From the NCBI GenBank assembly GCA_029866215.1, contig JARWZU010000088.1, forward strand, positions 1 to 64,000: a DNA stretch of 64,000 nt. The letters are read 5' to 3'. Made by a program: the position numbers and the translations under genes. This DNA comes from Akkermansiaceae bacterium (GTDB lineage Bacteria; Verrucomicrobiota; Verrucomicrobiia; Verrucomicrobiales; Akkermansiaceae). Positions within the stretch are counted from its first letter, which is position 1, and every line of letters starts with the position of its first letter. The notes beneath the pieces are model-generated. The model searched no databases. It worked only from the letters and a program-made list of their open reading frames with translations, and was not told the origin of the DNA. This document shows positions 1 to 64,000 of the stretch, piece after piece.

Positions 1-129
1 ATGGGCCTACTCGACCTCGCTGGCAATGCCACCTTGCTCTACTACATGAGCGAGGAAGGCCGCGAAGGAAAACAAGCATTCCTCGAAAAACGCCAGCCCG
101 ATTTCACAAAGTTCCCGCGGGTGCCGTAA
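1..129 (+). CDS. menB: 1,4-dihydroxy-2-naphthoyl-CoA synthase, C-terminal end (partial)
   Basis: Frame 1 is open from the first base to a TAA at 127-129 and gives 42 residues, cut on the left by the window edge. The tail reads [20 protein letters not shown], then a segment ending in [13 protein letters not shown]. This matches the C-terminus known for MenB of the crotonase superfamily, which closes the naphthoate ring in menaquinone synthesis and ends in a conserved EGxxAFxxKRxPDFxKFxR block. The ATG at base 1 is an internal methionine, not a start. The gene appears intact up to its stop; an insertion-sequence remnant begins directly after it. The identification rests on this tail only. Confidence 0.75.
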
Positions 130-500
130 TTCGAGCATTCAAGCGCGTGAGCTACCCAAAGGACTGATTTTTCACAGCGACCGAGGCAGCCAATCCGGCA
201 GCGGAGCCTATCGAAAAATCCTTTTCGATCAGGCATGAGCCAAAGTATGTCAGCGCGGGCTAACCCCTATCACAACGCCTGGACGAAATCCTTCTTGGGC
301 ACACTGAAAACCGAAATGCTCGGGGACGGTTGCTTTATCAATGATGCCGACGCTCGGACTGAAATCTTCGATTTCATCGAATGCAACTACAACACCCAGC
401 GAAAACACTCATCGCTAAAATACCAAACGCCGGCCCAATTCGAGGCCGAGAAACTGTCTCTTAACTAAGCAAAAACGGTCCAAAAATCGGTTGCATCTCA
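130..500 (+). mobile_element. IS3-family insertion sequence remnant
   Basis: The 3' part of an IS3-family element starts right after the menB stop. It holds the end of an integrase-type transposase reading frame and finishes in a terminal-repeat-like stretch at about 473-500 that ends in CA. Read on the other strand this end begins TGAGATGCAACCGATTTTTG, as IS3-type ends usually begin with TG. No left end or upstream orfA is visible, so the element is truncated and cannot move by itself. Confidence 0.65.
152..468 (+). pseudogene. IS3-family transposase C-terminal fragment, frameshifted
   Basis: The integrase core of an IS3-group OrfB is split over two frames. Frame 2 from 152 reads LPKGLIFHSDRGSQSGSGAY and onward to a TGA at 236. 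Frame 1 from 235 continues with SMSARANPYHNAWTKSFLGT and ends in YNTQRKHSSLKYQTPAQFEA at the TAA near 468. Family members carry HSDRGSQY, the NPYDNA block and the catalytic Glu region in one frame, so a one-base shift near 233 has broken the gene. The first catalytic Asp lies in the HSDRG block; upstream domains are missing. Confidence 0.7.
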
Positions 501-505
501 ATTGC

Positions 506-934
506 TCATGCGATGGGGTTGATTCGTTTGACGCCTGCAAATCGGTCGAAGTCGCGGTCGTTACTGGCGATGGTAGCCGAATGTTCCAAGGCGTGTAGGG
601 CGATCAAGGCATCTGTGGTCAGACTGCCTCCCGTGCCCGCTTCCTCCAGCAGATCGAAGAAGCGTCCCAGAGCGTTTTCCGAGAGATGGATGATACGAAC
701 GTGCGGGAAACTCACCCAGTGCTCGACGATGCCGCGGACTTGCGCGGGTGAGAGCGGATTCTCACAGACATTTGGATGTGTCAGCAGCCGGGTGACGGCC
801 AGCACCACCACCCACGGTAGGCCCACCGGCTCAAGTCCGGAAAGTGCCCCCTCCCACCAGACCCGCGCCTTGTCATGCCGGGGAGAAGCTTCATCGTGGG
901 CGTAAATTAGGAGATTCGCATCAGGAAGAATCAT
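506..934 (-). CDS. PIN-domain ribonuclease toxin, VapC type
   Basis: This 142-residue protein has the PIN-domain layout of VapC toxins, which cleave RNA (often tRNA or rRNA) with a cluster of acidic residues and Mg2+. It opens with MILPDANLLIYA, where Asp5 is the first acidic ligand. A central TTDALIALHALEH gives the second group and the C-terminal SNDRDFDRF the last. Its ATG overlaps the end of the upstream antitoxin gene by four bases (ATGA type), the usual arrangement of a coupled toxin-antitoxin operon. The stop lies six bases from the end of the IS remnant, so the element inserted or decayed just downstream. Function is assigned from family and context. Confidence 0.8.
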   Translation of the reverse strand: MILPDANLLIYAHDEASPRHDKARVWWEGALSGLEPVGLPWVVVLAVTRLLTHPNVCENPLSPAQVRGIVEHWVSFPHVRIIHLSENALGRFFDLLEEAGTGGSLTTDALIALHALEHSATIASNDRDFDRFAGVKRINPIA

Positions 935-1179
935 CGTTTCACTGCATCCTCCGCTTCGATTTGGTCGTAAAGCTGGTTCATGCTGACCCCTTGGTAGGCT
1001 GGCTTGATCCCCAAGTGGTGCGTCTGGATGCTCACTTGCTTGACGGAGGAAGGGGGCGAGGCGCTCAGCCCACGCTGGAGCGTCTCCTCCAAAATCTCGC
1101 GAAAAGGCCGCCTCCGCTGCCGGGCACGCTCATGCAATTCACTCAGAATACCATCACTGATGTTAATTGTCGTTCTCAC
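931..1179 (-). CDS. VapB-type antitoxin (ribbon-helix-helix)
   Basis: An 82-residue protein starts at a GTG at 1179 and begins VRTTINISDGILSELHERA, the N-terminal beta strand and helix typical of VapB-like RHH antitoxins. The C-terminal part (LGIKPAYQGVSMNQLYDQIE) resembles the toxin-binding tail seen in this class. A longer frame back to 1257 adds residues unlike the family and would run into the neighbouring gene, so the GTG was preferred. It is expected to neutralise the PIN toxin and repress the shared promoter, as in other VapBC pairs. Confidence 0.72.
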   Translation of the reverse strand: MRTTINISDGILSELHERARQRRRPFREILEETLQRGLSASPPSSVKQVSIQTHHLGIKPAYQGVSMNQLYDQIEAEDAVKR

Positions 1180-1216
1180 ATCGGCATCATGATGCGGATC
1201 TGGTGACCTGTCAAAG

Positions 1217-1915
1217 TCATACCCCATCCTCCTTTTCCGGAAATTCGTCGCCCGCAAGTTCGCGTTCGATTTGCTCGATGCTGGGCAGGCTGGTTTGTAA
1301 TTCGGCGGGCAGCGATTCCACCAGTCCGAGGAAATCGAGGCGATACGGATCTTTGAGCGACTCCCGCGCGAGATCGGACTGCGGCTTGGGCAGGGTAAGC
1401 TCGAAGTTCGTCACTGCCCCGCCGCTGCGCTCCATCAACTGGGACTCGATCTGGATGACGAGGATGTTGCGCGACCAATGGTGTTCGATGGCTTTTCTCA
1501 GATACCACGCGCGCTCTTCCCGCGTTTTTAGCTTATCCAGAAGCACGCAGTAATGGCACCATGGCAATTTGTGCAGCGGCTGGTGCACCATTGCCCCGCT
1601 CTCCGATTGTCCAAGCAGCTCTTGGGCCATTGCCGGCTCCGTCCACGCTGCCGCAAAGGCCCGCATGTATTTCAAGTTGCGTGGAGAAAACCCCTTCATC
1701 TCGGGGAAATTGGTTCGTAAATCATGCGCCAGACGGTCGATCACTTTTGCACCCCAGCCCTGTTGTTCCTGCTGATCCAGGATCGCTCTGCCGATCTTCC
1801 AATATAGAGAGACCAAATGAAGATTCAGTGCTTGCGCGGCACGTTGCTGTGCCTCGTGAATCTGCGTTTTAATGTCGCCCAGCCAATCGGCATAGCCAGC
1901 GGGCGGCGGAATCAA
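1217..1915 (-). CDS. YhcG/DUF1016 family protein lacking its nuclease core
   Basis: The 232-residue reading frame begins with the DUF1016 N-terminal helical domain. It contains LYWKIGRAILDQQEQQGWGA, KVIDRLAHDLRTNFPEMKGF and SPRNLKYMRAFAAAW, all hallmark blocks, and then HKLPWCHYCVLL. Full YhcG-type proteins run to about 350 residues with a PDDEXK nuclease domain after KDPYxLDFLGL. Here LDFLGLV is followed directly by ESLPAELQTSLPSIEQIERE, which resembles the normal extreme C-terminus. The simplest reading is an in-frame internal deletion of the catalytic part. The frame starts at a TTG. An ATG at 1947 in another frame gives MNDNGPEKPGA and then stops, so a frameshift near the start is likely too. 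Probably a decaying gene. Confidence 0.7.
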   Translation of the reverse strand: MIPPPAGYADWLGDIKTQIHEAQQRAAQALNLHLVSLYWKIGRAILDQQEQQGWGAKVIDRLAHDLRTNFPEMKGFSPRNLKYMRAFAAAWTEPAMAQELLGQSESGAMVHQPLHKLPWCHYCVLLDKLKTREERAWYLRKAIEHHWSRNILVIQIESQLMERSGGAVTNFELTLPKPQSDLARESLKDPYRLDFLGLVESLPAELQTSLPSIEQIERELAGDEFPEKEDGV

Positions 1916-1952
1916 GCTCCTGGTTTTTCTGGTCCGTTGTCGTTCATGGTAG

Positions 1953-2037
1953 GGAGAAGGGATTTAAAATCCCTTTGCGGAGGACTGGTCTTATCGTATT
2001 TGCTTGGGTTTTGAAAGGGGTTGCAAACCCCTTCTCC
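1953..2037. repeat. Nested short-palindrome element (REP-like)
   Basis: Two tight hairpins lie within a larger inverted repeat. The first is AAGGGATTTAAAATCCCTT at 1957-1975 (nine-base arms). The second is AAGGGGTTGCAAACCCCTT at 2015-2033 (eight-base arms). The outer arms are GGAGAAGGG at 1953-1961 and its complement at 2028-2037. A related single hairpin occurs at 27342-27360. The layout resembles REP or BIME elements; it could also act as a transcription terminator. Confidence 0.55.
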
Positions 2038-2151
2038 TCATTTCGTCATCTTCGTATGGAGTTCGAAGAGATTTTCCAAGCGCTCGGTGTCGTTCTTGAA
2101 GCTGCGGGCGATGCGCTGGCGATCTGAACTAAAGTCCAATTGCCAGAGCAT
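2038..2151 (-). pseudogene. Short coding fragment of unknown origin
   Basis: A 37-residue frame starts at an ATG at 2151 and reads MLWQLDFSSDRQRIARSFKN, followed by DTERLENLFELHTKMTK. It looks protein-like and charged, but I do not recognise the family. It lies between the YhcG-like gene and prfA, next to a palindromic element, in a stretch rich in broken genes. It may be the last surviving exon-like piece of a larger accessory gene, or a genuine small gene. Confidence 0.3.
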
Positions 2152-2165
2152 TTTGGTATCACACC

Positions 2166-3239
2166 TTACAAGCCAGCCTCGGCGAGGCGATCGTCCATCT
2201 CGGTTTTTTGGAGTTCGTTGGTGAACTCAGTGAGCTCGCCCGCGATGACCCCAGTGAGGTTATGCGAGGTGAACCCGATGCGATGGTCGGTGATGCGGCT
2301 CTGAGGGAAATTGTACGTGCGGATTTTTTCGGAGCGATCGCCAGAACCGATGAGCGAACGGCGATGGCTGGAGTAGGCCTCTTGTTGGTCGCGGAGCTTT
2401 TGCTCGTAGAGCTTGGACCGCAGGATTTGGAGGGCCATTTCCTTGTTCTTGATTTGCGACCGACCATCTTCGCAGCGGACGTAAAGGCCAGTGGGAAGAT
2501 GGAAAATCTGGACGGCGGACTCGGTCCGGTTGACGTGCTGACCACCCGCTCCCCCTGCCCGACAGACCTCGATCCGGAGGTCTTCCTGTTTCAACTCGAC
2601 ATCGACTTCCTCCGCTTCCGGCAAGACGGCGACCGTGACCGTCGAGGTATGGACGCGGCCTTGAGTCTCGGTGGCGGGCACGCGCTGCACGCGGTGAACT
2701 CCCGATTCATACTTGAGGTAACGGAACACCTCTTGCCCCGTGACCTTGAGGATGACTTCCTTGAACCCGCCGACTTCGGATGGACTGCTCTCCAGGTGCT
2801 CGCATTTCCAACCACGCAAGTCGGAATAGCGTTGGTACATCCGCATCAACTCAGCTGCGAAGAGCGAGGCTTCATCGCCACCCGCGCCGGCACGAATTTC
2901 GATGAGCGCATCGCGGTCTTCATTAGGGTCGGCAGGCAACAACGCGTATTGAAGCTCAGTTCCAAGTTTTTCGATTTGCGTCTCGAGGCCCGGAATCTCC
3001 TCCGCCGCAAGTGCGGAAAACTCTGGGTCGTCGGATTTCGCGAGTTCTTGGTTATCCGCCAAATGACGTTTGGTATCCTCTAGCAGCTGCCACAGCGCGA
3101 TGGTTTGCTTGAGCTTGCCGTGTTCTCGGAGGATCTCGGTGGCGCGCTTGGGATCTGCGAAAAGGTCAGGATCCCCGACGGCCTCCTCCAACTCCGCGAA
3201 GCGGTCGCGGCGTTTTGCAATGAGAGACGAATAATCCAT
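2166..3239 (-). CDS. prfA: Peptide chain release factor 1
   Basis: RF1 reads UAA and UAG stop codons in the ribosomal A site and triggers peptide release. The 357 residues fit the usual length of about 360. Visible are the GAGGDEASLFAAEL block (about residues 118-131), the anticodon-like tripeptide PAT at 188-190 (PxT class, which marks RF1 rather than RF2), and GGQ at 232-234, whose glutamine is normally methylated. The frame can be opened 44 codons further upstream, but that extension overlaps the next gene and has no family counterpart. The ATG at 3239, beginning MDYSSLIAKR, was chosen. No prmC methylase gene is adjacent. Confidence 0.95.
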   Translation of the reverse strand: MDYSSLIAKRRDRFAELEEAVGDPDLFADPKRATEILREHGKLKQTIALWQLLEDTKRHLADNQELAKSDDPEFSALAAEEIPGLETQIEKLGTELQYALLPADPNEDRDALIEIRAGAGGDEASLFAAELMRMYQRYSDLRGWKCEHLESSPSEVGGFKEVILKVTGQEVFRYLKYESGVHRVQRVPATETQGRVHTSTVTVAVLPEAEEVDVELKQEDLRIEVCRAGGAGGQHVNRTESAVQIFHLPTGLYVRCEDGRSQIKNKEMALQILRSKLYEQKLRDQQEAYSSHRRSLIGSGDRSEKIRTYNFPQSRITDHRIGFTSHNLTGVIAGELTEFTNELQKTEMDDRLAEAGL

Positions 3240-3283
3240 GAACAGGGCTGGCAGAATGAGAGAGAAAAAGCGAATCGAATTCC

Positions 3284-4465
3284 TCAGCGTTTCACACAGC
3301 GGAAGCCGATGTGATTGCTGGACGAACGGACCTCGCCCTTGCCACGAGTCCCGATGATGTATCGGGTGCAATACTGGTCGGTGCAGAGAAATGATCCACC
3401 GCGTTGGACGCGCTTTTTCGTATTCGGCTCGGCAGGATCAAATGAGGAATCTGGGCCTTGAGGGTTCTGCGCAAGCCCCTTGGCCGCGAGTTTTTCGTAG
3501 GCATCGGGGCGATACCAATCGCTGCACCATTCCCAGACGTTGCCTGCCAAGTCGTAGAGTCCGTAGGGGCTGGGAGCGTACTGCGCGACGGGGGCGACCC
3601 CCTTGAAACCGTCCTCACCCGTGTCACTGGCCTCAACCGGGAATTTCCCTTGGTAGATGTTTGCTTGAAATTTCCCACCTGGCTTCAGCTCATTTCCCCA
3701 CGCGAAAAGGCGACCCGCAAAGCCGCCGCGGGACGCAAATTCCCACTCCGACTCGGTCGGCAGTCGCTTGCCCGCCCACTTGGCGTAGGCCTCGGCGTCC
3801 TCGTACGTGACGTGCACCACTGGGTTTTTATCGAGCCCTTTGATGTCGCTTTCAGGGCCGAAGGGATGCTTCCAGCAAGCCCCGGGAACGTAGCTCCACC
3901 ACGTGGCATACCTATCAAGCGGCACCGCCTCTGGGGTCGGGGCAAATACGATCGACCCCGCGACCAAAGCCTCGGGCGGCAGCGTGGGAAACTCCTCTGG
4001 GCTCGGCTTTTGCTCGGCGACGGTCACGTATCCGGTGGCTTCCACAAACTTGGCAAACTGCGCGTTCGTCACCTCAGTCGCATCCATCCAAAACGCATCA
4101 ACCGCCACCCGATGAATCGGCAGAGCATCTTGCGTCGCGCCTCCGATGCTGCACATCCCCTCGCACTCGACGTTGGCCCCCATCGAAAACTCGCCGCCGG
4201 GAATCCAGACCATCCCCTCGGGCGCTGGACTTGGCGCGACCCCCTGAAGCGGAACCGTCGGCTCGAAGGCGGGGTCGGAATTCGGCTTGGCTTTTTCCGC
4301 CCTCGCTGCGGGTGAGTCCTCGGCAAACGCAATGCTCGAGACCCCGAGAACCATCGAAACCGCCATGATTCGGCCGAAACCAAGATACAAAGAGCGGAAG
4401 CTCAGGGAGGTCCCGAGGCATTTTTGAGCCGGAAATGGCGGCATGGGTTGGATGAGATCGCTCAT
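3284..4465 (-). CDS. SUMF1-type formylglycine-generating enzyme-like protein, secreted
   Basis: The protein (393 residues from the ATG at 4465) carries an N-terminal hydrophobic stretch ending in VSSIAFA, a likely signal peptide, and then a complete FGE-sulfatase (SUMF1) domain. Visible blocks are MVWIPGGEFSMG, VDAFWMDATEVTNAQFAKFV, GKRLPTESEWEFASRGG, LYDLAGNVWEWCSDWY and the C-terminal RVQRGGSFLCTDQYCTRY. The two cysteines (about 361 and 366) have the CxxxxC spacing of true formylglycine-generating enzymes, which oxidise the active-site Cys of sulfatases. Many bacterial SUMF1 relatives lack this pair, so its presence is informative. A CxPxR sulfatase is encoded at 54202. An alternative start at 4366 would leave a shorter signal peptide. 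The gene is divergent from the ABC permease gene. Confidence 0.85.
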   Translation of the reverse strand: MSDLIQPMPPFPAQKCLGTSLSFRSLYLGFGRIMAVSMVLGVSSIAFAEDSPAARAEKAKPNSDPAFEPTVPLQGVAPSPAPEGMVWIPGGEFSMGANVECEGMCSIGGATQDALPIHRVAVDAFWMDATEVTNAQFAKFVEATGYVTVAEQKPSPEEFPTLPPEALVAGSIVFAPTPEAVPLDRYATWWSYVPGACWKHPFGPESDIKGLDKNPVVHVTYEDAEAYAKWAGKRLPTESEWEFASRGGFAGRLFAWGNELKPGGKFQANIYQGKFPVEASDTGEDGFKGVAPVAQYAPSPYGLYDLAGNVWEWCSDWYRPDAYEKLAAKGLAQNPQGPDSSFDPAEPNTKKRVQRGGSFLCTDQYCTRYIIGTRGKGEVRSSSNHIGFRCVKR

Positions 4466-4618
4466 GAAGGATGGTGGTGTAGGACAACTTCTACACCCCC
4501 AGCGCGGGATTTCAACGTTGTTGGCATCCGAATGCGATGATTCAGGGTTCGGCCGCCGATCCGAGAGTCCTTTTGCCTTTGCCTTAAAGCGGGAATGGCT
4601 TACCAAGGGGTCTGCCGC

Positions 4619-5371
4619 ATGAGATTGTTTCGCATCCTAACATTTAAAGAACTCAAGGGGTATTTCCTGACTCCTTTCGGCTGGGTGATCCTGGCCTTTG
4701 TCACCGTGATGCAGGGGATCTCGCTTTCCACTGCCATGAAGGGCTTCCGGGACACCCCCGTCCGCGACAGCCTCGTTTACGTGACCTTCCACACGCCTTT
4801 GTTTTGGTTCTATTTCCTGTTCATTTTCCCGCTCATCACGATGCGCTTGTTTTCTGAGGAAGAGCGCTCCGGAACTTTGGAAACCCTCCTCACCGCACCC
4901 GTCCGGACTTGGCAGGTGGTGTTCTCCAAGTACACGGCAGCGATGATCTTCTACTCGATGCTGTGGGTTCCCGCCCTGCTGCAGTTTAAAATGTTTGAAT
5001 GGTCGACGGATCTCCCACCCGCATGGAGCCTCGGTGCTCTCGGCGGGATGTTCACGGTGTTGATGCTCATGGGCGCGGCTTTCACGGCGATCGGTTGCCT
5101 CGCCTCCGCGCTGACTTCCAGCCAAATCATCGCAGGCATTTTAACGATCGGACTGCTCGTGATCCAATATTTCCTCGGCTACGTGACCATCATCTGGGGC
5201 GAGTCCTTCGCAGGAGCCGGCTTCTTCCACTACATCTCGTCCCAGCAGCACTTGCATTATTTCGCCAGCGGGTTGTTCGACACTCGCCCCGCGATCTACT
5301 TTTTAAGCCTCGCGATTTTCGTGCTTTTTCTAACCTATCAGGTTGTCGACTACCGCCGCTGGCGCCGTTGA
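4619..5371 (+). CDS. ABC-2 type transport permease, GldF-like
   Basis: This 250-residue integral membrane protein begins MRLFRILTFKELKGYFLTPF and contains about six hydrophobic segments. The block LITMRLFSEEERSGTLETLL is characteristic of GldF-type ABC-2 permeases and of related gliding and nitrous-oxide (NosY) permeases. The ATG at 4619 was preferred over the upstream ATG at 4595, because the latter overlaps the divergent promoter region and adds eight atypical residues. The next gene starts 20 bases downstream and encodes the GldG partner. An ATP-binding subunit is expected but none is found next to it. The transported substrate is unknown. Confidence 0.85.
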   Translation: MRLFRILTFKELKGYFLTPFGWVILAFVTVMQGISLSTAMKGFRDTPVRDSLVYVTFHTPLFWFYFLFIFPLITMRLFSEEERSGTLETLLTAPVRTWQVVFSKYTAAMIFYSMLWVPALLQFKMFEWSTDLPPAWSLGALGGMFTVLMLMGAAFTAIGCLASALTSSQIIAGILTIGLLVIQYFLGYVTIIWGESFAGAGFFHYISSQQHLHYFASGLFDTRPAIYFLSLAIFVLFLTYQVVDYRRWRR

Positions 5372-5391
5372 TTTTCCCTAACTGACAAATC

Positions 5392-6933
5392 ATGTCCCAT
5401 TCTCCTCCAGAGCCCCATGATCCACCTGCCCGCCCCTTGAACCGCTGGGGCCTTGGCACACTCTCGCTGCTCCAGATCGTTTTTCTCGCTGCCATTCTGA
5501 TCGCGCTAAACTACCTAGCCGCGCACCATTTCACCCGCATCGACCTCAGCCGCGATCGCGCCTACACGCTCGCCCCCACGACCACCCGCTATCTCACCAG
5601 CAAGGCAATCTCCGAGCACGAGAAACCGATCAAGTGGATCATGGCCTTCCGCCGCAGCTCGCCGTTTTACGAACGCGTCCGAGCGATCGCCGAGGAATAC
5701 GTTAGAAATTCTCACGGCAAGATCGACTTGGAAATTGTCGACCCGCTGCGCAGTTCCGATCGCACCCAAGAAATCACCGCCGCTTACGGCCTGCCACTCA
5801 CCAAGGATCTCATCGTGATGGACGCGAGGACGAAAGGCGGCGCCGTTTCAACCGAAGACAAAGACGGCAATCACATCCTCCATCCGAACATCAAGGTGAT
5901 CGTCGCCGAGGACCTTGCGGTCTACACGGCAGCGGATGGCCAGCGGAAGATCACCGGCTTCCATGGCGAAGATGTGCTGACGGCGCGACTCGTGGAAGCC
6001 ATCGAAGGCAAGGCTCGCAAGATGGTCTTTCTTGCCGACAAGAGCCAAATGGATGCCACCAGTGAGAACTCCCCGCTCAGCTCGCTCAGCAAGACCCTGC
6101 TTTTTCAAAATGTCGAACTCAAGGGCATCAATCTCGCAGGACTGAGTGAAATCCCGACTGACGCCGATGGCATCGCGCTGGTGGCTCCCAAATACGACTT
6201 CAGCGACGAGGAACTCGCGGTCCTCGAGCAGTACTGGAACCATCCGAAATCTGCGATTCTCGTCCTACTGAAGCCCGGCGAAATCCCGCCAAAACTGCGC
6301 ACGTTTCTCCGAAGCCATGGGGTGACTCCACGACGCGACCGTGTGGTTTCACTCACGAATGACCGCATCAACTCGACCGCCCGAGGCGTCTTCACTTACG
6401 GGGTCGATTTCACGAAAGATTTCGCGGGGCAAGCCACGATCTTGGAAGGCGCAACTTCGTCACTCGAAGTCCGCGAGGGCGCCGAGGATCTCATGAACCG
6501 CCAAATCAATCCGATCGGGCTGATCCAAGCGGCGGAGGGCTTCTGGGGTGAAACGAAATTTGGCGGCAAAGACACCGCCTTCGACGAACGGGAAGACACC
6601 AAGGAGTCGCTCTATCTGGCCGCTTCCATCACCCGTGGCGCCACCGGAGACGACCAATTTGCCACCCAAACTTCCCGAATGGTCGTCATCGCCAACACTG
6701 ACTTTCTCGACCCAAGCCGCCAGCACGCCGAAAACATCGACTTCCTCGCCTCGTCGGTCAACTGGCTGATGGACCGCCAGTCGCTCGCCGGCATCGGCCC
6801 CCGCTCACTTGGCACTTACAAGATGCCACTGCTCGAAGCCCAAGTCTCATTTATCAACCGAGTGAATCTGTTCTTTCTGCCGGCATTCATCATCCTCGCA
6901 GGTGCCATCATCTGGTCTTCGCGCCGCGCCTAA
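5392..6933 (+). CDS. GldG-family ABC transporter auxiliary protein
   Basis: The 513-residue protein has one hydrophobic segment near residues 20-45 and another at the very C-terminus (LFFLPAFIILAGAIIWSSRR), with a large extracytoplasmic part between. It contains YTLAPTTTRYL and later AGLSEIPTDADGIALVAPK and FSDEELAVLEQYW, the layout of the ABC_transp_aux domain that GldG proteins carry. In Bacteroidetes GldG works with GldF and GldA in gliding and export; in Verrucomicrobia the role is not defined. The gene lies between the permease and the DUF4340 gene with gaps of 20 and 6 bases, so one operon is likely. Confidence 0.83.
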   Translation: MSHSPPEPHDPPARPLNRWGLGTLSLLQIVFLAAILIALNYLAAHHFTRIDLSRDRAYTLAPTTTRYLTSKAISEHEKPIKWIMAFRRSSPFYERVRAIAEEYVRNSHGKIDLEIVDPLRSSDRTQEITAAYGLPLTKDLIVMDARTKGGAVSTEDKDGNHILHPNIKVIVAEDLAVYTAADGQRKITGFHGEDVLTARLVEAIEGKARKMVFLADKSQMDATSENSPLSSLSKTLLFQNVELKGINLAGLSEIPTDADGIALVAPKYDFSDEELAVLEQYWNHPKSAILVLLKPGEIPPKLRTFLRSHGVTPRRDRVVSLTNDRINSTARGVFTYGVDFTKDFAGQATILEGATSSLEVREGAEDLMNRQINPIGLIQAAEGFWGETKFGGKDTAFDEREDTKESLYLAASITRGATGDDQFATQTSRMVVIANTDFLDPSRQHAENIDFLASSVNWLMDRQSLAGIGPRSLGTYKMPLLEAQVSFINRVNLFFLPAFIILAGAIIWSSRRA

Positions 6934-6939
6934 CCGTTC

Positions 6940-8826
6940 ATGCGCTCACTCGGATTCACCCTCATTCTTGCACTGCTCGCCATCCTCACCTGTGGCTTGG
7001 CCAGTTGGCAATGGACTCAGGGAAATTTCAACTCTCTGTTAGGCGCGCCCAATGTACCCGTCGGCCAACCGGTCTATGCAAACTTCACGGCGGCAGCGGT
7101 CAAGCATATCAATGTGAGCCAAAACGGCGTCAAGGCCCGCTTCGATCTCACACCCACCGGGTGGCAGGCGGTCAGTCCTTGGGCCGACCGGATGGACCCA
7201 CGCGCCGCGCTCGCGATCATCAATTTCACCCTGGGGATGCGCGTCGAAGACTTCGCCGATCGCCATGAGATCAATATCAAAAAAGCGGGTCTGGGGGAGA
7301 CCGCTGCCGAAATCCGCCTGTTCGACGGCGACAACAAGCCGCTAGCGCACTACAAGCTTGGCCACCAAACCCCATGGCTTGCGAAACCGCAGGATGCAGA
7401 CCAACCCATCGCCACTGTCTTCATCCAGACACGTGACGATCACAACAAGCGTTTCATTTATTCGGCGACAGGTGACATCGGCCCGCTTTTCAAAGATAAC
7501 CTCAAGTTTCTGAGAGATCACCGCCCGCTCTATTTCAACCCGCTCACCGTCCAGAAAATCCGCATCAATGCCGAGCAAGGCGAACTCACTCTGGGCCGGG
7601 AAACCCCCACAAGCCCTTGGCGCTTGATCAAGCCGTTGGATCTCTCGACCGATCGTCGCGCCATCAAATCGCTGCTAGAAGGGCTCTATGACTTGCAAGC
7701 ACTCAAAGTCTCTGACCGCACCTCAGTGACGCTGCCGAGCAATGACGGCCTCACCAAGTCCAAGCAAATCTCGATCACTTCGTTTGGCTCCGAAAACGAA
7801 ACCTTGTTAGAAATTTTCCCACCAGAGACCACCGAGTCCCGCGAGGTCCACGCAGTGGTCAGCGATCGGCCTAACACCGTATTCGATCTCCCCGCAAAGC
7901 CAGAACCCAACCTGATCTCAATCGCCGACCTCCCCCTCGCCGTTAATGAACTGCGCGACCCAGCCCTCACCAATCTGAACATCCAATCCCTGCGTGGCAT
8001 CTTGATCCAGCCCTCGACCGGAACCGAAATCCTCATTTCACGTACCCCGCCACAACCCTGGAAGGCCACGATCGCCGGCCAATCCCAAGAGGCCAACGAA
8101 GAACGCCTTTTCACCCTGCTGAAAGCCGTCACCGAGGGCAGAGCGACTGGATTCGAGAGCGATGCCGCAACCGACTTCACCCCGTGGGGACTTGACCGCC
8201 CCTTCCTCAAACTTCACTTCCTCGGCCAAGACAACCAAGGCATCCGACTGGCGTTCGGCATCGATGGCAAAGGCGGATTCTTCGTGAACCGCATCGGCAC
8301 GCCCACCGTCATGCGGGTGGACCCCTCATTGGTCTCATCGATCCCTGTGCGGCCCTATGAATGGCGGAACTCAAGGCTCTGGTCGGTCGACCGAATCAAC
8401 CTCATGGCCATCGAGCGCCGGCTTACAGGTGAGTCTGAGTTGATGCTTCGATATAATTTCAACAAGGAAGAATGGACCGCCCATCGCGGTACCGAAGACC
8501 TCACCACTTCGCTCGATCCGGCAAGGGCAAACTACCTGCTGGGGATCCTCGAAGGCCTCAAGGTCACCCGCTGGCTGGCGACGGATGACGAGTCCGCCAT
8601 GACAGCCCTCGCCCAGCCCTCGCTGACACTGAAGATCATCGAAAAAAGCACCAATGACATGGGTGACTTCACTGGATTGATTACCCTTGAAGTCACATTT
8701 GCGCCAAACAGCACCGAAGCCAATCCTGGATTCTACTACGGCCGACTGAGTACAGATGACCACCCATTTCTGCTAGATCGTGCAACCTACGGCAAACTAG
8801 CGACTCCTGTTTTTGAAAATCCATAA
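6940..8826 (+). CDS. DUF4340 domain protein, membrane-anchored
   Basis: This 628-residue protein opens with a single signal-anchor (LILALLAILTCGLASWQW). Repeated modules of about 90 residues follow, each with a pattern such as VKHINVSQNGVKARFDLTPT or VQKIRINAEQGELTLGRETP. That is the DUF4340 pattern, commonly found directly behind GldF/GldG-type ABC genes. The start follows the GldG stop by six bases. It presumably forms the extracytoplasmic part of the same assembly. Biochemical function is unknown. Confidence 0.8.
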   Translation: MRSLGFTLILALLAILTCGLASWQWTQGNFNSLLGAPNVPVGQPVYANFTAAAVKHINVSQNGVKARFDLTPTGWQAVSPWADRMDPRAALAIINFTLGMRVEDFADRHEINIKKAGLGETAAEIRLFDGDNKPLAHYKLGHQTPWLAKPQDADQPIATVFIQTRDDHNKRFIYSATGDIGPLFKDNLKFLRDHRPLYFNPLTVQKIRINAEQGELTLGRETPTSPWRLIKPLDLSTDRRAIKSLLEGLYDLQALKVSDRTSVTLPSNDGLTKSKQISITSFGSENETLLEIFPPETTESREVHAVVSDRPNTVFDLPAKPEPNLISIADLPLAVNELRDPALTNLNIQSLRGILIQPSTGTEILISRTPPQPWKATIAGQSQEANEERLFTLLKAVTEGRATGFESDAATDFTPWGLDRPFLKLHFLGQDNQGIRLAFGIDGKGGFFVNRIGTPTVMRVDPSLVSSIPVRPYEWRNSRLWSVDRINLMAIERRLTGESELMLRYNFNKEEWTAHRGTEDLTTSLDPARANYLLGILEGLKVTRWLATDDESAMTALAQPSLTLKIIEKSTNDMGDFTGLITLEVTFAPNSTEANPGFYYGRLSTDDHPFLLDRATYGKLATPVFENP

Positions 8827-8862
8827 GGCATTCAATCTCGGAATTCACCCCACTTCATCGCC

Positions 8863-9924
8863 GTGTTTCGCTCCTTGCGCCTACTGGATTTCCGCTGTTT
8901 TGAGTCACTTGACCTTGAGGTGCCCTCCGCTGGCGTAATTCTAACAGGTGACAATGCCCAAGGCAAAACTTCGATTCTTGAGGCGGTTTGCGTGCTCGTT
9001 CGGCTTCACTCCCCGCGGACTCACCGGATGACCACCCTCGGACGGTTCGGCACCAAGGGCTTTGGCATCGCAGGAGATCCATGGTCGAGCGAGCGCCAAG
9101 TCCGCCACTCCCGCGAGGGACTCCGGCTCAAGGCCGATGGCGGGAACCGCTCCAGCCAAACGAGTTATCTGGCCGATGGCGGACTCGTGGTGTGGATGGG
9201 CAATGAAGACCTCGAACTCGTCCGCGGCCCCGGCGAGGGAAGGCGGCGCTTCCTGGATTTCATCGGATCCCAGGTCGATCCCAACTACCGCAGATCATGG
9301 TCGCGCTATCGCCGAGCGCTACGGGCCAAGAACCTCCTGCTCAAAGAGAGCCGCCCGCGTGATGCTGAGATTCTCTCCTATGAGGAAATTCTCGTGGAGC
9401 ATGGAACCATTCTCATGGATGCCCGCGCGAGGCTGATCGATGCGCTTTCACCACTTGCCGCAGATGCCCAGCGCAGCATCAGTGGCAAGGATGAGCCCCT
9501 CACCCTAAGTTATCTGCCCGCCAGCGGCCCCGACCTCCGCGAGTCGATGCTCCAAGCTCGCGAGCGGGAAATCCGCCTCCGCCAGGCAGTCGTTGGCCCG
9601 CATCGGGACGAAATCGACCTGCGCCTTCACGGGATGCCTGCTGGGGATTTCTCGAGCGAAGGACAGCAACGCACGCTCGCACTCGCACTCAAGCTTGCAC
9701 AAGGCTCTCTGCTGGAGCGACTCGGCGGCAAGCCACCGATCTACTTGATGGACGACATCTTCGGCGAGCTGGACCCGAGTCGCCGCAACGCCTTGATGAA
9801 CTACCTGCCGCAGGATGCACAGAAATGGATCACCACCACTCACCTCGACTGGCTTCAAGAAACACCATCGCTTGGCGAAATCGCACGGTTTCAGCTAAGG
9901 GGTAGGAAACCTTCGAAATGCTAG
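8863..9924 (+). CDS. recF: DNA replication and repair protein RecF
   Basis: RecF is an SMC-like ATPase that loads RecA at ssDNA-dsDNA junctions with RecO and RecR. The 353 residues match the family. Walker A is GDNAQGKT at 29-36, the ABC signature region is SSEGQQRTLALALKLAQ, and Walker B is YLMDDIFGELDPSR. Translation starts at a GTG; the first residues SLRLLDFRCFESLDLEV fit the family N-terminus. Usually recF follows dnaN near dnaA; here it stands 36 bases behind the DUF4340 gene and no dnaA or dnaN is present in the window. Confidence 0.92.
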   Translation: MFRSLRLLDFRCFESLDLEVPSAGVILTGDNAQGKTSILEAVCVLVRLHSPRTHRMTTLGRFGTKGFGIAGDPWSSERQVRHSREGLRLKADGGNRSSQTSYLADGGLVVWMGNEDLELVRGPGEGRRRFLDFIGSQVDPNYRRSWSRYRRALRAKNLLLKESRPRDAEILSYEEILVEHGTILMDARARLIDALSPLAADAQRSISGKDEPLTLSYLPASGPDLRESMLQAREREIRLRQAVVGPHRDEIDLRLHGMPAGDFSSEGQQRTLALALKLAQGSLLERLGGKPPIYLMDDIFGELDPSRRNALMNYLPQDAQKWITTTHLDWLQETPSLGEIARFQLRGRKPSKC

Positions 9925-9972
9925 GCACTCTCGGCAACTCGACAGCGCAGGGAGCGACGCCTGCGGAGAAAA

Positions 9973-10239
9973 TCAATCCTCCTCAAACTTGCGGGTGATC
10001 AGCTCACTGAGCGCATCAAGTGCAGCCTCGGCATCAGTACCGCTGGCGGTCACTGAAATCACCGAACCATGTCCGGCAGCCAACATCATGAGACCCATGA
10101 TGCTTTTACCATCCACCTCCTCACCATCTTTCTCAACGAAGATATCCGCTTGAAAGCGATTGGCGGTCTTAACGAACTGCGCCGCTGGGCGAGCATGAAT
10201 GCCAAGTTTATTGAGGATAGTGAAGTCTTTTTGAGCCAT
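9973..10239 (-). CDS. HPr-like phosphocarrier protein
   Basis: An 88-residue HPr domain carries the phosphorylatable histidine in LGIHARPAAQFVK (His15 type) and the regulatory serine in DGKSIMGLMMLAA (Ser46 type). HPr passes phosphate from enzyme I to PTS sugar permeases, or serves regulation where a full PTS is missing. The helix around AEAALDALSELI fits the C-terminus. No enzyme I or HPr kinase gene lies next to it, so a sugar-uptake or purely regulatory role cannot be decided here. It is transcribed in the same direction as the ribosomal genes upstream but separated from them by a terminator. Confidence 0.88.
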   Translation of the reverse strand: MAQKDFTILNKLGIHARPAAQFVKTANRFQADIFVEKDGEEVDGKSIMGLMMLAAGHGSVISVTASGTDAEAALDALSELITRKFEED

Positions 10240-10388
10240 GGGAGCCAGGTTGCGCGTGCGGATTTATAGGAACTCAAAGTCACCTTACCAAGGCAAAAAT
10301 TTGATGAGAATCATGAGAATTGTAATGCCTTAAGGAATCCCGCTAGCAATGCTGGACCCGGCATGATCCGCCGAGTCATTCGGCGAAA

Positions 10389-10423
10389 CAAAGAGCCAAC
10401 CCGTTTGAGAAGGCTGGCTCTTT
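10389..10423 (-). terminator. Rho-independent terminator behind rpsR
   Basis: AAAGAGCCAACC and GGCTGGCTCTTT form a stem with one mismatch around a short loop. On the minus strand the stem follows the rpsR stop at 10448 by about 25 bases and ends in a run of T. It would end the DksA-like/rpmG/rpsR transcript before the HPr gene. Confidence 0.7.
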
Positions 10424-10447
10424 CAGAAAACGATGTGATGCGTCCGA

Positions 10448-10690
10448 TTACGGAAGCAAGTTGATCGCCCGTGACTGCTTGATCGCGTTGTTGATCTTGC
10501 GATGGAGCTTGGCGGAAACACCGGTCACACGACGAGGAAGAATCTTGCCGGTCTCGGTGGTGAACTTGGTGAGAAGCTCCGGATTGGTCGCGACGACCTG
10601 CTCGGCAGGAATGTCGTGACGGCGGCGCGTCATTTTGCGGTTCGCCTTACGGAAATTGATACGGCGTTGGACTGTTTTTGGCTCGGACAT
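10448..10690 (-). CDS. rpsR: 30S ribosomal protein S18
   Basis: The 80-residue basic protein contains [20 protein letters not shown] and the S18 core [20 protein letters not shown] followed by [12 protein letters not shown], which matches bacterial S18. The protein binds S6 on the platform of the small subunit. It follows rpmG by 24 bases, an rpmG-rpsR pairing known in several phyla. No rpsF or rplI is seen next to it. The N-terminal region lacks a CxxC zinc motif. Confidence 0.93.
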
Positions 10691-10714
10691 TGTAAATGAA
10701 GCGGAGTTCGCGGT

Positions 10715-10888
10715 TTAGCGGAGTTCGCGGTGAAGGGTGCGGCGCTTAAGGAAGTGATTGAATTTCACTTTCTCCAGACGGCCTGGTGTGCGGAGGCTCT
10801 TCTTGTTACGCGTGGTGACGTAACGTGAGGTAGGCTTGCCCTCAGCTTTCGCTTCGGTGCATTCTAGGATAATAATCTCGCGTGGCAT
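10715..10888 (-). CDS. rpmG: 50S ribosomal protein L33
   Basis: A 57-residue protein, read directly from the bases, starts [20 protein letters not shown] and continues [19 protein letters not shown] to a basic end [11 protein letters not shown]. This is the L33 pattern (ILECTE, SRYxTTxNK, PxRLExxKF). Only one cysteine remains, so it is the zinc-free type. It lies between the DksA-like gene and rpsR, all on the minus strand and closely spaced, which suggests one transcript. Confidence 0.9.
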
Positions 10889-10917
10889 GAGTAGGATCGT
10901 GGGAGGCGGATACTGCG

Positions 10918-11817
10918 TTAATCTTCGTCTTCGTCAAGAGAAACCGATTCAGAATCTTCATCATCGGCATATTTCCCTCCACTGAAGCCAACTTCGTTGG
11001 ACGGACGGAAGCGGCGGTTGCCATATTCTTTCTCCCATTGGGCCTGACATTCGACCGTCAAACGGGCAAATGGGATGGCCTCGAGACGGGTCTGAGGGAT
11101 CTTCCGCGACGAGATTTCACAGATCCCGTAGGATCCCGATTGAATGCGGCGAAGCGCTTGCTCGATCTCGTAAAGCGCATCTTGCTCCTTGGCCAACACG
11201 GAGAGTGCGAAATCACGGTCATAGGCGTCACTGCCGGCATCGCCTTGGTGCTGGCCACTGCCAGACGCCTCAGAGCCTTCCGGAGCGTTGCGAATGGTAT
11301 CACGCGCCATCCCTGAGACGGCATCGACGAGATCATCACGAAGATCGAGCAGGCGCTGACGTTGCTTTTGCACAAATGCTGGGCTGTGCGTGCCATTGCT
11401 GCCCGCAGCGACCTGCCCACCCGTGACGGGTGCGACGGGTTTCGGCGGTACGAAGGGTGGCTTCACTGGAGCGGGAGGCGCCGGGAAATCGACGACCGAC
11501 GAGCGAGGCTTGACCACTGGCTTTTTCTCTACGACCACCACTTTCGGCGCAACATCAACCTTCTCCGCTGGCTTGGCTTGCTTGACCTCGGGCTTCGCAA
11601 CCTTAGGCGCCGGCGTTGGCTTCGACGGCTTCAACGGCTTAGCAGCAGGCTTCGACGGCTTAGCGGCAGGCTTAGCGGCAGGCTTTGCGGCAGGCTTGGC
11701 GGCAGGCTTGGCGGCAGGCTTCGACGGCTTAGCAGCAGGCTTGGTGACAGGCTTGGTGACAGGCTTGGCCTTCACCTGAGGTGAGGCGGACTTGGATGTG
11801 GTTTTTTTCGCGGCCAT
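10918..11817 (-). CDS. TraR/DksA-family protein with Lys/Pro/Ala-rich N-terminal tail
   Basis: The 299-residue protein has two parts. Residues 1 to about 145 are low complexity, built on repeats of [16 protein letters not shown], and are probably disordered. The C-terminal part is a DksA/TraR domain: a coiled-coil starting near [19 protein letters not shown], then [20 protein letters not shown] and the zinc-finger region [20 protein letters not shown] ending in VECQAQWE. Classical DksA has four zinc cysteines; here only two remain (CEIS and ECQ), so zinc binding is doubtful. The domain typically acts in the RNA polymerase secondary channel. An acidic tail ends the protein. The gene leads the rpmG-rpsR group. 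Confidence 0.8.
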
Positions 11818-12019
11818 GGAACAAGGATCGGGATGCAGGTGAGTTAAAATTGAAGGACGGTTTCAAAATGGACTTTCGAAACCGCAGTGAGCTGGGTGGG
11901 TTAGCCTGTGATCCACACGGCATCAAGCGGAAACTTCGATGATCTTGAAATAAATGATTTCATCGTTTGCCGCAGCAGACTTGAAATGCCCAGACCGATC
12001 CCTAAAGTGCGGTCCCGTC

Positions 12020-12745
12020 ATGCAGCTAAATGCCATCGTTGAAGCCCTGTTGATCGCCTCACAAAATCCTTTGCCTTCAGAGGAAATTGCGCGTCTGGTA
12101 CGTTCGCGCGTGGCCGAGGCGGAGGATGTTCGTAACCGTGAAACCGACGAAGGCAAGGCCCCCGGCGAACTTCCAGAATGGCTCCTGGCACTCGCCGCCA
12201 CCTCGCCCGAGCAAGTCGCAGCTGCGATCGAAGAACTCAACCTTGCTTATCAAAACAGCCAGCGAGCTTTCACCATCATCGAGCGCCCGAAAGGATGGAA
12301 GGTATTCACCCGCCTCGAATTCGGCGAATTCGTGCGCCAGTTATTCCCCGGCCGCAAGCCTGAGCGGATGAGCGGCCCCGCGATGGAGACCCTCGCCATC
12401 ATCGCCTATCGCCAGCCCATCACGAAGGCCGCCATCGAAGCGGTTCGCGGAGTGGCGTGCGACGGTATGATTCAAAAACTCCTCGACAGAGACCTCATCC
12501 GAATCGGTGGCCGCGCGGAATTACCCGGTCGCCCCCTCTTGTACGAAACCACCGACCTCTTCTTTGAACACTTTGGCATCCGGTCCATCGACGACCTCCC
12601 AAATGCCTCGGAACTCCGCAAGGTGAAATTGCCAGAACCCACCCAAGAACCAACGCCCGCTGCCGATGCCGACCAACAACTCGCCTTCAGCACCATCGGG
12701 ATCCCTGCCGCAGCCGCAGGTGACGCATCGGAGCAAGATTCCTAA
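12020..12745 (+). CDS. scpB: Segregation and condensation protein B
   Basis: ScpB works with ScpA and SMC in chromosome condensation through paired winged-helix domains. The start MQLNAIVEALLIASQNPLP (ATG at 12020) fits the family; an upstream extension to 11954 does not. Later blocks are AFTIIERPKGWKVFTRLEFG, METLAIIAYRQPITKAAIEA and VRGVACDGMIQKLLDRDLIR, all ScpB signatures, then LYETTDLFFEHFGIRSIDDL. An inserted charged stretch near residues 30-60 is longer than usual. The pheA gene follows after 15 bases; no scpA gene is adjacent. Confidence 0.9.
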   Translation: MQLNAIVEALLIASQNPLPSEEIARLVRSRVAEAEDVRNRETDEGKAPGELPEWLLALAATSPEQVAAAIEELNLAYQNSQRAFTIIERPKGWKVFTRLEFGEFVRQLFPGRKPERMSGPAMETLAIIAYRQPITKAAIEAVRGVACDGMIQKLLDRDLIRIGGRAELPGRPLLYETTDLFFEHFGIRSIDDLPNASELRKVKLPEPTQEPTPAADADQQLAFSTIGIPAAAAGDASEQDS

Positions 12746-12760
12746 CACCCTACCCATCCC

Positions 12761-13831
12761 GTGAATCTCGACAACATCCGCGACAAGATCGATACCATCG
12801 ATCACGAATTGCTCGATCTCCTTTCCCGCCGCGCCGATCTCGTCCACGAGGTGGGCGTGGTGAAAAAGCGTGATGGCCTCCAAATCTACGCCCCAGAGCG
12901 CGAAGAATCCCTCCTCCGACGCCTCATCGAGATGAACCAAGGCCGACTTCCGGAAAAATCGATCCGCGCGATCTACCGCGAAATCATGTCCGCTGCCCTC
13001 GCGCTGGAGGATGACCTCAAGATCGCCTACCTCGGCCCCGAAGGAACTTGGACCCACCAAGCAGCGATCAAAAAATTTGGCCACTCCGTCCAGTATTCAC
13101 CCCAACCCAATTTTTCGGATGTCTTCGACCAAGTCGCCAGACGCGCCGCCAGCTACGGGGTCGTTCCCATTGAAAATTCCACCGAGGGCGCGGTCTCACA
13201 CACGCTCGACTTGTTTGTCGACTCCCCCCTCCACATCTGCTCGCAAATCCTGCTGCGCATCGAAAACGGCCTAATGGCAGCCATCCCCCGTTCGGAAATC
13301 AAGACGCTTTACTCCCACCCCCAAGTCTTCGGTCAATGCCGCGCATGGATTCTTAAAAACTTCCCTGAGGCAGACCTCGTCGAGGTTTCCTCCACCACCA
13401 AGGCCGCACAGATTGCTCGAGACCAAGCTGCCCATGGTGCAGCCGCCCTCGGTGGCCCGCTCGCCGCCGAACTTTACGGGCTCACCCTCATCGAAGAATC
13501 CATCCAAGACCGCGCGACCAACACCACCCGCTTCCTCGTCATCGGCGAGAAGCCATGCCCGCCCACCGGCAACGACCGCACCTCGATCCTTTTTGCCATC
13601 CACGACCGACCCGGCTCGCTCGTCAATGCCCTCCAAGCCTTCGACCAATTCCACATCAATCTCTCGAAAATCGAATCCCGCCCATCCAAGCGAAAAGACT
13701 GGGAATACATTTTCTACGTCGATCTAGCAGGCCACTGCGAAGACGCAAAAGTCGCCGAAGCACTCGCCGAACTCGGCAAGCATTGCTCGATCGTAAAACT
13801 TCTCGGCTCCTACCCCGATTCCGGCGAATAA
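12761..13831 (+). CDS. pheA: Chorismate mutase / prephenate dehydratase (P-protein)
   Basis: The bifunctional enzyme converts chorismate to prephenate and on to phenylpyruvate in phenylalanine synthesis. Residues 1 to about 85 form an AroQ chorismate mutase (IDTIDHELLDLLSRRADLVH). The prephenate dehydratase domain follows, with IAYLGPEGTWTHQAA, VVPIENSTEGAV and the catalytic TTRFLVI. A C-terminal ACT domain carries RPGSLVNAL and the ESRP motif that bind phenylalanine for feedback inhibition. Length is 356 residues, normal for the class. Translation starts at a GTG 15 bases after scpB. Confidence 0.93.
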   Translation: MNLDNIRDKIDTIDHELLDLLSRRADLVHEVGVVKKRDGLQIYAPEREESLLRRLIEMNQGRLPEKSIRAIYREIMSAALALEDDLKIAYLGPEGTWTHQAAIKKFGHSVQYSPQPNFSDVFDQVARRAASYGVVPIENSTEGAVSHTLDLFVDSPLHICSQILLRIENGLMAAIPRSEIKTLYSHPQVFGQCRAWILKNFPEADLVEVSSTTKAAQIARDQAAHGAAALGGPLAAELYGLTLIEESIQDRATNTTRFLVIGEKPCPPTGNDRTSILFAIHDRPGSLVNALQAFDQFHINLSKIESRPSKRKDWEYIFYVDLAGHCEDAKVAEALAELGKHCSIVKLLGSYPDSGE

Positions 13832-13919
13832 CAGCCATCTCGGCGGCCAGAAGATTTGTTTCATTTCGATGCATTGCAGACTAGCTTAATTAGCTGAGAG
13901 CTGTTTACGATCGCCCCGC

Positions 13920-15212
13920 ATGAACGGAACAGTGGAATTGATCATCGACGGCAAGCCTCTTGAGCTGCCAACAATCGTAGGTACTGAGGGAGAAGTGGGC
14001 ATCGACATCGCGACACTTCGCAACAAGACGGGCTGCATCACGCTTGACCCAGGTTACGGCAACACCGGAGCTTGCAAGAGCGCCATCACTTTCATCGACG
14101 GCGAAAAGGGCGTCCTCCAATACCGAGGCTACGACATCGCAGAACTCGCTCAAAAAAGCACGTTCATCGAGACCGCTTACCTCCTCATTTACGGCGAGCT
14201 TCCGACAACCACCGAACTCACGGAGTTCTCCGCATTGCTCAGTGAAAATCAAATGCTCCATGCGGACATGCGCTTCCACTTCGATGCATTCCCACCTTCG
14301 GCGCATCCCATGTCGATCCTCTCCGCGATGATTCATGCGTCATCGTCCTACCCAAGTCCGAAAACCCACGGCAAGCCGCTGTCAGAATCCTTCCCCTACC
14401 ACGCCGCCCGACTCATTTCCCAAGTTCGCACCATCGCCACCAGCTCCTACCGCAAGGCTCATGGCCTGCCAATGAGCTACCCAAAGTCGAACCTGAAATA
14501 CACCGAAAACTTCCTCCACATGATGTTCTCGCTCCCCGGCGAGGAATACGAAATCAACCCGGAGATTGTGAAAGCACTCGACCTGATTTTCTTGCTTCAT
14601 GCAGATCACGAGCAAAACTGCTCGACCTCGACCGTTCGCATGGTGGCCTCGAGCCAAGCGAACGTGTTTGCCTCGGCATCCGCCGGGGTCTGTGCTCTCT
14701 GGGGCCCGCTGCACGGCGGCGCAAACCAAGCGGTGCTCGAAATGCTCGAGGAAATCCACCGCGAAGGCGACGACGGAACCAAGTTCCTCCAGGAGGTGAA
14801 AAACAAAACCGGCAACCGCCGCCTCATGGGCTTCGGACACCGCGTTTACAAAAACTTCGACCCACGCGCCGTGATCATCAAGGAACAGTGCGACAAAGTT
14901 CTCGCGCAACTCCACAAGTCCGACCCCCTCCTCGACATCGCCAAAAAATTGGAGGAAATCGCCCTCAACGACGAGTATTTCGTCTCGCGCAGACTCTACC
15001 CAAATGTCGATTTCTACAGCGGCATCATCATGCGAGCCATCGGAATTCCCATGGACATGTTCACCGTGATGTTTGCCATCGGCCGCATGCCAGGCTGGGT
15101 CGCCAATTACAAGGAAGTCATGGATGACCGGGAAAGCCGCATCTCACGGCCTCGCCAAATTTACACCGGCGCGACGCTCCGCAGCTACAAGCCCATGGCG
15201 GAACGCGCCTGA
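13920..15212 (+). CDS. gltA: Citrate synthase, type II
   Basis: The 430-residue enzyme condenses oxaloacetate and acetyl-CoA to start the TCA cycle. Visible are LDPGYGNTGACKSAITFIDG, ILQYRGYD-like LQYRGYDIAELA, the active-site region LHADHEQNCSTSTVRMV, GPLHGGANQAVLEML, the CoA-binding MGFGHRVYKNFDPRA and the Asp in YPNVDFYSGII. The N-terminal beta domain and overall length place it with the hexameric Gram-negative type. The end is only 11 bases from the convergent SDR gene, leaving little space for a terminator. Monomeric isocitrate dehydrogenase is encoded 2 kb downstream. Confidence 0.96.
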   Translation: MNGTVELIIDGKPLELPTIVGTEGEVGIDIATLRNKTGCITLDPGYGNTGACKSAITFIDGEKGVLQYRGYDIAELAQKSTFIETAYLLIYGELPTTTELTEFSALLSENQMLHADMRFHFDAFPPSAHPMSILSAMIHASSSYPSPKTHGKPLSESFPYHAARLISQVRTIATSSYRKAHGLPMSYPKSNLKYTENFLHMMFSLPGEEYEINPEIVKALDLIFLLHADHEQNCSTSTVRMVASSQANVFASASAGVCALWGPLHGGANQAVLEMLEEIHREGDDGTKFLQEVKNKTGNRRLMGFGHRVYKNFDPRAVIIKEQCDKVLAQLHKSDPLLDIAKKLEEIALNDEYFVSRRLYPNVDFYSGIIMRAIGIPMDMFTVMFAIGRMPGWVANYKEVMDDRESRISRPRQIYTGATLRSYKPMAERA

Positions 15213-15223
15213 GCCAGCGCGGT

Positions 15224-16030
15224 TCATCCCCTCCGCGGGCGGAAGCCCATGAAAACACGCAACACGGCCATGGGTAAACTGCGCAGTGCCATCGCCGCAA
15301 CCCGCGTCCGCAACCCCGGATAGATCCGCGCAGCATCTCGCTCCAAGGCGGTGAGAGACTCAGCCACCACCTGCGCCTTTGGCACATAAAACGATTTCTT
15401 CGCGGGCATCTCACGAGCCCCTTCCCCGCGCCTTGCCACTCCGCCAAATCCAGTCTTCACCGGCCCAGGACAAACCGCCAACACCGGAATCCCATGCTCG
15501 CGCAACTCGATGCGCAAGGCCTCCGAAAAACTCGTCACATAGGCTTTGGTAGCCGCATAGACCGCGAAGTCAGGAATGGGCAACGCACTCGCCAGAGAAC
15601 TGACCTGCACCACCGCCCCTCGCCCCGCACGGATCATCTCAGGAACCAAACGATGCGTAAGATGCGTGAGGGCCTCGATATTCACCCTCAGCATGGATTC
15701 CAGCTTCGACCACTCGGCCGAGGCAAACTCACCGTAGTCTCCCAGCCCCGCATTGTTGATCAAAAGATCGGGAACAAGCCCCGCCGACAACAATGCTTCC
15801 AACAACTGCTCTCGCCCATCCGATCGACCGAGATCATACGCAAAAACCGTAACCGCAACGTGCGGAAACCGCTCACGAATCTGATCTGCCACCTCAGCAA
15901 GCAACGACTCCCGGCGCGCCACGAGCACGAGATGTTCGGCCCGTGGTGCGATTTGAAGTGCGAACTCTTCGCCCAAGCCCGATGAAGCACCGGTGATCAG
16001 AGCACAAGAATAGGAAATCGGCATTGGCAT
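15224..16030 (-). CDS. Short-chain dehydrogenase/reductase
   Basis: The 268-residue protein is a classical SDR. TGASSGLGEEFALQ near the start binds the dinucleotide, NNAGLG follows in the middle, and the catalytic set is Ser in QVSSLASALP and YAATKAY (YxxxK). The residue cluster VARRESL after the second strand suggests NADPH preference, as Arg residues there usually do. The protein continues with a PGPVKTGF loop. The substrate cannot be told. Best described as a DltE/YqjQ-like oxidoreductase of unknown pathway. Confidence 0.87.
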   Translation of the reverse strand: MPMPISYSCALITGASSGLGEEFALQIAPRAEHLVLVARRESLLAEVADQIRERFPHVAVTVFAYDLGRSDGREQLLEALLSAGLVPDLLINNAGLGDYGEFASAEWSKLESMLRVNIEALTHLTHRLVPEMIRAGRGAVVQVSSLASALPIPDFAVYAATKAYVTSFSEALRIELREHGIPVLAVCPGPVKTGFGGVARRGEGAREMPAKKSFYVPKAQVVAESLTALERDAARIYPGLRTRVAAMALRSLPMAVLRVFMGFRPRRG

Positions 16031-16057
16031 GGCGCTTAGTTACACCATGCCTCAACA

Positions 16058-16489
16058 TTACGCCATCTGAGATTCGCCGTTCGGTCCTTGAGTGACCATG
16101 ACGATGCGAAGGGGCAAACGAACGAGAATCTCGCCGTCGCAACCGATGTCGATCGAGTAAATGCCTTCTTCTTGGAAACGAAGTCCTTGGAGGTTCATCA
16201 CGATGTTGCGAGTCAGGAATGGAACGTTTTTTGGAAGTTGAACTTCGAACTCAGGCTCGATCGGCATGTTGTTCGGGTCAAGGGACTCGCCATCCTCGTT
16301 GATGATGTTGATGGAAAGCTTGTGGCGTCCGATATCCTCGGGGGTGAAGCAGAAGCGCATCGCCAAAGTGCACGATGGATGAACCACCGGGACCGCGCGA
16401 GCCGCGAGGGTATCGAAGGTTCCGGAGATCACGAGCTTACCGTTGTAGTCGGAGGCGAAGTCACAGAGAGTGGCAATTTGAATGTCCAT
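16058..16489 (-). CDS. Conserved protein, DUF6941-like
   Basis: A 143-residue protein begins MDIQIATLCDFASDYNGKLV and continues SGTFDTLAARAVPVVHPSCT, then FLTRNIVMNLQGLRFQEEGI. It resembles the DUF6941 family of small beta-rich proteins that start with a CDxA or CDFA block; this is from memory of the family, with no function known. The ATG at 16489 was preferred over a frame beginning at 16609, whose extra 40 residues look random. No signal peptide is visible. Upstream lies a 700-base gene-free gap. Confidence 0.68.
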   Translation of the reverse strand: MDIQIATLCDFASDYNGKLVISGTFDTLAARAVPVVHPSCTLAMRFCFTPEDIGRHKLSINIINEDGESLDPNNMPIEPEFEVQLPKNVPFLTRNIVMNLQGLRFQEEGIYSIDIGCDGEILVRLPLRIVMVTQGPNGESQMA

Positions 16490-16740
16490 ATTGGAGTGTT
16501 GGTTTGAGATTGAAGAAACTGCCGCACACGATGAACGAAACGGCGCCCTTTGTTTGAAGTGATCCTCGCGAAGGGTAAAGCGGAATCCACCTGCAAATGA
16601 GAATCGCAAGGTCCTATTTCACCATTGTAATCCAGACCAACTCACCCACTACCCGCCCGCCATTCCGAAAACGATCTACACCCCAAGCCCTAGATCTCAG
16701 CGATTTGCTAGAAACCACAAACTCGATAAAACAACATTTA

Positions 16741-16757
16741 CCCAAGTTATTCACAAC
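16741..16757 (+). repeat. 17-bp repeat copy 1 containing a DnaA-box-like site
   Basis: CCCAAGTTATTCACAAC is present here and again, unchanged, at 17051. The core TTATTCACA sits at 16747-16755 and matches TTATNCACA. Confidence 0.55.
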
Positions 16758-17050
16758 CCATACCCCCCTCCTCCCGCATTGCGATGTTTCATCTCACCAA
16801 CCATTCCGGCACCACACCCACGGATGAATACCGAGCGGTAAATAACTTGTGAGTAATTGGTGAGTCATGGTGAGCAAGTCTACAAATTACTAATGTTAAA
16901 CGATTTGAGTTTCGATCAATCGTTTAAAACTTTAAAACGAGCCCCCAGACGATTCAAACACCCAAGAAGTTATTCTTCAGAGGCGACTCCCATGGTAAGA
17001 TTCAAGAACAGCATCCCGCTGCCTGAAAGTAAGCAAATACCAACACTTTC

Positions 17051-17067
17051 CCCAAGTTATTCACAAC
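17051..17067 (+). repeat. 17-bp repeat copy 2 containing a DnaA-box-like site
   Basis: This is the second exact copy of CCCAAGTTATTCACAAC, 310 bases from the first and about 120 bases before the icd start. The core TTATTCACA lies at 17057-17065. Confidence 0.55.
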
Positions 17068-17132
17068 GACCAAACCCGCAGTTTTGAGCCTATCCGACTT
17101 TATCGGAGCACTGGCGGAGCAATTGCTTTTGA

Positions 17133-19412
<2,280 letters not shown>

Positions 19413-19454
19413 CCGGTGATCCTCGCCGCACCCGCTGCCGAACCTCACACCCGC

Positions 19455-20702
19455 ATGCCGACCCTTCAGGAAACGATCCATCAAATGGGCAAACAGGCTC
19501 GCGCAGCTTCGTACGCCCTCGCACAGTTGTCGGCCGACGAAAAGAACGAGATTCTCCGCGCCATGGCGGCATCGATCCGCCGTCATGCCGCGAAGGTGTT
19601 GGAGGCAAACGCCCTCGACCTCGCCGCTGGCAAGGAAAAGGGGCTCTCCGCCGCGATGCTCGACCGGTTGATGCTTAATGATGCCCGCATCGAAGCGATG
19701 GCCGCAGGGATCGACCAAGTCGCCACCTTGCCCGATCCGGTCGGCCAAACGCTGGATGCATGGGAACGCCCGAACGGCATCCGAATCGAACAAATCCGTG
19801 TGCCCATCGGAACCATCGGCATCATTTACGAAAGCCGCCCCAACGTCACCGCCGACGCTGCAGTGCTTTGCTTCAAAACCGGCAACGCAACCATCCTCCG
19901 AGGCGGCAGCGAGGCGATCCACTCGAACCTCGCCATCGCCGAGGCGCTCGGCAATGCCGGGGCACCCGCCCACGCCATCCAACTCATTCCATTCACCGAC
20001 CGCGAGAGCGTGGCGGTCCTCGCCGGCATGGACAAGTGGCTCGATCTCATCATCCCTCGCGGCGGCAAGGGCCTCATCGAAACGGTGGTGTCACTCGCTC
20101 GCATGCCGGTCATCAAACACTACGACGGCATCTGCCACCTCTTCGTCGATGCCGCAGCCGACCTAGAAATGGCCGTCTCGCTGACCCTCAATTCCAAAAC
20201 CCAAAAATGCGGCGTCTGCAACGCGCTCGAAACTCTGCTCGTCCACCGCGAGGTCGCCGCCGAGTTTCTTCCCAAGGTCGCCACCGCCCTCCGCTCGAAA
20301 GGTGTGGAACTCCGCGGCTGCGAACGAAGCCTCGCCATCCTCCCCGACCTCATTCCCGCCACCACCGATGACTGGGAAACGGAATACCTCGACCTGATTC
20401 TCTCGATCAAGGTGGTCGATTCACTCGATGCCGCCGTGGCTCACATCAATGCCCATGGTTCACACCACACGGACGTGATCGTCACCCACGACGAGGCAAA
20501 CGCCGAGCAGTTCCTCCGCAGCGTGGATTCTGCCTGTGTCTTTCACAACGTCTCCACCCGCTTCGCGGATGGCGGTGAATTCGGGTTCGGTGCAGAAATC
20601 GGCATCTCCACCGACAAGCTCCACGCCCGCGGCCCCATGGGGCTGCGCGAACTCACGAGCTACCAATACCGCGTCCGCGGTAACGGGCAAATCCGAGGCT
20701 AA
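19455..20702 (+). CDS. proA: Gamma-glutamyl phosphate reductase
   Basis: ProA reduces gamma-glutamyl phosphate to glutamate semialdehyde in proline synthesis. The 415 residues fit. Visible are MGKQARAASYALAQLSADEK, RVPIGTIGIIYESRPNVTAD, TGNATILRGGSEAIHSN and the catalytic cysteine in SKTQKCGVCNALETLLVH, then GAEIGISTDKLHARGPMGLR near the end. The ATG at 19455 was preferred; a GTG at 19416 would add 13 residues without family support. It follows icd closely, perhaps by read-through. No proB is seen. Confidence 0.95.
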   Translation: MPTLQETIHQMGKQARAASYALAQLSADEKNEILRAMAASIRRHAAKVLEANALDLAAGKEKGLSAAMLDRLMLNDARIEAMAAGIDQVATLPDPVGQTLDAWERPNGIRIEQIRVPIGTIGIIYESRPNVTADAAVLCFKTGNATILRGGSEAIHSNLAIAEALGNAGAPAHAIQLIPFTDRESVAVLAGMDKWLDLIIPRGGKGLIETVVSLARMPVIKHYDGICHLFVDAAADLEMAVSLTLNSKTQKCGVCNALETLLVHREVAAEFLPKVATALRSKGVELRGCERSLAILPDLIPATTDDWETEYLDLILSIKVVDSLDAAVAHINAHGSHHTDVIVTHDEANAEQFLRSVDSACVFHNVSTRFADGGEFGFGAEIGISTDKLHARGPMGLRELTSYQYRVRGNGQIRG

Positions 20703-21462
20703 AACGGCACGCTTGCCCCTCTAATCCGCAGTGAAGAGTGATGACGAGGCGCACCAGTGCGGATCTTGTCGGCCTTTGAAGACGAAAACGAGCGCACCAT
20801 CGGTTCACCCATCGGGTGAACATGAGCCGAATTTCAAATTCCTTCCTGCGGGCGAGCGATTCCAACTCCTTTGCAGCGACGAGGCACTCACTCGGTGACC
20901 GCCTCGATGTCGGGGTTCCCGTGCGCCATGCACGCCCCCCGTTACGCGATGTAAAACAACTTTTACATCATGTTCGGGTGCTTGTGCGCGATGTAAAGTT
21001 GCTCGTACATCATGTTCGGGTGCTTGTGCGCGATGTAAAGTTGCCCGTACATCATGTTCGGGTGCTTGTGCGCGATGTAAAATTGCCCGTACATCATGTT
21101 CGGGTGCTTGTGCACGATGTACGGGCACCCGTGCACGATGTACGGGAACCCGTGCACAACGGAACAGAACCCCGGTGCGTGAGACATGGAAAGGCACTTC
21201 CGCCGCCACACATGAATTGATAATCAATGAGTTGCACCTGAAACGGGTTTGGAATCATCTCGCCGAACCTCCGCTGCCAGTGCCCGTGCCTGACCCATCC
21301 GCATCCCAACTGCGGATTCTAGGATGGAATCGCCTAGGCCCACACGGCGACCCACTCAGCACCAGAGCCCAAGCGAATTGAGGACCGAAGCAAATCGCCC
21401 CGGTCCCCATCCCATCACTCGGCCCCATCAGCGTGAACCCGAGCGCATATCATCAATTCAAA
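20703..21462. other. Gene-poor region around a 21-bp repeat array
   Basis: These 760 bases separate proA from the convergent secreted-protein gene. They contain a 19-base palindrome GTTCACCCATCGGGTGAAC at 20803-20821 and the 21-bp array at 20903-21154. Open frames over the array run on both strands (20816-21220 on plus, 20805-21227 on minus) because the unit length is divisible by three; neither has a family I recognise. Beyond 21230 nothing but intergenic sequence is seen. Confidence 0.6.
20903..21154 (+). repeat. Array of twelve 21-bp units
   Basis: Twelve units of 21 bases follow each other without gaps. Four are exact copies of type B (CATCATGTTCGGGTGCTTGT plus G). They alternate with four A units (CGCGATGTAAAGTTGCCCGT plus A, with base changes). 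Two C units (CACGATGTACGGGCACCCGT plus G) close the array and two degenerate units open it. In the plus frame each unit codes for seven residues, such as RDVKLPV, HHVRVLV and HDVREPV. The C units can fold into hairpins, GTGCACG pairing with CGTGCAC. A 134-residue frame beginning at 20816 spans the array; whether it is translated is open. Confidence 0.85.
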
Positions 21463-24400
21463 TCAAGGAGTCACGACCACCTTCAAGCGAGCGAAGATTT
21501 TTCCTCGGCCAGTTGGCAAAGTGTAACTGATAAATCCGGCCACACTGGAATCAGCTGTCACTGGTTGCCATGTAACTAGATCACTTGAGGTTTCAATCGT
21601 CCCCGCTGCGTTTGTAGCAGTCGCGCTCTTGGGATAGGTAATTTTCCCTCCAACAACCTGCGGCGTTGCCGTCATCGAACTACCCGTCGCTCCCATGAAA
21701 TATTCCACACCGTTGCTCACCCCATCGCCATCGTAATCGAGACCTGAGGCTTGGCCGCCGGCGTTGGTGGCCGCCCAGGTCGCGTAGCTGTTGCCCGTTG
21801 GAACCGCACTGATCGCCACCTGGCCGATACCGATTTGTTTAGAAGCCCCTTGTTCAGGTGACCGAAGTCCTCGGTCCGATATCCATGTGATGGTAAATTC
21901 ATTACCAGCACCAATAGAGAGACCCGTCACTTTGGTTGACTTCACTGCATCAACCTTACCTAACGTGTCATAGGCAAGCGCCTCGACGGCAGCGCCCCCG
22001 TTGACTGCAACCGTCCAGACAGGAGAACGGCCTTCGGTAGTTCTCTCGACACGGCCGAGATAAGAGACGTCCAGAGACGTCAAGACCCCACCAGTAGCAT
22101 TGATCAAATGAAGTGTGACCGTAAGATTTCCGCTTGAGTTTGTGTGGCGGTAGCCTAAGACTCCTGTGGAATTTCCTGTGGAATTGCTGCCAAGGAAACC
22201 GCCCGTGGTTGCAGATTGTCCCCAAGATCCTGCATAAACCTGCAGAGGTGGCGAAGCGTCCGACAAGGCCGTCCATCCGGCTGGCATGTTGGTGATACCA
22301 GCGGTTGAATTACCCGTGATACCATTAAACGCTTGGGTATAGTTCCCCGTAAAACTGGGATAGGTAGCCAGCGTCGTAAAAGTACCCACCGCCGTGTAGC
22401 TGGTTCCAGATGCATTGGTCGCGTAGGCACAAACTGAGTAATTTGTGCCTGGCGTCAGTCCCGTCAGCGTCGAGCTAAAGGCTCCAACGTCAGGAGAGCC
22501 AACCTCGACCATAGACACTCCACTGCCACCGAGCTGTGGTGCCGCATTCACTGCGGTTGCCGCATAGACAAATCCCGATCCTGTAAGGGTTTGACCACCA
22601 GTTGAAACAATTTCCGCGCGCACAGTCGCTGAGAGCGATCCCATTGTAGCGACTGGCACATTCAAAGTCGTTGCCGTGGGAGCGAATACGCTATTTCCCA
22701 CGCTAACCGACACATCAGAAATACCGATCTGACGTGCGGAACCAAAACCTGAGGGATAGGAGGATGCCCAGACGATTTGGAAAGTTGAACCATTGGGAAT
22801 GGATAATCCACCAATCGACGCGTTGCGCTGGGCATTGTCACGATCCGCAGTGGAATATCCAAGAGCAGTCACCGTTACTCCCCCAACAGTTACGGTAAAT
22901 ACAGGGATCCGCGTGTTTTCGGGGACAGTCATTCGTCCCTTGTAAGCGACTGTGAGGTCGTTGATCTCTGCACCCGTTGTATTTCGGAGGGTCAGAATCT
23001 GATTCAGTGGCGCATTGTTTGTCAGGGTCAAACTTGTGTGATGATAGCCAAAGACGCTGGCGTTGCCCCTGAATCCTCCATCACTAACGGAGCCCCAGTT
23101 ACCAACATAAGCTGACAGGTAAGCCGCAGGCCCAGAAGCGGACCAGCCTTGCGGCAGCGTTGCAGCCGAGACATAGCTCGAAAATGTCTGAGTGTATGGC
23201 GTACTCGTCAGAGCGGGAACATCAACGGTGGTAAATGTCCAAGTGGTAGTATCGGAGCTAGGAATCCCCACATAGCGATTTCCAGAACTGTCCTCGAACG
23301 CGTCACCTGCGATTTGCACATAGTAGGTGGTGCCATAATCTAAAGCAGCAGTAAGTGGGATTGTTACAGTCGAGTTATCAACTACGAAACCAGGGGTGAA
23401 ATAGTCTGCCACGATTGTTTCGACCACCGCTCCTCCCGCTTTTTTGAGGGTAATATTGCCACCAATAGGACTGATCGCCTCGCTAAACGTTAGCCTCAAG
23501 CTGGAGGTTGGAACTGCATTGCTACCCAAGGGGCTGTAAGTGACGACTGTAGGTGCGGTGGTGTCAGGTGAATCAGTCGTGAACGCCCAAGCGGTAGTAG
23601 TCAGAATGCCACCAAAGGAATTGCCTGCTGGATCTTTAACGGCTCCAGCGGGAACCAGAACATAATAGCTGGTGTTGTAGTTTAGATCTACGGTGGGGTC
23701 GATGGTCAAAGTGCTACCTGAAACAGTGATCGAAGCAGGAATCGTTGAACCATCAGAGGATTTCTTGAGTTCAATCGCGCCCGTACCCGCCTGCACCGGC
23801 TCGCTGAAGCTGGCAACTAAGTTATCTGAAATTGAAACTTGAGTCGCACTATTGGTAGGTACCAGTGTTGAGATGCTGGGCGGGATCGTGTCTAAACTAG
23901 GATTGATGGTACCCGTAAGTTTGATGTCATCGAGCCGAATTGCGGTGGTTCCCGATTTGACGAATCGAATTTTAAGTCCATTAATTTGTGCTCCTACCGG
24001 TAACGACAATGTTTTGGCTAAATACCAGCCTGTGGTTGCGTTCGCGGTTTCATTGAAAAGGGCACTTGATTGGTTTGCAATCAAGGTCCAAGACGCACCA
24101 TTCCAATAGTCAACGGAAAAGGTCGCTGAAGCAGAAGCTGACTCTTTCCGGTAACCATACGAAAGCTGAAGCGTGTTGTATGTCGAAGCATTAATATTCT
24201 CAATACCTAGGCCATAGGTGGCATTTGAACTGGTTAGCCAAACATTTCCACCGCCTGATGCACCTGTATAGGAGGTTGAATTGGATGATGACCGCACATC
24301 GCCTGGGTTTGTTGCATCCCCTTGGCTAAAGGTTAGGTTTCCCTTATTCTGGAAAGTGGCAGGAGCAGTGCCGAGCGTATAGTTTCCAAAAGAGATAGTT

Positions 24401-24567
24401 CCAGCCGGAGTGCCGAAATTTTCCGAGAAAATTGTCGTCTGCGCTCCCGCATCGAAGACTGACGCCGCGGAGACGAGCGCCATTGCAAGCAGTGCCCGGC
24501 CCCAGCGTAGAGGTTGCGAGATCCCATGGGGACGTTTTGGTTCGGAGTTGCAAATCATGGTTTTCAT
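21463..24567 (-). CDS. Large secreted protein with bacterial Ig-like (SbsA/Big_5 type) domains
   Basis: The 1034-residue protein has a signal peptide (RALLAMALVSAASVFDAGAQ) and then an N-terminal beta-sandwich region of about 200 residues. Two Ig-like domains of the SbsA N-terminal type follow: PPSISTLVPTNSATQVSISD and APTVVTYSPLGSNAVPTSSL, each with NYNTSYYVLVPAGAVKD-like or DYGTTYYVQIAGDAFED. Two related modules of about 200 residues with FTVTVGGVTVTALGYSTADR and WTVAVNGGAAVEALAYDTLG come next. The end has DYDGDGVSNGVEYFMGATGS, a Ca-binding thrombospondin-3-like piece common at the end of verrucomicrobial secreted proteins, then a FN3/Ig-type module. No PEP-CTERM anchor is visible. Binding partner unknown. 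Confidence 0.8.
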   Translation of the reverse strand: MKTMICNSEPKRPHGISQPLRWGRALLAMALVSAASVFDAGAQTTIFSENFGTPAGTISFGNYTLGTAPATFQNKGNLTFSQGDATNPGDVRSSSNSTSYTGASGGGNVWLTSSNATYGLGIENINASTYNTLQLSYGYRKESASASATFSVDYWNGASWTLIANQSSALFNETANATTGWYLAKTLSLPVGAQINGLKIRFVKSGTTAIRLDDIKLTGTINPSLDTIPPSISTLVPTNSATQVSISDNLVASFSEPVQAGTGAIELKKSSDGSTIPASITVSGSTLTIDPTVDLNYNTSYYVLVPAGAVKDPAGNSFGGILTTTAWAFTTDSPDTTAPTVVTYSPLGSNAVPTSSLRLTFSEAISPIGGNITLKKAGGAVVETIVADYFTPGFVVDNSTVTIPLTAALDYGTTYYVQIAGDAFEDSSGNRYVGIPSSDTTTWTFTTVDVPALTSTPYTQTFSSYVSAATLPQGWSASGPAAYLSAYVGNWGSVSDGGFRGNASVFGYHHTSLTLTNNAPLNQILTLRNTTGAEINDLTVAYKGRMTVPENTRIPVFTVTVGGVTVTALGYSTADRDNAQRNASIGGLSIPNGSTFQIVWASSYPSGFGSARQIGISDVSVSVGNSVFAPTATTLNVPVATMGSLSATVRAEIVSTGGQTLTGSGFVYAATAVNAAPQLGGSGVSMVEVGSPDVGAFSSTLTGLTPGTNYSVCAYATNASGTSYTAVGTFTTLATYPSFTGNYTQAFNGITGNSTAGITNMPAGWTALSDASPPLQVYAGSWGQSATTGGFLGSNSTGNSTGVLGYRHTNSSGNLTVTLHLINATGGVLTSLDVSYLGRVERTTEGRSPVWTVAVNGGAAVEALAYDTLGKVDAVKSTKVTGLSIGAGNEFTITWISDRGLRSPEQGASKQIGIGQVAISAVPTGNSYATWAATNAGGQASGLDYDGDGVSNGVEYFMGATGSSMTATPQVVGGKITYPKSATATNAAGTIETSSDLVTWQPVTADSSVAGFISYTLPTGRGKIFARLKVVVTP

Positions 24568-24707
24568 TGGTTTTCAGTGATTTTGAATGAATCAAACGAA
24601 AAGCTGACTTTAGCAGAGTTTCAATCAAGGGGTCGGCTGTGTCTAATTCGTCACATTGCGTGTGAAGCAAATTTCAAGCCAAGTTGAATTCTCTTGTCAT
24701 TTCTGAT

Positions 24708-24727
24708 TTTTCAGTATTTACTGAAAA
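24708..24727. promoter_or_regulatory. Palindromic operator candidate at the GbsR-like gene start
   Basis: TTTTCAGTATTTACTGAAAA has exact nine-base arms around TT. It ends three bases before the GTG of the regulator gene, so binding would block its transcription or translation start. The same arms TTTTCAG/CTGAAAA and the same spacing recur at 25263. Confidence 0.7.
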
Positions 24728-24729
24728 CC

Positions 24730-25251
24730 GTGGACACGGAAACCGAAAAACTCAAGCAGGCACGGGACGAATTTGTAGCGCAATGGGGCGCGCTCGGGAC
24801 CCAGTGGGGCATCAACCGGACGATGGCCCAGATCCACGCGCTTCTCATGACCGCGCCCGAGTCGCTGACGACCGACGAGGTCATGGAGGAGCTCGAGATC
24901 AGCCGGGGCAACGCGCACTCCAACATCAAGGAATTGGTCGCTTGGGGGCTGATCCGCTCGGTGGTGAAAAAGGGGGAACGCCGCGAGTTTTTCGAGGCAG
25001 AAAAAGACGTCTGGCAGATTTTCACGATCGTCGCCCGTGAACGGAAGCGCCGGGAAATCGACCCAGCGTTGGCGATCCTCAACCGCTGCGCCGAAGAGAG
25101 CGAGGGCATCGCAACGCCCGAAGGGAAAGCCTTCCACGCTCAGATGCGCTCGTTGGAGGACTTCGTGAGCTTTGCCTCCAAAATGTCCGACCGAATCTCA
25201 CTCATGAAGCACGGATTCGCCCTTCAGATGGCCGCCAAACTTCTCGGTTGA
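24730..25251 (+). CDS. GbsR/MarR-type transcriptional regulator
   Basis: The 173-residue protein has a winged helix of the GbsR branch of the MarR superfamily. TMAQIHALLMTAPESLTTDE is followed by VMEELEISRGNAHSNIKELV and then by WGLIRSVVKKGERREFFEAE, the wing. GbsR itself controls glycine-betaine synthesis in Bacillus; here targets are inferred from operators. The GTG at 24730 is preferred because it starts before the first conserved helix. A TTG at 24694 is possible but would put the palindrome inside the gene. Palindromes lie directly before and after the gene, which points to autoregulation and control of the next gene. Confidence 0.78.
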   Translation: MDTETEKLKQARDEFVAQWGALGTQWGINRTMAQIHALLMTAPESLTTDEVMEELEISRGNAHSNIKELVAWGLIRSVVKKGERREFFEAEKDVWQIFTIVARERKRREIDPALAILNRCAEESEGIATPEGKAFHAQMRSLEDFVSFASKMSDRISLMKHGFALQMAAKLLG

Positions 25252-25261
25252 TCGCTCACTC

Positions 25262-25283
25262 ATTTTCAGAATTTTCTGAAAAT
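25262..25283. promoter_or_regulatory. Second palindromic operator candidate, upstream of the epimerase gene
   Basis: Ten-base arms ATTTTCAGAA and TTCTGAAAAT surround TT. The core shares TTTTCAG-A--T-CTGAAAA with the palindrome at 24708. It lies in the 70-base gap between the regulator stop and the next start at 25322, in an A+T-rich stretch that could hold the promoter. Confidence 0.7.
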
Positions 25284-25321
25284 CGAAATAATTATTAAAA
25301 ACTGATCATTACACACATCAA

Positions 25322-26323
25322 ATGAACCCCGTGGTCGTTATTTTCGGAGCCAATGGATTTTTAGGCCGTTACCTCACCCGCCACTGCGCGCGGACGGGCA
25401 AGGAGGTCGTCGCGATTGGTCGCACGCAAGACGGCTGGAGTGGCGACGGCACCTTTTTGCAATGGGACGGCCAGACGCTAGGTCCGTGGGCCCTTGCCTT
25501 GGAAGGGGCGGAAGCCGTGATCAACCTCGCAGGGCGTAGTGTGAACTGCCGCTACACTGCGGCGAACCGTCGAGAAATCCTCGAGTCACGGGTGAATTCC
25601 ACGCAAGTCATCGGCCGCGCGGTCGCCGGGTGCAAAGTTGCGCCTAAGGCGTGGCTCAATGCGAGTACCGCGACTTGGTACCGCCACGCGGAGGATCAGC
25701 CACAGAACGACTGGCTGGGTGAGCCGGGCGAAGGATTTTCTTGTGAGGTCGCCCAAGCGTGGGAAGACGCGTTCTTCGGCGCGGAAGTGCCCGCGGAGAC
25801 CCGCAAGCTTGCCTTGCGAATCGGCATGGTGCTCGCGAATGAAGATCAGACGGTTTACGACGTCTTGCGCAAGCTGACGGCTCGCGGACTTGGCGGCGCG
25901 ATGGGCAGCGGAAACCAGCGGGTCAGCTGGATCCACATGGAAGACTTCCTCCGAGCCGTCGATTTCGCGATCGCCGACCCATTTCTCGACGGCACCATCA
26001 ATGTCACCGCCCCCGAATTCCCCACCAACCGCGAGTGGATGCAGGGATTCCGCGAAGCGGTGGGAATGCCGATCGGGCTTCCCGCGACGCAATCGATGCT
26101 TGAGATTGGTGCACGGCTGATGGGAACCGAGAGCGAATTGGTCCTGAAAAGCCGTTGGGCAGATCCCCTGCGCTTGCGCGATGCGGGCTTCCGCTGGCGA
26201 CGGGGCCGGGTGGCAGAAGCGCTGGCCGACCTGGAAACGCGTCCAGGCTTACAGGGGTTTTTCAAATCCCCGGCAGGTCGGAGCGCTGGTGCGAGGGTCT
26301 GGCTCCCAGCCACCACCCGCTGA
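25322..26323 (+). CDS. TIGR01777-family epimerase (SDR39U1/YfcH type)
   Basis: The 333-residue protein starts with VVIFGANGFLGRYLTRHCAR, a Rossmann G-x-x-G-x-x-G dinucleotide site, followed by EGAEAVINLAGRSVNCRYTA and the block REILESRVNSTQVIGRAV, both typical of the TIGR01777 (YfcH/SDR39U1) epimerase-like family. Later LRIGMVLANEDQTVYDVLRK and VSWIHMEDFLRAVDFAI agree. Sugar-nucleotide epimerase activity has not been shown for the family. The gene is next to a GbsR-like regulator with an operator between them, so both may form one regulatory unit. Confidence 0.83.
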   Translation: MNPVVVIFGANGFLGRYLTRHCARTGKEVVAIGRTQDGWSGDGTFLQWDGQTLGPWALALEGAEAVINLAGRSVNCRYTAANRREILESRVNSTQVIGRAVAGCKVAPKAWLNASTATWYRHAEDQPQNDWLGEPGEGFSCEVAQAWEDAFFGAEVPAETRKLALRIGMVLANEDQTVYDVLRKLTARGLGGAMGSGNQRVSWIHMEDFLRAVDFAIADPFLDGTINVTAPEFPTNREWMQGFREAVGMPIGLPATQSMLEIGARLMGTESELVLKSRWADPLRLRDAGFRWRRGRVAEALADLETRPGLQGFFKSPAGRSAGARVWLPATTR

Positions 26324-26566
26324 TTTGGCTGCCAAGCCACACCATCTGGCGAAACATTCTCCGACTTTTCACAGTCTGCTCCTCCTTGATTCGTCGAATT
26401 CATGTTTTTAATTCCATGCAAACAATCACGGAACTCATTGATGTTGAGTGGTTTTTTTGCAAAAAATCGCTAACAATGCCGTTTTCGGTTTGCCCTGACC
26501 CCAAACTTGGCATAAGAAGTGCGGACATTAGCCAGCGCACCACACCGCGCATTCTCTCACTGCAAC

Positions 26567-27220
26567 ATGATTTTTCGACTCATCTACTCGCTTCTGCTCG
26601 CCTCGATTGCCGTCACTTTGACCAGCTGTGGTACTTCTGGGCCCACGGGGTTCTCCGCCAACTCGATCCTTTCCGGAAGTAGTTTCTACGCCAAGCATGA
26701 CAGCTTCCAGCTTCCTTCGGTCTCCTCAGTGACCCGATCCGCCGCTACCGGCAAGCCCCGTGACAAGCACTCGATGCCGGTTTACGCTTTCAGTGATCGC
26801 ACCCGGATGGTCCGGACCACCGCTTACACCAGCACCGAGGCTGACCACTTGATTTATGGGAATCGCAATGCCACTGGAACCGCACTCCGCTACAACAACC
26901 GGATTCACAGTGCCGCCGCTGATTGGTCGTTCTATCCCGTAGGAACGACTTTCCGGATCAACGGAATGCCTTATTTGTACGTGGTCGACGATTATGGCTC
27001 GGCTTTGATGGGCACCGGCACGGTCGATATTTACAAGCCAAGCAAGGAAATCATGAACGACTGGGGCACCCGCACGGTCGAAATGACAGTCGTGCAGTGG
27101 GGATCCTTCAACCGCAGTGCCGACATCCTCCGCAAGCGTTCCAGCTACGATCACTGCCGCAAGATGCTGGCAAACATCGTCCGCCAACAGCCAAGCCTCG
27201 GACGCGTCGCGAAGCTCTAA
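26567..27220 (+). CDS. 3D-domain lipoprotein
   Basis: A 217-residue protein with a lipoprotein signal (IYSLLLASIAVTLTSCG; Cys after LTS). Its C-terminal half is a 3D domain named after three aspartates. The pieces seen are YPVGTTFRINGMPYLYVVDD, YGSALMGTGTVDIYKPSKE, with Asp-Asp in VVDDYG and the third Asp in VDIY. Related domains occur in MltA lytic transglycosylases and in YocH/Rpf-like cell-wall proteins. An inner frame at 26519 has 16 extra residues not fitting a signal peptide. The ATG at 26567 gives a proper lipobox. Cell-wall turnover in the periplasm is the likely role. Confidence 0.8.
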   Translation: MIFRLIYSLLLASIAVTLTSCGTSGPTGFSANSILSGSSFYAKHDSFQLPSVSSVTRSAATGKPRDKHSMPVYAFSDRTRMVRTTAYTSTEADHLIYGNRNATGTALRYNNRIHSAAADWSFYPVGTTFRINGMPYLYVVDDYGSALMGTGTVDIYKPSKEIMNDWGTRTVEMTVVQWGSFNRSADILRKRSSYDHCRKMLANIVRQQPSLGRVAKL

Positions 27221-27240
27221 CGAGCCATTCGTTTTTCACC

Positions 27241-27274
27241 AAGGCTCGCTCGTTCATTCGATCGGGCCTTTTTC
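27241..27274 (+). terminator. Terminator behind the 3D-domain lipoprotein gene
   Basis: AAGGCTCG and CGGGCCTT pair with one G-U and enclose a loop of about 14 bases, and a run of T follows directly. It lies about 20 bases after the stop of the lipoprotein gene. Confidence 0.65.
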
Positions 27275-27341
27275 TTTGATGACGAAATGATCATGGCTGG
27301 TGGAAGCGCCATCACAGTGGGCGTCTTCGCTCATCCGTTAT

Positions 27342-27360
27342 AAAGGGAGCGAACCCCTTT
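27342..27360. repeat. Small palindrome resembling the element at 1953-2037
   Basis: AAAGGG pairs with CCCTTT across AGCGAAC. The arms AAAGGGG/CCCCTTT type resemble the hairpins at 1957 and 2015. It lies between two convergent genes. Confidence 0.4.
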
Positions 27361-27374
27361 GAAATGGCCGGGCC

Positions 27375-27719
27375 TCAGCGCTTGCGGATCAGCATAAACT
27401 CATTTCCGTCCGTGTCGTAACACATCGCGAGGTGGGGCGTTTCGCCGTCCTCCTCGGAGGGTTCGCGGACGAGGCCGCCGCCATGGGCCAATACTTCGGT
27501 GGCACCGGTGACGACATCGGCCACTTGGAAGCTGATGCCCGTCCAGGTGCGTTTGCCCTCGCCGCCGCCGTGGATGCCGAGGATCGCCCCCGCCACATCC
27601 AGTTCGGTCATGGTGCTGGAGGATCGGGCAATCGTTGCACCAAAGGCCTCCTGATAAAATCGGGTCGCCCGCGCCAAGTCGGCTGCCCAGATGACATACT
27701 TGACGCGTTCGACGAGCAT
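27375..27719 (-). CDS. VOC-family (glyoxalase-like) protein
   Basis: The 114-residue protein has the double beta-alpha-beta-beta-beta fold of the vicinal oxygen chelate superfamily. The opening VERVKYVIWAADLARATRFY places a beta strand and a helix, with a closing CYDTDGNEFMLIRKR that is typical of glyoxalase and bleomycin-resistance proteins. The ATG at 27719 follows the ndk stop by three bases, with a GTG at 27722 as another choice. Classical metal ligands are partly missing (no His after the first strand), so the activity cannot be predicted. Co-transcription with ndk is likely. Confidence 0.75.
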   Translation of the reverse strand: MLVERVKYVIWAADLARATRFYQEAFGATIARSSSTMTELDVAGAILGIHGGGEGKRTWTGISFQVADVVTGATEVLAHGGGLVREPSEEDGETPHLAMCYDTDGNEFMLIRKR

Positions 27720-27722
27720 CAC

Positions 27723-28160
27723 TTAGTAGGCGAAGATTTCGCCTTCTTTGAAGAAACGCTTCAGCTCGGTTTGCGCTGCCTCGACGGAATCAGAGGCGTG
27801 GCAAACATTGCGCATCTTGGCGTCGGCATCCTTGAACCCAAAGTCGCCACGGATCGTTCCGGCAGGGGCCACCATCGAATCCGTAGGCCCGAGAAGATCA
27901 CGCACCCGTGCGATGATGTTTTCGCCCTCAAGCGCGAGCGCGATCACTGGCGTCTCTTGCATGAAACCACGGACGGCAGGGAAAAATGGCTTGTCGGCGA
28001 TGTGTGAGTAATGCTCGGCAAGAATTTCATCGCTGAGGGTCATCATCTTGATCCCGCGGATCATGAAACCCTCCGCTTGGAATCGGGAAAGCACTTGGCC
28101 CGTGATGTTTTTCGCAACAGCATCAGGCTTGAAAAGGATAAGAGTCGTCTCGGATGTCAT
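27723..28160 (-). CDS. ndk: Nucleoside diphosphate kinase
   Basis: Ndk moves a phosphate from one nucleoside triphosphate to another diphosphate by way of a phosphohistidine. The 145 residues fit. TLILFKPDAVAKNITGQVLS opens the protein, VAPAGTIRGDFG is the nucleotide-binding region, and NVCHASDSVEAAQTELKRFF holds the catalytic histidine. Insertion of a few residues in the centre is normal for this family. The gene lies downstream of the suf operon on the same strand but after a 129-base gap. Confidence 0.95.
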   Translation of the reverse strand: MTSETTLILFKPDAVAKNITGQVLSRFQAEGFMIRGIKMMTLSDEILAEHYSHIADKPFFPAVRGFMQETPVIALALEGENIIARVRDLLGPTDSMVAPAGTIRGDFGFKDADAKMRNVCHASDSVEAAQTELKRFFKEGEIFAY

Positions 28161-28289
28161 AGGGGCATTGAATTAGTCGCTGGGTTTCTTTTGTGCAAGC
28201 CTTTTGCCAATCGAGTTCGCCCGATGTTTCCTGAAAAAGAGCGAGGTCTGCGCCGTGGGCATGAGACCAATTCCCCTCCCTCTCGACGA

Positions 28290-29597
28290 TCAATTTCCGC
28301 CAGCTGCGATGCGGGCAAACTTTTCATCCACGAACTTCAGGACAAGCGCTTCCACCTCGTCACATTTCAGGCGTTCCACGACATCAACCGAGAATCCACG
28401 GGCAATCAATTGCCGCGCATTCACCGGGTCAATTCCCCGAGCGCGCAAATAGAAGATTTCTTCGTCGCTGATCTGGGAGGACGTGCTGCCATGTGAACAT
28501 TTCACCTGGTCCGCATTGATTTCGAGACCGGGCATCGAATTCGCCTCGCTGGTATCGCTCATCAAAAGGTTCCGGCACGTCTGATAGGCGTCGGTGTGAT
28601 GCGCGTTTTCATCCACAAAGATCAACCCCGAAAAGATCGTCCTCGCGTGATCATACAGCGAGTTCTTGTAAAGCAGGTCAGAATAGGCCCCCTCCGAAGC
28701 ATGGTGCTGAAAGGTGCGTTGGTCGTATTCCTGTTCGTTGGCGGGGATACTCACTGAAAGCATGTCCGAGCGAGAGCCCGAACCCGCGAGGCATGAAACT
28801 GATTCGTTGCGCGCCCACGAGGCACCGGTATTGAGAATGAACCCCATGGCCGCTGCATCGCGGGAGGTGGTGGTCTCGTTGATCTGAATCACACGGCTGA
28901 CCTCATTGCATGCCTGGATCACCACGTAATCGAGCTTTGAGTTGGCGCCAGCGTTCAGGTCATTGTAGGCGACGCAAAGGTTCGGCTGAACCTCATCTGC
29001 CGAGCGGATCATCTCCACCACGCGGATTTTCGCACTTTTCCCGGTGACCACCAAGGTGTGAGGAAAAATCACTGAATGCTCGCCCGCGACCCAGTGATGC
29101 ACCTCAATGCTTCCCTCGACTTCAACCTGATCCGGCACATACACGAACAAGCCGTTGGTCACCGACGCCTCGTGCAAGGCGACAAACTTGGCGGAACCAA
29201 GCCGTGCATCCTGCTTCATGAAATGCGCTTGGACCAAGTCACTGTGAGAGACCAGCGCCTCGGCCAATGGAAGACAGACCACACCATCAGGCAAATCGGC
29301 GGCGATGTGCACGAGCTCATCATTGACGAAAATCAATTTCGCAACGGGCGACTCCAACCCGATCGAGCGCGCAATCAGATCGTTTGCACCAACGGCCGGA
29401 GCCTTCCGAAATGCCGAAAGGTCCAACTGCTTGACGCTGGAAAATCGCCATGTTTCATCCCCTCGCTTGGGCGCCGGAATCGCTAAAAAACGCTGCCAAG
29501 CGGACTGCTGGCGCTCTGCAAACCAAGCAGGCAAATACGATGGTGTCACCGGTGCGCTCGTATAAATGGAATCGATGGATTCGAGAGTGGTACTCAT
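28290..29597 (-). CDS. sufD: Fe-S cluster assembly protein SufD
   Basis: SufD is the 435-residue partner of SufB in the SufBC2D scaffold. The protein has the beta-helix core with VVTGKSAKIRVVEMIRSADE, NETTTSRDAAAMGFILNTGA and FQHHASEGAYSDLLYKNSLY. The C-terminal region contains VKCSHGSTSSQISDEEIFYL and ARGIDPVNARQLIARGF, which SufB shares. It lies third in the order Fur-like, sufC, sufB, sufD, without sufS and sufE. Its gap to sufB is 33 bases. Confidence 0.92.
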   Translation of the reverse strand: MSTTLESIDSIYTSAPVTPSYLPAWFAERQQSAWQRFLAIPAPKRGDETWRFSSVKQLDLSAFRKAPAVGANDLIARSIGLESPVAKLIFVNDELVHIAADLPDGVVCLPLAEALVSHSDLVQAHFMKQDARLGSAKFVALHEASVTNGLFVYVPDQVEVEGSIEVHHWVAGEHSVIFPHTLVVTGKSAKIRVVEMIRSADEVQPNLCVAYNDLNAGANSKLDYVVIQACNEVSRVIQINETTTSRDAAAMGFILNTGASWARNESVSCLAGSGSRSDMLSVSIPANEQEYDQRTFQHHASEGAYSDLLYKNSLYDHARTIFSGLIFVDENAHHTDAYQTCRNLLMSDTSEANSMPGLEINADQVKCSHGSTSSQISDEEIFYLRARGIDPVNARQLIARGFSVDVVERLKCDEVEALVLKFVDEKFARIAAGGN

Positions 29598-29630
29598 GAA
29601 AAAATTCGGAATTCAGTGATAATATGAGAA

Positions 29631-31067
29631 TTAGCCGACAGAGCCTTCCATTTCCAAATCGATGAGGCGTTTGAGCTCGACCGAGTATTCCATGGGGAAC
29701 TCGCGGACGAGGTCGTTGATGAAGCCATTCACGGCAAGCGACATCGCCTGCCCCTCATTGAGGCCACGCTGCTGCATGTAAAACAGCATGTCTTCCGAAA
29801 CCTGACTCACCGAAGCCTCGTGCTGAGTGGCATGGCGGTTGCCCTTGACGGTGATCGCCGGATACGTGTCCGTCCGGCTATGGCTGTTGATCAGCAGCGC
29901 ATCGCACTCGGTGTTATTTTTACAACCCTTGAGGTGCTTGGGGATGTGGACTTGGCCGCGATAAGTCGAGCGACCTTCTCCCACGGAGATCGACTTGGAA
30001 ACGACATTGGATGTCGTGTCATCCGCCGCGTGGATCATTTTTGCACCCGTGTCTTGGTGTTGTCCGGTATTGGCCAGTGCGATCGATATGACCTCGCCAC
30101 GAGCTCGTTTCCCCTTCATCACCACGCCGGGATACTTCATCGTGAGACGCGAGCCAATGTTGCAATCGATCCAACGAACTTCCGCGTCTTCCATCGCGAT
30201 CCCGCGCTTGGTCACGAGATTGAAAACATTCGACGACCAATTCTGCACGGTCACGTATTGAATCTTCGCACCCTTGAGCGCCACAAGCTCGACGACCGCA
30301 GAGTGGAGCGTCGCTGTCTCGAACTTGGGTGCGGTGCAGCCTTCCATGTACATCAACTCCGCGCCCTCATCCGCAATGATCAAGGTGCGCTCGAACTGGC
30401 CGAAGTTTTCCGAGTTGATGCGGAAATACGCCTGAAGCGGCTGCTTGAGCTTGAGGCCCTTGGGGATGTAAATAAAGGAACCACCAGAGAAAACCGCTGA
30501 GTTCAGCGCGGAAAACTTATTATCCCCCGTCGGAATAACCTTGCCGAACCATGGACGGAAAATCTCCTCGTGCTCCTTCAAGCCCTCCGTCGAATTGCAA
30601 AAAATCACGCCTTGCTTCGTGAGCTCCTCCTTGACGTTGGAATAGGCCGCCTCGGAGTCGAACTGAGCCTCCACCCCGGCGAGGAAAGCCCGCTCTTGCT
30701 GCGGAATCCCAAGCCGCTCGAAGGTTTCTAACACATCGGCCGGAACATCATCCCATGAACGCTTCGGTTTTTCACCATCGGACAAATAGTAGCGGATCAC
30801 ATCGAAGTCGATCGCTTCCAAATCCTTGGTCGCCCAGTTGGTCGGCATGGGCTTTTCCTGGAACACCTTGAGCGCCTTGTGCCGGAACTCACGGACCCAA
30901 TCAGGATCGTTCTTCACGTCGCAAATGTAGTCGACCGTTGCGGAGGTCAGACCACGGCCCGCATCAAACTTGTTGCGCTCTGGGAAGGTGAAATCGCCCT
31001 TGGTGCGGTCGATATCAATCGCCTCGCGGGTCTCAAGATCCAAAACGTCGGTGGTGTCGTAGGACAT
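29631..31067 (-). CDS. sufB: Fe-S cluster assembly protein SufB
   Basis: The 478-residue scaffold protein is well conserved. Visible are ISxEP-type [73 protein letters not shown] and the C-terminal block [20 protein letters not shown] with [20 protein letters not shown]. The protein ends with [20 protein letters not shown]. Together with SufC and SufD it assembles nascent Fe-S clusters under oxidative or iron stress. The sufC gene precedes it by 20 bases. Confidence 0.95.
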
Positions 31068-31087
31068 GGTGATAATGGTAAAGTGGC

Positions 31088-31840
31088 TTAAGCGAGCACG
31101 GGCTCTTTGAGAAACTCATAGCCGTCTTTCTCGAGCTCGAGAGCAAGTTCGGGGCCTCCGGAGCGCACGATGCGACCTTCCGCCATGACGTGAACGTAGT
31201 CGGGCTTGATGTAGTCTAACAGCCGCTGATAGTGAGTGATGAGCAGGAAGCCGCGCTCAGATGAACGCATGGCGTTGACTCCTTTGGCCACGATTTTGAG
31301 GGCATCGATGTCGAGCCCTGAGTCGGTTTCATCGAGGATGACGTATTCCGGCTCAAGCATCATCAACTGGAGGATTTCATTGCGCTTTTTCTCGCCGCCA
31401 GAGAACCCTTCATTCACAGCCCGCGCAGTGAATTTGCGATCCATTTCCAGCAAATCCATCTTGGCATAGAGGCTCTTGTAGTATGCGACCGCATCAATGT
31501 CCTCACCCTTGGGGAGTCGTGCTTGGAGAGCGGCGCGGATAAAGTTTGCATTCGAGACACCGGGAACTTCTGACGGATATTGAAATGCAAGGAAGATGCC
31601 GGCGCGCGAACGCTCGTCGACCGACTTGCCCAGGACTTCCTCGCCGTCTTGCGTCACGGAACCTGACGTCACCACATAGCCTTCATGCCCGGCGATCACC
31701 TTGGAGAGCGTCGATTTGCCGGAACCGTTTGGTCCCATGATGGCATGGACTTCACCCTTCGGAATCGTGAGGGTGACGCCTTTGAGGATTTCGGTGCCAT
31801 CTTCGAGAGTGGCATGAAGGTCTTGGATGTGGAGGCTCAT
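31088..31840 (-). CDS. sufC: Fe-S assembly ATPase SufC
   Basis: SufC is the ATPase of the SufBC2D complex and belongs to the ABC superfamily but is not a transporter. The 250-residue protein starts [20 protein letters not shown] and carries Walker A GPNGSGKS, the signature [13 protein letters not shown] and Walker [13 protein letters not shown], followed by the switch-histidine region [13 protein letters not shown]. An upstream in-frame ATG at 31900 overlaps the Fur-like gene and was not used. It follows the regulator after 13 bases. Confidence 0.95.
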
Positions 31841-31853
31841 GATGTTGGAAAAC

Positions 31854-32285
31854 TTAGGAGATTGGAGTGACTTTGCCGCGGAGCGTGATTTCGACATCAT
31901 CGATCACCGCACCTGGGGGTAAATTGAGAACGTCCGCTAGGTTGATGCCAGGCTTGAAATCCACATCGTGGATCACCCCGGTCACCTCGTCATGGAAATG
32001 CCCATGTTCGCTGAGGTTCGGGCAGTACCGGGACGACTCGCGGTCGAAGTTGACCTGCCGGATGATGCCGTGCTGAACGAGCGCTTCGAGGCAGTTATAA
32101 ACCGTGGCCAGCGAGATGTTTGGCAGGCGGTCTTTCACGCGAATGAAGACATCGTTGGCAGTCGGGTGGTTGCGCTCTTGCTGCAAGAACCGGTAAACCT
32201 CACGACGTTGGGGTGTCATTCTCAATCCCGAGATCTCATCTGGGATCTCTGAATCTGAAATTGAGGAATTGGACTGAGTGACCAT
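31854..32285 (-). CDS. Fur-family transcriptional regulator heading the suf operon
   Basis: The 143-residue protein has a Fur-type winged helix: [20 protein letters not shown], then [20 protein letters not shown] and [20 protein letters not shown]. The usual HHHHxxC dimerisation region is reduced to [17 protein letters not shown] with no CxxC pairs at all, so the structural zinc site of Fur and PerR is missing. A 14-base palindrome overlapping a TATAAT-like box lies 42 bases upstream. It stands in front of sufC with a 13-base gap and probably regulates the suf operon. Metal or redox sensing is likely but unproved. Start MVTQSNS at 32285 is preferred to 32336. Confidence 0.82.
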
Positions 32286-32326
32286 CACGGGTGGGCAACC
32301 TAGGCGCGCAGCCACAGACATCAAGA

Positions 32327-32340
32327 ATAATTCCAATTAT
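32327..32340. promoter_or_regulatory. Candidate operator/promoter of the fur-like/suf operon
   Basis: ATAATTCCAATTAT is a perfect palindrome with two central bases. On the minus strand it reads within CTTTATAATTGG, so it overlaps a TATAAT -10 box. It lies 42-55 bases before the regulator start. Its AT-rich symmetry resembles Fur and PerR boxes; autoregulation is likely. Confidence 0.5.
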
Positions 32341-32476
32341 AAAGCCCTAAATCGCGTGCAATGGGCGAATTTCTCGAGGCCATGCCGCTTTTTGACGCTT
32401 TCTCCCCCAAGCCTAACCACGGCTAGCTCAAATCGCCCACCACGGGCACCCGACCCAAATCCGGTCAACCGCCACT

Positions 32477-33415
32477 TCAGGCGACTCGCTGAGCGGACAA
32501 CGCAGCCATGAAAGAATCGTAGCCTTCAGCCCCCATGTAGCGCTGAAGCATCTGAGCTGGCGCTTCCTGCAAATCGACGAGAACCAAAGCGTCTAGCGCA
32601 TCCCCGAAATCAGGATCGATATTAAACTCCAGCAGGGTCGCGTTCAGTCGAAGGTATTGCTTGAGTAAAACGGGCACACCTTTGCCGTCCGGCTCACAGT
32701 TGGCGACTACCGCTGAGACTTCATCGATGGATTTAAGACCAGCACTCAGTCCGTCTTGACCATGGAGCATTTTGTAAGGATTTACCGGCTGAATCAAGCC
32801 TGCGTGGCGCTCGTCTTGGTGGGTATTACGCATGAAGCTCACCATCAAATCACGGGACAGCGAAGAGTAGTCGCTCGAAATACTGACGGGGCCAAAGAGT
32901 CGGGAGTAGCGAGGCCGCTCCATGACAAATCGACCAATCCCCTTCCACAACACACTCAAGGGATAGATCGATTTCTGATACTCCATCGCAACAAACGACC
33001 GCCCAAGTTCGAGCGCTGGCTTGAGCACTTCAAGAAATGGCTTCTCAAACCGAAACAACGTGGAGGTGTAAAGCGCGTCGGGTCCACCGGCCGCCAGCAA
33101 GACGTCGGAGCAACCTAACCGATACGCGCCAGCGATTTGACACGCCTCGCGATCCCAAACGTAGAGATGGAGGTAACTCGCATCAAAGCGATCGAGATCC
33201 AACGACTTTCCCGTGCCCTCACCCACCGCACGAAAGGTGATTTCTCGCAACCGACCGATTTCATGAAGCGTTGCGGGGATCTCCCAAGCAGCTGCAAGTA
33301 AAACGTCAAATCTTCCCTGGGTGACGAGAGCACCACGACGCTGGAGAAATGCAGCCTCACATTTGAGCTCTGCAAAATCGGCGGGTGGCGCGATGGGTTC
33401 CGGATGAAGGTGCAT
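32477..33415 (-). CDS. GNAT-type acyltransferase, OlsB/hemolysin-like
   Basis: The 312-residue protein has the acyl-ACP-dependent N-acyltransferase fold of OlsB. Visible are GRFDVLLAAAWEIPATLHEI, LREITFRAVGEGTGKSLDLD, DASYLHLYVWDREACQIAGA, YRLG and ELGRSFVAMEYQKSIYPLSV, LWKGIGRFV. OlsB attaches a 3-hydroxy fatty acid to ornithine in the first step of ornithine-lipid synthesis. Family members include 'putative hemolysins'. The next gene upstream encodes an OlsA-like O-acyltransferase. The start MHLHPEP at 33415 is chosen; a start at 33448 is possible. Confidence 0.82.
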   Translation of the reverse strand: MHLHPEPIAPPADFAELKCEAAFLQRRGALVTQGRFDVLLAAAWEIPATLHEIGRLREITFRAVGEGTGKSLDLDRFDASYLHLYVWDREACQIAGAYRLGCSDVLLAAGGPDALYTSTLFRFEKPFLEVLKPALELGRSFVAMEYQKSIYPLSVLWKGIGRFVMERPRYSRLFGPVSISSDYSSLSRDLMVSFMRNTHQDERHAGLIQPVNPYKMLHGQDGLSAGLKSIDEVSAVVANCEPDGKGVPVLLKQYLRLNATLLEFNIDPDFGDALDALVLVDLQEAPAQMLQRYMGAEGYDSFMAALSAQRVA

Positions 33416-33486
33416 GTGGTTTGGAAGATTTCTTCTCAAAACCCGCAAAACATCCAGAAGGCGATCAGAACAATTTCGTCACAAAA

Positions 33487-34308
33487 TTAGTCTAACACGA
33501 TTCCGAGCGTTTGCTTTCGCAAGAACGCCGCAAATACATCGGGTGACTTCCCGAGATGCTCCGTGGAATCGATCCCGGCCCCCACCCGAAACACCACATT
33601 TCTCCCCCGACTGGCCAACATCACACGAGGAAGCAAGGCCGTGCGGAGGCGTGGATGAATCCCCCCAAGCAGGTGAAACCATGGCGGCGACTGGCCAAAA
33701 AACCTTACCGGAACCACCGTCGCACCCGTCTTCAGCGCCAGCGCCGCAATGTGGTGCGACCATTGCCCCTCCTCCACCCGATCGCCCCGCCAAGACGCAA
33801 CCTCACCTGATGGGAACGCCGCCAATGCCCCTCCCGACCGCAACAACGCAAATGCCCGTTTCAACGATGCACCATTTTTTCTTGCTGCCTCAGACTCGCC
33901 TAAAATGGACAGCGGCAACAGAAATTCACCGATGACCGGCAGCTTCGCCACCACCTGATTGGCCATCATGAGCCCCTCTTGCCGCGCCCGCAAACACAGA
34001 GACCCAAGCACCATTGCCTCAGCACCACCAAACGGGTGATTCGCCACAATCAGCAAAGGTTTACCCGCTGGCCAAACCGGCCATGTGCCGCATGGAATCA
34101 ACCCAAAAACATGGCAAACCCGGTCGAAAACATTCCCCTCCCCGACTGCCGCCCGCTTGTATCCCTCACGAGTCTCCGTCAACCCCAACGCACAATCCAG
34201 AAAATCACGCAGCAGTTTCCGCCATCCCCCACCCGCAAGAAAAGGCAACTCTCTCGCGAGATCCATCGCCTCATCGAACAACTCATCTTCTGGCCCAGCA
34301 TCGTTCAC
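33487..34308 (-). CDS. Lysophospholipid-type acyltransferase, OlsA/PlsC-like
   Basis: The 273-residue protein has the acyltransferase motif NHPFGGAEAMVLGSL (HX4D variant seen in the OlsA/OlsF group) and FPSGEVAS, plus KTGATVVPVRFFGQSPP. OlsA adds the second fatty acid to lyso-ornithine lipid. Genes for the OlsA-like and OlsB-like proteins are adjacent and in one direction, with 71 bases between them; some bacteria fuse both domains into OlsF. No transmembrane segment is clear. The pair probably makes an aminolipid of the outer membrane; ornithine as head group is inferred. Confidence 0.8.
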   Translation of the reverse strand: MNDAGPEDELFDEAMDLARELPFLAGGGWRKLLRDFLDCALGLTETREGYKRAAVGEGNVFDRVCHVFGLIPCGTWPVWPAGKPLLIVANHPFGGAEAMVLGSLCLRARQEGLMMANQVVAKLPVIGEFLLPLSILGESEAARKNGASLKRAFALLRSGGALAAFPSGEVASWRGDRVEEGQWSHHIAALALKTGATVVPVRFFGQSPPWFHLLGGIHPRLRTALLPRVMLASRGRNVVFRVGAGIDSTEHLGKSPDVFAAFLRKQTLGIVLD

Positions 34309-34370
34309 ACCGGGACGGTATGCTCAAACCCCATGAAATGAAAACGACGAAATCCTCCGCCGATTTCATA

Positions 34371-34402
34371 AAAAACGCCCAGACTTGCGTCCGGGCGTTT
34401 TG
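34371..34402 (-). terminator. Rho-independent terminator behind rpsD
   Basis: On the minus strand AAAACGCCCGGAC pairs with GTCTGGGCGTTTT (one mismatch) around GCAA, followed by a T run. It lies about 30 bases after the rpsD stop and ends the S13-S11-S4 transcript. Confidence 0.8.
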
Positions 34403-34429
34403 AAGAATTCGAACTGGCAGATGCCAAAA

Positions 34430-35041
34430 TCAGCGGGAATAAAGCTCAACGATCAACTGCTCATTGACGAGCGGATTGATGTCTTCGCGCTCTGGGATGC
34501 GGGAAACGGTAGCTTCCAGCTTGTCCTTATCCACGCTGAGCCAGTCCACTGCTGGAGCGGCTTGAGTGAGATCCGTCATCCGGAGCACCAACTGCTGCGA
34601 AGATGGCTTGCCACCGACTTTGATCACATCACCAGGCTTCACTTGGAAGCTTGCGATGTCGACGGTACGGCCATTCACCGTGATGTGCCCGTGGTTGACG
34701 ATTTGGCGAGCAGCTTGGCGGGAATTGCCAAAACCTGCGCGATAAACGACATTGTCGAGGCGAGTTTCAAGAAGTTGAAGGAGAATCACACCCGTCACCC
34801 CACGGCGGCGAGAAGCTTCCTCGTAGTAACCGCGGAACTGCTTTTCGAGAACACCGTATTGGAAGCGGAGCTTTTGCTTTTCACCAAGTGCCACCGAGTA
34901 TTCACTCTTCTTTTTACGACCGGCACGGACACCGTGCTGGCCAGGTGGGAAATTGCGGCGTTCGAATGCCTTCGATGGGCCAAAGAGAGAGACACCGAAG
35001 CGGCGGCTGATCTTTGCGCGTGGACCTGTATAACGTGCCAT
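34430..35041 (-). CDS. rpsD: 30S ribosomal protein S4
   Basis: S4 nucleates assembly of the 30S subunit and in many bacteria represses its own operon. The 203 residues have MARYTGPRAKISRRFGVSLF, GVLEKQFRGYYEEASRRRGV and the S4 RNA-binding domain ETRLDNVVYRAGFGNSRQAA, RQIVNHGHITVNGRTVDIAS. N-terminal cysteines for zinc are absent. Unlike the common order, rpoA and rplQ do not follow; a terminator stands directly behind the gene. Confidence 0.96.
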   Translation of the reverse strand: MARYTGPRAKISRRFGVSLFGPSKAFERRNFPPGQHGVRAGRKKKSEYSVALGEKQKLRFQYGVLEKQFRGYYEEASRRRGVTGVILLQLLETRLDNVVYRAGFGNSRQAARQIVNHGHITVNGRTVDIASFQVKPGDVIKVGGKPSSQQLVLRMTDLTQAAPAVDWLSVDKDKLEATVSRIPEREDINPLVNEQLIVELYSR

Positions 35042-35065
35042 AGGAAAGTTTCTTAAAAAGTTAAA

Positions 35066-35608
35066 TTAAACGCGGCGAGCCTTCTTCGGACGGCAGCCAT
35101 TGTGTGGGATCGGGGTCACGTCGCGGATGGATAGAATTTCCAATCCAAGACCTTGGACAGCACGCACGGCGGACTCACGGCCAGAGCCTGGACCTTTCAC
35201 GCGGACATCGACTTCCTTGAGACCGTGTCCCATGGCTTGGCGGCAAGCATCTTGCGAAACCACCTGTGCGGCGTATGCCGTGCTCTTGCGGGAACCCTTG
35301 AAGCCCATCTTGCCGGCACTTGACCAACCGATGGAATTCCCGTTCGCATCGGTGACGCTGACGAGGGTGTTGTTGAAAGTCGCAGTCACATGAACAATGC
35401 CACGACTGACATTCTTCGAGCCCTTGGCTTTGTGGATCTTGATTTCTTCCTCGCCTCCGCCGATCTCGGCGAAGATGTCGCGCTTGACTTCCTTCTTCGG
35501 CGCTTCAACTGCGGCCGCTTCAGGAGCAGGAATGGTGGCGGGTGCTGGAGCTGCTACGGGCTCAACTGCCGACTCTACGGCAGCATCTTGGTTGGTTTCT
35601 TCTGACAT
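35066..35608 (-). CDS. rpsK: 30S ribosomal protein S11 with N-terminal extension
   Basis: S11 lines the platform and contacts mRNA upstream of the P site. The conserved core starts near residue 65, reading [20 protein letters not shown], and goes on to [20 protein letters not shown] and [20 protein letters not shown]. The C-terminus [14 protein letters not shown] is standard. In front sits an extra part of about 60 residues rich in Ala, Pro and Glu ([19 protein letters not shown]), so the total is 180 instead of about 130. The ATG at 35608 is 15 bases behind the rpsM stop and an inner start is not evident. Confidence 0.94.
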
Positions 35609-35623
35609 GAACGTTTAGGAAAA

Positions 35624-35992
35624 TTATTTCTTCACTCCGACCGTCTTCTTCTTGCCCTTGCGGGTACGAGCGTTAGTACGGGTACGTTGGCCACGGACGG
35701 GCAATCCACGCTTGTGGCGGATGCCGCGGTAGCAATTGATCGATGTCAGGCGCTTCAGCTGAGACTGACGCTCACGGCGGAGATCACCCTCAACAATGAT
35801 CGACTCGGACGTAATCACTTGGGCGATCCGAACCAATTGGTCCTCGCTCAGTTGTCCGGTGCGGATGTTTGGGTCGATTCCTGCATGCTCGAGGATCCGG
35901 GATGCCGTAGGGCGACCGATGCCAAACATGTAGGGCAGAGAAGCTTCGATGCGCTTCTCATTGGGAATTTCAATACCTAGGATACGTGCCAT
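35624..35992 (-). CDS. rpsM: 30S ribosomal protein S13
   Basis: S13 is in the head of the small subunit and contacts the P-site tRNA and 50S. The 122 residues start [20 protein letters not shown] and contain [20 protein letters not shown], the helix-two-turns-helix, and the basic tail [20 protein letters not shown]. The longer frame from 36133 has 47 residues without family support. It is first in S13-S11-S4; rpmJ and infA are not seen upstream. Confidence 0.96.
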
Positions 35993-36321
35993 GATGTGCG
36001 TGATTTCGCGTGACCGCAGAGCGATGTCGAGACCGTGCTGACGACTCCGCGGGGCGGGTGATTTACCAGACAGCCGGACACTGGCAAGCGAAAAATGGCA
36101 ATTTATCGGTTTTAAGGCGATGAACCGCACCAAACATCATCGGCCGGAGCGAATTCCGAGATTTGCCCACCCACGCAAAACCACACCCAGATCCGCCAGA
36201 GCGCGGCCTTCCCACCTCGCAGCCACCGATTCTCCAACGAATCCATTTTGGCAAACCGCCAAAGGTTAGCCTCTCGACAAACGTCAGGCAGGCCATAGAC
36301 TCATGCCACTGCCAGACTTCC
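35993..36321. other. Divergent intergenic region between rpsM and moxR
   Basis: These 329 bases hold the promoters of the S13 operon (left) and the MoxR operon (right). No convincing gene is present: ORFs here are the unsupported upstream parts of the two genes. A minus-strand promoter candidate lies at 36060-36087. Confidence 0.6.
36060..36087 (-). promoter_or_regulatory. Candidate promoter of the S13-S11-S4 operon
   Basis: On the minus strand TTGCCA and TAAATC are separated by 16 bases, close to the TTGACA and TATAAT pattern. It would place the transcript start about 60 bases before the rpsM ATG. Confidence 0.35.
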
Positions 36322-37344
36322 ATGGAATCTTACCACGACTTTCGCCATCCACTCCCCACCGATGACGTCGCAGCAATCGACGAACTTGGAAAAATTTATC
36401 AAGCCTTCCGCGACGAGCTCCGCAAGGCAATCGTCGGTCAAGACTTGGTGATCGAACAACTCGCGATCTGCCTTTTCGCCCGAGGACACGCACTACTGAT
36501 GGGGGTCCCCGGCCTCGCCAAGACCCTGCTGGTCTCCTCGGTCGCACAGACGCTCGACCTTTCTTTCAACCGTATCCAATTCACCCCCGACCTCATGCCC
36601 GCCGACATCACGGGCACCGACATCATCCAGGAATCCGGTGCAGGCGGCCGACGCGAGTTTCAATTCATCAAAGGCCCCGTGTTTGCAAACATCGTGCTGG
36701 CAGACGAAATCAACCGCTCGCCCGCCAAGACCCAGTCGGCCCTGCTTGAGGCAATGCAGGAACACAAAGTCACCGTCCTCGGCCACACGAACACGCTCAA
36801 GCCGCCGTTTTTCGTGTTCGCAACTCAAAATCCCATCGAGCAAGAAGGAACCTACCCCCTCCCCGAGGCCCAGCTCGACCGTTTCATGTTCCTCATCGAG
36901 GTCGGTTATCCTTCGTCCACCGAGGAAAAAGAAATCGCTCGCACGACCACCGGTGCGGCCCGACCACTCCTCAATCACCTGCTGGATGGCGAAAAGGTCA
37001 TCGCCTACCAAGAACTTATCCGCCGCGTGCCCGTCCCCGAGCACCTCTACGACTACGCGGTCAAAATCGTCCGCAAAACCCGCCCCACCGAGCCCGAATC
37101 CCCCAAGTGGATCAAAGACACGGTCGCCTGGGGCGCAGGCCCACGCGCAGTGCAGTATTTGATCCTCGGTGCCAAATCCCGCGCCGCACTGCGCGGCAAT
37201 TACATGGCGTCACTCGAAGACCTCGAGGCCGTCGCTTCCTCGGTTCTCACCCACCGAATCATCACAAACTTCTCAGCAGAATCGCAAGGGATGACGTCGA
37301 AAAAAATTGTCGAACGACTGGTCAAAGAAATGCGGGAGGATTGA
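36322..37344 (+). CDS. MoxR-family AAA ATPase
   Basis: A 340-residue MoxR ATPase of the AAA+ class, likely a chaperone for the VWA proteins encoded behind it. Walker A is GVPGLAKT at about 61-68, then RIQFTPDLMPADITGTDI, Walker B VLADEINRSPAKTQSALLEA and the sensor region FFVFATQNPIEQEGTYPLPE, AQLDRFMFLIEVGYPS. The start MESYHDFRHPLPTDD at 36322 is preferred to 36163, which adds 53 low-quality residues. DUF58, BatA-like and VWA genes follow in the same direction. Confidence 0.93.
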   Translation: MESYHDFRHPLPTDDVAAIDELGKIYQAFRDELRKAIVGQDLVIEQLAICLFARGHALLMGVPGLAKTLLVSSVAQTLDLSFNRIQFTPDLMPADITGTDIIQESGAGGRREFQFIKGPVFANIVLADEINRSPAKTQSALLEAMQEHKVTVLGHTNTLKPPFFVFATQNPIEQEGTYPLPEAQLDRFMFLIEVGYPSSTEEKEIARTTTGAARPLLNHLLDGEKVIAYQELIRRVPVPEHLYDYAVKIVRKTRPTEPESPKWIKDTVAWGAGPRAVQYLILGAKSRAALRGNYMASLEDLEAVASSVLTHRIITNFSAESQGMTSKKIVERLVKEMRED

Positions 37345-37381
37345 CCGAGCCCACCTACACGCGTCGACACGAAACCCATCC

Positions 37382-38275
37382 ATGAGCCACTCGTTCATCG
37401 ACAACACCCTGCTCTCTCGCCTTGCCTCGCTGCCGATCAAGTCGCATGCGCCGATGCTCGGAAACGTCGCCGGCAAACACCGCTCACCCCACCGCGGTTC
37501 GTCCGCCGAATTTGCCGAATACCGGAAATACATGCCTGGCGACGACACCCGCCGCCTCGACTGGAAGGCCTTCGCTCGCTCCGATCGTTTTTACATCAAG
37601 GAATTCGAAGCCGACACCAACCTCCGCGCCTACTTCATCGTCGATGCCTCCGGTTCGATGAACTTCGCTGGACAAGGATCGGCCAAAATTGAATTTGCCC
37701 GCCGAATCGCAGCCTCCCTCGCTTACTTGCTAGTCAACCAAGGCGACGCCGCCGGCCTCTCGATTTGCACCGACCAACTTCACTTGGAGGTGCCACCCAG
37801 CCGCCGCGCCGCCCACCTCGAACGCTTTTTTTCCACCCTCGCCCATGTCCAACCCTCCGGAGAAACCGGACTCCTCAACGCCCTCCACACGATCGCCGAA
37901 AAAATTGGCCAACGCGCGCTTGTCGTGATCCTGTCAGACCTCTTCACCGACACCGCGAGCCTCGCCGATGCGCTCCAACACCTCCGCTACCGAAAACATG
38001 ACGTCTCGGTCTTTCACCTAATGGATCCATTGGAAATCCACTTCGAGTTCGATCGACCCCAACGCTTTGTTGACCTCGAAGATCAGTCGTCAATTGTCAC
38101 CGAACCCAACCTCATTGCGGATGAGTACAAGAACGCTCTCAGGGAATTTCTAACAGACGTCCGCTTCCAATGCGAAAATGCATCAGCCAACTACCAGCTA
38201 GTCCAGACCGATGCCCCACTCGAACCGCTCCTTCGCGATTTTTTAACCAATCGCCTGCCGAAGTCAAAACACTGA
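37382..38275 (+). CDS. DUF58 domain protein
   Basis: The 297-residue protein has the DUF58 signature GSSAEFAEYRKYMPGDDTRR followed by LDWKAFARSDRFYIKEFEAD. A von Willebrand A-like fold follows with FIVDASGSMNF (DxSxS metal-ion site). This is the usual companion of MoxR. No transmembrane segment is seen, so it likely acts in the cytoplasm. It starts 37 bases after the moxR stop. Confidence 0.9.
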   Translation: MSHSFIDNTLLSRLASLPIKSHAPMLGNVAGKHRSPHRGSSAEFAEYRKYMPGDDTRRLDWKAFARSDRFYIKEFEADTNLRAYFIVDASGSMNFAGQGSAKIEFARRIAASLAYLLVNQGDAAGLSICTDQLHLEVPPSRRAAHLERFFSTLAHVQPSGETGLLNALHTIAEKIGQRALVVILSDLFTDTASLADALQHLRYRKHDVSVFHLMDPLEIHFEFDRPQRFVDLEDQSSIVTEPNLIADEYKNALREFLTDVRFQCENASANYQLVQTDAPLEPLLRDFLTNRLPKSKH

Positions 38276-38330
38276 ACGCCATCGCCTGATCTCCGCCATC
38301 CTTGAGGTCTTTGCGATAAAATCCCCAATC

Positions 38331-40331
38331 ATGCTGTTTCTCAATCCACTGCTTCTCATGGGCCTGCTCGCCGCGAGTGTACCGGTGGCGATCCATCTCC
38401 TCAACAAGCGCCGCCACAAGCCAATCCAATGGGCGGCCATGCAGTTCCTGCTCAAGGCAACCCGCGAATCTCGCGGCAAGAAAAAGCTCCGCCATATTCT
38501 CATCCTCGCCTGCAGGGTTCTTGCCATCGCCGCTCTCGCTCTCGCCGCCGCCCGACCCATCGTGTCTGCACTCGCCGGCTGGGGCGGTGGATCCATTGAC
38601 ACAGTAGTCTTACTGCTAGATCGATCAAGCTCGATGGAAGTCAAACCCGCTGACGATCTTCAATCGCGCCGACAAATCATCATCGAAAAAGCACGCGATG
38701 CCATGATCGACCTTGGCGTTTCCCGTCTCGTGTTGATCGATAGCACCAGCAACCAAGCGCAGGAAGTCCCCTCGCCCAACACGCTCGCGGAGCTCAGTTC
38801 AACCGCAGCAACAGATGCCACCGCCGATTTTCCAAGCCTCCTCAACCGTGCTGCAGAAGTTCTAGCAGATTCATCCGGCCGCTCAGAAATCTGGCTTGCC
38901 TCCGACCTCCAGTCGTCGAACTGGCACCCCAATGACCCACGCTGGGCCGCCGCCCGCACAAGCCTTGACGCGCTTCCGCAAAAACCCACCCTTCGCGTCC
39001 TATCGCTCACCGGCCCGACCGCTCCAAATACGGCCGTTCACCTATTAGAGTCCCAGAGGTCTGGTGACGAACTCCTCCTCGACCTAGAAATCGTCCGCGC
39101 AGCCGACTCGCGTGGCACACTCAGCCTCCCACTCACCACCCACTTCAACAGCGCCACCACCACGGAATCCATCACCATTCCCGGCCAATCGATCCGTCTG
39201 CAAAGACGCGTCACCCTCCCTGCAGGAAACCTATCAGGATCTGGATGGGTCTCCATCCCTGCCGACGGCAATTCCCGCGACAATTCGGCCTACTTTGCCT
39301 ACGGCCCGGCACTCCCCGTGAGATCGATTGTCGTGGCACCCTCCGGCGAGGCTGCCGACTTCCTCGCACTGGCCGCAGCCCCGCCAGGGTGCGAAAACCA
39401 AAGCACCCGACTCATCGATCCAGCCAACGCCGAAACCCTAGAAACCAGCGAAGCCGCAGCAATTCTCTGGGCAGCACCACTCCCCAGCGGCCACACCGCT
39501 GAAATCATCCATCGCTTCATCAGCTCAGGCGGACAGGTGATCTTTTTCCCACCCGGAGAATCGTCCAACACATCATTTGATAACCTATCCTGGTCCAAGC
39601 CCTCCGTCGCCGATGCCGGAAAATTTTTTACCCTCAAGGACTGGAACCACCGTGATGGACCCTTGCGCGATGGCCTGGCTGGAACTCCAATCCCCGCCGA
39701 ACGCCTCAGAGCCATCCGCCGCCAATTTCCGTTAGGAGATTACACCGCACTTGCTCGTTGGGAGGATGGCGAACCCTTCATCGCCCGCCGCGTGACCGAG
39801 CGTGGCACCGCATGGTTCGTCGGCTCACTGCCAGATTACACATGGTCGAATCTTGGCGATGCCGATGTTCTCCTTCCCTCGGTGCAACGAATCATCGCCA
39901 TCGGGGCCAATCGCTTTTCTACATCATACCTCGCCACCATCGGAACTGAATCTGCCAAACCAAAACCCGGAGAATCCGGTATCCGCCTCGGTGAAAATCC
40001 CAACTCGGAAACTACAAACTCACGCGACCAAGCAGGCATCTTCCGCTTCGGAGACCGACTCATCGCCATCAACAGACCACACCAAGAAGATACTCCAGAA
40101 ATTCTCACCAAGGACCAGTTAGATCAGGTGCTTGATGGGACACGCTACACACTTTTCGATCAAGCTGGCAAATCGGATGATCCGTCCCTTTCCCGAAATG
40201 TCTGGCGTGCACTCCTCATCTTCATGCTCTTTTCACTAATCGCCGAGGCCATGCTCTGCTTACCAAAACGAAACACGAAGGCTCAGCTCGAAATACCTAA
40301 TAGAAAATCAAACCTACCGAGATCGATTTGA
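38331..40331 (+). CDS. BatA-like membrane protein with VWA domain
   Basis: This 666-residue protein begins with the double-TM N-terminal region of the BatA/TIGR02226 group: MLFLNPLLLMGLLAASVPVA, IHLLNKRRHKPIQWAAMQFL, followed by a second hydrophobic segment (LILACRVLAIAALALAAARP). A VWA domain follows with VVLLLDRSSSMEV (DxSxS). A long extracytoplasmic part and a last hydrophobic segment (ALLIFMLFSLIAEAMLCL) complete it. In Bacteroides the related Bat proteins aid aerotolerance; the role here is open. It stands 55 bases after the DUF58 gene. Confidence 0.84.
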   Translation: MLFLNPLLLMGLLAASVPVAIHLLNKRRHKPIQWAAMQFLLKATRESRGKKKLRHILILACRVLAIAALALAAARPIVSALAGWGGGSIDTVVLLLDRSSSMEVKPADDLQSRRQIIIEKARDAMIDLGVSRLVLIDSTSNQAQEVPSPNTLAELSSTAATDATADFPSLLNRAAEVLADSSGRSEIWLASDLQSSNWHPNDPRWAAARTSLDALPQKPTLRVLSLTGPTAPNTAVHLLESQRSGDELLLDLEIVRAADSRGTLSLPLTTHFNSATTTESITIPGQSIRLQRRVTLPAGNLSGSGWVSIPADGNSRDNSAYFAYGPALPVRSIVVAPSGEAADFLALAAAPPGCENQSTRLIDPANAETLETSEAAAILWAAPLPSGHTAEIIHRFISSGGQVIFFPPGESSNTSFDNLSWSKPSVADAGKFFTLKDWNHRDGPLRDGLAGTPIPAERLRAIRRQFPLGDYTALARWEDGEPFIARRVTERGTAWFVGSLPDYTWSNLGDADVLLPSVQRIIAIGANRFSTSYLATIGTESAKPKPGESGIRLGENPNSETTNSRDQAGIFRFGDRLIAINRPHQEDTPEILTKDQLDQVLDGTRYTLFDQAGKSDDPSLSRNVWRALLIFMLFSLIAEAMLCLPKRNTKAQLEIPNRKSNLPRSI

Positions 40332-40362
40332 TCATCGCCGACTTCATAACTCCCTAACATCA

Positions 40363-42561
40363 GTGCTTCAGCTCAGCCCCACTCCCGTCACGCTTTGGAT
40401 CGGCATCATCGCCCTGATCCTGATCGGCGCGCTGTCGGTGATCTCGTGGCAACGAGGCCCCCACACCATGCGCCACGCGGCACTGGAGGGTCTTCGTTTT
40501 CTAGCAGCCGCAATGGTCGTCGCACTGCTCTGGCAGCTGGAATGGATCACGACTACCCATCCTGCCCAGAAAACGCAAATCGCCATCCTTTGGGATAACT
40601 CCCAATCCATGAGCACTCTCGATGCATCCCTGCCCCCGGTTCTATCAGAAAGAGCAGACGTTGTTTCCCGAGCCGACTGGATCAAGAAGACACTCGATTC
40701 TAACATCTGGCAGCCCCTCGAAGCCAGTGGTGCCAACGAGATCACCACCACACCCTTCGCGACCCCAGCATCCCCACCTTCGCCCGCTTCAGGCACAGAT
40801 CTAGAAGCTCCTATCACTGAACTCCTGTCCAAGCAAGACAACCTCCGTGCGGTGGTTCTACTCAGCGATGGCGATTACAACGTCGGTCAACCACCAGTCG
40901 TCGCCGCACAGAAACTGCGGCTGCGAGGCATCCCGCTGTTCCCAATCCCCGTGGGCAGCATGGTCCGCTTGCCCGACCTCGATCTCCACTCGGTCAGTGC
41001 CCCAACCTATGGTGTCCTCGGAGAAAACGTTCAAATCCCATTTGTCATCCGCTCATCCCTTGACCGTCAGGTGCGCACAATCGTACGCATCCGTGATGAG
41101 ACAGGCCACGAGCGCAGCAAGGACATCGTGATCGCGCCAAATGCCGAGACTTACGAATCAATTCTTTGGCGACTCGAAAAGGCAGGATCCTCTACCCTTG
41201 AACTCTCGATCCCCGTGGCCGATGGCGAACGAGTCGCAGCGAACAATTCTCACCAATTCAGCATCGCAGGCCGCCCAGAAAAGATCCGCGCACTCGTCAT
41301 CGACTCGCTCCCACGCTGGGAATATCGATTCCTTCGCAACGCCCTCTCGCGCGACCCCGGGGTCGAACTCTCGTGCATCCTTCTCCAACCCACTATCGGC
41401 CCAGGAGAGGGCAAGGGTTACCTGAAGGAGTTCCCATCGAAAATCGAAGACCTCGCGAAATACGATGTCATCTTCCTTGGCGACGTCGGCACAGAACAAC
41501 TCACCGCTGACCAATGCCACCTGATCCGCGGCTTGGTCGAAAATCAAGCCACCGGGCTCGTTTTCATGCCCGGACCACAGGGAAATCAACTTTCACTCAT
41601 GAATACTGAGTTGGCAGATCTCATGCCAGTGACCCTCGATGAAGCTCATCCAAAAGGACTAGCAGAATCGATCCCTTCGCCGCTCACTCTCACCACCGAA
41701 GGTCGGTCTTCATTGTTAACCCTGTTAGGAAATAACGAAGAGGAAAACCCAGAAATATGGCGTCGGCTTCCTGGGTTTTATTGGCATGCTCCTGTCATCA
41801 AAGCGAAGGGTGGCACAGAAGTTCTCGCCGTCCACGGAAACCGCCGCGGCGAATACGGCCCCATCCCTTTGTTAGTAACCAAGCCCGCGGGCAGCGGAAA
41901 GATCCTCTTCATGGGCATCGACTCCGCGTGGCGTTGGAGACGAGGCGTCGAAGACCTCTATCATTACCGATTCTGGGGTCAGGTCGCGCGCTGGATGTCC
42001 TATCAACGGAACATGGCCGCCGGTCAACGAATCCGCCTGTTCTTCAACCCCGAACGCCCAGAACCCGGGTCGATGGTCTCTCTCAGTGCCAACGCCTTCA
42101 CCCCAAACGGGGCACCCCTCGAAGACGGCAAAGTTACGGTGGATCTCACGTCACCCGACGGCCGGAATCAACGCATCGACCTCGAAAAAATCAACGGGGC
42201 CTGGGGAACGTTCAGCGGGCGCTTCAAGGTGGACCATCCCGGCACTTGGAAGCTGCGCACTGCAATTGTCAATGCAGAGGATCAGCCACTGGAAACCACC
42301 CTAATCGTCCAAGGTACCGAGATCGAAAAAACAGGTCAACCCGCCCGCCCAGAGGTTCTTGAAGAAATGGCGAAAGTTGCCAATGGCCGAACGATCCAAC
42401 CTCATCAACTCGCCGACCTCGTTCGAGAAATCAGCGCCCTGCCCGAACCACGACCGATACAAACCCGAATCGCTCTCGGGACAAACTGGATCACTTTTAC
42501 CGGGCTGGTCACGCTTCTAAGCATCTTCTGGATTGGGCGAAAATTAAGCGGCTCGTTCTAA
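40363..42561 (+). CDS. Membrane VWA/glutamine-amidotransferase-like protein
   Basis: The 732-residue protein starts at a GTG and has two N-terminal hydrophobic segments (LWIGIIALILIGALSVISW and FLAAAMVVALLWQL). A VWA-like part with IAILWDNSQSMSTLD (DxSxS) follows, and later an amidotransferase-like region with FLGDVGTEQLTADQCHLIRG and GLVFMPGPQGNQLSLM. A beta-sandwich part and a C-terminal hydrophobic helix end it. It has the same design as proteins often found next to MoxR and BatA genes in Planctomycetes and Verrucomicrobia. The catalytic Cys of glutamine amidotransferases is not seen, so a structural role is more likely. Confidence 0.78.
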   Translation: MLQLSPTPVTLWIGIIALILIGALSVISWQRGPHTMRHAALEGLRFLAAAMVVALLWQLEWITTTHPAQKTQIAILWDNSQSMSTLDASLPPVLSERADVVSRADWIKKTLDSNIWQPLEASGANEITTTPFATPASPPSPASGTDLEAPITELLSKQDNLRAVVLLSDGDYNVGQPPVVAAQKLRLRGIPLFPIPVGSMVRLPDLDLHSVSAPTYGVLGENVQIPFVIRSSLDRQVRTIVRIRDETGHERSKDIVIAPNAETYESILWRLEKAGSSTLELSIPVADGERVAANNSHQFSIAGRPEKIRALVIDSLPRWEYRFLRNALSRDPGVELSCILLQPTIGPGEGKGYLKEFPSKIEDLAKYDVIFLGDVGTEQLTADQCHLIRGLVENQATGLVFMPGPQGNQLSLMNTELADLMPVTLDEAHPKGLAESIPSPLTLTTEGRSSLLTLLGNNEEENPEIWRRLPGFYWHAPVIKAKGGTEVLAVHGNRRGEYGPIPLLVTKPAGSGKILFMGIDSAWRWRRGVEDLYHYRFWGQVARWMSYQRNMAAGQRIRLFFNPERPEPGSMVSLSANAFTPNGAPLEDGKVTVDLTSPDGRNQRIDLEKINGAWGTFSGRFKVDHPGTWKLRTAIVNAEDQPLETTLIVQGTEIEKTGQPARPEVLEEMAKVANGRTIQPHQLADLVREISALPEPRPIQTRIALGTNWITFTGLVTLLSIFWIGRKLSGSF

Positions 42562-42583
42562 AGACAAATTGGCGAGATTTCAT

Positions 42584-42613
42584 GCAAATCGCGCGAGCAT
42601 TCGTGCGATTTGC
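42584..42613. repeat. Perfect inverted repeat in the MoxR-operon downstream gap
   Basis: GCAAATCGC at 42584-42592 and GCGATTTGC at 42605-42613 are exact complements around a 12-base loop. No T run follows on the plus side. It may be a terminator-like hairpin or a binding site. Confidence 0.5.
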
Positions 42614-42782
42614 GCGGTGATCCCTTCATGAGCTAGTGCTAAATCTACATTAGACTCGCTCCCTTATTGCCGAAACGATGCGTCTGTCTTTGGCATCCGC
42701 CGTGCAAGTCGATTGGCGTGCCAACTGCCTGATAGCATGAGAAATCGCCATTCGCACTAAACCCCATGCCACCCCACCCAAT

Positions 42783-43211
42783 ATGAGCCACACCATCACC
42801 GCTAACATCAATGCATCGACCCAAAAAACCCACGAATGGATCGCCAGCGTCGAGCACGAACTCCATGACCACAATCCCCAAGCCGCATTTCAAGCACTAC
42901 GATCGGTGATGCATGCACTGCGTGACCGCCTACCTGCCAACGAGGCGGTCCACTTGGCTGCAGGATTACCCACCCATCTGCGTGGCATCTACTACGAGGG
43001 CTGGAGCCCGTCCAATAAGCCAGAAAAACTGAACAAACAACAATTCCTCAACCGCATCGAGTCCGAGTATTCGGGACCCGGAGATCTCAACCCTCTCCGC
43101 TGCGCCACCGCCGTCTTCGCTGTGCTCCAGCAACACGTGGGCAGCGGCGAAATCGGCGACATCCGCAACATCTTGCCAAAAGAAATCGCCGAACTCTGGC
43201 CACAATCTTGA
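42783..43211 (+). CDS. DUF2267 family protein
   Basis: The 142-residue protein matches DUF2267. It has AFQALRSVMHALRDRLPANE, AVHLAAGLPTHLRGIYYEGW, then LNKQQFLNRI and a second half with TAVFAVLQQHVGSGEIGDIR, NILPKEIAELWP. Such proteins are usually found in stress or envelope settings and have no assigned function. Both halves resemble each other in pattern. The next gene, 59 bases downstream, is also small and on the same strand. Confidence 0.82.
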   Translation: MSHTITANINASTQKTHEWIASVEHELHDHNPQAAFQALRSVMHALRDRLPANEAVHLAAGLPTHLRGIYYEGWSPSNKPEKLNKQQFLNRIESEYSGPGDLNPLRCATAVFAVLQQHVGSGEIGDIRNILPKEIAELWPQS

Positions 43212-43270
43212 AATTCTAGCAGATCGATTCGACCTCAGCACCCCCAACTCGAACAACCCACACCGCCATC

Positions 43271-43522
43271 ATGCCCATTACCTTAGAAACCTACTTTGAA
43301 CACAATGGCGAAACCAAAACCATCTCAGACCATGACCGCGATCTAATTCATGAACTGAGCAAGCGAAACGACTCGGTCTGTAACCTAGATCAATACATCG
43401 CAAATGCAGAACCCGATCAGGAGCTCAAGATGTTGTGGACGGAACTCAGGGACCAAGAAAAAGAAAACGTGAGACGGTTGAAAAAAATCATTGTTAACCA
43501 CATCAAAAAGAGTTGCTTCTAA
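43271..43522 (+). CDS. Small protein of unknown function
   Basis: An 83-residue acidic, helix-rich protein that I do not recognise. It reads MPITLETYFEHNGETKTISD at the start and ends with a basic helix RRLKKIIVNHIKKSCF. The middle AEPDQELKMLWTELRDQEKE is strongly helical. It follows the DUF2267 gene on the same strand, so both may be co-expressed. No membrane segment or signal peptide is seen. Confidence 0.55.
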   Translation: MPITLETYFEHNGETKTISDHDRDLIHELSKRNDSVCNLDQYIANAEPDQELKMLWTELRDQEKENVRRLKKIIVNHIKKSCF

Positions 43523-43589
43523 CATCAATACTGGCTTGATCCGATTGCAAAACGCGATCCCCGATCAAGCCCAGTCTTTCCTGAGGAAA

Positions 43590-43778
43590 TCAGCGGAACT
43601 GGTTTTGTTCTGGGTGATAAATATAACCTACCGCCGCCATTTTCTCGCTGAGAAGTTGCGGGTCGATGTCATGGGTCTTCACGAGATCCTCCAGTGATTC
43701 ACAGTGATTCCGCAGCTCGGTGTTGAGGAGCCCCAAAAGAAGATCGGGGTCCATCTGAAGGGCGTTTGAGAGATTCAT
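43590..43778 (-). CDS. DUF4250 domain protein
   Basis: A 62-residue protein that fits DUF4250: MNLSNALQMDPDLLLGLLNT, then ELRNHCESLEDLVKTHDIDP and EKMAAVGYIYHPEQNQF at the end. The family has short proteins with an acidic helical core and a closing GYxYxxxxNQF block; function is unknown. Its ATG overlaps the stop of the upstream gene by one base (TAATG), so the two are likely translated together. Confidence 0.75.
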   Translation of the reverse strand: MNLSNALQMDPDLLLGLLNTELRNHCESLEDLVKTHDIDPQLLSEKMAAVGYIYHPEQNQFR

Positions 43779-44296
43779 TACAAATTAGGATCTACCATTT
43801 TTTGCGACTTGTCAGTTTTCGCAGATTCTTTGGCATCGTCAATCCCGAAGCGAGCAGCGAGGTCGTCATGTGTCTGATTCACAAACACCGACTCACCCAG
43901 CGGGTGATGATCGCGGATCAAGCGCCTCAGCACTCGCCGATAAAGGCCGACCAAATGCGCACCCGCCTCAACCGCCAACGAGACCGAGGAGGGAGCCGAC
44001 TGGTTTAAAAAATCCGCATCGTCTTGAACCGACAATTCCTCGTCCGCAATCCGTTGCAACAAGCGTTCGATTTTCTCAACCTTGCTCGGATCCGGGTCAG
44101 GGTCTAACAGATAACCGACAATATCCCTACGCACTGCCTGCTCCTCGATCTTCAACTCTTCAAGCCTGCGCTGAAGATCAAGACCCGCAGGCAGCCCAAT
44201 CTCTTCGATTTCCCTCTGCAGGCGACCAAAGTGATTTTCGACATCAAGGATTCTCTCCTCAAGAGTAGGCAGGATTTCAGTTTTGGAAGTCATCAC
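43778..44296 (-). CDS. Coiled-coil protein of unknown function
   Basis: A 172-residue protein begins MMTSKTEILPTLEERILDVE and contains EIEEIGLPAGLDLQRRLEEL, KIEEQAVRRDIVGYLLDPDP and KVEKIERLLQRIADEELSVQ, all strongly helical and probably coiled-coil. The second half reads VSLAVEAGAHLVGLYRRVLR, RLIRDHHPLGESVFVNQTHD and ends polar. I do not recognise a family. The second methionine (44293) could be the start. It overlaps the DUF4250 gene by one base and lies 18 bases behind the next gene upstream; the three form a minus-strand group. Confidence 0.6.
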   Translation of the reverse strand: MMTSKTEILPTLEERILDVENHFGRLQREIEEIGLPAGLDLQRRLEELKIEEQAVRRDIVGYLLDPDPDPSKVEKIERLLQRIADEELSVQDDADFLNQSAPSSVSLAVEAGAHLVGLYRRVLRRLIRDHHPLGESVFVNQTHDDLAARFGIDDAKESAKTDKSQKMVDPNL

Positions 44297-44314
44297 AGAA
44301 TTCGTTTTTCAATT

Positions 44315-44797
44315 TCAATACTCAGTAACATCTAACAAATGAAGGGATGTCTGATAAGCATCTCGCTCCAAAACGATGCCGTCGGATGCAGGCAGCAATT
44401 GCCAACTGCCAAACACTACGGCGTCCTTGGAACCTTCATGGAAAGGATTTCCAATCGTCAAACTCCGCTGCTTCGGGAAATATTCCCACGCCATGATGCG
44501 GACCTTCACGTTTGGATTCTTGCGCAAGGAGACCGCAACACTACCGCTCGATTTACCCGCGCTAGTCCCTTTGCCAAAATCAAGAAACCACTCCGAATCC
44601 GCTTGAAAAGAGAATGCAGGGTCATTGCTTGCGGTGACTTGATACATCCCAACCAATCGATCGCATGACCTGTCTTCCTCCGCTGCACGCGATGCCAGCG
44701 GAGATAAGGCAATCCCAACCGCCCCCACGATACCAACTGACTTCGTCGGAATATTAAATCCACCTAACCAATTCATCCACTCGATAAGCGTCTGCAT
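44315..44797 (-). CDS. Protein of unknown function with N-terminal hydrophobic segment
   Basis: The 160-residue protein has a hydrophobic stretch (IVGAVGIALSPLASRA) that could be a signal peptide, although its first part MQTLIEWMNWLGGFNIPTK is long for one. The rest is beta-rich: GMYQVTASNDPAFSFQADSE, WFLDFGKGTSAGKSSG, KVRIMAWEYFPKQRSLTIGN and ends in a hydrophobic-charged strand. No family was recognised. It lies first of a group of three small minus-strand genes that ends with DUF4250. Confidence 0.55.
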   Translation of the reverse strand: MQTLIEWMNWLGGFNIPTKSVGIVGAVGIALSPLASRAAEEDRSCDRLVGMYQVTASNDPAFSFQADSEWFLDFGKGTSAGKSSGSVAVSLRKNPNVKVRIMAWEYFPKQRSLTIGNPFHEGSKDAVVFGSWQLLPASDGIVLERDAYQTSLHLLDVTEY

Positions 44798-44886
44798 GCC
44801 TATCCCTTAGCTTGTCGTGTGCCGACCCGCAGCAAGCCCACCGCTGCGAGTGATGGGGCAAATATCACCAACGCTAACGACTAAAA

Positions 44887-44924
44887 AATCATGCACGATG
44901 CACGATGAATCATGCAAGATGCAC
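44887..44924 (+). repeat. Short direct repeat with 21-bp period
   Basis: AATCATGCACGATGCAC at 44887-44903 and AATCATGCAAGATGCAC at 44908-44924 differ by one base and are 21 bases apart. Related pieces (CATCATGCATGA) follow to 44945. Period and GCACGATG words recall the array at 20903. It lies directly behind the stop of the helicase gene. Confidence 0.6.
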
Positions 44925-44947
44925 CACGGAACTCACATCATGCATGA

Positions 44948-46060
44948 CTAATGAACCTCGCTGAATGACAAGCCGAGCTCGTTGGCCAGCCGAACAATCT
45001 TCGGTCGTTCGCGCGGCTCGATCAAGGCGACCGAAATCCCCTTTTTCCCTGCTCGCGCTGTTCTGCCGCTACGATGCGTGTAGTACTCGTTTTGCTCAGG
45101 AAGCTGATGGTGAAGGACAAATGAAAGGCCCTCCACATCGATACCACGCGCCGCGACATCAGTCGCAATCAAGAATTGGGTACGCTCTTTCTTGAAGGAG
45201 CGCATCACCGTATCACGCTCCTTTTGCGTTAGATCACCCTGCAAAACATCGACACCATACCCTTTAACGGCCAACTGTTTGCCCAGGATGATGGCACCCG
45301 CCTTGGTGCGGCAGAAGATCACACCACGGTTCTCCTGCTGCGTTTTGAGAAAGCGACTGATAAAATCCGTTTTCTCGTCACGACCACAGATGACGAACTG
45401 ATGGTCGATGTCTCGATTGACGACGTGCGCCTTGTCGATTTTCAGTTGATGGGGTTTCCCTGGCATGCAGTCCTTGATCAGACCGTGAATCGCATCGGGG
45501 ATGGTCGCAGAAAACAACCAAGTACTCGTCCGACTTCGTGTGAGTCCAAAAATTTTCAAGAGCTCTTTCTTAAAACCCATGCTCAGCATCTCATCCGCCT
45601 CATCCAACACCAAATGCTTCACCCCAACGAGTGTGAGCGCTTTGCGATGAATCAAATCGATCAAGCGACCGGGCGTCGCAACCACGATATGAGTCGGTCG
45701 CTGGAGCGCGGCCACTTGACGATCAAACGAGTCACCACCGCTCAGGACCTCGATAAAAATACGTTCTGAAAACTTGGTGTAGCGGAAAAGCTGCTTGCCG
45801 ATCTGTTTCGCAAGTTCACGAGTTGGAGCAACAATCAAGCCTTGGATCTGAGGAGACTTTGGGTTCACCGACATCAGCAAGGGCAAACCAAATGCGGCGG
45901 TCTTGCCGGTGCCAGTCTGAGCCTGCGCGATCAAATCCCCACCATTTTCTAGCAAAAATGGAATCGCCTTTTCCTGGATGTCCGTGGGATGGATGATTCC
46001 AAGCTCTTGAAGGCCTTCGATGAGGTCTGCTGGAATTCCGAGTTCTTTAAATGTCTTCAA
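44948..46060 (-). CDS. DEAD-box RNA helicase
   Basis: The 370-residue protein contains only the two RecA-like helicase domains. Motif Q region FKELGIPADLIEGLQELGII with IHPTDIQEKAIP, motif I AQTGTGKTAAFGLP, PTRELAKQI, VVATPGRLIDLI, DEAD in LVLDEADEMLSMGF, SAT, and HRSGRTARAGKKG are visible. No RNA-binding C-terminal extension is present, unlike RhlE, CsdA or DbpA. It unwinds RNA duplexes, perhaps in ribosome assembly or RNA decay. Downstream lies a 21-bp direct repeat. Confidence 0.93.
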   Translation of the reverse strand: MKTFKELGIPADLIEGLQELGIIHPTDIQEKAIPFLLENGGDLIAQAQTGTGKTAAFGLPLLMSVNPKSPQIQGLIVAPTRELAKQIGKQLFRYTKFSERIFIEVLSGGDSFDRQVAALQRPTHIVVATPGRLIDLIHRKALTLVGVKHLVLDEADEMLSMGFKKELLKIFGLTRSRTSTWLFSATIPDAIHGLIKDCMPGKPHQLKIDKAHVVNRDIDHQFVICGRDEKTDFISRFLKTQQENRGVIFCRTKAGAIILGKQLAVKGYGVDVLQGDLTQKERDTVMRSFKKERTQFLIATDVAARGIDVEGLSFVLHHQLPEQNEYYTHRSGRTARAGKKGISVALIEPRERPKIVRLANELGLSFSEVH

Positions 46061-46181
46061 CGCTTTGTTTTCTGATAGGGTTCATAGCCATTGCAAGCAC
46101 GACTGATGAATGAACCATGATCGCTTCCCACGCGGATGACGAGCGATCAATTTCACGCGTTGAGTTCCTCTGGCGGCGCCA

Positions 46182-47291
46182 TCACGCCAATCGAAGCAAT
46201 CGTTCGCCCGCAGCCTGCAGGGTGCTCGCATTTTTCGCAAAGTGAAAGCGAATCAAATGATTCACTGGCTCCCGGAAGAAGCTCGAGCCAGCAACCCCCG
46301 CGACCCCGATTTTCCGGATCAGCCACTCAGACGCCTCAGTATCGGTGAGAAATCCAAACGATGAGATGCCGAGTAGGACGGAATAAGCCCCTTGAGGCTC
46401 GGAGAACGGCAACCCAATCCGACGACGCAGACCAAGAAATAAATCGCGCTTCTCGGCTTAGAGGTCACGCAACCCCGCGTAATAGCTGTCTGGCAACTCC
46501 AAGCCAGCGATGGTAGCCACCTAAAGTGTTGCAGCCGCCCCCGCTGTTATGAAATCATGCACCTAGCCCGCTTGGGCGATCACTAGCAGGACAGCTTGAA
46601 CATACCCGAGACGCCAGCCCGTGATCGAATAGGTCTTGAACAGTGAGTTGCTGGTAATCGTCCGCTCGAATGCGCCCGGCAATGCGGCGAAATAGACGTG
46701 CTCGTGCGGCGCAAAAACAATGTGCTCGTGAGGCTCGTCGGAGATCACAAAGGCGTCATGCTATTCTGCTAGATGGAGAATTTCAAACAACTCCCCAAGT
46801 ATGAAGACCTTACCCGTCGGGTTGGACGGATTGCAAACCACGATTGCCTTGTGCTTGTGAGCGAAGGCTCGTGCAAGCTCATCCAGATCATATCCGAACC
46901 CAGGCAGCCTAAGCGGCACACAAATTGGCATAGCCCCCCACCAAAATCTCATTGTCCGCATAGTTTTCATAAAAGGGCGGAAAAAATATCGCCTTGTCCG
47001 CCGGATTTCAGGCAGTCGCCATCGCTGCCATCATTGCTTCTGTGCTTCCACAGGTAACGACAAGGTTTTGATCAGGATCAATCGGCAGGCCAGTAAATCG
47101 CTGAATGTTCAGTGCCAAGACCTCGACGGACCACGGATCGCCCGTTCTCATGCTGCAAGCAATTCCTCCGGTGGGTCAAAATCCGTAAAACATTGGGCTA
47201 GATTGATGGCACCATGTCGGTTCGCTACTCGGGTGGTCCCGCGGATGACAGACTCGGTGAAAACGGAAAGACGGGTGGCGTTGGCTGACAT
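46182..47291 (-). pseudogene. Class I/II aminotransferase gene broken by several frameshifts and stops
   Basis: Pieces in different frames together cover a PLP-dependent aminotransferase of the aspartate/methionine-like type. From an ATG at 47291: RLSVFTESVIRGTTRVANRH, AINLAQCFTDFDPPEELLAA, then a stop. Later come FTGLPIDPDQNLVVTCGSTE, KAIVVCNPSNPTGKVFILGE, EHIVFAPHEHVYFAALPGAF and NSLFKTYSITGWRLGYVQ with the PLP lysine in SLFKTYS. The end has SSFFREPVNHLIRFHFAKNA to a stop at 46182. Large parts of the middle helices are missing. At least four disruptions are needed to link the pieces, so a sequencing error is not enough. The gene is dead. Confidence 0.85.
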
Positions 47292-47385
47292 GTGGCGTCG
47301 GGATGGCAAAATGCACCCTAACGAAAAATTATCTCGGTGTCGATCCTGTCCTCAGGTCTTCGAATGATCAGGGTTAGCCCGCACC

Positions 47386-47658
47386 TTAATAGCGGCGGTA
47401 GCGGCTACGATACCCTCCGTAATAGTATCCTCGATGGCTGCCGTATCCGCGCCGATAATAGTGGTGATCGTTATGATCATTTGCCAAGGAATAACCCACT
47501 ACGCCAGCAGCCGCAGCCCCTGCAATGGCAACTCCCGGGTCCACCGCTTGGATGGGACGCCCCCGAGAATCATATGCATTCATGCAACTGACGCTCAAAA
47601 AAATTGCGACCGCCAGCACCAGAAAAACTAATTTGCGGAAAAATGGGATAGCATTCAT
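47386..47658 (-). CDS. Small lipoprotein with Gly/Tyr/Arg-rich tail
   Basis: A 90-residue protein starts MNAIPFFRKLVFLVLAVAIF and has a lipobox LSVSC, so lipid attachment to Cys is likely. AGAAAAGVVGYSLANDHNDH follows, with a short hydrophobic glycine stretch, and the tail GYGSHRGYYYGGYRSRYRRY is rich in Gly, Tyr and Arg. This resembles small Gly-zipper outer-membrane lipoproteins, which is not proven. The start at 47658 is preferred; a longer frame from 47742 has no signal peptide. It stands in front of the broken aminotransferase gene, facing the same way. Confidence 0.65.
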   Translation of the reverse strand: MNAIPFFRKLVFLVLAVAIFLSVSCMNAYDSRGRPIQAVDPGVAIAGAAAAGVVGYSLANDHNDHHYYRRGYGSHRGYYYGGYRSRYRRY

Positions 47659-47745
47659 TTTAAAAACAACAACGTCCATAAATCGAGGATTGCAAACTGG
47701 TTCTTTGAAGTGGTCACAATTCTGAACGCATCGGGTCGCCACGAG

Positions 47746-49290
47746 CTACCTTCCAGACTTGTTAGCCTTAGCGTCAGCCTTTTTCTTCTTCGCCGCTTGC
47801 TTATCAGAACCTGCGTCAGCAACCGCGTCCTCGACCTGAAACTTACCCGCCTGCCGAAGGGCGATCACCCACTCCGGTCCAACATCGGCCAGCGTCAACG
47901 GCTTAATCCGCTTCATCTCTTGCTCCACTGACCAATTCGACCGGCTGCCTTCGGTCTTGAATCCCTTGTCCGCAGCATCAAATTTGCATTTCCCCCCCAT
48001 CAGTAAATTACCCACATATTGGTTGTTGTTGGGCAGAAAACGGCTGAATGGCAGACTCATATCGACCACTGTCCCAATCACCGACGCTCCCCCATCCGGC
48101 CGAACAAATCGATTGTTTTTGATGAGGCAATCCTCGGGCAGCAGTACCATCTGCGACTGGGGCCAACGCTTCTTATATTCCGAGCCGATTTCCAAATCAG
48201 CTGAGGCACTGCCAATCACCACGTTGTTCAAAAGAGTGAGCTTCTGCACCTGCGGATAAAATGTAGTGCGCTGCGGAGGTCCTCTCGTCTCCGCCTCAGA
48301 AAAACCAGGTTGATAGTCTTTCGTGAGAGCCTCCTTGATGTACTCACCTGATGAAACACGAATGCCATAATCACACCCTAGCACAAAATTGTTCTCAACT
48401 AGATTGTTCGAGCCCGACATCCGAAGCCCGTGCGCCCCGTCAACCCCCTGCCCTAGCACAATGTTTTCCCTAACAACATTGAAGCTGCCACGCCGGATGT
48501 TGATGCCACCACGAGTACCGATCACGGTGTTATTCTGAACGAGATTGCGGTTTGATTTGAGAGAAATTGTTTCAGTGCCTTCACCATCGGCGTGATCAAA
48601 CAGGTTCCCATCTACAGTGAAGAAAGCTCCGTCAGTCCCCACTTCGTCGTATTTCCCGTAGCCCCAGATGCGAATGATCTCGCGGCCGTTACCATCATTG
48701 TATGGGATATTCTTGAAACAGGAATGAGTCACGGAATTGTGACGACTGTTGTCGATCGAGTTTCCAATGAGGGGATGCATGTTGCTCTTACCCTTAAAAT
48801 AACAACGATCCACAAGATTGCTGTCTCCCTCGAAGAAAACCCAATAGCTCTCGGTGCGAAAGCTTGGTGGATTATAGTCTACAATCGCGGTATTGCGGAC
48901 AATCCCATGGTGCGAGTTGAGGTTGATGACGCAGCCTTTTTCAATCCAGCCTCGGGTAAAATATAAGCCGTCAATGGTCACGTAGGGTGCCTTGACTGCA
49001 ATACTTGAGCTTCCCACTAGCACCGTCTCACCCGGAACGGCAGCGCGGATGACCAATGGCCTGGTGGCACTTCCACCTTTCGTGACAATCATCTTCAAAT
49101 CCTTCCACTCGCCCGCCTCAAGCACCAGTGTATCTCCGGGCCTTGCGGCTAATTGAGCTTTTTCCCACTGCGATGGATTTCGCACATGAATATCACGTGC
49201 AACAGCAATACTTCCCAGCGCAAGCAAACCTAGAACCAATTTTAAGAGAACGGATTTCAATGCACGTTTGAATGATGGATGATGAATCAT
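47746..49290 (-). CDS. Polysaccharide lyase family 6 (alginate/chondroitin-B type), secreted
   Basis: The 514-residue protein has an N-terminal signal (LKLVLGLLALGSIAVA) and a parallel beta-helix typical of PL6. Visible are DIHVRNPSQWEKAQLAARPG, APYVTIDGLYFTRG, GKSNMHPLIGNSIDNSRHNS, ADGEGTETISLKSNRNLVQN and NTVIGTRGGINIRRGSFNVV. In chondroitinase B the lysine of a SxKS block and an arginine of a LRHG block do catalysis; SLKS matches the first and the latter appears as INIRRG, so ligand detail may differ. A Lys-rich tail closes the protein. It overlaps the DUF6250 gene by four bases. It likely cleaves uronate-containing polysaccharides. Confidence 0.83.
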   Translation of the reverse strand: MIHHPSFKRALKSVLLKLVLGLLALGSIAVARDIHVRNPSQWEKAQLAARPGDTLVLEAGEWKDLKMIVTKGGSATRPLVIRAAVPGETVLVGSSSIAVKAPYVTIDGLYFTRGWIEKGCVINLNSHHGIVRNTAIVDYNPPSFRTESYWVFFEGDSNLVDRCYFKGKSNMHPLIGNSIDNSRHNSVTHSCFKNIPYNDGNGREIIRIWGYGKYDEVGTDGAFFTVDGNLFDHADGEGTETISLKSNRNLVQNNTVIGTRGGINIRRGSFNVVRENIVLGQGVDGAHGLRMSGSNNLVENNFVLGCDYGIRVSSGEYIKEALTKDYQPGFSEAETRGPPQRTTFYPQVQKLTLLNNVVIGSASADLEIGSEYKKRWPQSQMVLLPEDCLIKNNRFVRPDGGASVIGTVVDMSLPFSRFLPNNNQYVGNLLMGGKCKFDAADKGFKTEGSRSNWSVEQEMKRIKPLTLADVGPEWVIALRQAGKFQVEDAVADAGSDKQAAKKKKADAKANKSGR

Positions 49291-50012
49291 AGTTGTTGCT
49301 TGATACGACGCACACGAAATTGATCGATGCGCATGTGGTTCTTCAGAGTCCTAAAGCCAAACCAACCCTCTTGGAACGGGTCTTTGTCAAAAAAATCGAA
49401 AATGATATCGCCGTCCCGCTTCAGGCCGATCCGATTTTTATCTGCAAAGACTTGCAGATGGATGGTCTTGTTAGGAACATTCATGAGTTTGGGTTCGCTC
49501 AAGTCGTGCTCAGGCAAAAGGGGGCGAGACCCGTCACCCGGATATCGCCGGAAACGTGTGCTCGTGTTATCGTTGGCTCCATAACCAACATAATAGAGTC
49601 GAAGCGGATGGTAGTTCTTAAAATCCCCGTGGCGTTTCGCGCTATTTGCGAAGAAATCACGTGGATTTGAGGGGTTGCTTGCCATCCAGAAAAAATTAAG
49701 GTCACTCACACGATCATTGGCACCACCCTCATTGACCATCGTCACGTCAAATTCGATTAAAACGGAACCACCAATTTTCTGCTTAAACCAAACGGTGCAT
49801 CCACCTGCATCATCAATGTCGAGCTTTCCATCGATGACACGCACTTTCCCCCCGGGCATCTGTTCGATAACCCATTGAGAAAGGTCATTTTCAAAATCAT
49901 CAAAAAAGACCAACTCACCCACCGCTAATGAATCAACTGGGCCGGCCATCACCTGTGGCACCCCCGCAGTTGCGAGAATCAGCGCGACCAAAGGACTTGA
50001 AAAGATCTTCAT
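49287..50012 (-). CDS. Secreted DUF6250-type protein
   Basis: The 241-residue protein has a signal peptide (SPLVALILATAGVPQVMA) and a concanavalin-like beta-sandwich. Visible are LVFFDDFENDLSQWVIEQMP, FDVTMVNEGGANDRVSDLNF, FWMASNPSNPRDFF and RFRRYPGDGSRPLLPEHD, and the end EGWFGFRTLKNHMRIDQFRV. This layout is known as DUF6250, which occurs with polysaccharide lyases; a glycan-binding or lyase role is possible. Its stop overlaps the start of the PL6 gene (ATGA), so they are translated together. Confidence 0.7.
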   Translation of the reverse strand: MKIFSSPLVALILATAGVPQVMAGPVDSLAVGELVFFDDFENDLSQWVIEQMPGGKVRVIDGKLDIDDAGGCTVWFKQKIGGSVLIEFDVTMVNEGGANDRVSDLNFFWMASNPSNPRDFFANSAKRHGDFKNYHPLRLYYVGYGANDNTSTRFRRYPGDGSRPLLPEHDLSEPKLMNVPNKTIHLQVFADKNRIGLKRDGDIIFDFFDKDPFQEGWFGFRTLKNHMRIDQFRVRRIKQQL

Positions 50013-50018
50013 TTGTTT

Positions 50019-51095
50019 TTATAAAAATCTATCAGTTTCACCTCTATAAAAATCATAGCCACGTCCCTTCTCAGTGACTGAAAGAGGAGCGGAAACCACG
50101 ATGACCTGCTCGAGCGGTTGCTCCGAATTACGCACTACTTTTTCTAACTGATTCTGGACTTTCTCTGTCAGAGCGAAGGTGGGCTCAAGATCCATTGCAC
50201 CTTCCGGCCCATGAACTAGCGTCTTGATCTGGCGGGTTTCGTATTCCTGCTTGCACACCACCGCATCGAACACCCTCCGGAATGCCCAATTCAGCGAATG
50301 ATTGTCGAAGTTCTTTGCGAGGCTGATTCCATCCTCAGGCTGACGCGCATTGTAGTCATTGGATTGATCACCCCACGTGACTCTGTAGTTTGGTGCTTGC
50401 GGCTGCTGCATCCGCAGGATATTCCAATTCATTTCATCATCGAACGACACTTGTGCAAGCACTGAACGAATTGAATCGTCACGATCTACCGCACCCAAGC
50501 CTGAACTGAACGGATTTCGCGCGCTGCGCAGGGTAATCATCCCTTTTTCAACTGCCACGACGACATGCCCTAGAGTTGGGCTAACAATTCCGGTGCCCTC
50601 ATCGTAGGCGATGGCCCCGAGATCGCCGTTCGCCCCCATGCCTTTTAGAAACCCATAGTTCATGATGAGTTGACCCGCCAATCCAAGGTGAACCCCATCC
50701 TTGCCCAAGATTTTGAAATCAGCTCCATATTTTCGCTTTGCAGCAAAGTCTGCCACAAACATCGACTGAAAGGTGTCCGCTAAAGCTACCTTTTTGATGT
50801 TAGCGATTTCCACATTGATATTGCGAAACCGTGACAACGCCAGATTCATGTCCTTCTGGGTCACCTTCGCGGTCTTCACCCGAGCAGGCACAGAGTCGAT
50901 GATCCGAGGCGAACCCAGAACGAAACGGCAATCGACCGCCTGAAAAGCATCAGCGATGGCAGTTTGATTATGCCGATATTCTTCGGCAATCGATTCTTGA
51001 TATGGAATATAGCGGAAATCATTCATGCCGTAACAAATGGTTGCAACTGTCGGCAGAACCAATACCAAACTCAGATAAATCCATTGCAACTTCAT
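50019..51095 (-). CDS. SGNH/GDSL hydrolase-like protein lacking the N-terminal GDS block
   Basis: The 358-residue protein has ICYGMNDFRYIPYQESIAEE (block III, N of GxND), then FRFVLGSP-like CRFVLGSPRIIDS and later KDGVHLGLAGQLIMNYGFLK (block V, DxxH). The usual GDS block with the nucleophilic Ser is missing, because residues 1-19 form a hydrophobic stretch MKLQWIYLSLVLVLPTVATI that reaches directly to block III. About 80-100 residues of the normal N-terminus are therefore absent. In such a form hydrolysis of esters or acetyl groups is unlikely unless another Ser serves. It lies seven bases before the DUF6250 gene and completes a three-gene group with PL6. Confidence 0.72.
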   Translation of the reverse strand: MKLQWIYLSLVLVLPTVATICYGMNDFRYIPYQESIAEEYRHNQTAIADAFQAVDCRFVLGSPRIIDSVPARVKTAKVTQKDMNLALSRFRNINVEIANIKKVALADTFQSMFVADFAAKRKYGADFKILGKDGVHLGLAGQLIMNYGFLKGMGANGDLGAIAYDEGTGIVSPTLGHVVVAVEKGMITLRSARNPFSSGLGAVDRDDSIRSVLAQVSFDDEMNWNILRMQQPQAPNYRVTWGDQSNDYNARQPEDGISLAKNFDNHSLNWAFRRVFDAVVCKQEYETRQIKTLVHGPEGAMDLEPTFALTEKVQNQLEKVVRNSEQPLEQVIVVSAPLSVTEKGRGYDFYRGETDRFL

Positions 51096-51167
51096 ATCAG
51101 CTCACCATTGATTCAATTATTTACTTAGCGGTGGATCTGAACATTTTTTAGGCAATCGTGCGCAATC

Positions 51168-52811
51168 TCATTGCCCAACATACGCGGGGTCATACGCTGC
51201 GATTGATGTACGAGCGACGCGATAAAACCGCTTGGGATGATTTGCGGGCAAGGCTGCCACAGATTCAATTAGCGATGTGGTGCTAGCGTTGGAAGCTGCC
51301 GCCACGCTCGCCGCAATTACTGTCCAATCGGTCAAGTTACTGGATGCCTCCACCTTGTAGGTGCCGCCTTCCACACTATTCCACACAAGAGTGACATTTC
51401 CGTTAGTCGAATTGACTGCCGGATGACCACTCACCGTTAGGGAAGTGTTGGGCCCACCATTGAAAAGCTCTGTTGCGACTGATGGAACGATCGCATTGTT
51501 TGCTGAATTCGACTTTCCATAGTATTCCTTACCAAGCAGGTGCGGAAAAACGGTATTTCCGCTGGTGTCGATGGTTACAAAATATGCATAGGTGCCGCTG
51601 GGATACTCAGGAGTCACACAAATTCGTCCATTGTATTGGTCCAAATCAAAATCGACCCCTTGAGTATAACCATTGTCACCTAGGAAGTCGTAGTCGCCCG
51701 TATAACGTCCCAAGGTGTATCGGGTCGTATTGGGTCCTGCCGTAGTGGTATAGGTCGTAGCAGGTCCATATTGAGATGCTGAGAGTGGATAGTCGCCAAG
51801 AACGGTTAAGTTTGCAGTATTTTTGTAGTTTTCGATCGACCGATAGCCTTGCGCAATCGTTGCCCACTTCGGCAAGGTGGTGCGACCGGTGATAATTAGA
51901 TTCGCTGTACCGTATGAGCCATCGCGATAAACAAAGCCACTCCGCATGCGTGTGATCGAACTACTGGAATTATTGGCACTGGTATAACCGTAAGGCCCAT
52001 AAATCGGATAACCGTCAAAGCACCACCCCAAGATGGGCGAGTGATGAAGTGGTGTGGTAGTTCCAGTGGGATCAATTTCTGTGTAGGTATTGAGATTGGT
52101 GGTGGCGTTGTAAGTCGCCTTCATGTTGTCTCCTAACTGATAACGAAGAGCCTTAGGCTCGGCGTGGTAGTGATATTGTCCATTGATGCCCGGCTGGTGA
52201 GCGAAACCTTGATCAAAGGTCACTACTTCGACTGCCAGTGCATCCCGTGACCAATAGCCCGCACCGGCAGTACTATCACTACCCGTCACAGGGCTGTTTG
52301 CTGTTTGATTGAAGGAAAATGCATCTCCAAGGTCATAAATAGCGACGCCATTCACCATCATTCCGATCATCCCACCAGGATGCTTGGTTTTAGTTAACAG
52401 CTCAATTTCGGGTTTCCGGGTGATACGGGTAGAATAGTCTCTAGCAAGTGGCCAGAATCCCCATGGGGATGTTTTGTTGGTATTCCCATACCAAGGACCC
52501 ATGATGTACGAAGCCAAACCGCTGGAGTTGATGTAAACATCAGTCGATGTGTAGCGAATCCTCTGAATGTCGGCATAAGCTGGAACTGACTGGGAAGCTG
52601 AACCTGTGTTATTATTGACCACCCCAGCTGACGGCCAGGTGGTCACCGCGGTCGTTGGTAAGGACGTCCCATTTCCCTGAATCACCCGCGCAAGCACGCT
52701 TGAGTTCTGGGTGAACCATGAAGTGAGAATGGGATCCGCTTGGGCCATCCACGCGGTCATCAGCAACATAGAAAACGCAATGGAACGAGGGCTAAGATGA
52801 ATGGGCTTCAA
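51168..52811 (-). CDS. YHYH-domain secreted protein
   Basis: The 547-residue protein starts with a signal peptide ending MTAWMAQA. The central part has the YHYH motif in GQYHYHAEP and the companion GWCFDGYPIYGPYG, both typical of the YHYH domain. Also seen are KHPGGMIGMMVNGVAIYDLG and GRICVTPEYPSGTYAYFVTI. The C-terminal 110 residues are Ig/FN3-like (TLVWNSVEGGTYKVEASSNL), a common tail of verrucomicrobial secreted proteins. Its His-rich core suggests metal binding, but activity is unknown. It is divergent from the NHL protein gene. Confidence 0.83.
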   Translation of the reverse strand: MKPIHLSPRSIAFSMLLMTAWMAQADPILTSWFTQNSSVLARVIQGNGTSLPTTAVTTWPSAGVVNNNTGSASQSVPAYADIQRIRYTSTDVYINSSGLASYIMGPWYGNTNKTSPWGFWPLARDYSTRITRKPEIELLTKTKHPGGMIGMMVNGVAIYDLGDAFSFNQTANSPVTGSDSTAGAGYWSRDALAVEVVTFDQGFAHQPGINGQYHYHAEPKALRYQLGDNMKATYNATTNLNTYTEIDPTGTTTPLHHSPILGWCFDGYPIYGPYGYTSANNSSSSITRMRSGFVYRDGSYGTANLIITGRTTLPKWATIAQGYRSIENYKNTANLTVLGDYPLSASQYGPATTYTTTAGPNTTRYTLGRYTGDYDFLGDNGYTQGVDFDLDQYNGRICVTPEYPSGTYAYFVTIDTSGNTVFPHLLGKEYYGKSNSANNAIVPSVATELFNGGPNTSLTVSGHPAVNSTNGNVTLVWNSVEGGTYKVEASSNLTDWTVIAASVAAASNASTTSLIESVAALPANHPKRFYRVARTSIAAYDPAYVGQ

Positions 52812-52904
52812 GCGATTGGGATTTTAAGTTGCTGATGTAACCTTAGTGGTGACGATTTGTTGCGCGAAGTCGGATGATATGACGACAAGCCACCTGCCCA
52901 ACCC

Positions 52905-52918
52905 ACCTTTCCAAAGGT
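52905..52918. promoter_or_regulatory. Perfect palindrome in a divergent promoter region
   Basis: ACCTTTCCAAAGGT is fully symmetric. It lies between the divergent YHYH and NHL genes, about 95 bases from the former and 150 from the latter. It may be an operator for the cluster. Confidence 0.4.
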
Positions 52919-53067
52919 AAAATCCCTTGCGAATCCGACCAAGCCAATGTTGTCTCATGGGGTTGACTGCTTAATTCTACCAGTGCTCAATAGGCGGGAT
53001 TATCATTGGACTTCCCAAATCCAGCGGTCAGGCATTCCGATTCATTTTCACCAAATCAATAGAACCA

Positions 53068-54135
53068 ATGATTCCACGAAACCCACAACTGCAACGACTT
53101 TGGACTGCGTTGATGTTCGGTGTGAGCCTAGCCCTCATTCCGCCAGAACACGCCATGGCTCAAGGCCTACCTAACCCCTACCGCATGGTCGATGGCTGGG
53201 CGAAGTTGCCAGACAGTCGCCCAATGGGTGCGGTGGGCGATCTAACACTCGCGCCGGACGGCCAACACCTCTGGGCGATCATTCGTTGCACCTCAAGCGA
53301 GCCGAAGCAATTCGGCTGTGAGTGCCTCGACTCCGATTTGGACCCAATCCTCGAATTTGATTTGGCTGGCAACTTTGTCCGTAGCTTCGGCGGCGGCAAG
53401 TTCATCTGGCCCCATGGGCTTGGCGTGGACTCAGAGGGCAACGTCTGGGTAACAGACGCCGTGGCTACGAAGAAGACCCCCAAGGGCACTCGGGGACATC
53501 AAGTAATCAAGTTCAGCCCGACAGGGGAAATCCTCATGACGCTCGGCACCGCTGGCACCCCGGGCAATTCAACGACCCTCCTCGAATCACCATCCGACGT
53601 CGCAGTAGCTCGTAATGGCGATATCTTTATCGCCGATGGACACAGCTTCGACGATGGCAACAACCGTATCGTCAAGTTTTCCAAAGACGGCAAATTCATC
53701 AAATCTTGGGGAAAAACCGGCTATGCTCCGGGTGAATTCCGCATGCCACACTCGATCGCCATCGACCTGCAGGGCCGCGTGTTTGTCGCTGATCGCGGCA
53801 ACAACCGGATCCAAATCTTCGACCAAGAAGGAAAATTTCTCGCACAATGGACGCAGTTCGGCCGCCCCAGCGGAATCACCTTTGACCAAAAGGGCGCAAT
53901 CTATGTTACGGACTCGGAGTCTGATGAGGTGGAAAACCCGGGATGGGAGATAGGCATCCGCATCGGCGACGCGCGCACCGGATGGCTCAATGCGTTTGTC
54001 CCCTACCCTTGGGGCGACCCCCGCGAAACGAAGGGCACTGCCGCAGAATACGTCGCCGTGGATCGCGACGGCAACCTCTACGGCGGTGAACCGAGACCAA
54101 GGAAATTGCAAAAGTACATTCGTGTCCGACCCTAA
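53068..54135 (+). CDS. Secreted NHL-repeat protein, PAL-like
   Basis: A 355-residue protein has a signal peptide (ALMFGVSLALIPPEHAMA) and a six-bladed NHL propeller. Repeats read FIWPHGLGVDSEGNVWVTDA, LLESPSDVAVARNGDIFIAD, FRMPHSIAIDLQGRVFVADR and FGRPSGITFDQKGAIYVTDS, with the sheet links NNRIVKFSKDG and NNRIQIFDQEG. The arrangement resembles peptidyl-alpha-hydroxyglycine amidating lyase and verrucomicrobial lactonase-like proteins. Enzyme activity is not decided. The gene is followed by the sulfatase gene after 66 bases. Confidence 0.8.
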   Translation: MIPRNPQLQRLWTALMFGVSLALIPPEHAMAQGLPNPYRMVDGWAKLPDSRPMGAVGDLTLAPDGQHLWAIIRCTSSEPKQFGCECLDSDLDPILEFDLAGNFVRSFGGGKFIWPHGLGVDSEGNVWVTDAVATKKTPKGTRGHQVIKFSPTGEILMTLGTAGTPGNSTTLLESPSDVAVARNGDIFIADGHSFDDGNNRIVKFSKDGKFIKSWGKTGYAPGEFRMPHSIAIDLQGRVFVADRGNNRIQIFDQEGKFLAQWTQFGRPSGITFDQKGAIYVTDSESDEVENPGWEIGIRIGDARTGWLNAFVPYPWGDPRETKGTAAEYVAVDRDGNLYGGEPRPRKLQKYIRVRP

Positions 54136-54201
54136 ATTCATTTTGCGTCCTTGTCTTAATTTAACAAACCCATCAACACGAATTTCACCATCCATTCTAA
54201 C

Positions 54202-55755
54202 ATGAAACCCAACTCGAATCGCACACTCGCACTGTTCATTTCCGCGTTCACAGGATGCATGCCCACCCTTCATGCTGCCCCCCTAACAAACCCACCGAAC
54301 GTCCTCTTCATTGTCGCCGACGACCTGAGGCCCGAACTTGGCTGCTATGGCAAAACTTACATCCACAGCCCTAACATCGACCGCATCGCGGCCAAGGGCA
54401 TGGTCTTCAACCGCGCCTATTGCCAGCAAGCGGTTTGTGCCCCGACCCGCTCAAGCTTGCTCACGGGAACCCGCCCCGATACGACCAAAGTCTGGGACCT
54501 CAAGACCCATTTCCGCGCCGCGCTGCCAGATGCGGTCACCCTCCCCGAGCATTTCAAAAAGAACGGCTATTTTGTCCAAGGAATGGGCAAGGTGTTCCAT
54601 GGCGGATTCAATGACCCGCAGTCGTGGTCAGTGCCTTGGGTGAATCCAAAAGCCCCCGTGTACGCCCTGCCCGAAAACGTCGAACTCAATTCACACCGCC
54701 CCGCAGGTGAACCCGACGGCGATGGCGAAAGCCGACCGATCGTGGCTGGCGAAAAAGAACCGAACGCGCCAGGCGAAATCGCACCAAACCGCTTAAACAC
54801 CCGTGGCCCTGCATTCGAGTGCGCCGATGTGCCAGATAACACTTACACCGATGGCAAAGTTGCCGACCTCGCCATCCAAGCGCTTCAAAACATCGCGACA
54901 AACAAGCAACCCTTCTTTCTCGCAGTCGGACTGGTGAAACCGCACCTCCCATTTGTAGCACCCAAAAAATACTGGGATCTTTATGACCCAACCAAAATTC
55001 AGTTAGCGACCAATCCATTCAAACCCAAAAATGCTCCAGACTACGCGATCCTCCCCGGCGACGAACTCAGGATGTACCATGCTATCCCGAACGGCCATCT
55101 CCCCGACGATCTCGCACGCCAGCTGAAACACGCCTACTACGCCAGCATCAGCTACTCGGATGCCCAAGTCGGCCGCGTGCTCGATGAACTCGATCGCCTC
55201 GGTCTGAGTTCAAACACGATCATCGTCCTCTGGGGCGACCACGGCTGGAAACTCGGCGAACATGACTCTTGGGCCAAACACAGCAACGTGGAAAACGATG
55301 TGAACGCTCCATTGATTCTATCCGCTCCAAACATGAAAAACACAGGCACTCGCAGCGACGCCCTCGTCGAATTCGTTGATGTCTATCCGACACTCGCTGA
55401 CCTCGCGGGACTCTCACTGCCAAAACAGTTAGAAGGCACAAGCTTCACGCCACTCCTCGATGATCCCAAGCGCCCATGGAAATCTGCTGCATTCAGCCAG
55501 TACCAGCGTAGCCGCGTCGCCACCCATGGGCCGGATCTTATGGGATACACGATGCGAACTGATCGCTACCGCTTCACGGTCTGGGTCGATCAAAAGGACC
55601 ACTCCAAAGTGGACAGCATCGAACTCTACGACCATCAAAACGACGCTCAAGAAAACACCAACACCGCCAAGGACCCTGCCAACGCCAAGCTCGTAGAAAC
55701 TCTCATGGCCCAATGGAAACTCGGCTGGCAAGGCGCAAAACCGGCAGGCCTTTGA
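54202..55755 (+). CDS. Sulfatase, type I (iduronate-2-sulfatase-like), secreted
   Basis: The 517-residue protein has a signal peptide ending THAAPL-like (TLHAAP) and a full sulfatase fold. PPNVLFIVADDLRPELGCYG holds the metal-binding Asp40-Asp41, and QQAVCAPTRSSLLTGTRPDT carries the CxPxR motif with Cys79 that must be turned into formylglycine. GMGKVFHGG, LAVGLVKPHLPFVAPKKYWD, IIVLWGDHGWKLGEHDSWAK and VEFVDVYPTLADLAGLSLP match the iduronate-sulfatase type. It removes sulfate from sulfated glycans such as chondroitin/dermatan-like or algal polymers; substrate unproved. The SUMF1-like protein at 3284 may mature it. Confidence 0.92.
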   Translation: MKPNSNRTLALFISAFTGCMPTLHAAPLTNPPNVLFIVADDLRPELGCYGKTYIHSPNIDRIAAKGMVFNRAYCQQAVCAPTRSSLLTGTRPDTTKVWDLKTHFRAALPDAVTLPEHFKKNGYFVQGMGKVFHGGFNDPQSWSVPWVNPKAPVYALPENVELNSHRPAGEPDGDGESRPIVAGEKEPNAPGEIAPNRLNTRGPAFECADVPDNTYTDGKVADLAIQALQNIATNKQPFFLAVGLVKPHLPFVAPKKYWDLYDPTKIQLATNPFKPKNAPDYAILPGDELRMYHAIPNGHLPDDLARQLKHAYYASISYSDAQVGRVLDELDRLGLSSNTIIVLWGDHGWKLGEHDSWAKHSNVENDVNAPLILSAPNMKNTGTRSDALVEFVDVYPTLADLAGLSLPKQLEGTSFTPLLDDPKRPWKSAAFSQYQRSRVATHGPDLMGYTMRTDRYRFTVWVDQKDHSKVDSIELYDHQNDAQENTNTAKDPANAKLVETLMAQWKLGWQGAKPAGL

Positions 55756-55816
55756 CGCCCTTCAGCAGTCTAGCAGACTCTAATAAAAAACCAAGAAGTC
55801 CAGCCGATCGGCCGCC

Positions 55817-57043
55817 TTGAACTCGCCGACCATCGTTTTTCTGATCCTAGCAGCGTTTGTCGGAATCGGTATAGCTTCACCCCAGCGACCCTTTCCACAA
55901 CATGTCGCCTACACACCAGGTATCCTGAAGCCAACCCACGTATTTCAGCCGGAAATGGACGCGGCGGTGGTCGTCCACTACGATACACGGAAGGCAAACT
56001 ACGTCGAAACCCTAACCAACACCGAACCACCCCAAAAGTGGATTAAGTCTGACAAGTCGGACTCCACCGTTTCCGAAGCAATGGGATATGGCATGGTGAT
56101 TGCCGCCTACATGGCCGACCGTGCGGACTTTGATGCGATGTTCCATTACACCAAGGCCCACCCCTCCCGTATCGGTAAAAACCTCACTGCGTGGAAGCAG
56201 TCACTGAGAGATGGATCCATGCACAATGTCTCGGGTGCAGATTCAGAGACCGATGGCGACATGGACATCGCCTACGCCCTGATCCTCGCTGACCGCCAGT
56301 GGGGATCAAACGGGCCGATCCATTACCAGAATGAAGCACTGCGAGTCCTATCAGACCTGCTCACCTACTGTGTCAAAACAACCGATTCAACCATCCTCCC
56401 CGGCGATTGGGCTTCCCAAGATGCAACGCCACACTCGCGCGCGTCGGATTACATGGTCGACCACCTGTTAACCTACGCCGACTTCGACACCACGCACGCA
56501 GCCGATTGGATGAAGGTCTACAACCGCGTCACCACCATCGTGAATCATCAGTTTGCAAATGGCAGTGGTGAAACCGGCCTTAGGGCTGATTTCTATGTGA
56601 AATCCGGGTCCGACTATATTCCGGTGACTCACAAATACCTCGAAGCCCCTCACGACGGAGACTGTTTCTACAAGGCGTGCCGGATCCCATGGCGCTTACC
56701 AATGGCCTACCTTCTAACAGGCAAGCCAGACATCAAAGATCCGCAAGTGAAAATGGTAAACTGGATTTCGTGCACGACCGATAAGCAACCGCGCAACATC
56801 AAAGCCGGTTACTGGGTCACCAACGGCCCAAACGGCCCCGTTTTCGGGAACTACAACGACCTCGCGTTCACCGCCCCCTTCGCCGTTGACGCGATGCTAG
56901 GTAACGACCCGCAATGGCTCAACCGCCTCTGGACGTCAATCACTGGTGGTGACTTCGGGTCCACCCAAGCTTACTACGCCGACGCCATCCGCCTTCAAGT
57001 CCTACTTGTCGTCTCCGGTTACTGGTGGTTCCCCACCCTCTAA
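55817..57043 (+). CDS. Glycoside hydrolase family 8, secreted
   Basis: The protein (408 residues, TTG start) has a signal peptide (VFLILAAFVGIGIASP) and a GH8 (alpha/alpha)6 barrel. STVSEAMGYGMVIAAYMADR contains the catalytic Glu at about 87, and SETDGDMDIAYALILADRQW the Asp-rich block near 146-150. Later: YCVKTTDSTILPGDWAS, SRASDYMVDHLLTYADF, CRIPWRLPMAYLLTGKPDIK and the C-terminal part with AYYADAIRLQVLLVVSGYWW. GH8 enzymes cleave beta-1,4 links in cellulose, chitosan, xylan or lichenan; the exact substrate is not given by the sequence. It closes the degradation cluster and ends four bases before a tRNA gene on the other strand. Confidence 0.88.
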   Translation: MNSPTIVFLILAAFVGIGIASPQRPFPQHVAYTPGILKPTHVFQPEMDAAVVVHYDTRKANYVETLTNTEPPQKWIKSDKSDSTVSEAMGYGMVIAAYMADRADFDAMFHYTKAHPSRIGKNLTAWKQSLRDGSMHNVSGADSETDGDMDIAYALILADRQWGSNGPIHYQNEALRVLSDLLTYCVKTTDSTILPGDWASQDATPHSRASDYMVDHLLTYADFDTTHAADWMKVYNRVTTIVNHQFANGSGETGLRADFYVKSGSDYIPVTHKYLEAPHDGDCFYKACRIPWRLPMAYLLTGKPDIKDPQVKMVNWISCTTDKQPRNIKAGYWVTNGPNGPVFGNYNDLAFTAPFAVDAMLGNDPQWLNRLWTSITGGDFGSTQAYYADAIRLQVLLVVSGYWWFPTL

Positions 57044-57046
57044 GCA

Positions 57047-57121
57047 TGGTGCACGCTGCAGGGTTCGAACCTGCGACCCCATCCGTGTGAAGGATGTGCT
57101 CTACCACTGAGCTAAGCATGC
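57047..57121 (-). tRNA. tRNA-Val, anticodon CAC
   Basis: The cloverleaf is read on the minus strand. Acceptor GCATGCT pairs with AGCGTGC and CCA is encoded at 57047-57050. The D arm has GCTCAGTGGTAGAGC, the anticodon stem CATCC/GGATG encloses TTCACAC, so the anticodon is CAC (valine, GUG codons), and the T arm is GCAGGTTCGAACCTGC. It starts only four bases after the GH8 stop. Confidence 0.92.
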
Positions 57122-57273
57122 GATGCCAGAAATCCCCGCGAGGTGAAGACTTGAGGAGCAAGAATTAGGAAATGGGCACGGACTTGGCAAGCAATTCAGT
57201 GCTTTTCAGCGGATTTTAAAATTCCTGCTTCGCCATGCAGGTACTGAGGCTTAGATTTCGCACAGCAAGAACC

Positions 57274-59181
57274 GTGGCCCAGATTCCAAAAGACAGCGTT
57301 GAAAAAGTACTCGAAGCGACAGACATCGTCGATTTGATCGGTTCCTACATTCAGGTGAAAAAGGCAGGTTCGGCTTACCGAGCGAATTGCCCGTTCCACC
57401 ATGAGAAGACCCCCTCGTTCTACATCACACCATCGACCCAACGTTTTCACTGCTTCGGCTGCGGCAAGGGCGGCGATGCCATCGCGTTTGTGCGGGATCA
57501 CGAGAATCTGCCGTTCGTCGATGCAGTGCGCAAATTGGCTTCCCGTGCGGGCATCCACATCATCGAAGAGGATTCCGATCCCAATGCCGACCAATCGCGA
57601 AGGGCGCGCGGACGTTTGTTAGACATTCATCGTGAGGCTACTGCATTTTTCCACGAATGCTTGATGCGCGCACCTGAGGCGGAGCATGCGCGAGCCTACA
57701 TGAAATCGCGCGGGTTCGGTAGCGCGATGGCTGCGGGTTGGTCAGTCGGCTGGATGCCAGATCGGCCGCAAGTGTTTTTGGATTGGGCACGATCGAGGAA
57801 ATTCAGCGGCCGCGACCTCGTAGATTCGGGCCTCGTGAAACTGAAAGAGGACAACCAACCTCGTTCGGGGTTATTCGTGCGATTTCAAGACCGCCTGATG
57901 TTCCCGATTCGTAATGAAATGGGCGATGTCATCGCATTCAGCGGTCGGCAACTCCGTGAGAATAAAAACAGCGGGAAGTACATCAACTCACCGGAGACCC
58001 CCATTTTCAAGAAATCCAGGGTCTTCTTCGGACTCGACCGCGCGATCAAACCCATCCTTAAAGAAAAAGCTGCCCTCTTGTGCGAAGGACAAATCGACGC
58101 GATTTGCTGCCACGAGTTGGGGATTGCTCACGCCATCGCCACCTGCGGCACCGCGTGTACGCAACAACATGCTCGTCTCCTCAAACGCTACACCAGCAGT
58201 GTGCTGATCTGTTATGATGCCGACAACGCGGGACTGGCAGCGACCGAGAAGGCCTATCGCGAACTGGTCCCCGAAGGCCTTTCAGTTAGAGTAGTTGAAA
58301 TGCCCGCCGGCGACGACCCAGACAGCTTTCTCAAATCCCATGGTGAAGCGGCATTCCGGCAGTTACTCGCCAATGCCAAGGAGTTCTTCGATTTCAAACT
58401 CGAACGCGCCAAAGCAAGCGGAGCATTCAACTCTGCCACCGCACGCTCAGCGGCCCTTAAAGACTGCGCAGACCTGCTTTCCCTCATGACCGATTTCGCG
58501 GCGAGAGAAAACCAGATCAACATCGTAGCCACCCACCTCCAAACATCGACCACCGCCTTGCGCGACGCGATCGCTCGTGCAAAGGCACAGCCGAAAAGGA
58601 ATTTCACCGAAAAATCAACCGACCTAACGGATTCGAACACCCCTGCTGAGCCATCCCCATTACACCGGATCGTCGCGGTGCTTTGCCATCTAGCGCTTTC
58701 CTCAGGACCCGCCCAGCGGTTTCTCGGAGAACAATTTGAAACATTGCACGAAGCCCATCATTGGCTAGAAGGCGTTTCACTGCTAGAAACGATCTTGGGT
58801 GCGGCACCCGATCCATCATCAAATGCAGCAGTGAACGCCTTCATGAGCAGCCTATCGGAGGCGGATCGCCTCGCACTTGCCCGCGAAACGATGCCACAAG
58901 ACGGAGCACCATCCGACGGCTTGCAGGCTGCCGAACAAGCGCTTTCCCTACTCTCAGCAACGGTCTTACAACGGCGGGATGCGGCAGTCAAAACTGAGCT
59001 GAAGCAGCCCGGACTCGGCACTGAGCGGATGCTTGAGCTACTCCACGAAGCCAAAGAGATCAGCAGCCTGCTTCGCGGTATCGGACAACGGTCAGAGTTT
59101 GATGATGAGTTACCGGCCTCGACCTGGAAGGACAAAGCACCTCCATGGAAGAAGTGGCAAGACCGACCGCGCCAATCCTAG
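57274..59181 (+). CDS. dnaG: DNA primase
   Basis: DnaG makes RNA primers for replication. The zinc-binding domain has CPFHHEKTPSFYI and FHCFGCGKGGDAIAFV, followed by the N-terminal core with LPFVDAVRKLASRAGIHI. The TOPRIM fold carries ALLCEGQIDAICCHELGI with its Glu and VLICYDADNAGLAATEKAYR with DxD. The last third binds helicase and is weakly conserved. The GTG at 57274 (VAQIPKDSVEKVLEATDIVD) fits DnaG N-termini; an ATG at 57235 would add 13 residues. Length is then 635 residues. It stands between tRNA-Val and a membrane protein gene, away from rpoD. Confidence 0.95.
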   Translation: MAQIPKDSVEKVLEATDIVDLIGSYIQVKKAGSAYRANCPFHHEKTPSFYITPSTQRFHCFGCGKGGDAIAFVRDHENLPFVDAVRKLASRAGIHIIEEDSDPNADQSRRARGRLLDIHREATAFFHECLMRAPEAEHARAYMKSRGFGSAMAAGWSVGWMPDRPQVFLDWARSRKFSGRDLVDSGLVKLKEDNQPRSGLFVRFQDRLMFPIRNEMGDVIAFSGRQLRENKNSGKYINSPETPIFKKSRVFFGLDRAIKPILKEKAALLCEGQIDAICCHELGIAHAIATCGTACTQQHARLLKRYTSSVLICYDADNAGLAATEKAYRELVPEGLSVRVVEMPAGDDPDSFLKSHGEAAFRQLLANAKEFFDFKLERAKASGAFNSATARSAALKDCADLLSLMTDFAARENQINIVATHLQTSTTALRDAIARAKAQPKRNFTEKSTDLTDSNTPAEPSPLHRIVAVLCHLALSSGPAQRFLGEQFETLHEAHHWLEGVSLLETILGAAPDPSSNAAVNAFMSSLSEADRLALARETMPQDGAPSDGLQAAEQALSLLSATVLQRRDAAVKTELKQPGLGTERMLELLHEAKEISSLLRGIGQRSEFDDELPASTWKDKAPPWKKWQDRPRQS

Positions 59182-59334
59182 CCACTTATCTGCCAGAGCA
59201 ATATCCCTTGATCATTTCGATCGGGTCTCTAGCATCTTCAAGGTAAGCAAGCTCCCGATTTGATTCGGCCGCATTGCCTTTTCACGCAGCGCACGCGCAG
59301 CCCAGTCAACATTCATCATTCAATCTCCTCGCCG

Positions 59335-61236
59335 ATGCATCCCAGCTATTTGCCCGTATTTTTCTGGAGCCTCATCATTTTCGTCTCGTTTCTCGGGTAC
59401 GGAGAAACCTTGCGCCGCGCACTGAATCGCACGGAGTTCGATGATCTCGGTTGGGGACTCACCTCGGCATGGGGCATGGCAACCGTCCTAGCAATCGGCG
59501 GGCTTCTGATGGCATTCCATCTCGCCATCACCCCCATTCTCACTGCAGTCGTCGTACTAGGTGCCGCACTCGGCCTATTTTATGGTGTGAGCAGCCTCGT
59601 GGGGGGCAAGATAACGCGCTCAACGTTTCACTTCCCTCTATCCGATCTCATCCTCTACCTCCTCGCAGCAGTTGCCTTCGCCTCCTCAATCGCTTGGTCC
59701 AATCAAATTGATCCGAACGATGACCTGATTTGCTACCTCATGCTGCCAAAGAAAATCCTCGCCACCGGCACGCTCATCGAACCATTCAGCTTTCAGCGAG
59801 CAGGCACCTTCGGCGGACAAGCACTCTTGCAGGCGCTCGTGATGATTGTCGGAGCCGAGCGCAATGGCCACGTCCCAGACCGCGGACTGGCGATGGTCAT
59901 GATGTTTGGCCTACTCGTGCATGCCACTCGCGGACTGCGCGGCCAACAAGCGGTGGTCCGCTTCCTGCTGCTCTTCGCATTCTGGCTCGTGCCCGTGCCA
60001 CGCATTAGTACCAACGGTGCAATCACTGGAGGCATCTTATTCATCGGAATGCTGGAAACCCTTGAACGTGCTTTCAGTGTAAAATCGCGGAAGTGGTTAG
60101 CATTCATCCCAGTTGGACTTCTTTTGGCCGGTGCGTGCACCATACGCCCGACGTTCACCGTAGTAGCCGGTGCCGTTTTACTTGCTCTGGCGCTTCGTGA
60201 TCTATGGGGCAGTTACCGCAGCGGCGGACTGCCAAACGCAATCGCTCCTTTTGCAACAATCGGTCTAACATCTCTAGCTGTCCTCACCCCATTCATGGTG
60301 GTGCTTTACGCGTCTAACGGCACCCCAATGGTACCGCCTTTTAGTGGTTTTGTCAGCCAGGCATTCCAGACTTATTCGTTCCAAGAGCCGCTCAAGAATG
60401 TCACTGGCACACTCGCGTTTTTTACTGCGCCAGAAGCCCTAGCGATGATGGCACTGCTTGCTATTGCCGCTTTCTACCCTGTCAAACGAGATACAAAACC
60501 GATCCTCTGGGGAACCATGATCGCCAGCGGCGTCATTCTTCATCGATTCAGTGCACTCGCATTTCTGGATCTCTATCGCTACCTATATCCGATTTTTGTT
60601 CCTCTTGCCATGTGGATGATTGCAGCCTTGCTTCAAAAATCTGCGGCTGAAAACCAACAGGATTCAGTCAACGAGCCAATCCGCATGCCAATTGCAGCAT
60701 CTGCGGCCGCGTTGCTGTTCTTCATCATCATCGGCTCAAGCCAAGGTGGCAAAGAGCTGAACGAACAAATCACTGGACTCCCCGACCAAATGAAAGAGGT
60801 AAAACCATTTTTTGATCCAAATCTGAGAAAAGCTTATGAGGAGCTCCAAGGGCTTGTACCGGCAGGTGAGAAAATCCTTACCATGGTTGATGCAAGCTAT
60901 TGGTTAGACTATAAGCGCAATCCGATGTATTCAATTAATGCAGTCGGTGGTTCTTCACCACCACCTGGGATTCCTTTTGAGCAAGGCCCGGATGCATTGG
61001 CGAGCTACTTCAAAGGACTTGGAATCCGCTATGTGATCGCAGTCGATTTCAACAACGCAGTGCTGCTCTACACCCGAAAACTCTGGAACGAAAGCACCCG
61101 CCCTGAATGGTTTTACACCTCGATTTGGAAGCCACGCTTCAACGACTTCATGGACAATATCGATACGCTCGCCGCCAAAGAAGGCCGACTTCTCGCCAAA
61201 GCTGGCAATGCCCGCTTGATCGACCTAGGAAAGTAA
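59335..61236 (+). CDS. Polytopic membrane protein, probable lipid-linked-sugar glycosyltransferase class
   Basis: A 633-residue protein has about 11 to 13 hydrophobic segments and a C-terminal soluble part. Near the first loop it contains SNQIDPNDDLICYLMLPKKI with an acidic pair, and later IRPTFTVVAGAVLLALALRD and YRYLYPIFVPLAMWMIAALL. A first-loop acidic pair and many helices are seen in GT-C-type glycosyltransferases, but no specific family was recognised, so this is tentative. The soluble tail (FFDPNLRKAYEELQGLVPAG) may lie in the periplasm. The ATG at 59335 is used. Its end is four bases from the convergent glycosyltransferase-methyltransferase gene. Confidence 0.6.
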   Translation: MHPSYLPVFFWSLIIFVSFLGYGETLRRALNRTEFDDLGWGLTSAWGMATVLAIGGLLMAFHLAITPILTAVVVLGAALGLFYGVSSLVGGKITRSTFHFPLSDLILYLLAAVAFASSIAWSNQIDPNDDLICYLMLPKKILATGTLIEPFSFQRAGTFGGQALLQALVMIVGAERNGHVPDRGLAMVMMFGLLVHATRGLRGQQAVVRFLLLFAFWLVPVPRISTNGAITGGILFIGMLETLERAFSVKSRKWLAFIPVGLLLAGACTIRPTFTVVAGAVLLALALRDLWGSYRSGGLPNAIAPFATIGLTSLAVLTPFMVVLYASNGTPMVPPFSGFVSQAFQTYSFQEPLKNVTGTLAFFTAPEALAMMALLAIAAFYPVKRDTKPILWGTMIASGVILHRFSALAFLDLYRYLYPIFVPLAMWMIAALLQKSAAENQQDSVNEPIRMPIAASAAALLFFIIIGSSQGGKELNEQITGLPDQMKEVKPFFDPNLRKAYEELQGLVPAGEKILTMVDASYWLDYKRNPMYSINAVGGSSPPPGIPFEQGPDALASYFKGLGIRYVIAVDFNNAVLLYTRKLWNESTRPEWFYTSIWKPRFNDFMDNIDTLAAKEGRLLAKAGNARLIDLGK

Positions 61237-61240
61237 ATTT

Positions 61241-62740
61241 CTACTTCGCCTTCGAGTTCTCAAACGAATGTCGAATAAGCGTGGCCACTGTAGGTCGTGG
61301 CCTTGCATCAATCAGATTTTGATAAGCAAAAAGTGAGGGAAGCACACTTGCCACCGCAGCATGGATTGATGTAAGGATCCGCGCCAACCCAGAATCTCCA
61401 AGCGCAAGCGCAAACGGTGCTGGTGTGTGATACCAGCCATGGATGTCATAGCCACATTCTTCCATCAGCTCTTGGAGCGAATGCTTTGTAAAAAGAAATG
61501 CGTGAGTGTCGTCCAGAATCCCTCTGCGCCCGTAATTCAGGCGCCCAAATAACGCAAAACTAAGGCGCAAAGGCAAGAAGGCCGTGTTAGGAACGCTGAT
61601 AATCACCTTAGCCGGCGGATCATCGAGGTGACGCCTCAGGTGATCAAGCAATGCAACGTGATCCTGCCGAGGAATGTGCTCGATCACATCCATGAGAAGC
61701 ACCACATCGGCGGGGGGCAGATCAAACGTGATGGGATCTTTCAAATCGTGGTGTACCGTAACGTGCCGGATTTTAGGATCCTCCCGAAAAAAGTTGTCGA
61801 TGATGGAAACCGTGCACTGCTTATTATCGGCAAGCTCATCCGCCACCCAGCCATTACCACCTCCAATATCGAGCACCTTACTGCCTTCGGGAACCAAACT
61901 CATGGCCACTTGGTGGGAAGAGTATTTCAGTCCGAGCTTCGATTCGTATCGTCCACTAGGAGGTGCTAGATCAAACCGCCGACAGTAGAAAATACCCTTT
62001 TTGGTGAGCCAATCGTGCCAGCAACTGCGGATGCAATCATAAAAATAGCGCCAACCGTTCACATGGCAGACCTCGTCGCCGTAATGAGTGGGAATCGGAA
62101 TCTCACGAAAAACAGCACCCACCCGCAGCATCTGAATCAAAATGTCCGTATCGAAGTGAAAATTGTTGGTATTGTGGTGGAACGGAATTCGCTGAAGCGC
62201 ATCGATCCGATAAGCGCGGTAGCCGGTGTGAAATTCGCTGAGGTTCGCACCGACGATCCGATTCTCGAGCCGAGTGAGCACTTGATTACCGATCCATTTG
62301 TAAAGCGGCATCCCGCCGGCTAGAGCATCCTTCTTGCGCAACATTCGCGAACCAAGCACCACATCCGCATTCTCCGCGAGAATGGGCGCAAGCATGTCCG
62401 GCAACAATTCCGGCGCGTACTGACCATCGCCATGCAGCATCACCACTGCCTGGTAGTTTTCTTGGATTGCAATCTGGTAGCCAAGCTTCTGGTTTCCCCC
62501 ATAGCCAAGATTCTTCGGGTTCTTGAGCACCCGCGTCGGGATCGGGCAAGTCAGCGCCGCCTTTTGCCCGATCGCATAAGTCGAATCCGGAGAAGCATCG
62601 TCGCTCACGAGAATCTCGCAGTTTGGCGGAAGTCGGTCGTACGGAATACGCCGAAACACGCTTTCAAGATGCGCCTCGGCATTGTAGGCGACGATGAGAA
62701 TGAGAGATTTAGGCTCTGGTGGCGTCATGGGACGGGGCAT
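61241..62740 (-). CDS. Fusion of family 2 glycosyltransferase and class I methyltransferase
   Basis: The 499-residue protein has two domains. Residues about 10-250 form a GT2 (dolichyl-phosphate-sugar synthase-like) domain: LILIVAYNAEAHLESVFRRI, SDDASPDSTYAIGQKA, KNLGYGGNQKLGYQIAI and AVVMLHGDGQYAPELLPDML with the DGQ sequence. Residues about 270-430 are a SAM-dependent methyltransferase with KVLDIGGGNGWVADELADNK and VVLLMDVIEHIPRQDHVALL. Such fused proteins occur in polysaccharide or lipid-glycan clusters. The start could be MPRPMTPP or the Met at the fifth codon. Its neighbours, a membrane protein and another GT2, suggest a glycan-synthesis locus. Confidence 0.87.
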   Translation of the reverse strand: MPRPMTPPEPKSLILIVAYNAEAHLESVFRRIPYDRLPPNCEILVSDDASPDSTYAIGQKAALTCPIPTRVLKNPKNLGYGGNQKLGYQIAIQENYQAVVMLHGDGQYAPELLPDMLAPILAENADVVLGSRMLRKKDALAGGMPLYKWIGNQVLTRLENRIVGANLSEFHTGYRAYRIDALQRIPFHHNTNNFHFDTDILIQMLRVGAVFREIPIPTHYGDEVCHVNGWRYFYDCIRSCWHDWLTKKGIFYCRRFDLAPPSGRYESKLGLKYSSHQVAMSLVPEGSKVLDIGGGNGWVADELADNKQCTVSIIDNFFREDPKIRHVTVHHDLKDPITFDLPPADVVLLMDVIEHIPRQDHVALLDHLRRHLDDPPAKVIISVPNTAFLPLRLSFALFGRLNYGRRGILDDTHAFLFTKHSLQELMEECGYDIHGWYHTPAPFALALGDSGLARILTSIHAAVASVLPSLFAYQNLIDARPRPTVATLIRHSFENSKAK

Positions 62741-63018
62741 TCAAGCAGAAATTTCGCATCGCGCCACCCCCGATTTTCGGGTGTAACCTCGGCCGTGCTT
62801 GGTCCGACTAGCTTCCAACCCAGAAGACTCCCCACCTCATTCGCAGGGGGAAACCGCCCATGCAGAGTGACATTAGAAATGAGAGCCTTGCCCCTTTGCC
62901 TAATACCATCTGATTGCCACAGGCACTCCCCTAATCCTCTTACAATCAGGGAGCCTTGCGCTGTGGACCCCAGTACGGCGGTGACGGGTAGCGGGCGTCT
63001 CAGCAGTTGCAACTCCAA
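62725..63018 (-). pseudogene. Possible protein fragment upstream of the GT2-methyltransferase gene
   Basis: A frame of 97 residues, opening at a TTG, reads AQGSLIVRGLGECLWQSDGI, and later RFPPANEVGSLLGWKLVGPS, ending 16 bases inside the next gene. It looks like folded-protein sequence (alternating hydrophobic pattern) but I recognise no family. In the same frame it extends back only to a stop near 63055. It could be the remnant of a larger gene or a small unknown gene. Confidence 0.25.
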
Positions 63019-63370
63019 CCCAAGAGGACCAATCTTGGAACTCTGCTAGGGCCTCTGACTCTTGGACAATGCCAGCATCATGCAGATTTAACGATTGCGG
63101 TTAGCCCCTCATCCTGTAAAACCTCCGCACATGAAGCCTCTGGAGATCCATAAACAACGTACTTCCAGCATCATAGATTTGGACCCCTCCATCCATGCGG
63201 TCTCTTTGCTCGCCTCTGGAACTCAGGCATTGCTAGATAAATTGTACTTTACACACCGAGCCATTGGATTTCGTGACAATCAGGGCCTTCCATTCCATCT
63301 GTTCGAGTCTACTGGCACAACGCACTGAAATACCCGATCAATCGCGCTCATACACCTCAATCATTTTTTC
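63019..63370. other. Intergenic region before the right-edge glycosyltransferase
   Basis: No gene, RNA or clear repeat is visible in these 352 bases. Short frames such as 63095-63328 on plus have no family resemblance. The plus-strand promoter of the GT2 gene presumably lies at its right end. Confidence 0.5.
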
Positions 63371-64000
63371 ATGAAGCTTTCGGTAATTATCCCGGTATAC
63401 AATGAGATCGGATCGGTGGGTGAGGTTCTTGGTATGCTCCTCTCGAAAAAGATCGAGGGTGTTGAAATTGAAATTTTGGTTGTTGAAAGTAACTCCACGG
63501 ATGGATCACGAGAGGTGGTTCAGAGTTTTGGAGGAAAGCAAAATCTTTCGATTATTCTTGAAGAGGTGCCACAAGGCAAAGGTCACGCAGTCCGGACCGG
63601 TCTGGTTGCTGCCACTGGTGATGTAATTCTAATCCAAGATGCGGATCTCGAGTACTCGCTAGATGATTATGAAAAGCTGCTGGAGCCTATTGCTAATGGG
63701 AGATCTGATTTTGTTCTCGGCACGCGTCACACCGAGGGAAATTGGCACATGCGTAAATTTAAATCTGCAAATCATTTGGCTTTTTTCATGAATCTTGCGC
63801 ACTGGAGTTTCACATGGCTTCTGAATCAATCGCTCAAGACGAACATGTCCGACCCGTTCACGATGTTCAAGGTTTTTAGGAAATCGTGCATCGATAACCT
63901 TGAATTTGAGTGCAATCGTTTTGATTTCGATTGGGAGCTTGTCATCAAGTTAGTTCGCGCCGACTTCAAACCTTTGGAGATTCCGATTTCATATCAGTCC
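63371..64000 (+). CDS. Family 2 glycosyltransferase, N-terminal part (cut by window end)
   Basis: From the ATG at 63371 the frame stays open to the last base, giving 210 residues. It begins MKLSVIIPVYNEIGSVGEVL and has EILVVESNSTDGSREVVQSF, then EEVPQGKGHAVRTGLVAATG and VILIQDADLEYSLDDYEKLL with the DAD metal site, and later LGTRHTEGNWHMRKF. This is a GT2 of the polyprenyl-phosphate (dolichol-phosphate) sugar-transfer type; acceptor unknown. Base use is more A+T-rich than its neighbours, perhaps a sign of a separate origin for the locus. Confidence 0.85.
   Translation, partial: MKLSVIIPVYNEIGSVGEVLGMLLSKKIEGVEIEILVVESNSTDGSREVVQSFGGKQNLSIILEEVPQGKGHAVRTGLVAATGDVILIQDADLEYSLDDYEKLLEPIANGRSDFVLGTRHTEGNWHMRKFKSANHLAFFMNLAHWSFTWLLNQSLKTNMSDPFTMFKVFRKSCIDNLEFECNRFDFDWELVIKLVRADFKPLEIPISYQS

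Follow-up and report, generated by a model that had tools for sequence, protein, structure and literature searches.

Organization of the array locus

The window (the whole stretch of DNA analyzed here, 64,000 nt from an Akkermansiaceae bacterium) contains twelve consecutive 21-bp units at 20906–21157, in the spacer downstream of proA. A leftwards-transcribed gene (21463–24567, minus strand) converges on proA from the other side and encodes a 1034-aa protein with two Big_5 bacterial Ig-like stretches. Elsewhere in the window, a 299-aa frame (10918–11817, minus strand) has a repetitive lysine/alanine/proline-rich N-terminus and contains DNA repeats at 11618–11769; its C-terminal part looks DksA/TraR-like.

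An earlier note on this DNA, made from the letters alone, had placed a twelve-unit array at 20903–21154; this is the same array in a different phase, and it is real. TRF reports it with a period of 42 (97% matches, score 295) and with a period of 21 (61% matches, score 110), the self-identity is 0.78 at lag 42 and 0.56 at lag 21, and in 1000 shuffled controls the best value at lags 10–59 never exceeded 0.38. The higher-order unit is 42 or 43 bp. The predicted alternating order followed by two C units is borne out, with two divergent units preceding the series A B A B A B A B. The description of units as exact in four copies holds for a 15-base core of the B unit, found in all four, and not for the full B unit CATGTTCGGGTGCTTGTGCGC, which is exact in three copies and one base off in the fourth. 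The array is the middle of a larger element, which extends beyond it by 188 bp to the left and by 166 bp to the right and is organized as follows.

20718–21323, plus strand: whole element, probably IS1380-derived and non-autonomous, with the array inside; 606 bp, ends located, near full-length homologues
20718–20732, plus strand: left terminal inverted repeat CCTCTAATCCGCAGT, shared with the intact G053 IS1380 element
20718–20893, plus strand: left arm, a decayed 5' portion of an IS1380-family transposase gene; 74% identity to L168 over 176 bp
20906–21157, plus strand: array; two divergent units, then four A/B pairs, then two C units
20948–20969, plus strand: palindrome in the first A unit plus one base, GATGTAAAA-CAAC-TTTTACATC, 9-bp stem, read from the sequence
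21158–21306, plus strand: right filler, common to other copies at about 81% identity
21307–21323, plus strand: right terminal inverted repeat CAACTGCGGATTCTAGG; last 28 bases 96% identical to the G053 IS1380 end

Relationship to IS1380 elements

The left arm of the window element has a 54% protein match to a transposase piece in another genome of the genus (L074, G014), which itself matches the IS1380 transposase model NF033539 (E 8e-11) and PF13701 (E 3e-4), in both cases below cut-off. Used as a query against 73 genus genomes, this fragment found matches in 22, including a 509-codon open frame in G053 with 82% identity. The G053 element (G053:C57, L168) is intact, about 1.6 kb long, with ends CCTAGAATCCGCAGTTGGGA and CCTCTAATCCGCAGTTGGGA (each read inward), and its 502-aa protein passes the cut-offs of both models (200 bits against a cut-off of 180 for NF033539). 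One L168 end is 74% identical to the left 176 bp of the window element and the other is 89–96% identical to its last 28–35 bp, and other copies in the same genome as the window match L168 over up to ~280 bp, transposase start included. Because the left arm and both ends match an intact IS1380 element, we conclude that the array-bearing element is IS1380-derived. The two elements share their termini and an initial 176 bp in which the transposase gene starts, but the window element lacks most of that gene and has the filler and array instead. With the ends of an autonomous element, a parental remnant, multiple copies and a length below 1 kb, it is classed on its sequence as a putative IS1380-derived MITE.

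No match to PF13701 was found in the window's own genome at E 0.001, nor any mobilizing enzyme in its 97% complete assembly. A 142-aa open stretch on contig C56 is the remnant of an IS1380-like gene, and given this remnant and the completeness of the assembly, an active transposase could be missing from the assembly.

Copies in the genome

Searching the genome (3.03 Mb in 88 contigs) with the array region gives 19 matches, which fall at 16 places; four of these places (C12, C50, C54 and C25) are at contig ends. There are also arm-only copies and a two-unit trace of the array on C49. A count of this kind had been suggested in the earlier note. Alignment of 26 loci to the full-length copy C65 shows a common architecture of up to 745 bp, consisting of left arm, middle stretch, array, right filler and right end. 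C65, C30, C38, C1, C36 and the window copy are near full length and the rest are truncated. At C72 the two arms are present without an array, and some loci have one arm only. Counted against a transposon are the array at C48:94k, which has no arms, and that at C4:176k, which has no right arm. Seven of twelve internal loci are flanked by converging genes, two by diverging genes and three by genes on the same strand, with gene setting called crudely from open frames of at least 130 codons.

The armless array on contig C48 (L017 3081–3261, G000, the window's own genome) runs in frame into an adjoining open stretch. By eye, this stretch looks like what is left of a RhuM-type gene, a reading that neither Pfam nor NCBIfam matches support.

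The insertion site in sister species

The closest of the 73 genus genomes by ProA identity (71 of which gave a match) are G063 (98%) and G071 (96%), with proA DNA identities to the window of 97.2% and 91.9% respectively. The element is absent from this site in both. In G063 the spacer downstream of proA joins directly to what lies on the right of the element in the window. With the element removed, the alignment shows a 9-base gap, 4 bases of which are assigned to the element, so that the window has 5 extra bases at the join, as many as a target duplication would leave. IS1380 elements generate target-site duplications of 4–5 bp. In G071 proA and the right spacer are 14 bp apart. IS1380-type arms are present elsewhere in G063, with no array match, and neither arms nor array match was found in G071, in a search that scored at most seven candidates per genome and that weak copies can escape. 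The suggestion in the earlier note that the array might be a mobile cassette is thus well supported, by its presence at 16 places, by the IS1380-type ends with a transposase remnant, and by the empty sites in the two closest species.

The C36 copy is flanked by ATGAT on both sides, and a related element in G016 has TTCAT on both sides (by eye). The flanks of the window copy, TTGCC and ATGGA, are unlike each other, and among the four copies in this genome with both ends located (window, C1, C65 and C36) a clean duplication is seen at C36 alone. Over stretches longer than 100 bp the window arms differ by 13–26% from every other copy found, with best identities of 81% (left) and 87% (right), and a 44-bp stretch of the element is identical to the contig-end copy C25. 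Arms this divergent do not fit a simple, recent jump of a copy present in this assembly. The window element is young by position, being absent in G063 and G071, and old by sequence; loss of the element in both sisters, or haplotype replacement, could possibly account for the empty sites.

In one of the G063 copies (L258 1–220, G063:C148) the sequence before the right arm seems to be duplicated, with ACCACCATGGATGCGGCGAGGGCGCC occurring twice, and letters similar to these follow the arm in L264 (G063:C205), near a contig end. The tandem repeat is suspected by eye, and TRF reported no repeat in this region of the G063 copies.

Coding potential of the array

The array is open on both strands, as had been pointed out, with a 134-aa frame on the plus strand (20816–21220) and frames of 140 and 82 aa on the minus strand, and no 21-bp unit in this genome has a stop in the heptad frame. 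Translation as a heptapeptide-repeat protein (D-V-x-x-x-V) was one of the readings proposed in the earlier note, which also called for a comparison of synonymous and non-synonymous change between units. A raw all-against-all comparison of units, found by motif, gives a low ratio in the heptad frame (0.29) and in one minus frame (0.35), hinting at coding, but we attribute this to a few old differences among the A, B and C units that are counted many times, and an event-based test does not bear it out. On a minimum spanning tree of the distinct 21-mers from this genome, 16 of 46 changes are synonymous in the heptad frame where 13.2 are expected (P 0.22), and the other five frames give P values from 0.175 to 0.997; the test was limited to the 37 of 44 tree edges that carry no more than two differences, and to units chosen by a motif fixing six positions. 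Among the differences in G016, 2 of 44 are synonymous in the heptad frame. Other species have 22-bp units, which cannot keep a frame (20- and 23-bp spacings also occur there and are few enough that they may be chance), and one-base indels disrupt the heptad frame in the copies C4:232k, C36 and C79 of this genome. The 134-aa frame has no Pfam match above cut-off (DUF948 is far below it) and no NCBIfam match, and no sigma-70 promoter-like or terminator-like sites were found in 20650–21520. In the event-based test the array shows no sign of purifying selection in any one reading frame, and we regard a translated product as extremely improbable. In annotation, neither of the long open frames (134 and 140 aa) ought to be listed as a gene.

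Divergence of the arrays and of their carrier

Copies of the element within the genome have mean pairwise identities of 77% in the left arm (n = 8), 79% in the middle stretch (n = 8) and 81% in the right filler (n = 13). With carrier arms that differ by about 20% between copies, the recent amplification of a two-unit cassette suggested in the earlier note is doubtful.

The arrays themselves are more alike. In seven contig-internal copies (42 ordered pairs, the contig-end copies C12, C50, C54 and C25 being left out and units being found by motif), 34.8% of units recur exactly in another copy, compared with simulated values of 2.1%, 15% and 38.7% for divergences of 19%, 10% and 5%, respectively. 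When twelve internal loci are taken, exact sharing is 24.7%, and with contig-end copies included (15 loci) it is 33.5%. The best-match unit identity between loci is 0.921 in the seven internal copies, and 0.891 within one array, compared with simulated identities of 0.841 at 19% divergence and 0.916 at 10%. The first two units are 96% identical between copies and the last two 87%, a difference that we set aside as the units are motif-selected. The arrays of this genome are about 5–10% diverged between copies, and the carrier arms about 20%.

Homogenization, constraint and misassembly each fit this contrast. The last of these, in which reads of different copies were merged during assembly, would concern the array–carrier contrast only and not the element. 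The assembly is a draft, a quarter of the 16 array copies (4/16) lie at contig ends, and arrays of ~200 bp exceed the typical short read, all of which make such merging conceivable. However, the excess of exact sharing over that expected at 19% divergence persists in the seven internal copies, and the arrays differ in unit order and in private variants; we therefore think an artefact of this type unlikely. The contrast is the single point that merits following, and if arrays do stay alike while their carrier decays, this genus would provide a compact bacterial case for measuring the homogenization of, or selection on, dispersed repeats.

Related arrays in the genus

A two-unit sequence-only model was searched against 260 genomes of the family with strict filters, and 18 match at E 0.01. 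Nine of these match strongly (E <1e-6) and all belong to this genus (G000, G001, G011, G013, G016, G023, G055, G060 and G067); the other nine have one match each (E 0.0015–0.0088), which we treat as chance. A pattern search of the 73 genus genomes matched eleven, the nine strong ones together with G022 and G069, which have one match each and, by eye, no array there. Relatives thus include eight other species of the genus with related arrays of 21–22 bp units, a survey that the earlier note had also recommended. In these eight species no array match lies alongside IS1380 arms, and in G055 the arm search found nothing.

A scan of a collection of 84,980 species, which may omit records near the window's own genome, returned 42 matching stretches. 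Five are arrays (L128, L136, L151, L160 and L161), labelled Akkermansiaceae, Akkermansia or Verrucomicrobiota and corresponding to G011, G023, G067 and G001 (two); four of the five stand out by periodicity and L160 was recognized by eye. The other 37 stretches do not stand out, and a wide spread beyond this lineage was accordingly rejected. An origin in a phage, plasmid or virus was also rejected, array-like DNA having no match in plasmid or phage records and the two viral contigs having a single match each and no visible array.

Several of the related arrays have features in common. A ~45-bp 'head' precedes the arrays in six species, and a search for the head pattern with at most three mismatches identifies twelve places in seven of the 73 genomes, all of them array-bearing; the reversed pattern, used as a control, matched none of the 73. 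No head match was found in G000 or G016. Three head places have no clear adjacent array (G067:C137, G067:C167 and G060:C405), so the head could also be part of another element that is dispersed by itself. At four loci (G001:C28, G011:C37, G013:C8 and G023:C142) the array adjoins what appears by eye to be the same small HTH gene.

Other arrangements were seen at individual loci. Two long, similar stretches of G067 (L269 and L274, on C137 and C167) contain the head without a clear array. In G060:C173 (L098 850–1500) two head-plus-array modules stand in a row; after them a diverged unit, GACGAACGGGAGTCCCTGCGC, is repeated at length beside an apparent DEAD-box helicase gene (by eye). G016:C71 (L101 1500–1930) contains a strongly diverged 21-bp array, with the unit CATGTCCGGGTGGTTTTTCAT three times in a row.

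These distributions raise the possibility, which we put forward tentatively and rate as rather unlikely, that the arrays are a genus-restricted satellite family with a 21-bp period (two helical turns) and constitute a genomic unit in their own right, with their own head in six of nine species and the same gene beside four. In the present genome such a family would have been captured by IS1380 and, as the transposon decays, its dispersed copies would be kept alike by recombination between loci or through selection on a protein that binds them. Links between satellites and transposons exist in eukaryotes, and a family of this type would be a bacterial counterpart of that interplay.

Folding and constraint

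The earlier note had also considered a structured non-coding element. Ordinary shuffles, which break the tandem repeat, give folding z-scores of -4.0 to -5.9, and we therefore used permutations that preserve tandem order. Against these, the window array scores -3.4 and -3.7 on its two strands, L011 -3.6 and -3.6, L017 -1.9 and -2.5, and the plus strands of the G067 and G016 arrays -5.4 and -3.0. In these five of nine arrays, at most 2 of 100 permutations reach the observed energy on at least one strand. Four of the six other-species arrays tested (G001, G013, G023 and G060) do not out-fold the same controls. RNAalifold finds no common pair in a cross-species alignment, and Rfam gives two miRNA models only, at 23.4 and 21.9 bits where the thresholds are 98 and 100. 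A conserved RNA or DNA hairpin was rejected for want of a consensus pair across species; the proposed structure stands as far as the window array out-folds its controls, fails in most of the other species' arrays, and is unproven.

A broader form of this idea is that the array is a selected DNA or RNA module, either a protein-binding site recurring every two helical turns, as in iteron- or centromere-like arrays, or a structured RNA, that is kept while its carrier decays and that the transposon merely spread. The lower divergence of the arrays, their occurrence in eight other species with none seen with IS1380 arms, the apparently common HTH gene beside four of them and the folding of the window array are all in keeping with this, and changes are unevenly distributed along the unit (67 changes, P 0.03, with units cut by fixed steps). 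However, the positions spared here do not coincide with the ones that other species conserve (Spearman 0.04, P 0.86), a mismatch that makes constraint less convincing. The absence of a cross-species pair, the four arrays that fold no better than controls, and the restriction of strong arrays to 9 of 260 family genomes under strict filters, with none in either of the closest sisters, also argue against it, and we consider a selected module quite improbable.

A model for the origin of the element

Very probably, the array is a non-coding minisatellite forming the core of a non-autonomous IS1380-derived element. We suggest that an IS1380 element with an internal deletion picked up a 21-bp array like those present in the genus, and that an IS1380 transposase, absent from among the genes found in this assembly, may have spread it in trans. 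Array length would then change by whole units through slippage or unequal recombination, and arrays at different loci would have stayed more alike than their carriers, most likely by recombination between arrays; no product or host function need be invoked. The feature is real and ordinary to mildly unusual, a minisatellite within a decayed IS1380-derived element.

Comparison with known systems

REP and REPIN elements are short hairpin-capable intergenic repeats with RAYT (Y1) transposases. The window element resembles them in its hairpin-capable repeats between genes, and there are three Y1 transposase matches in its genome, but its ends and left arm are those of IS1380 and not of a Y1 system; a Y1/REP-RAYT origin was rejected for this reason. 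Among the titles of the matches listed in a search of the open-licence literature, there was no array-bearing IS1380-derived MITE and no such repeat in Verrucomicrobiota.

The closest parallels are in Porphyromonas, as described in the accessible portions of Klein et al. 2015 (PMC4596501). MITE464/PgRS of P. gingivalis is a MITE with 41-nt internal tandem repeats, comparable to the 42 or 43 bp here; unlike the window element, it has ends like those of the IS5 group and flanking segments that are themselves repetitive (PMC4596501, same portions). BrickBuilt is a 23-nt minisatellite in a MITE with IS5-type ends, reported in P. gingivalis and P. gulae, with 19 copies in one genome that are intergenic and mostly lack one or both ends (Klein et al. 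2015, as far as that text was accessible). Like the window element, it has a short-unit array between a non-repetitive leader and tail with inverted ends, and as in the window element family its copies are multiple and intergenic, many of them missing ends and with inconsistent target-site duplications (PMC4596501, accessible text). The window element is not a member of BrickBuilt, having a 21-nt unit in place of one of 23 nt, and IS1380-type ends with a transposase remnant where the available text of PMC4596501 gives BrickBuilt IS5-type ends (GAGACCTTTGCA and near variants) and no remnant. That paper makes no use of 'homogen-' or 'concerted'. A 2024 review of prokaryotic MITEs names BrickBuilt, and a word search of it gives no occurrence of IS1380, tandem or Verrucomicrobi (PMC10969869).

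The window element is mostly an ordinary minisatellite-bearing MITE, to which the present analysis adds a named parent family and an empty site in sister species. Two features go beyond BrickBuilt. One is the contrast in divergence between arrays and arms; the other is that eight other species have related arrays, none of which was seen within an element of this type, where BrickBuilt is described from two species in the accessible text of PMC4596501.
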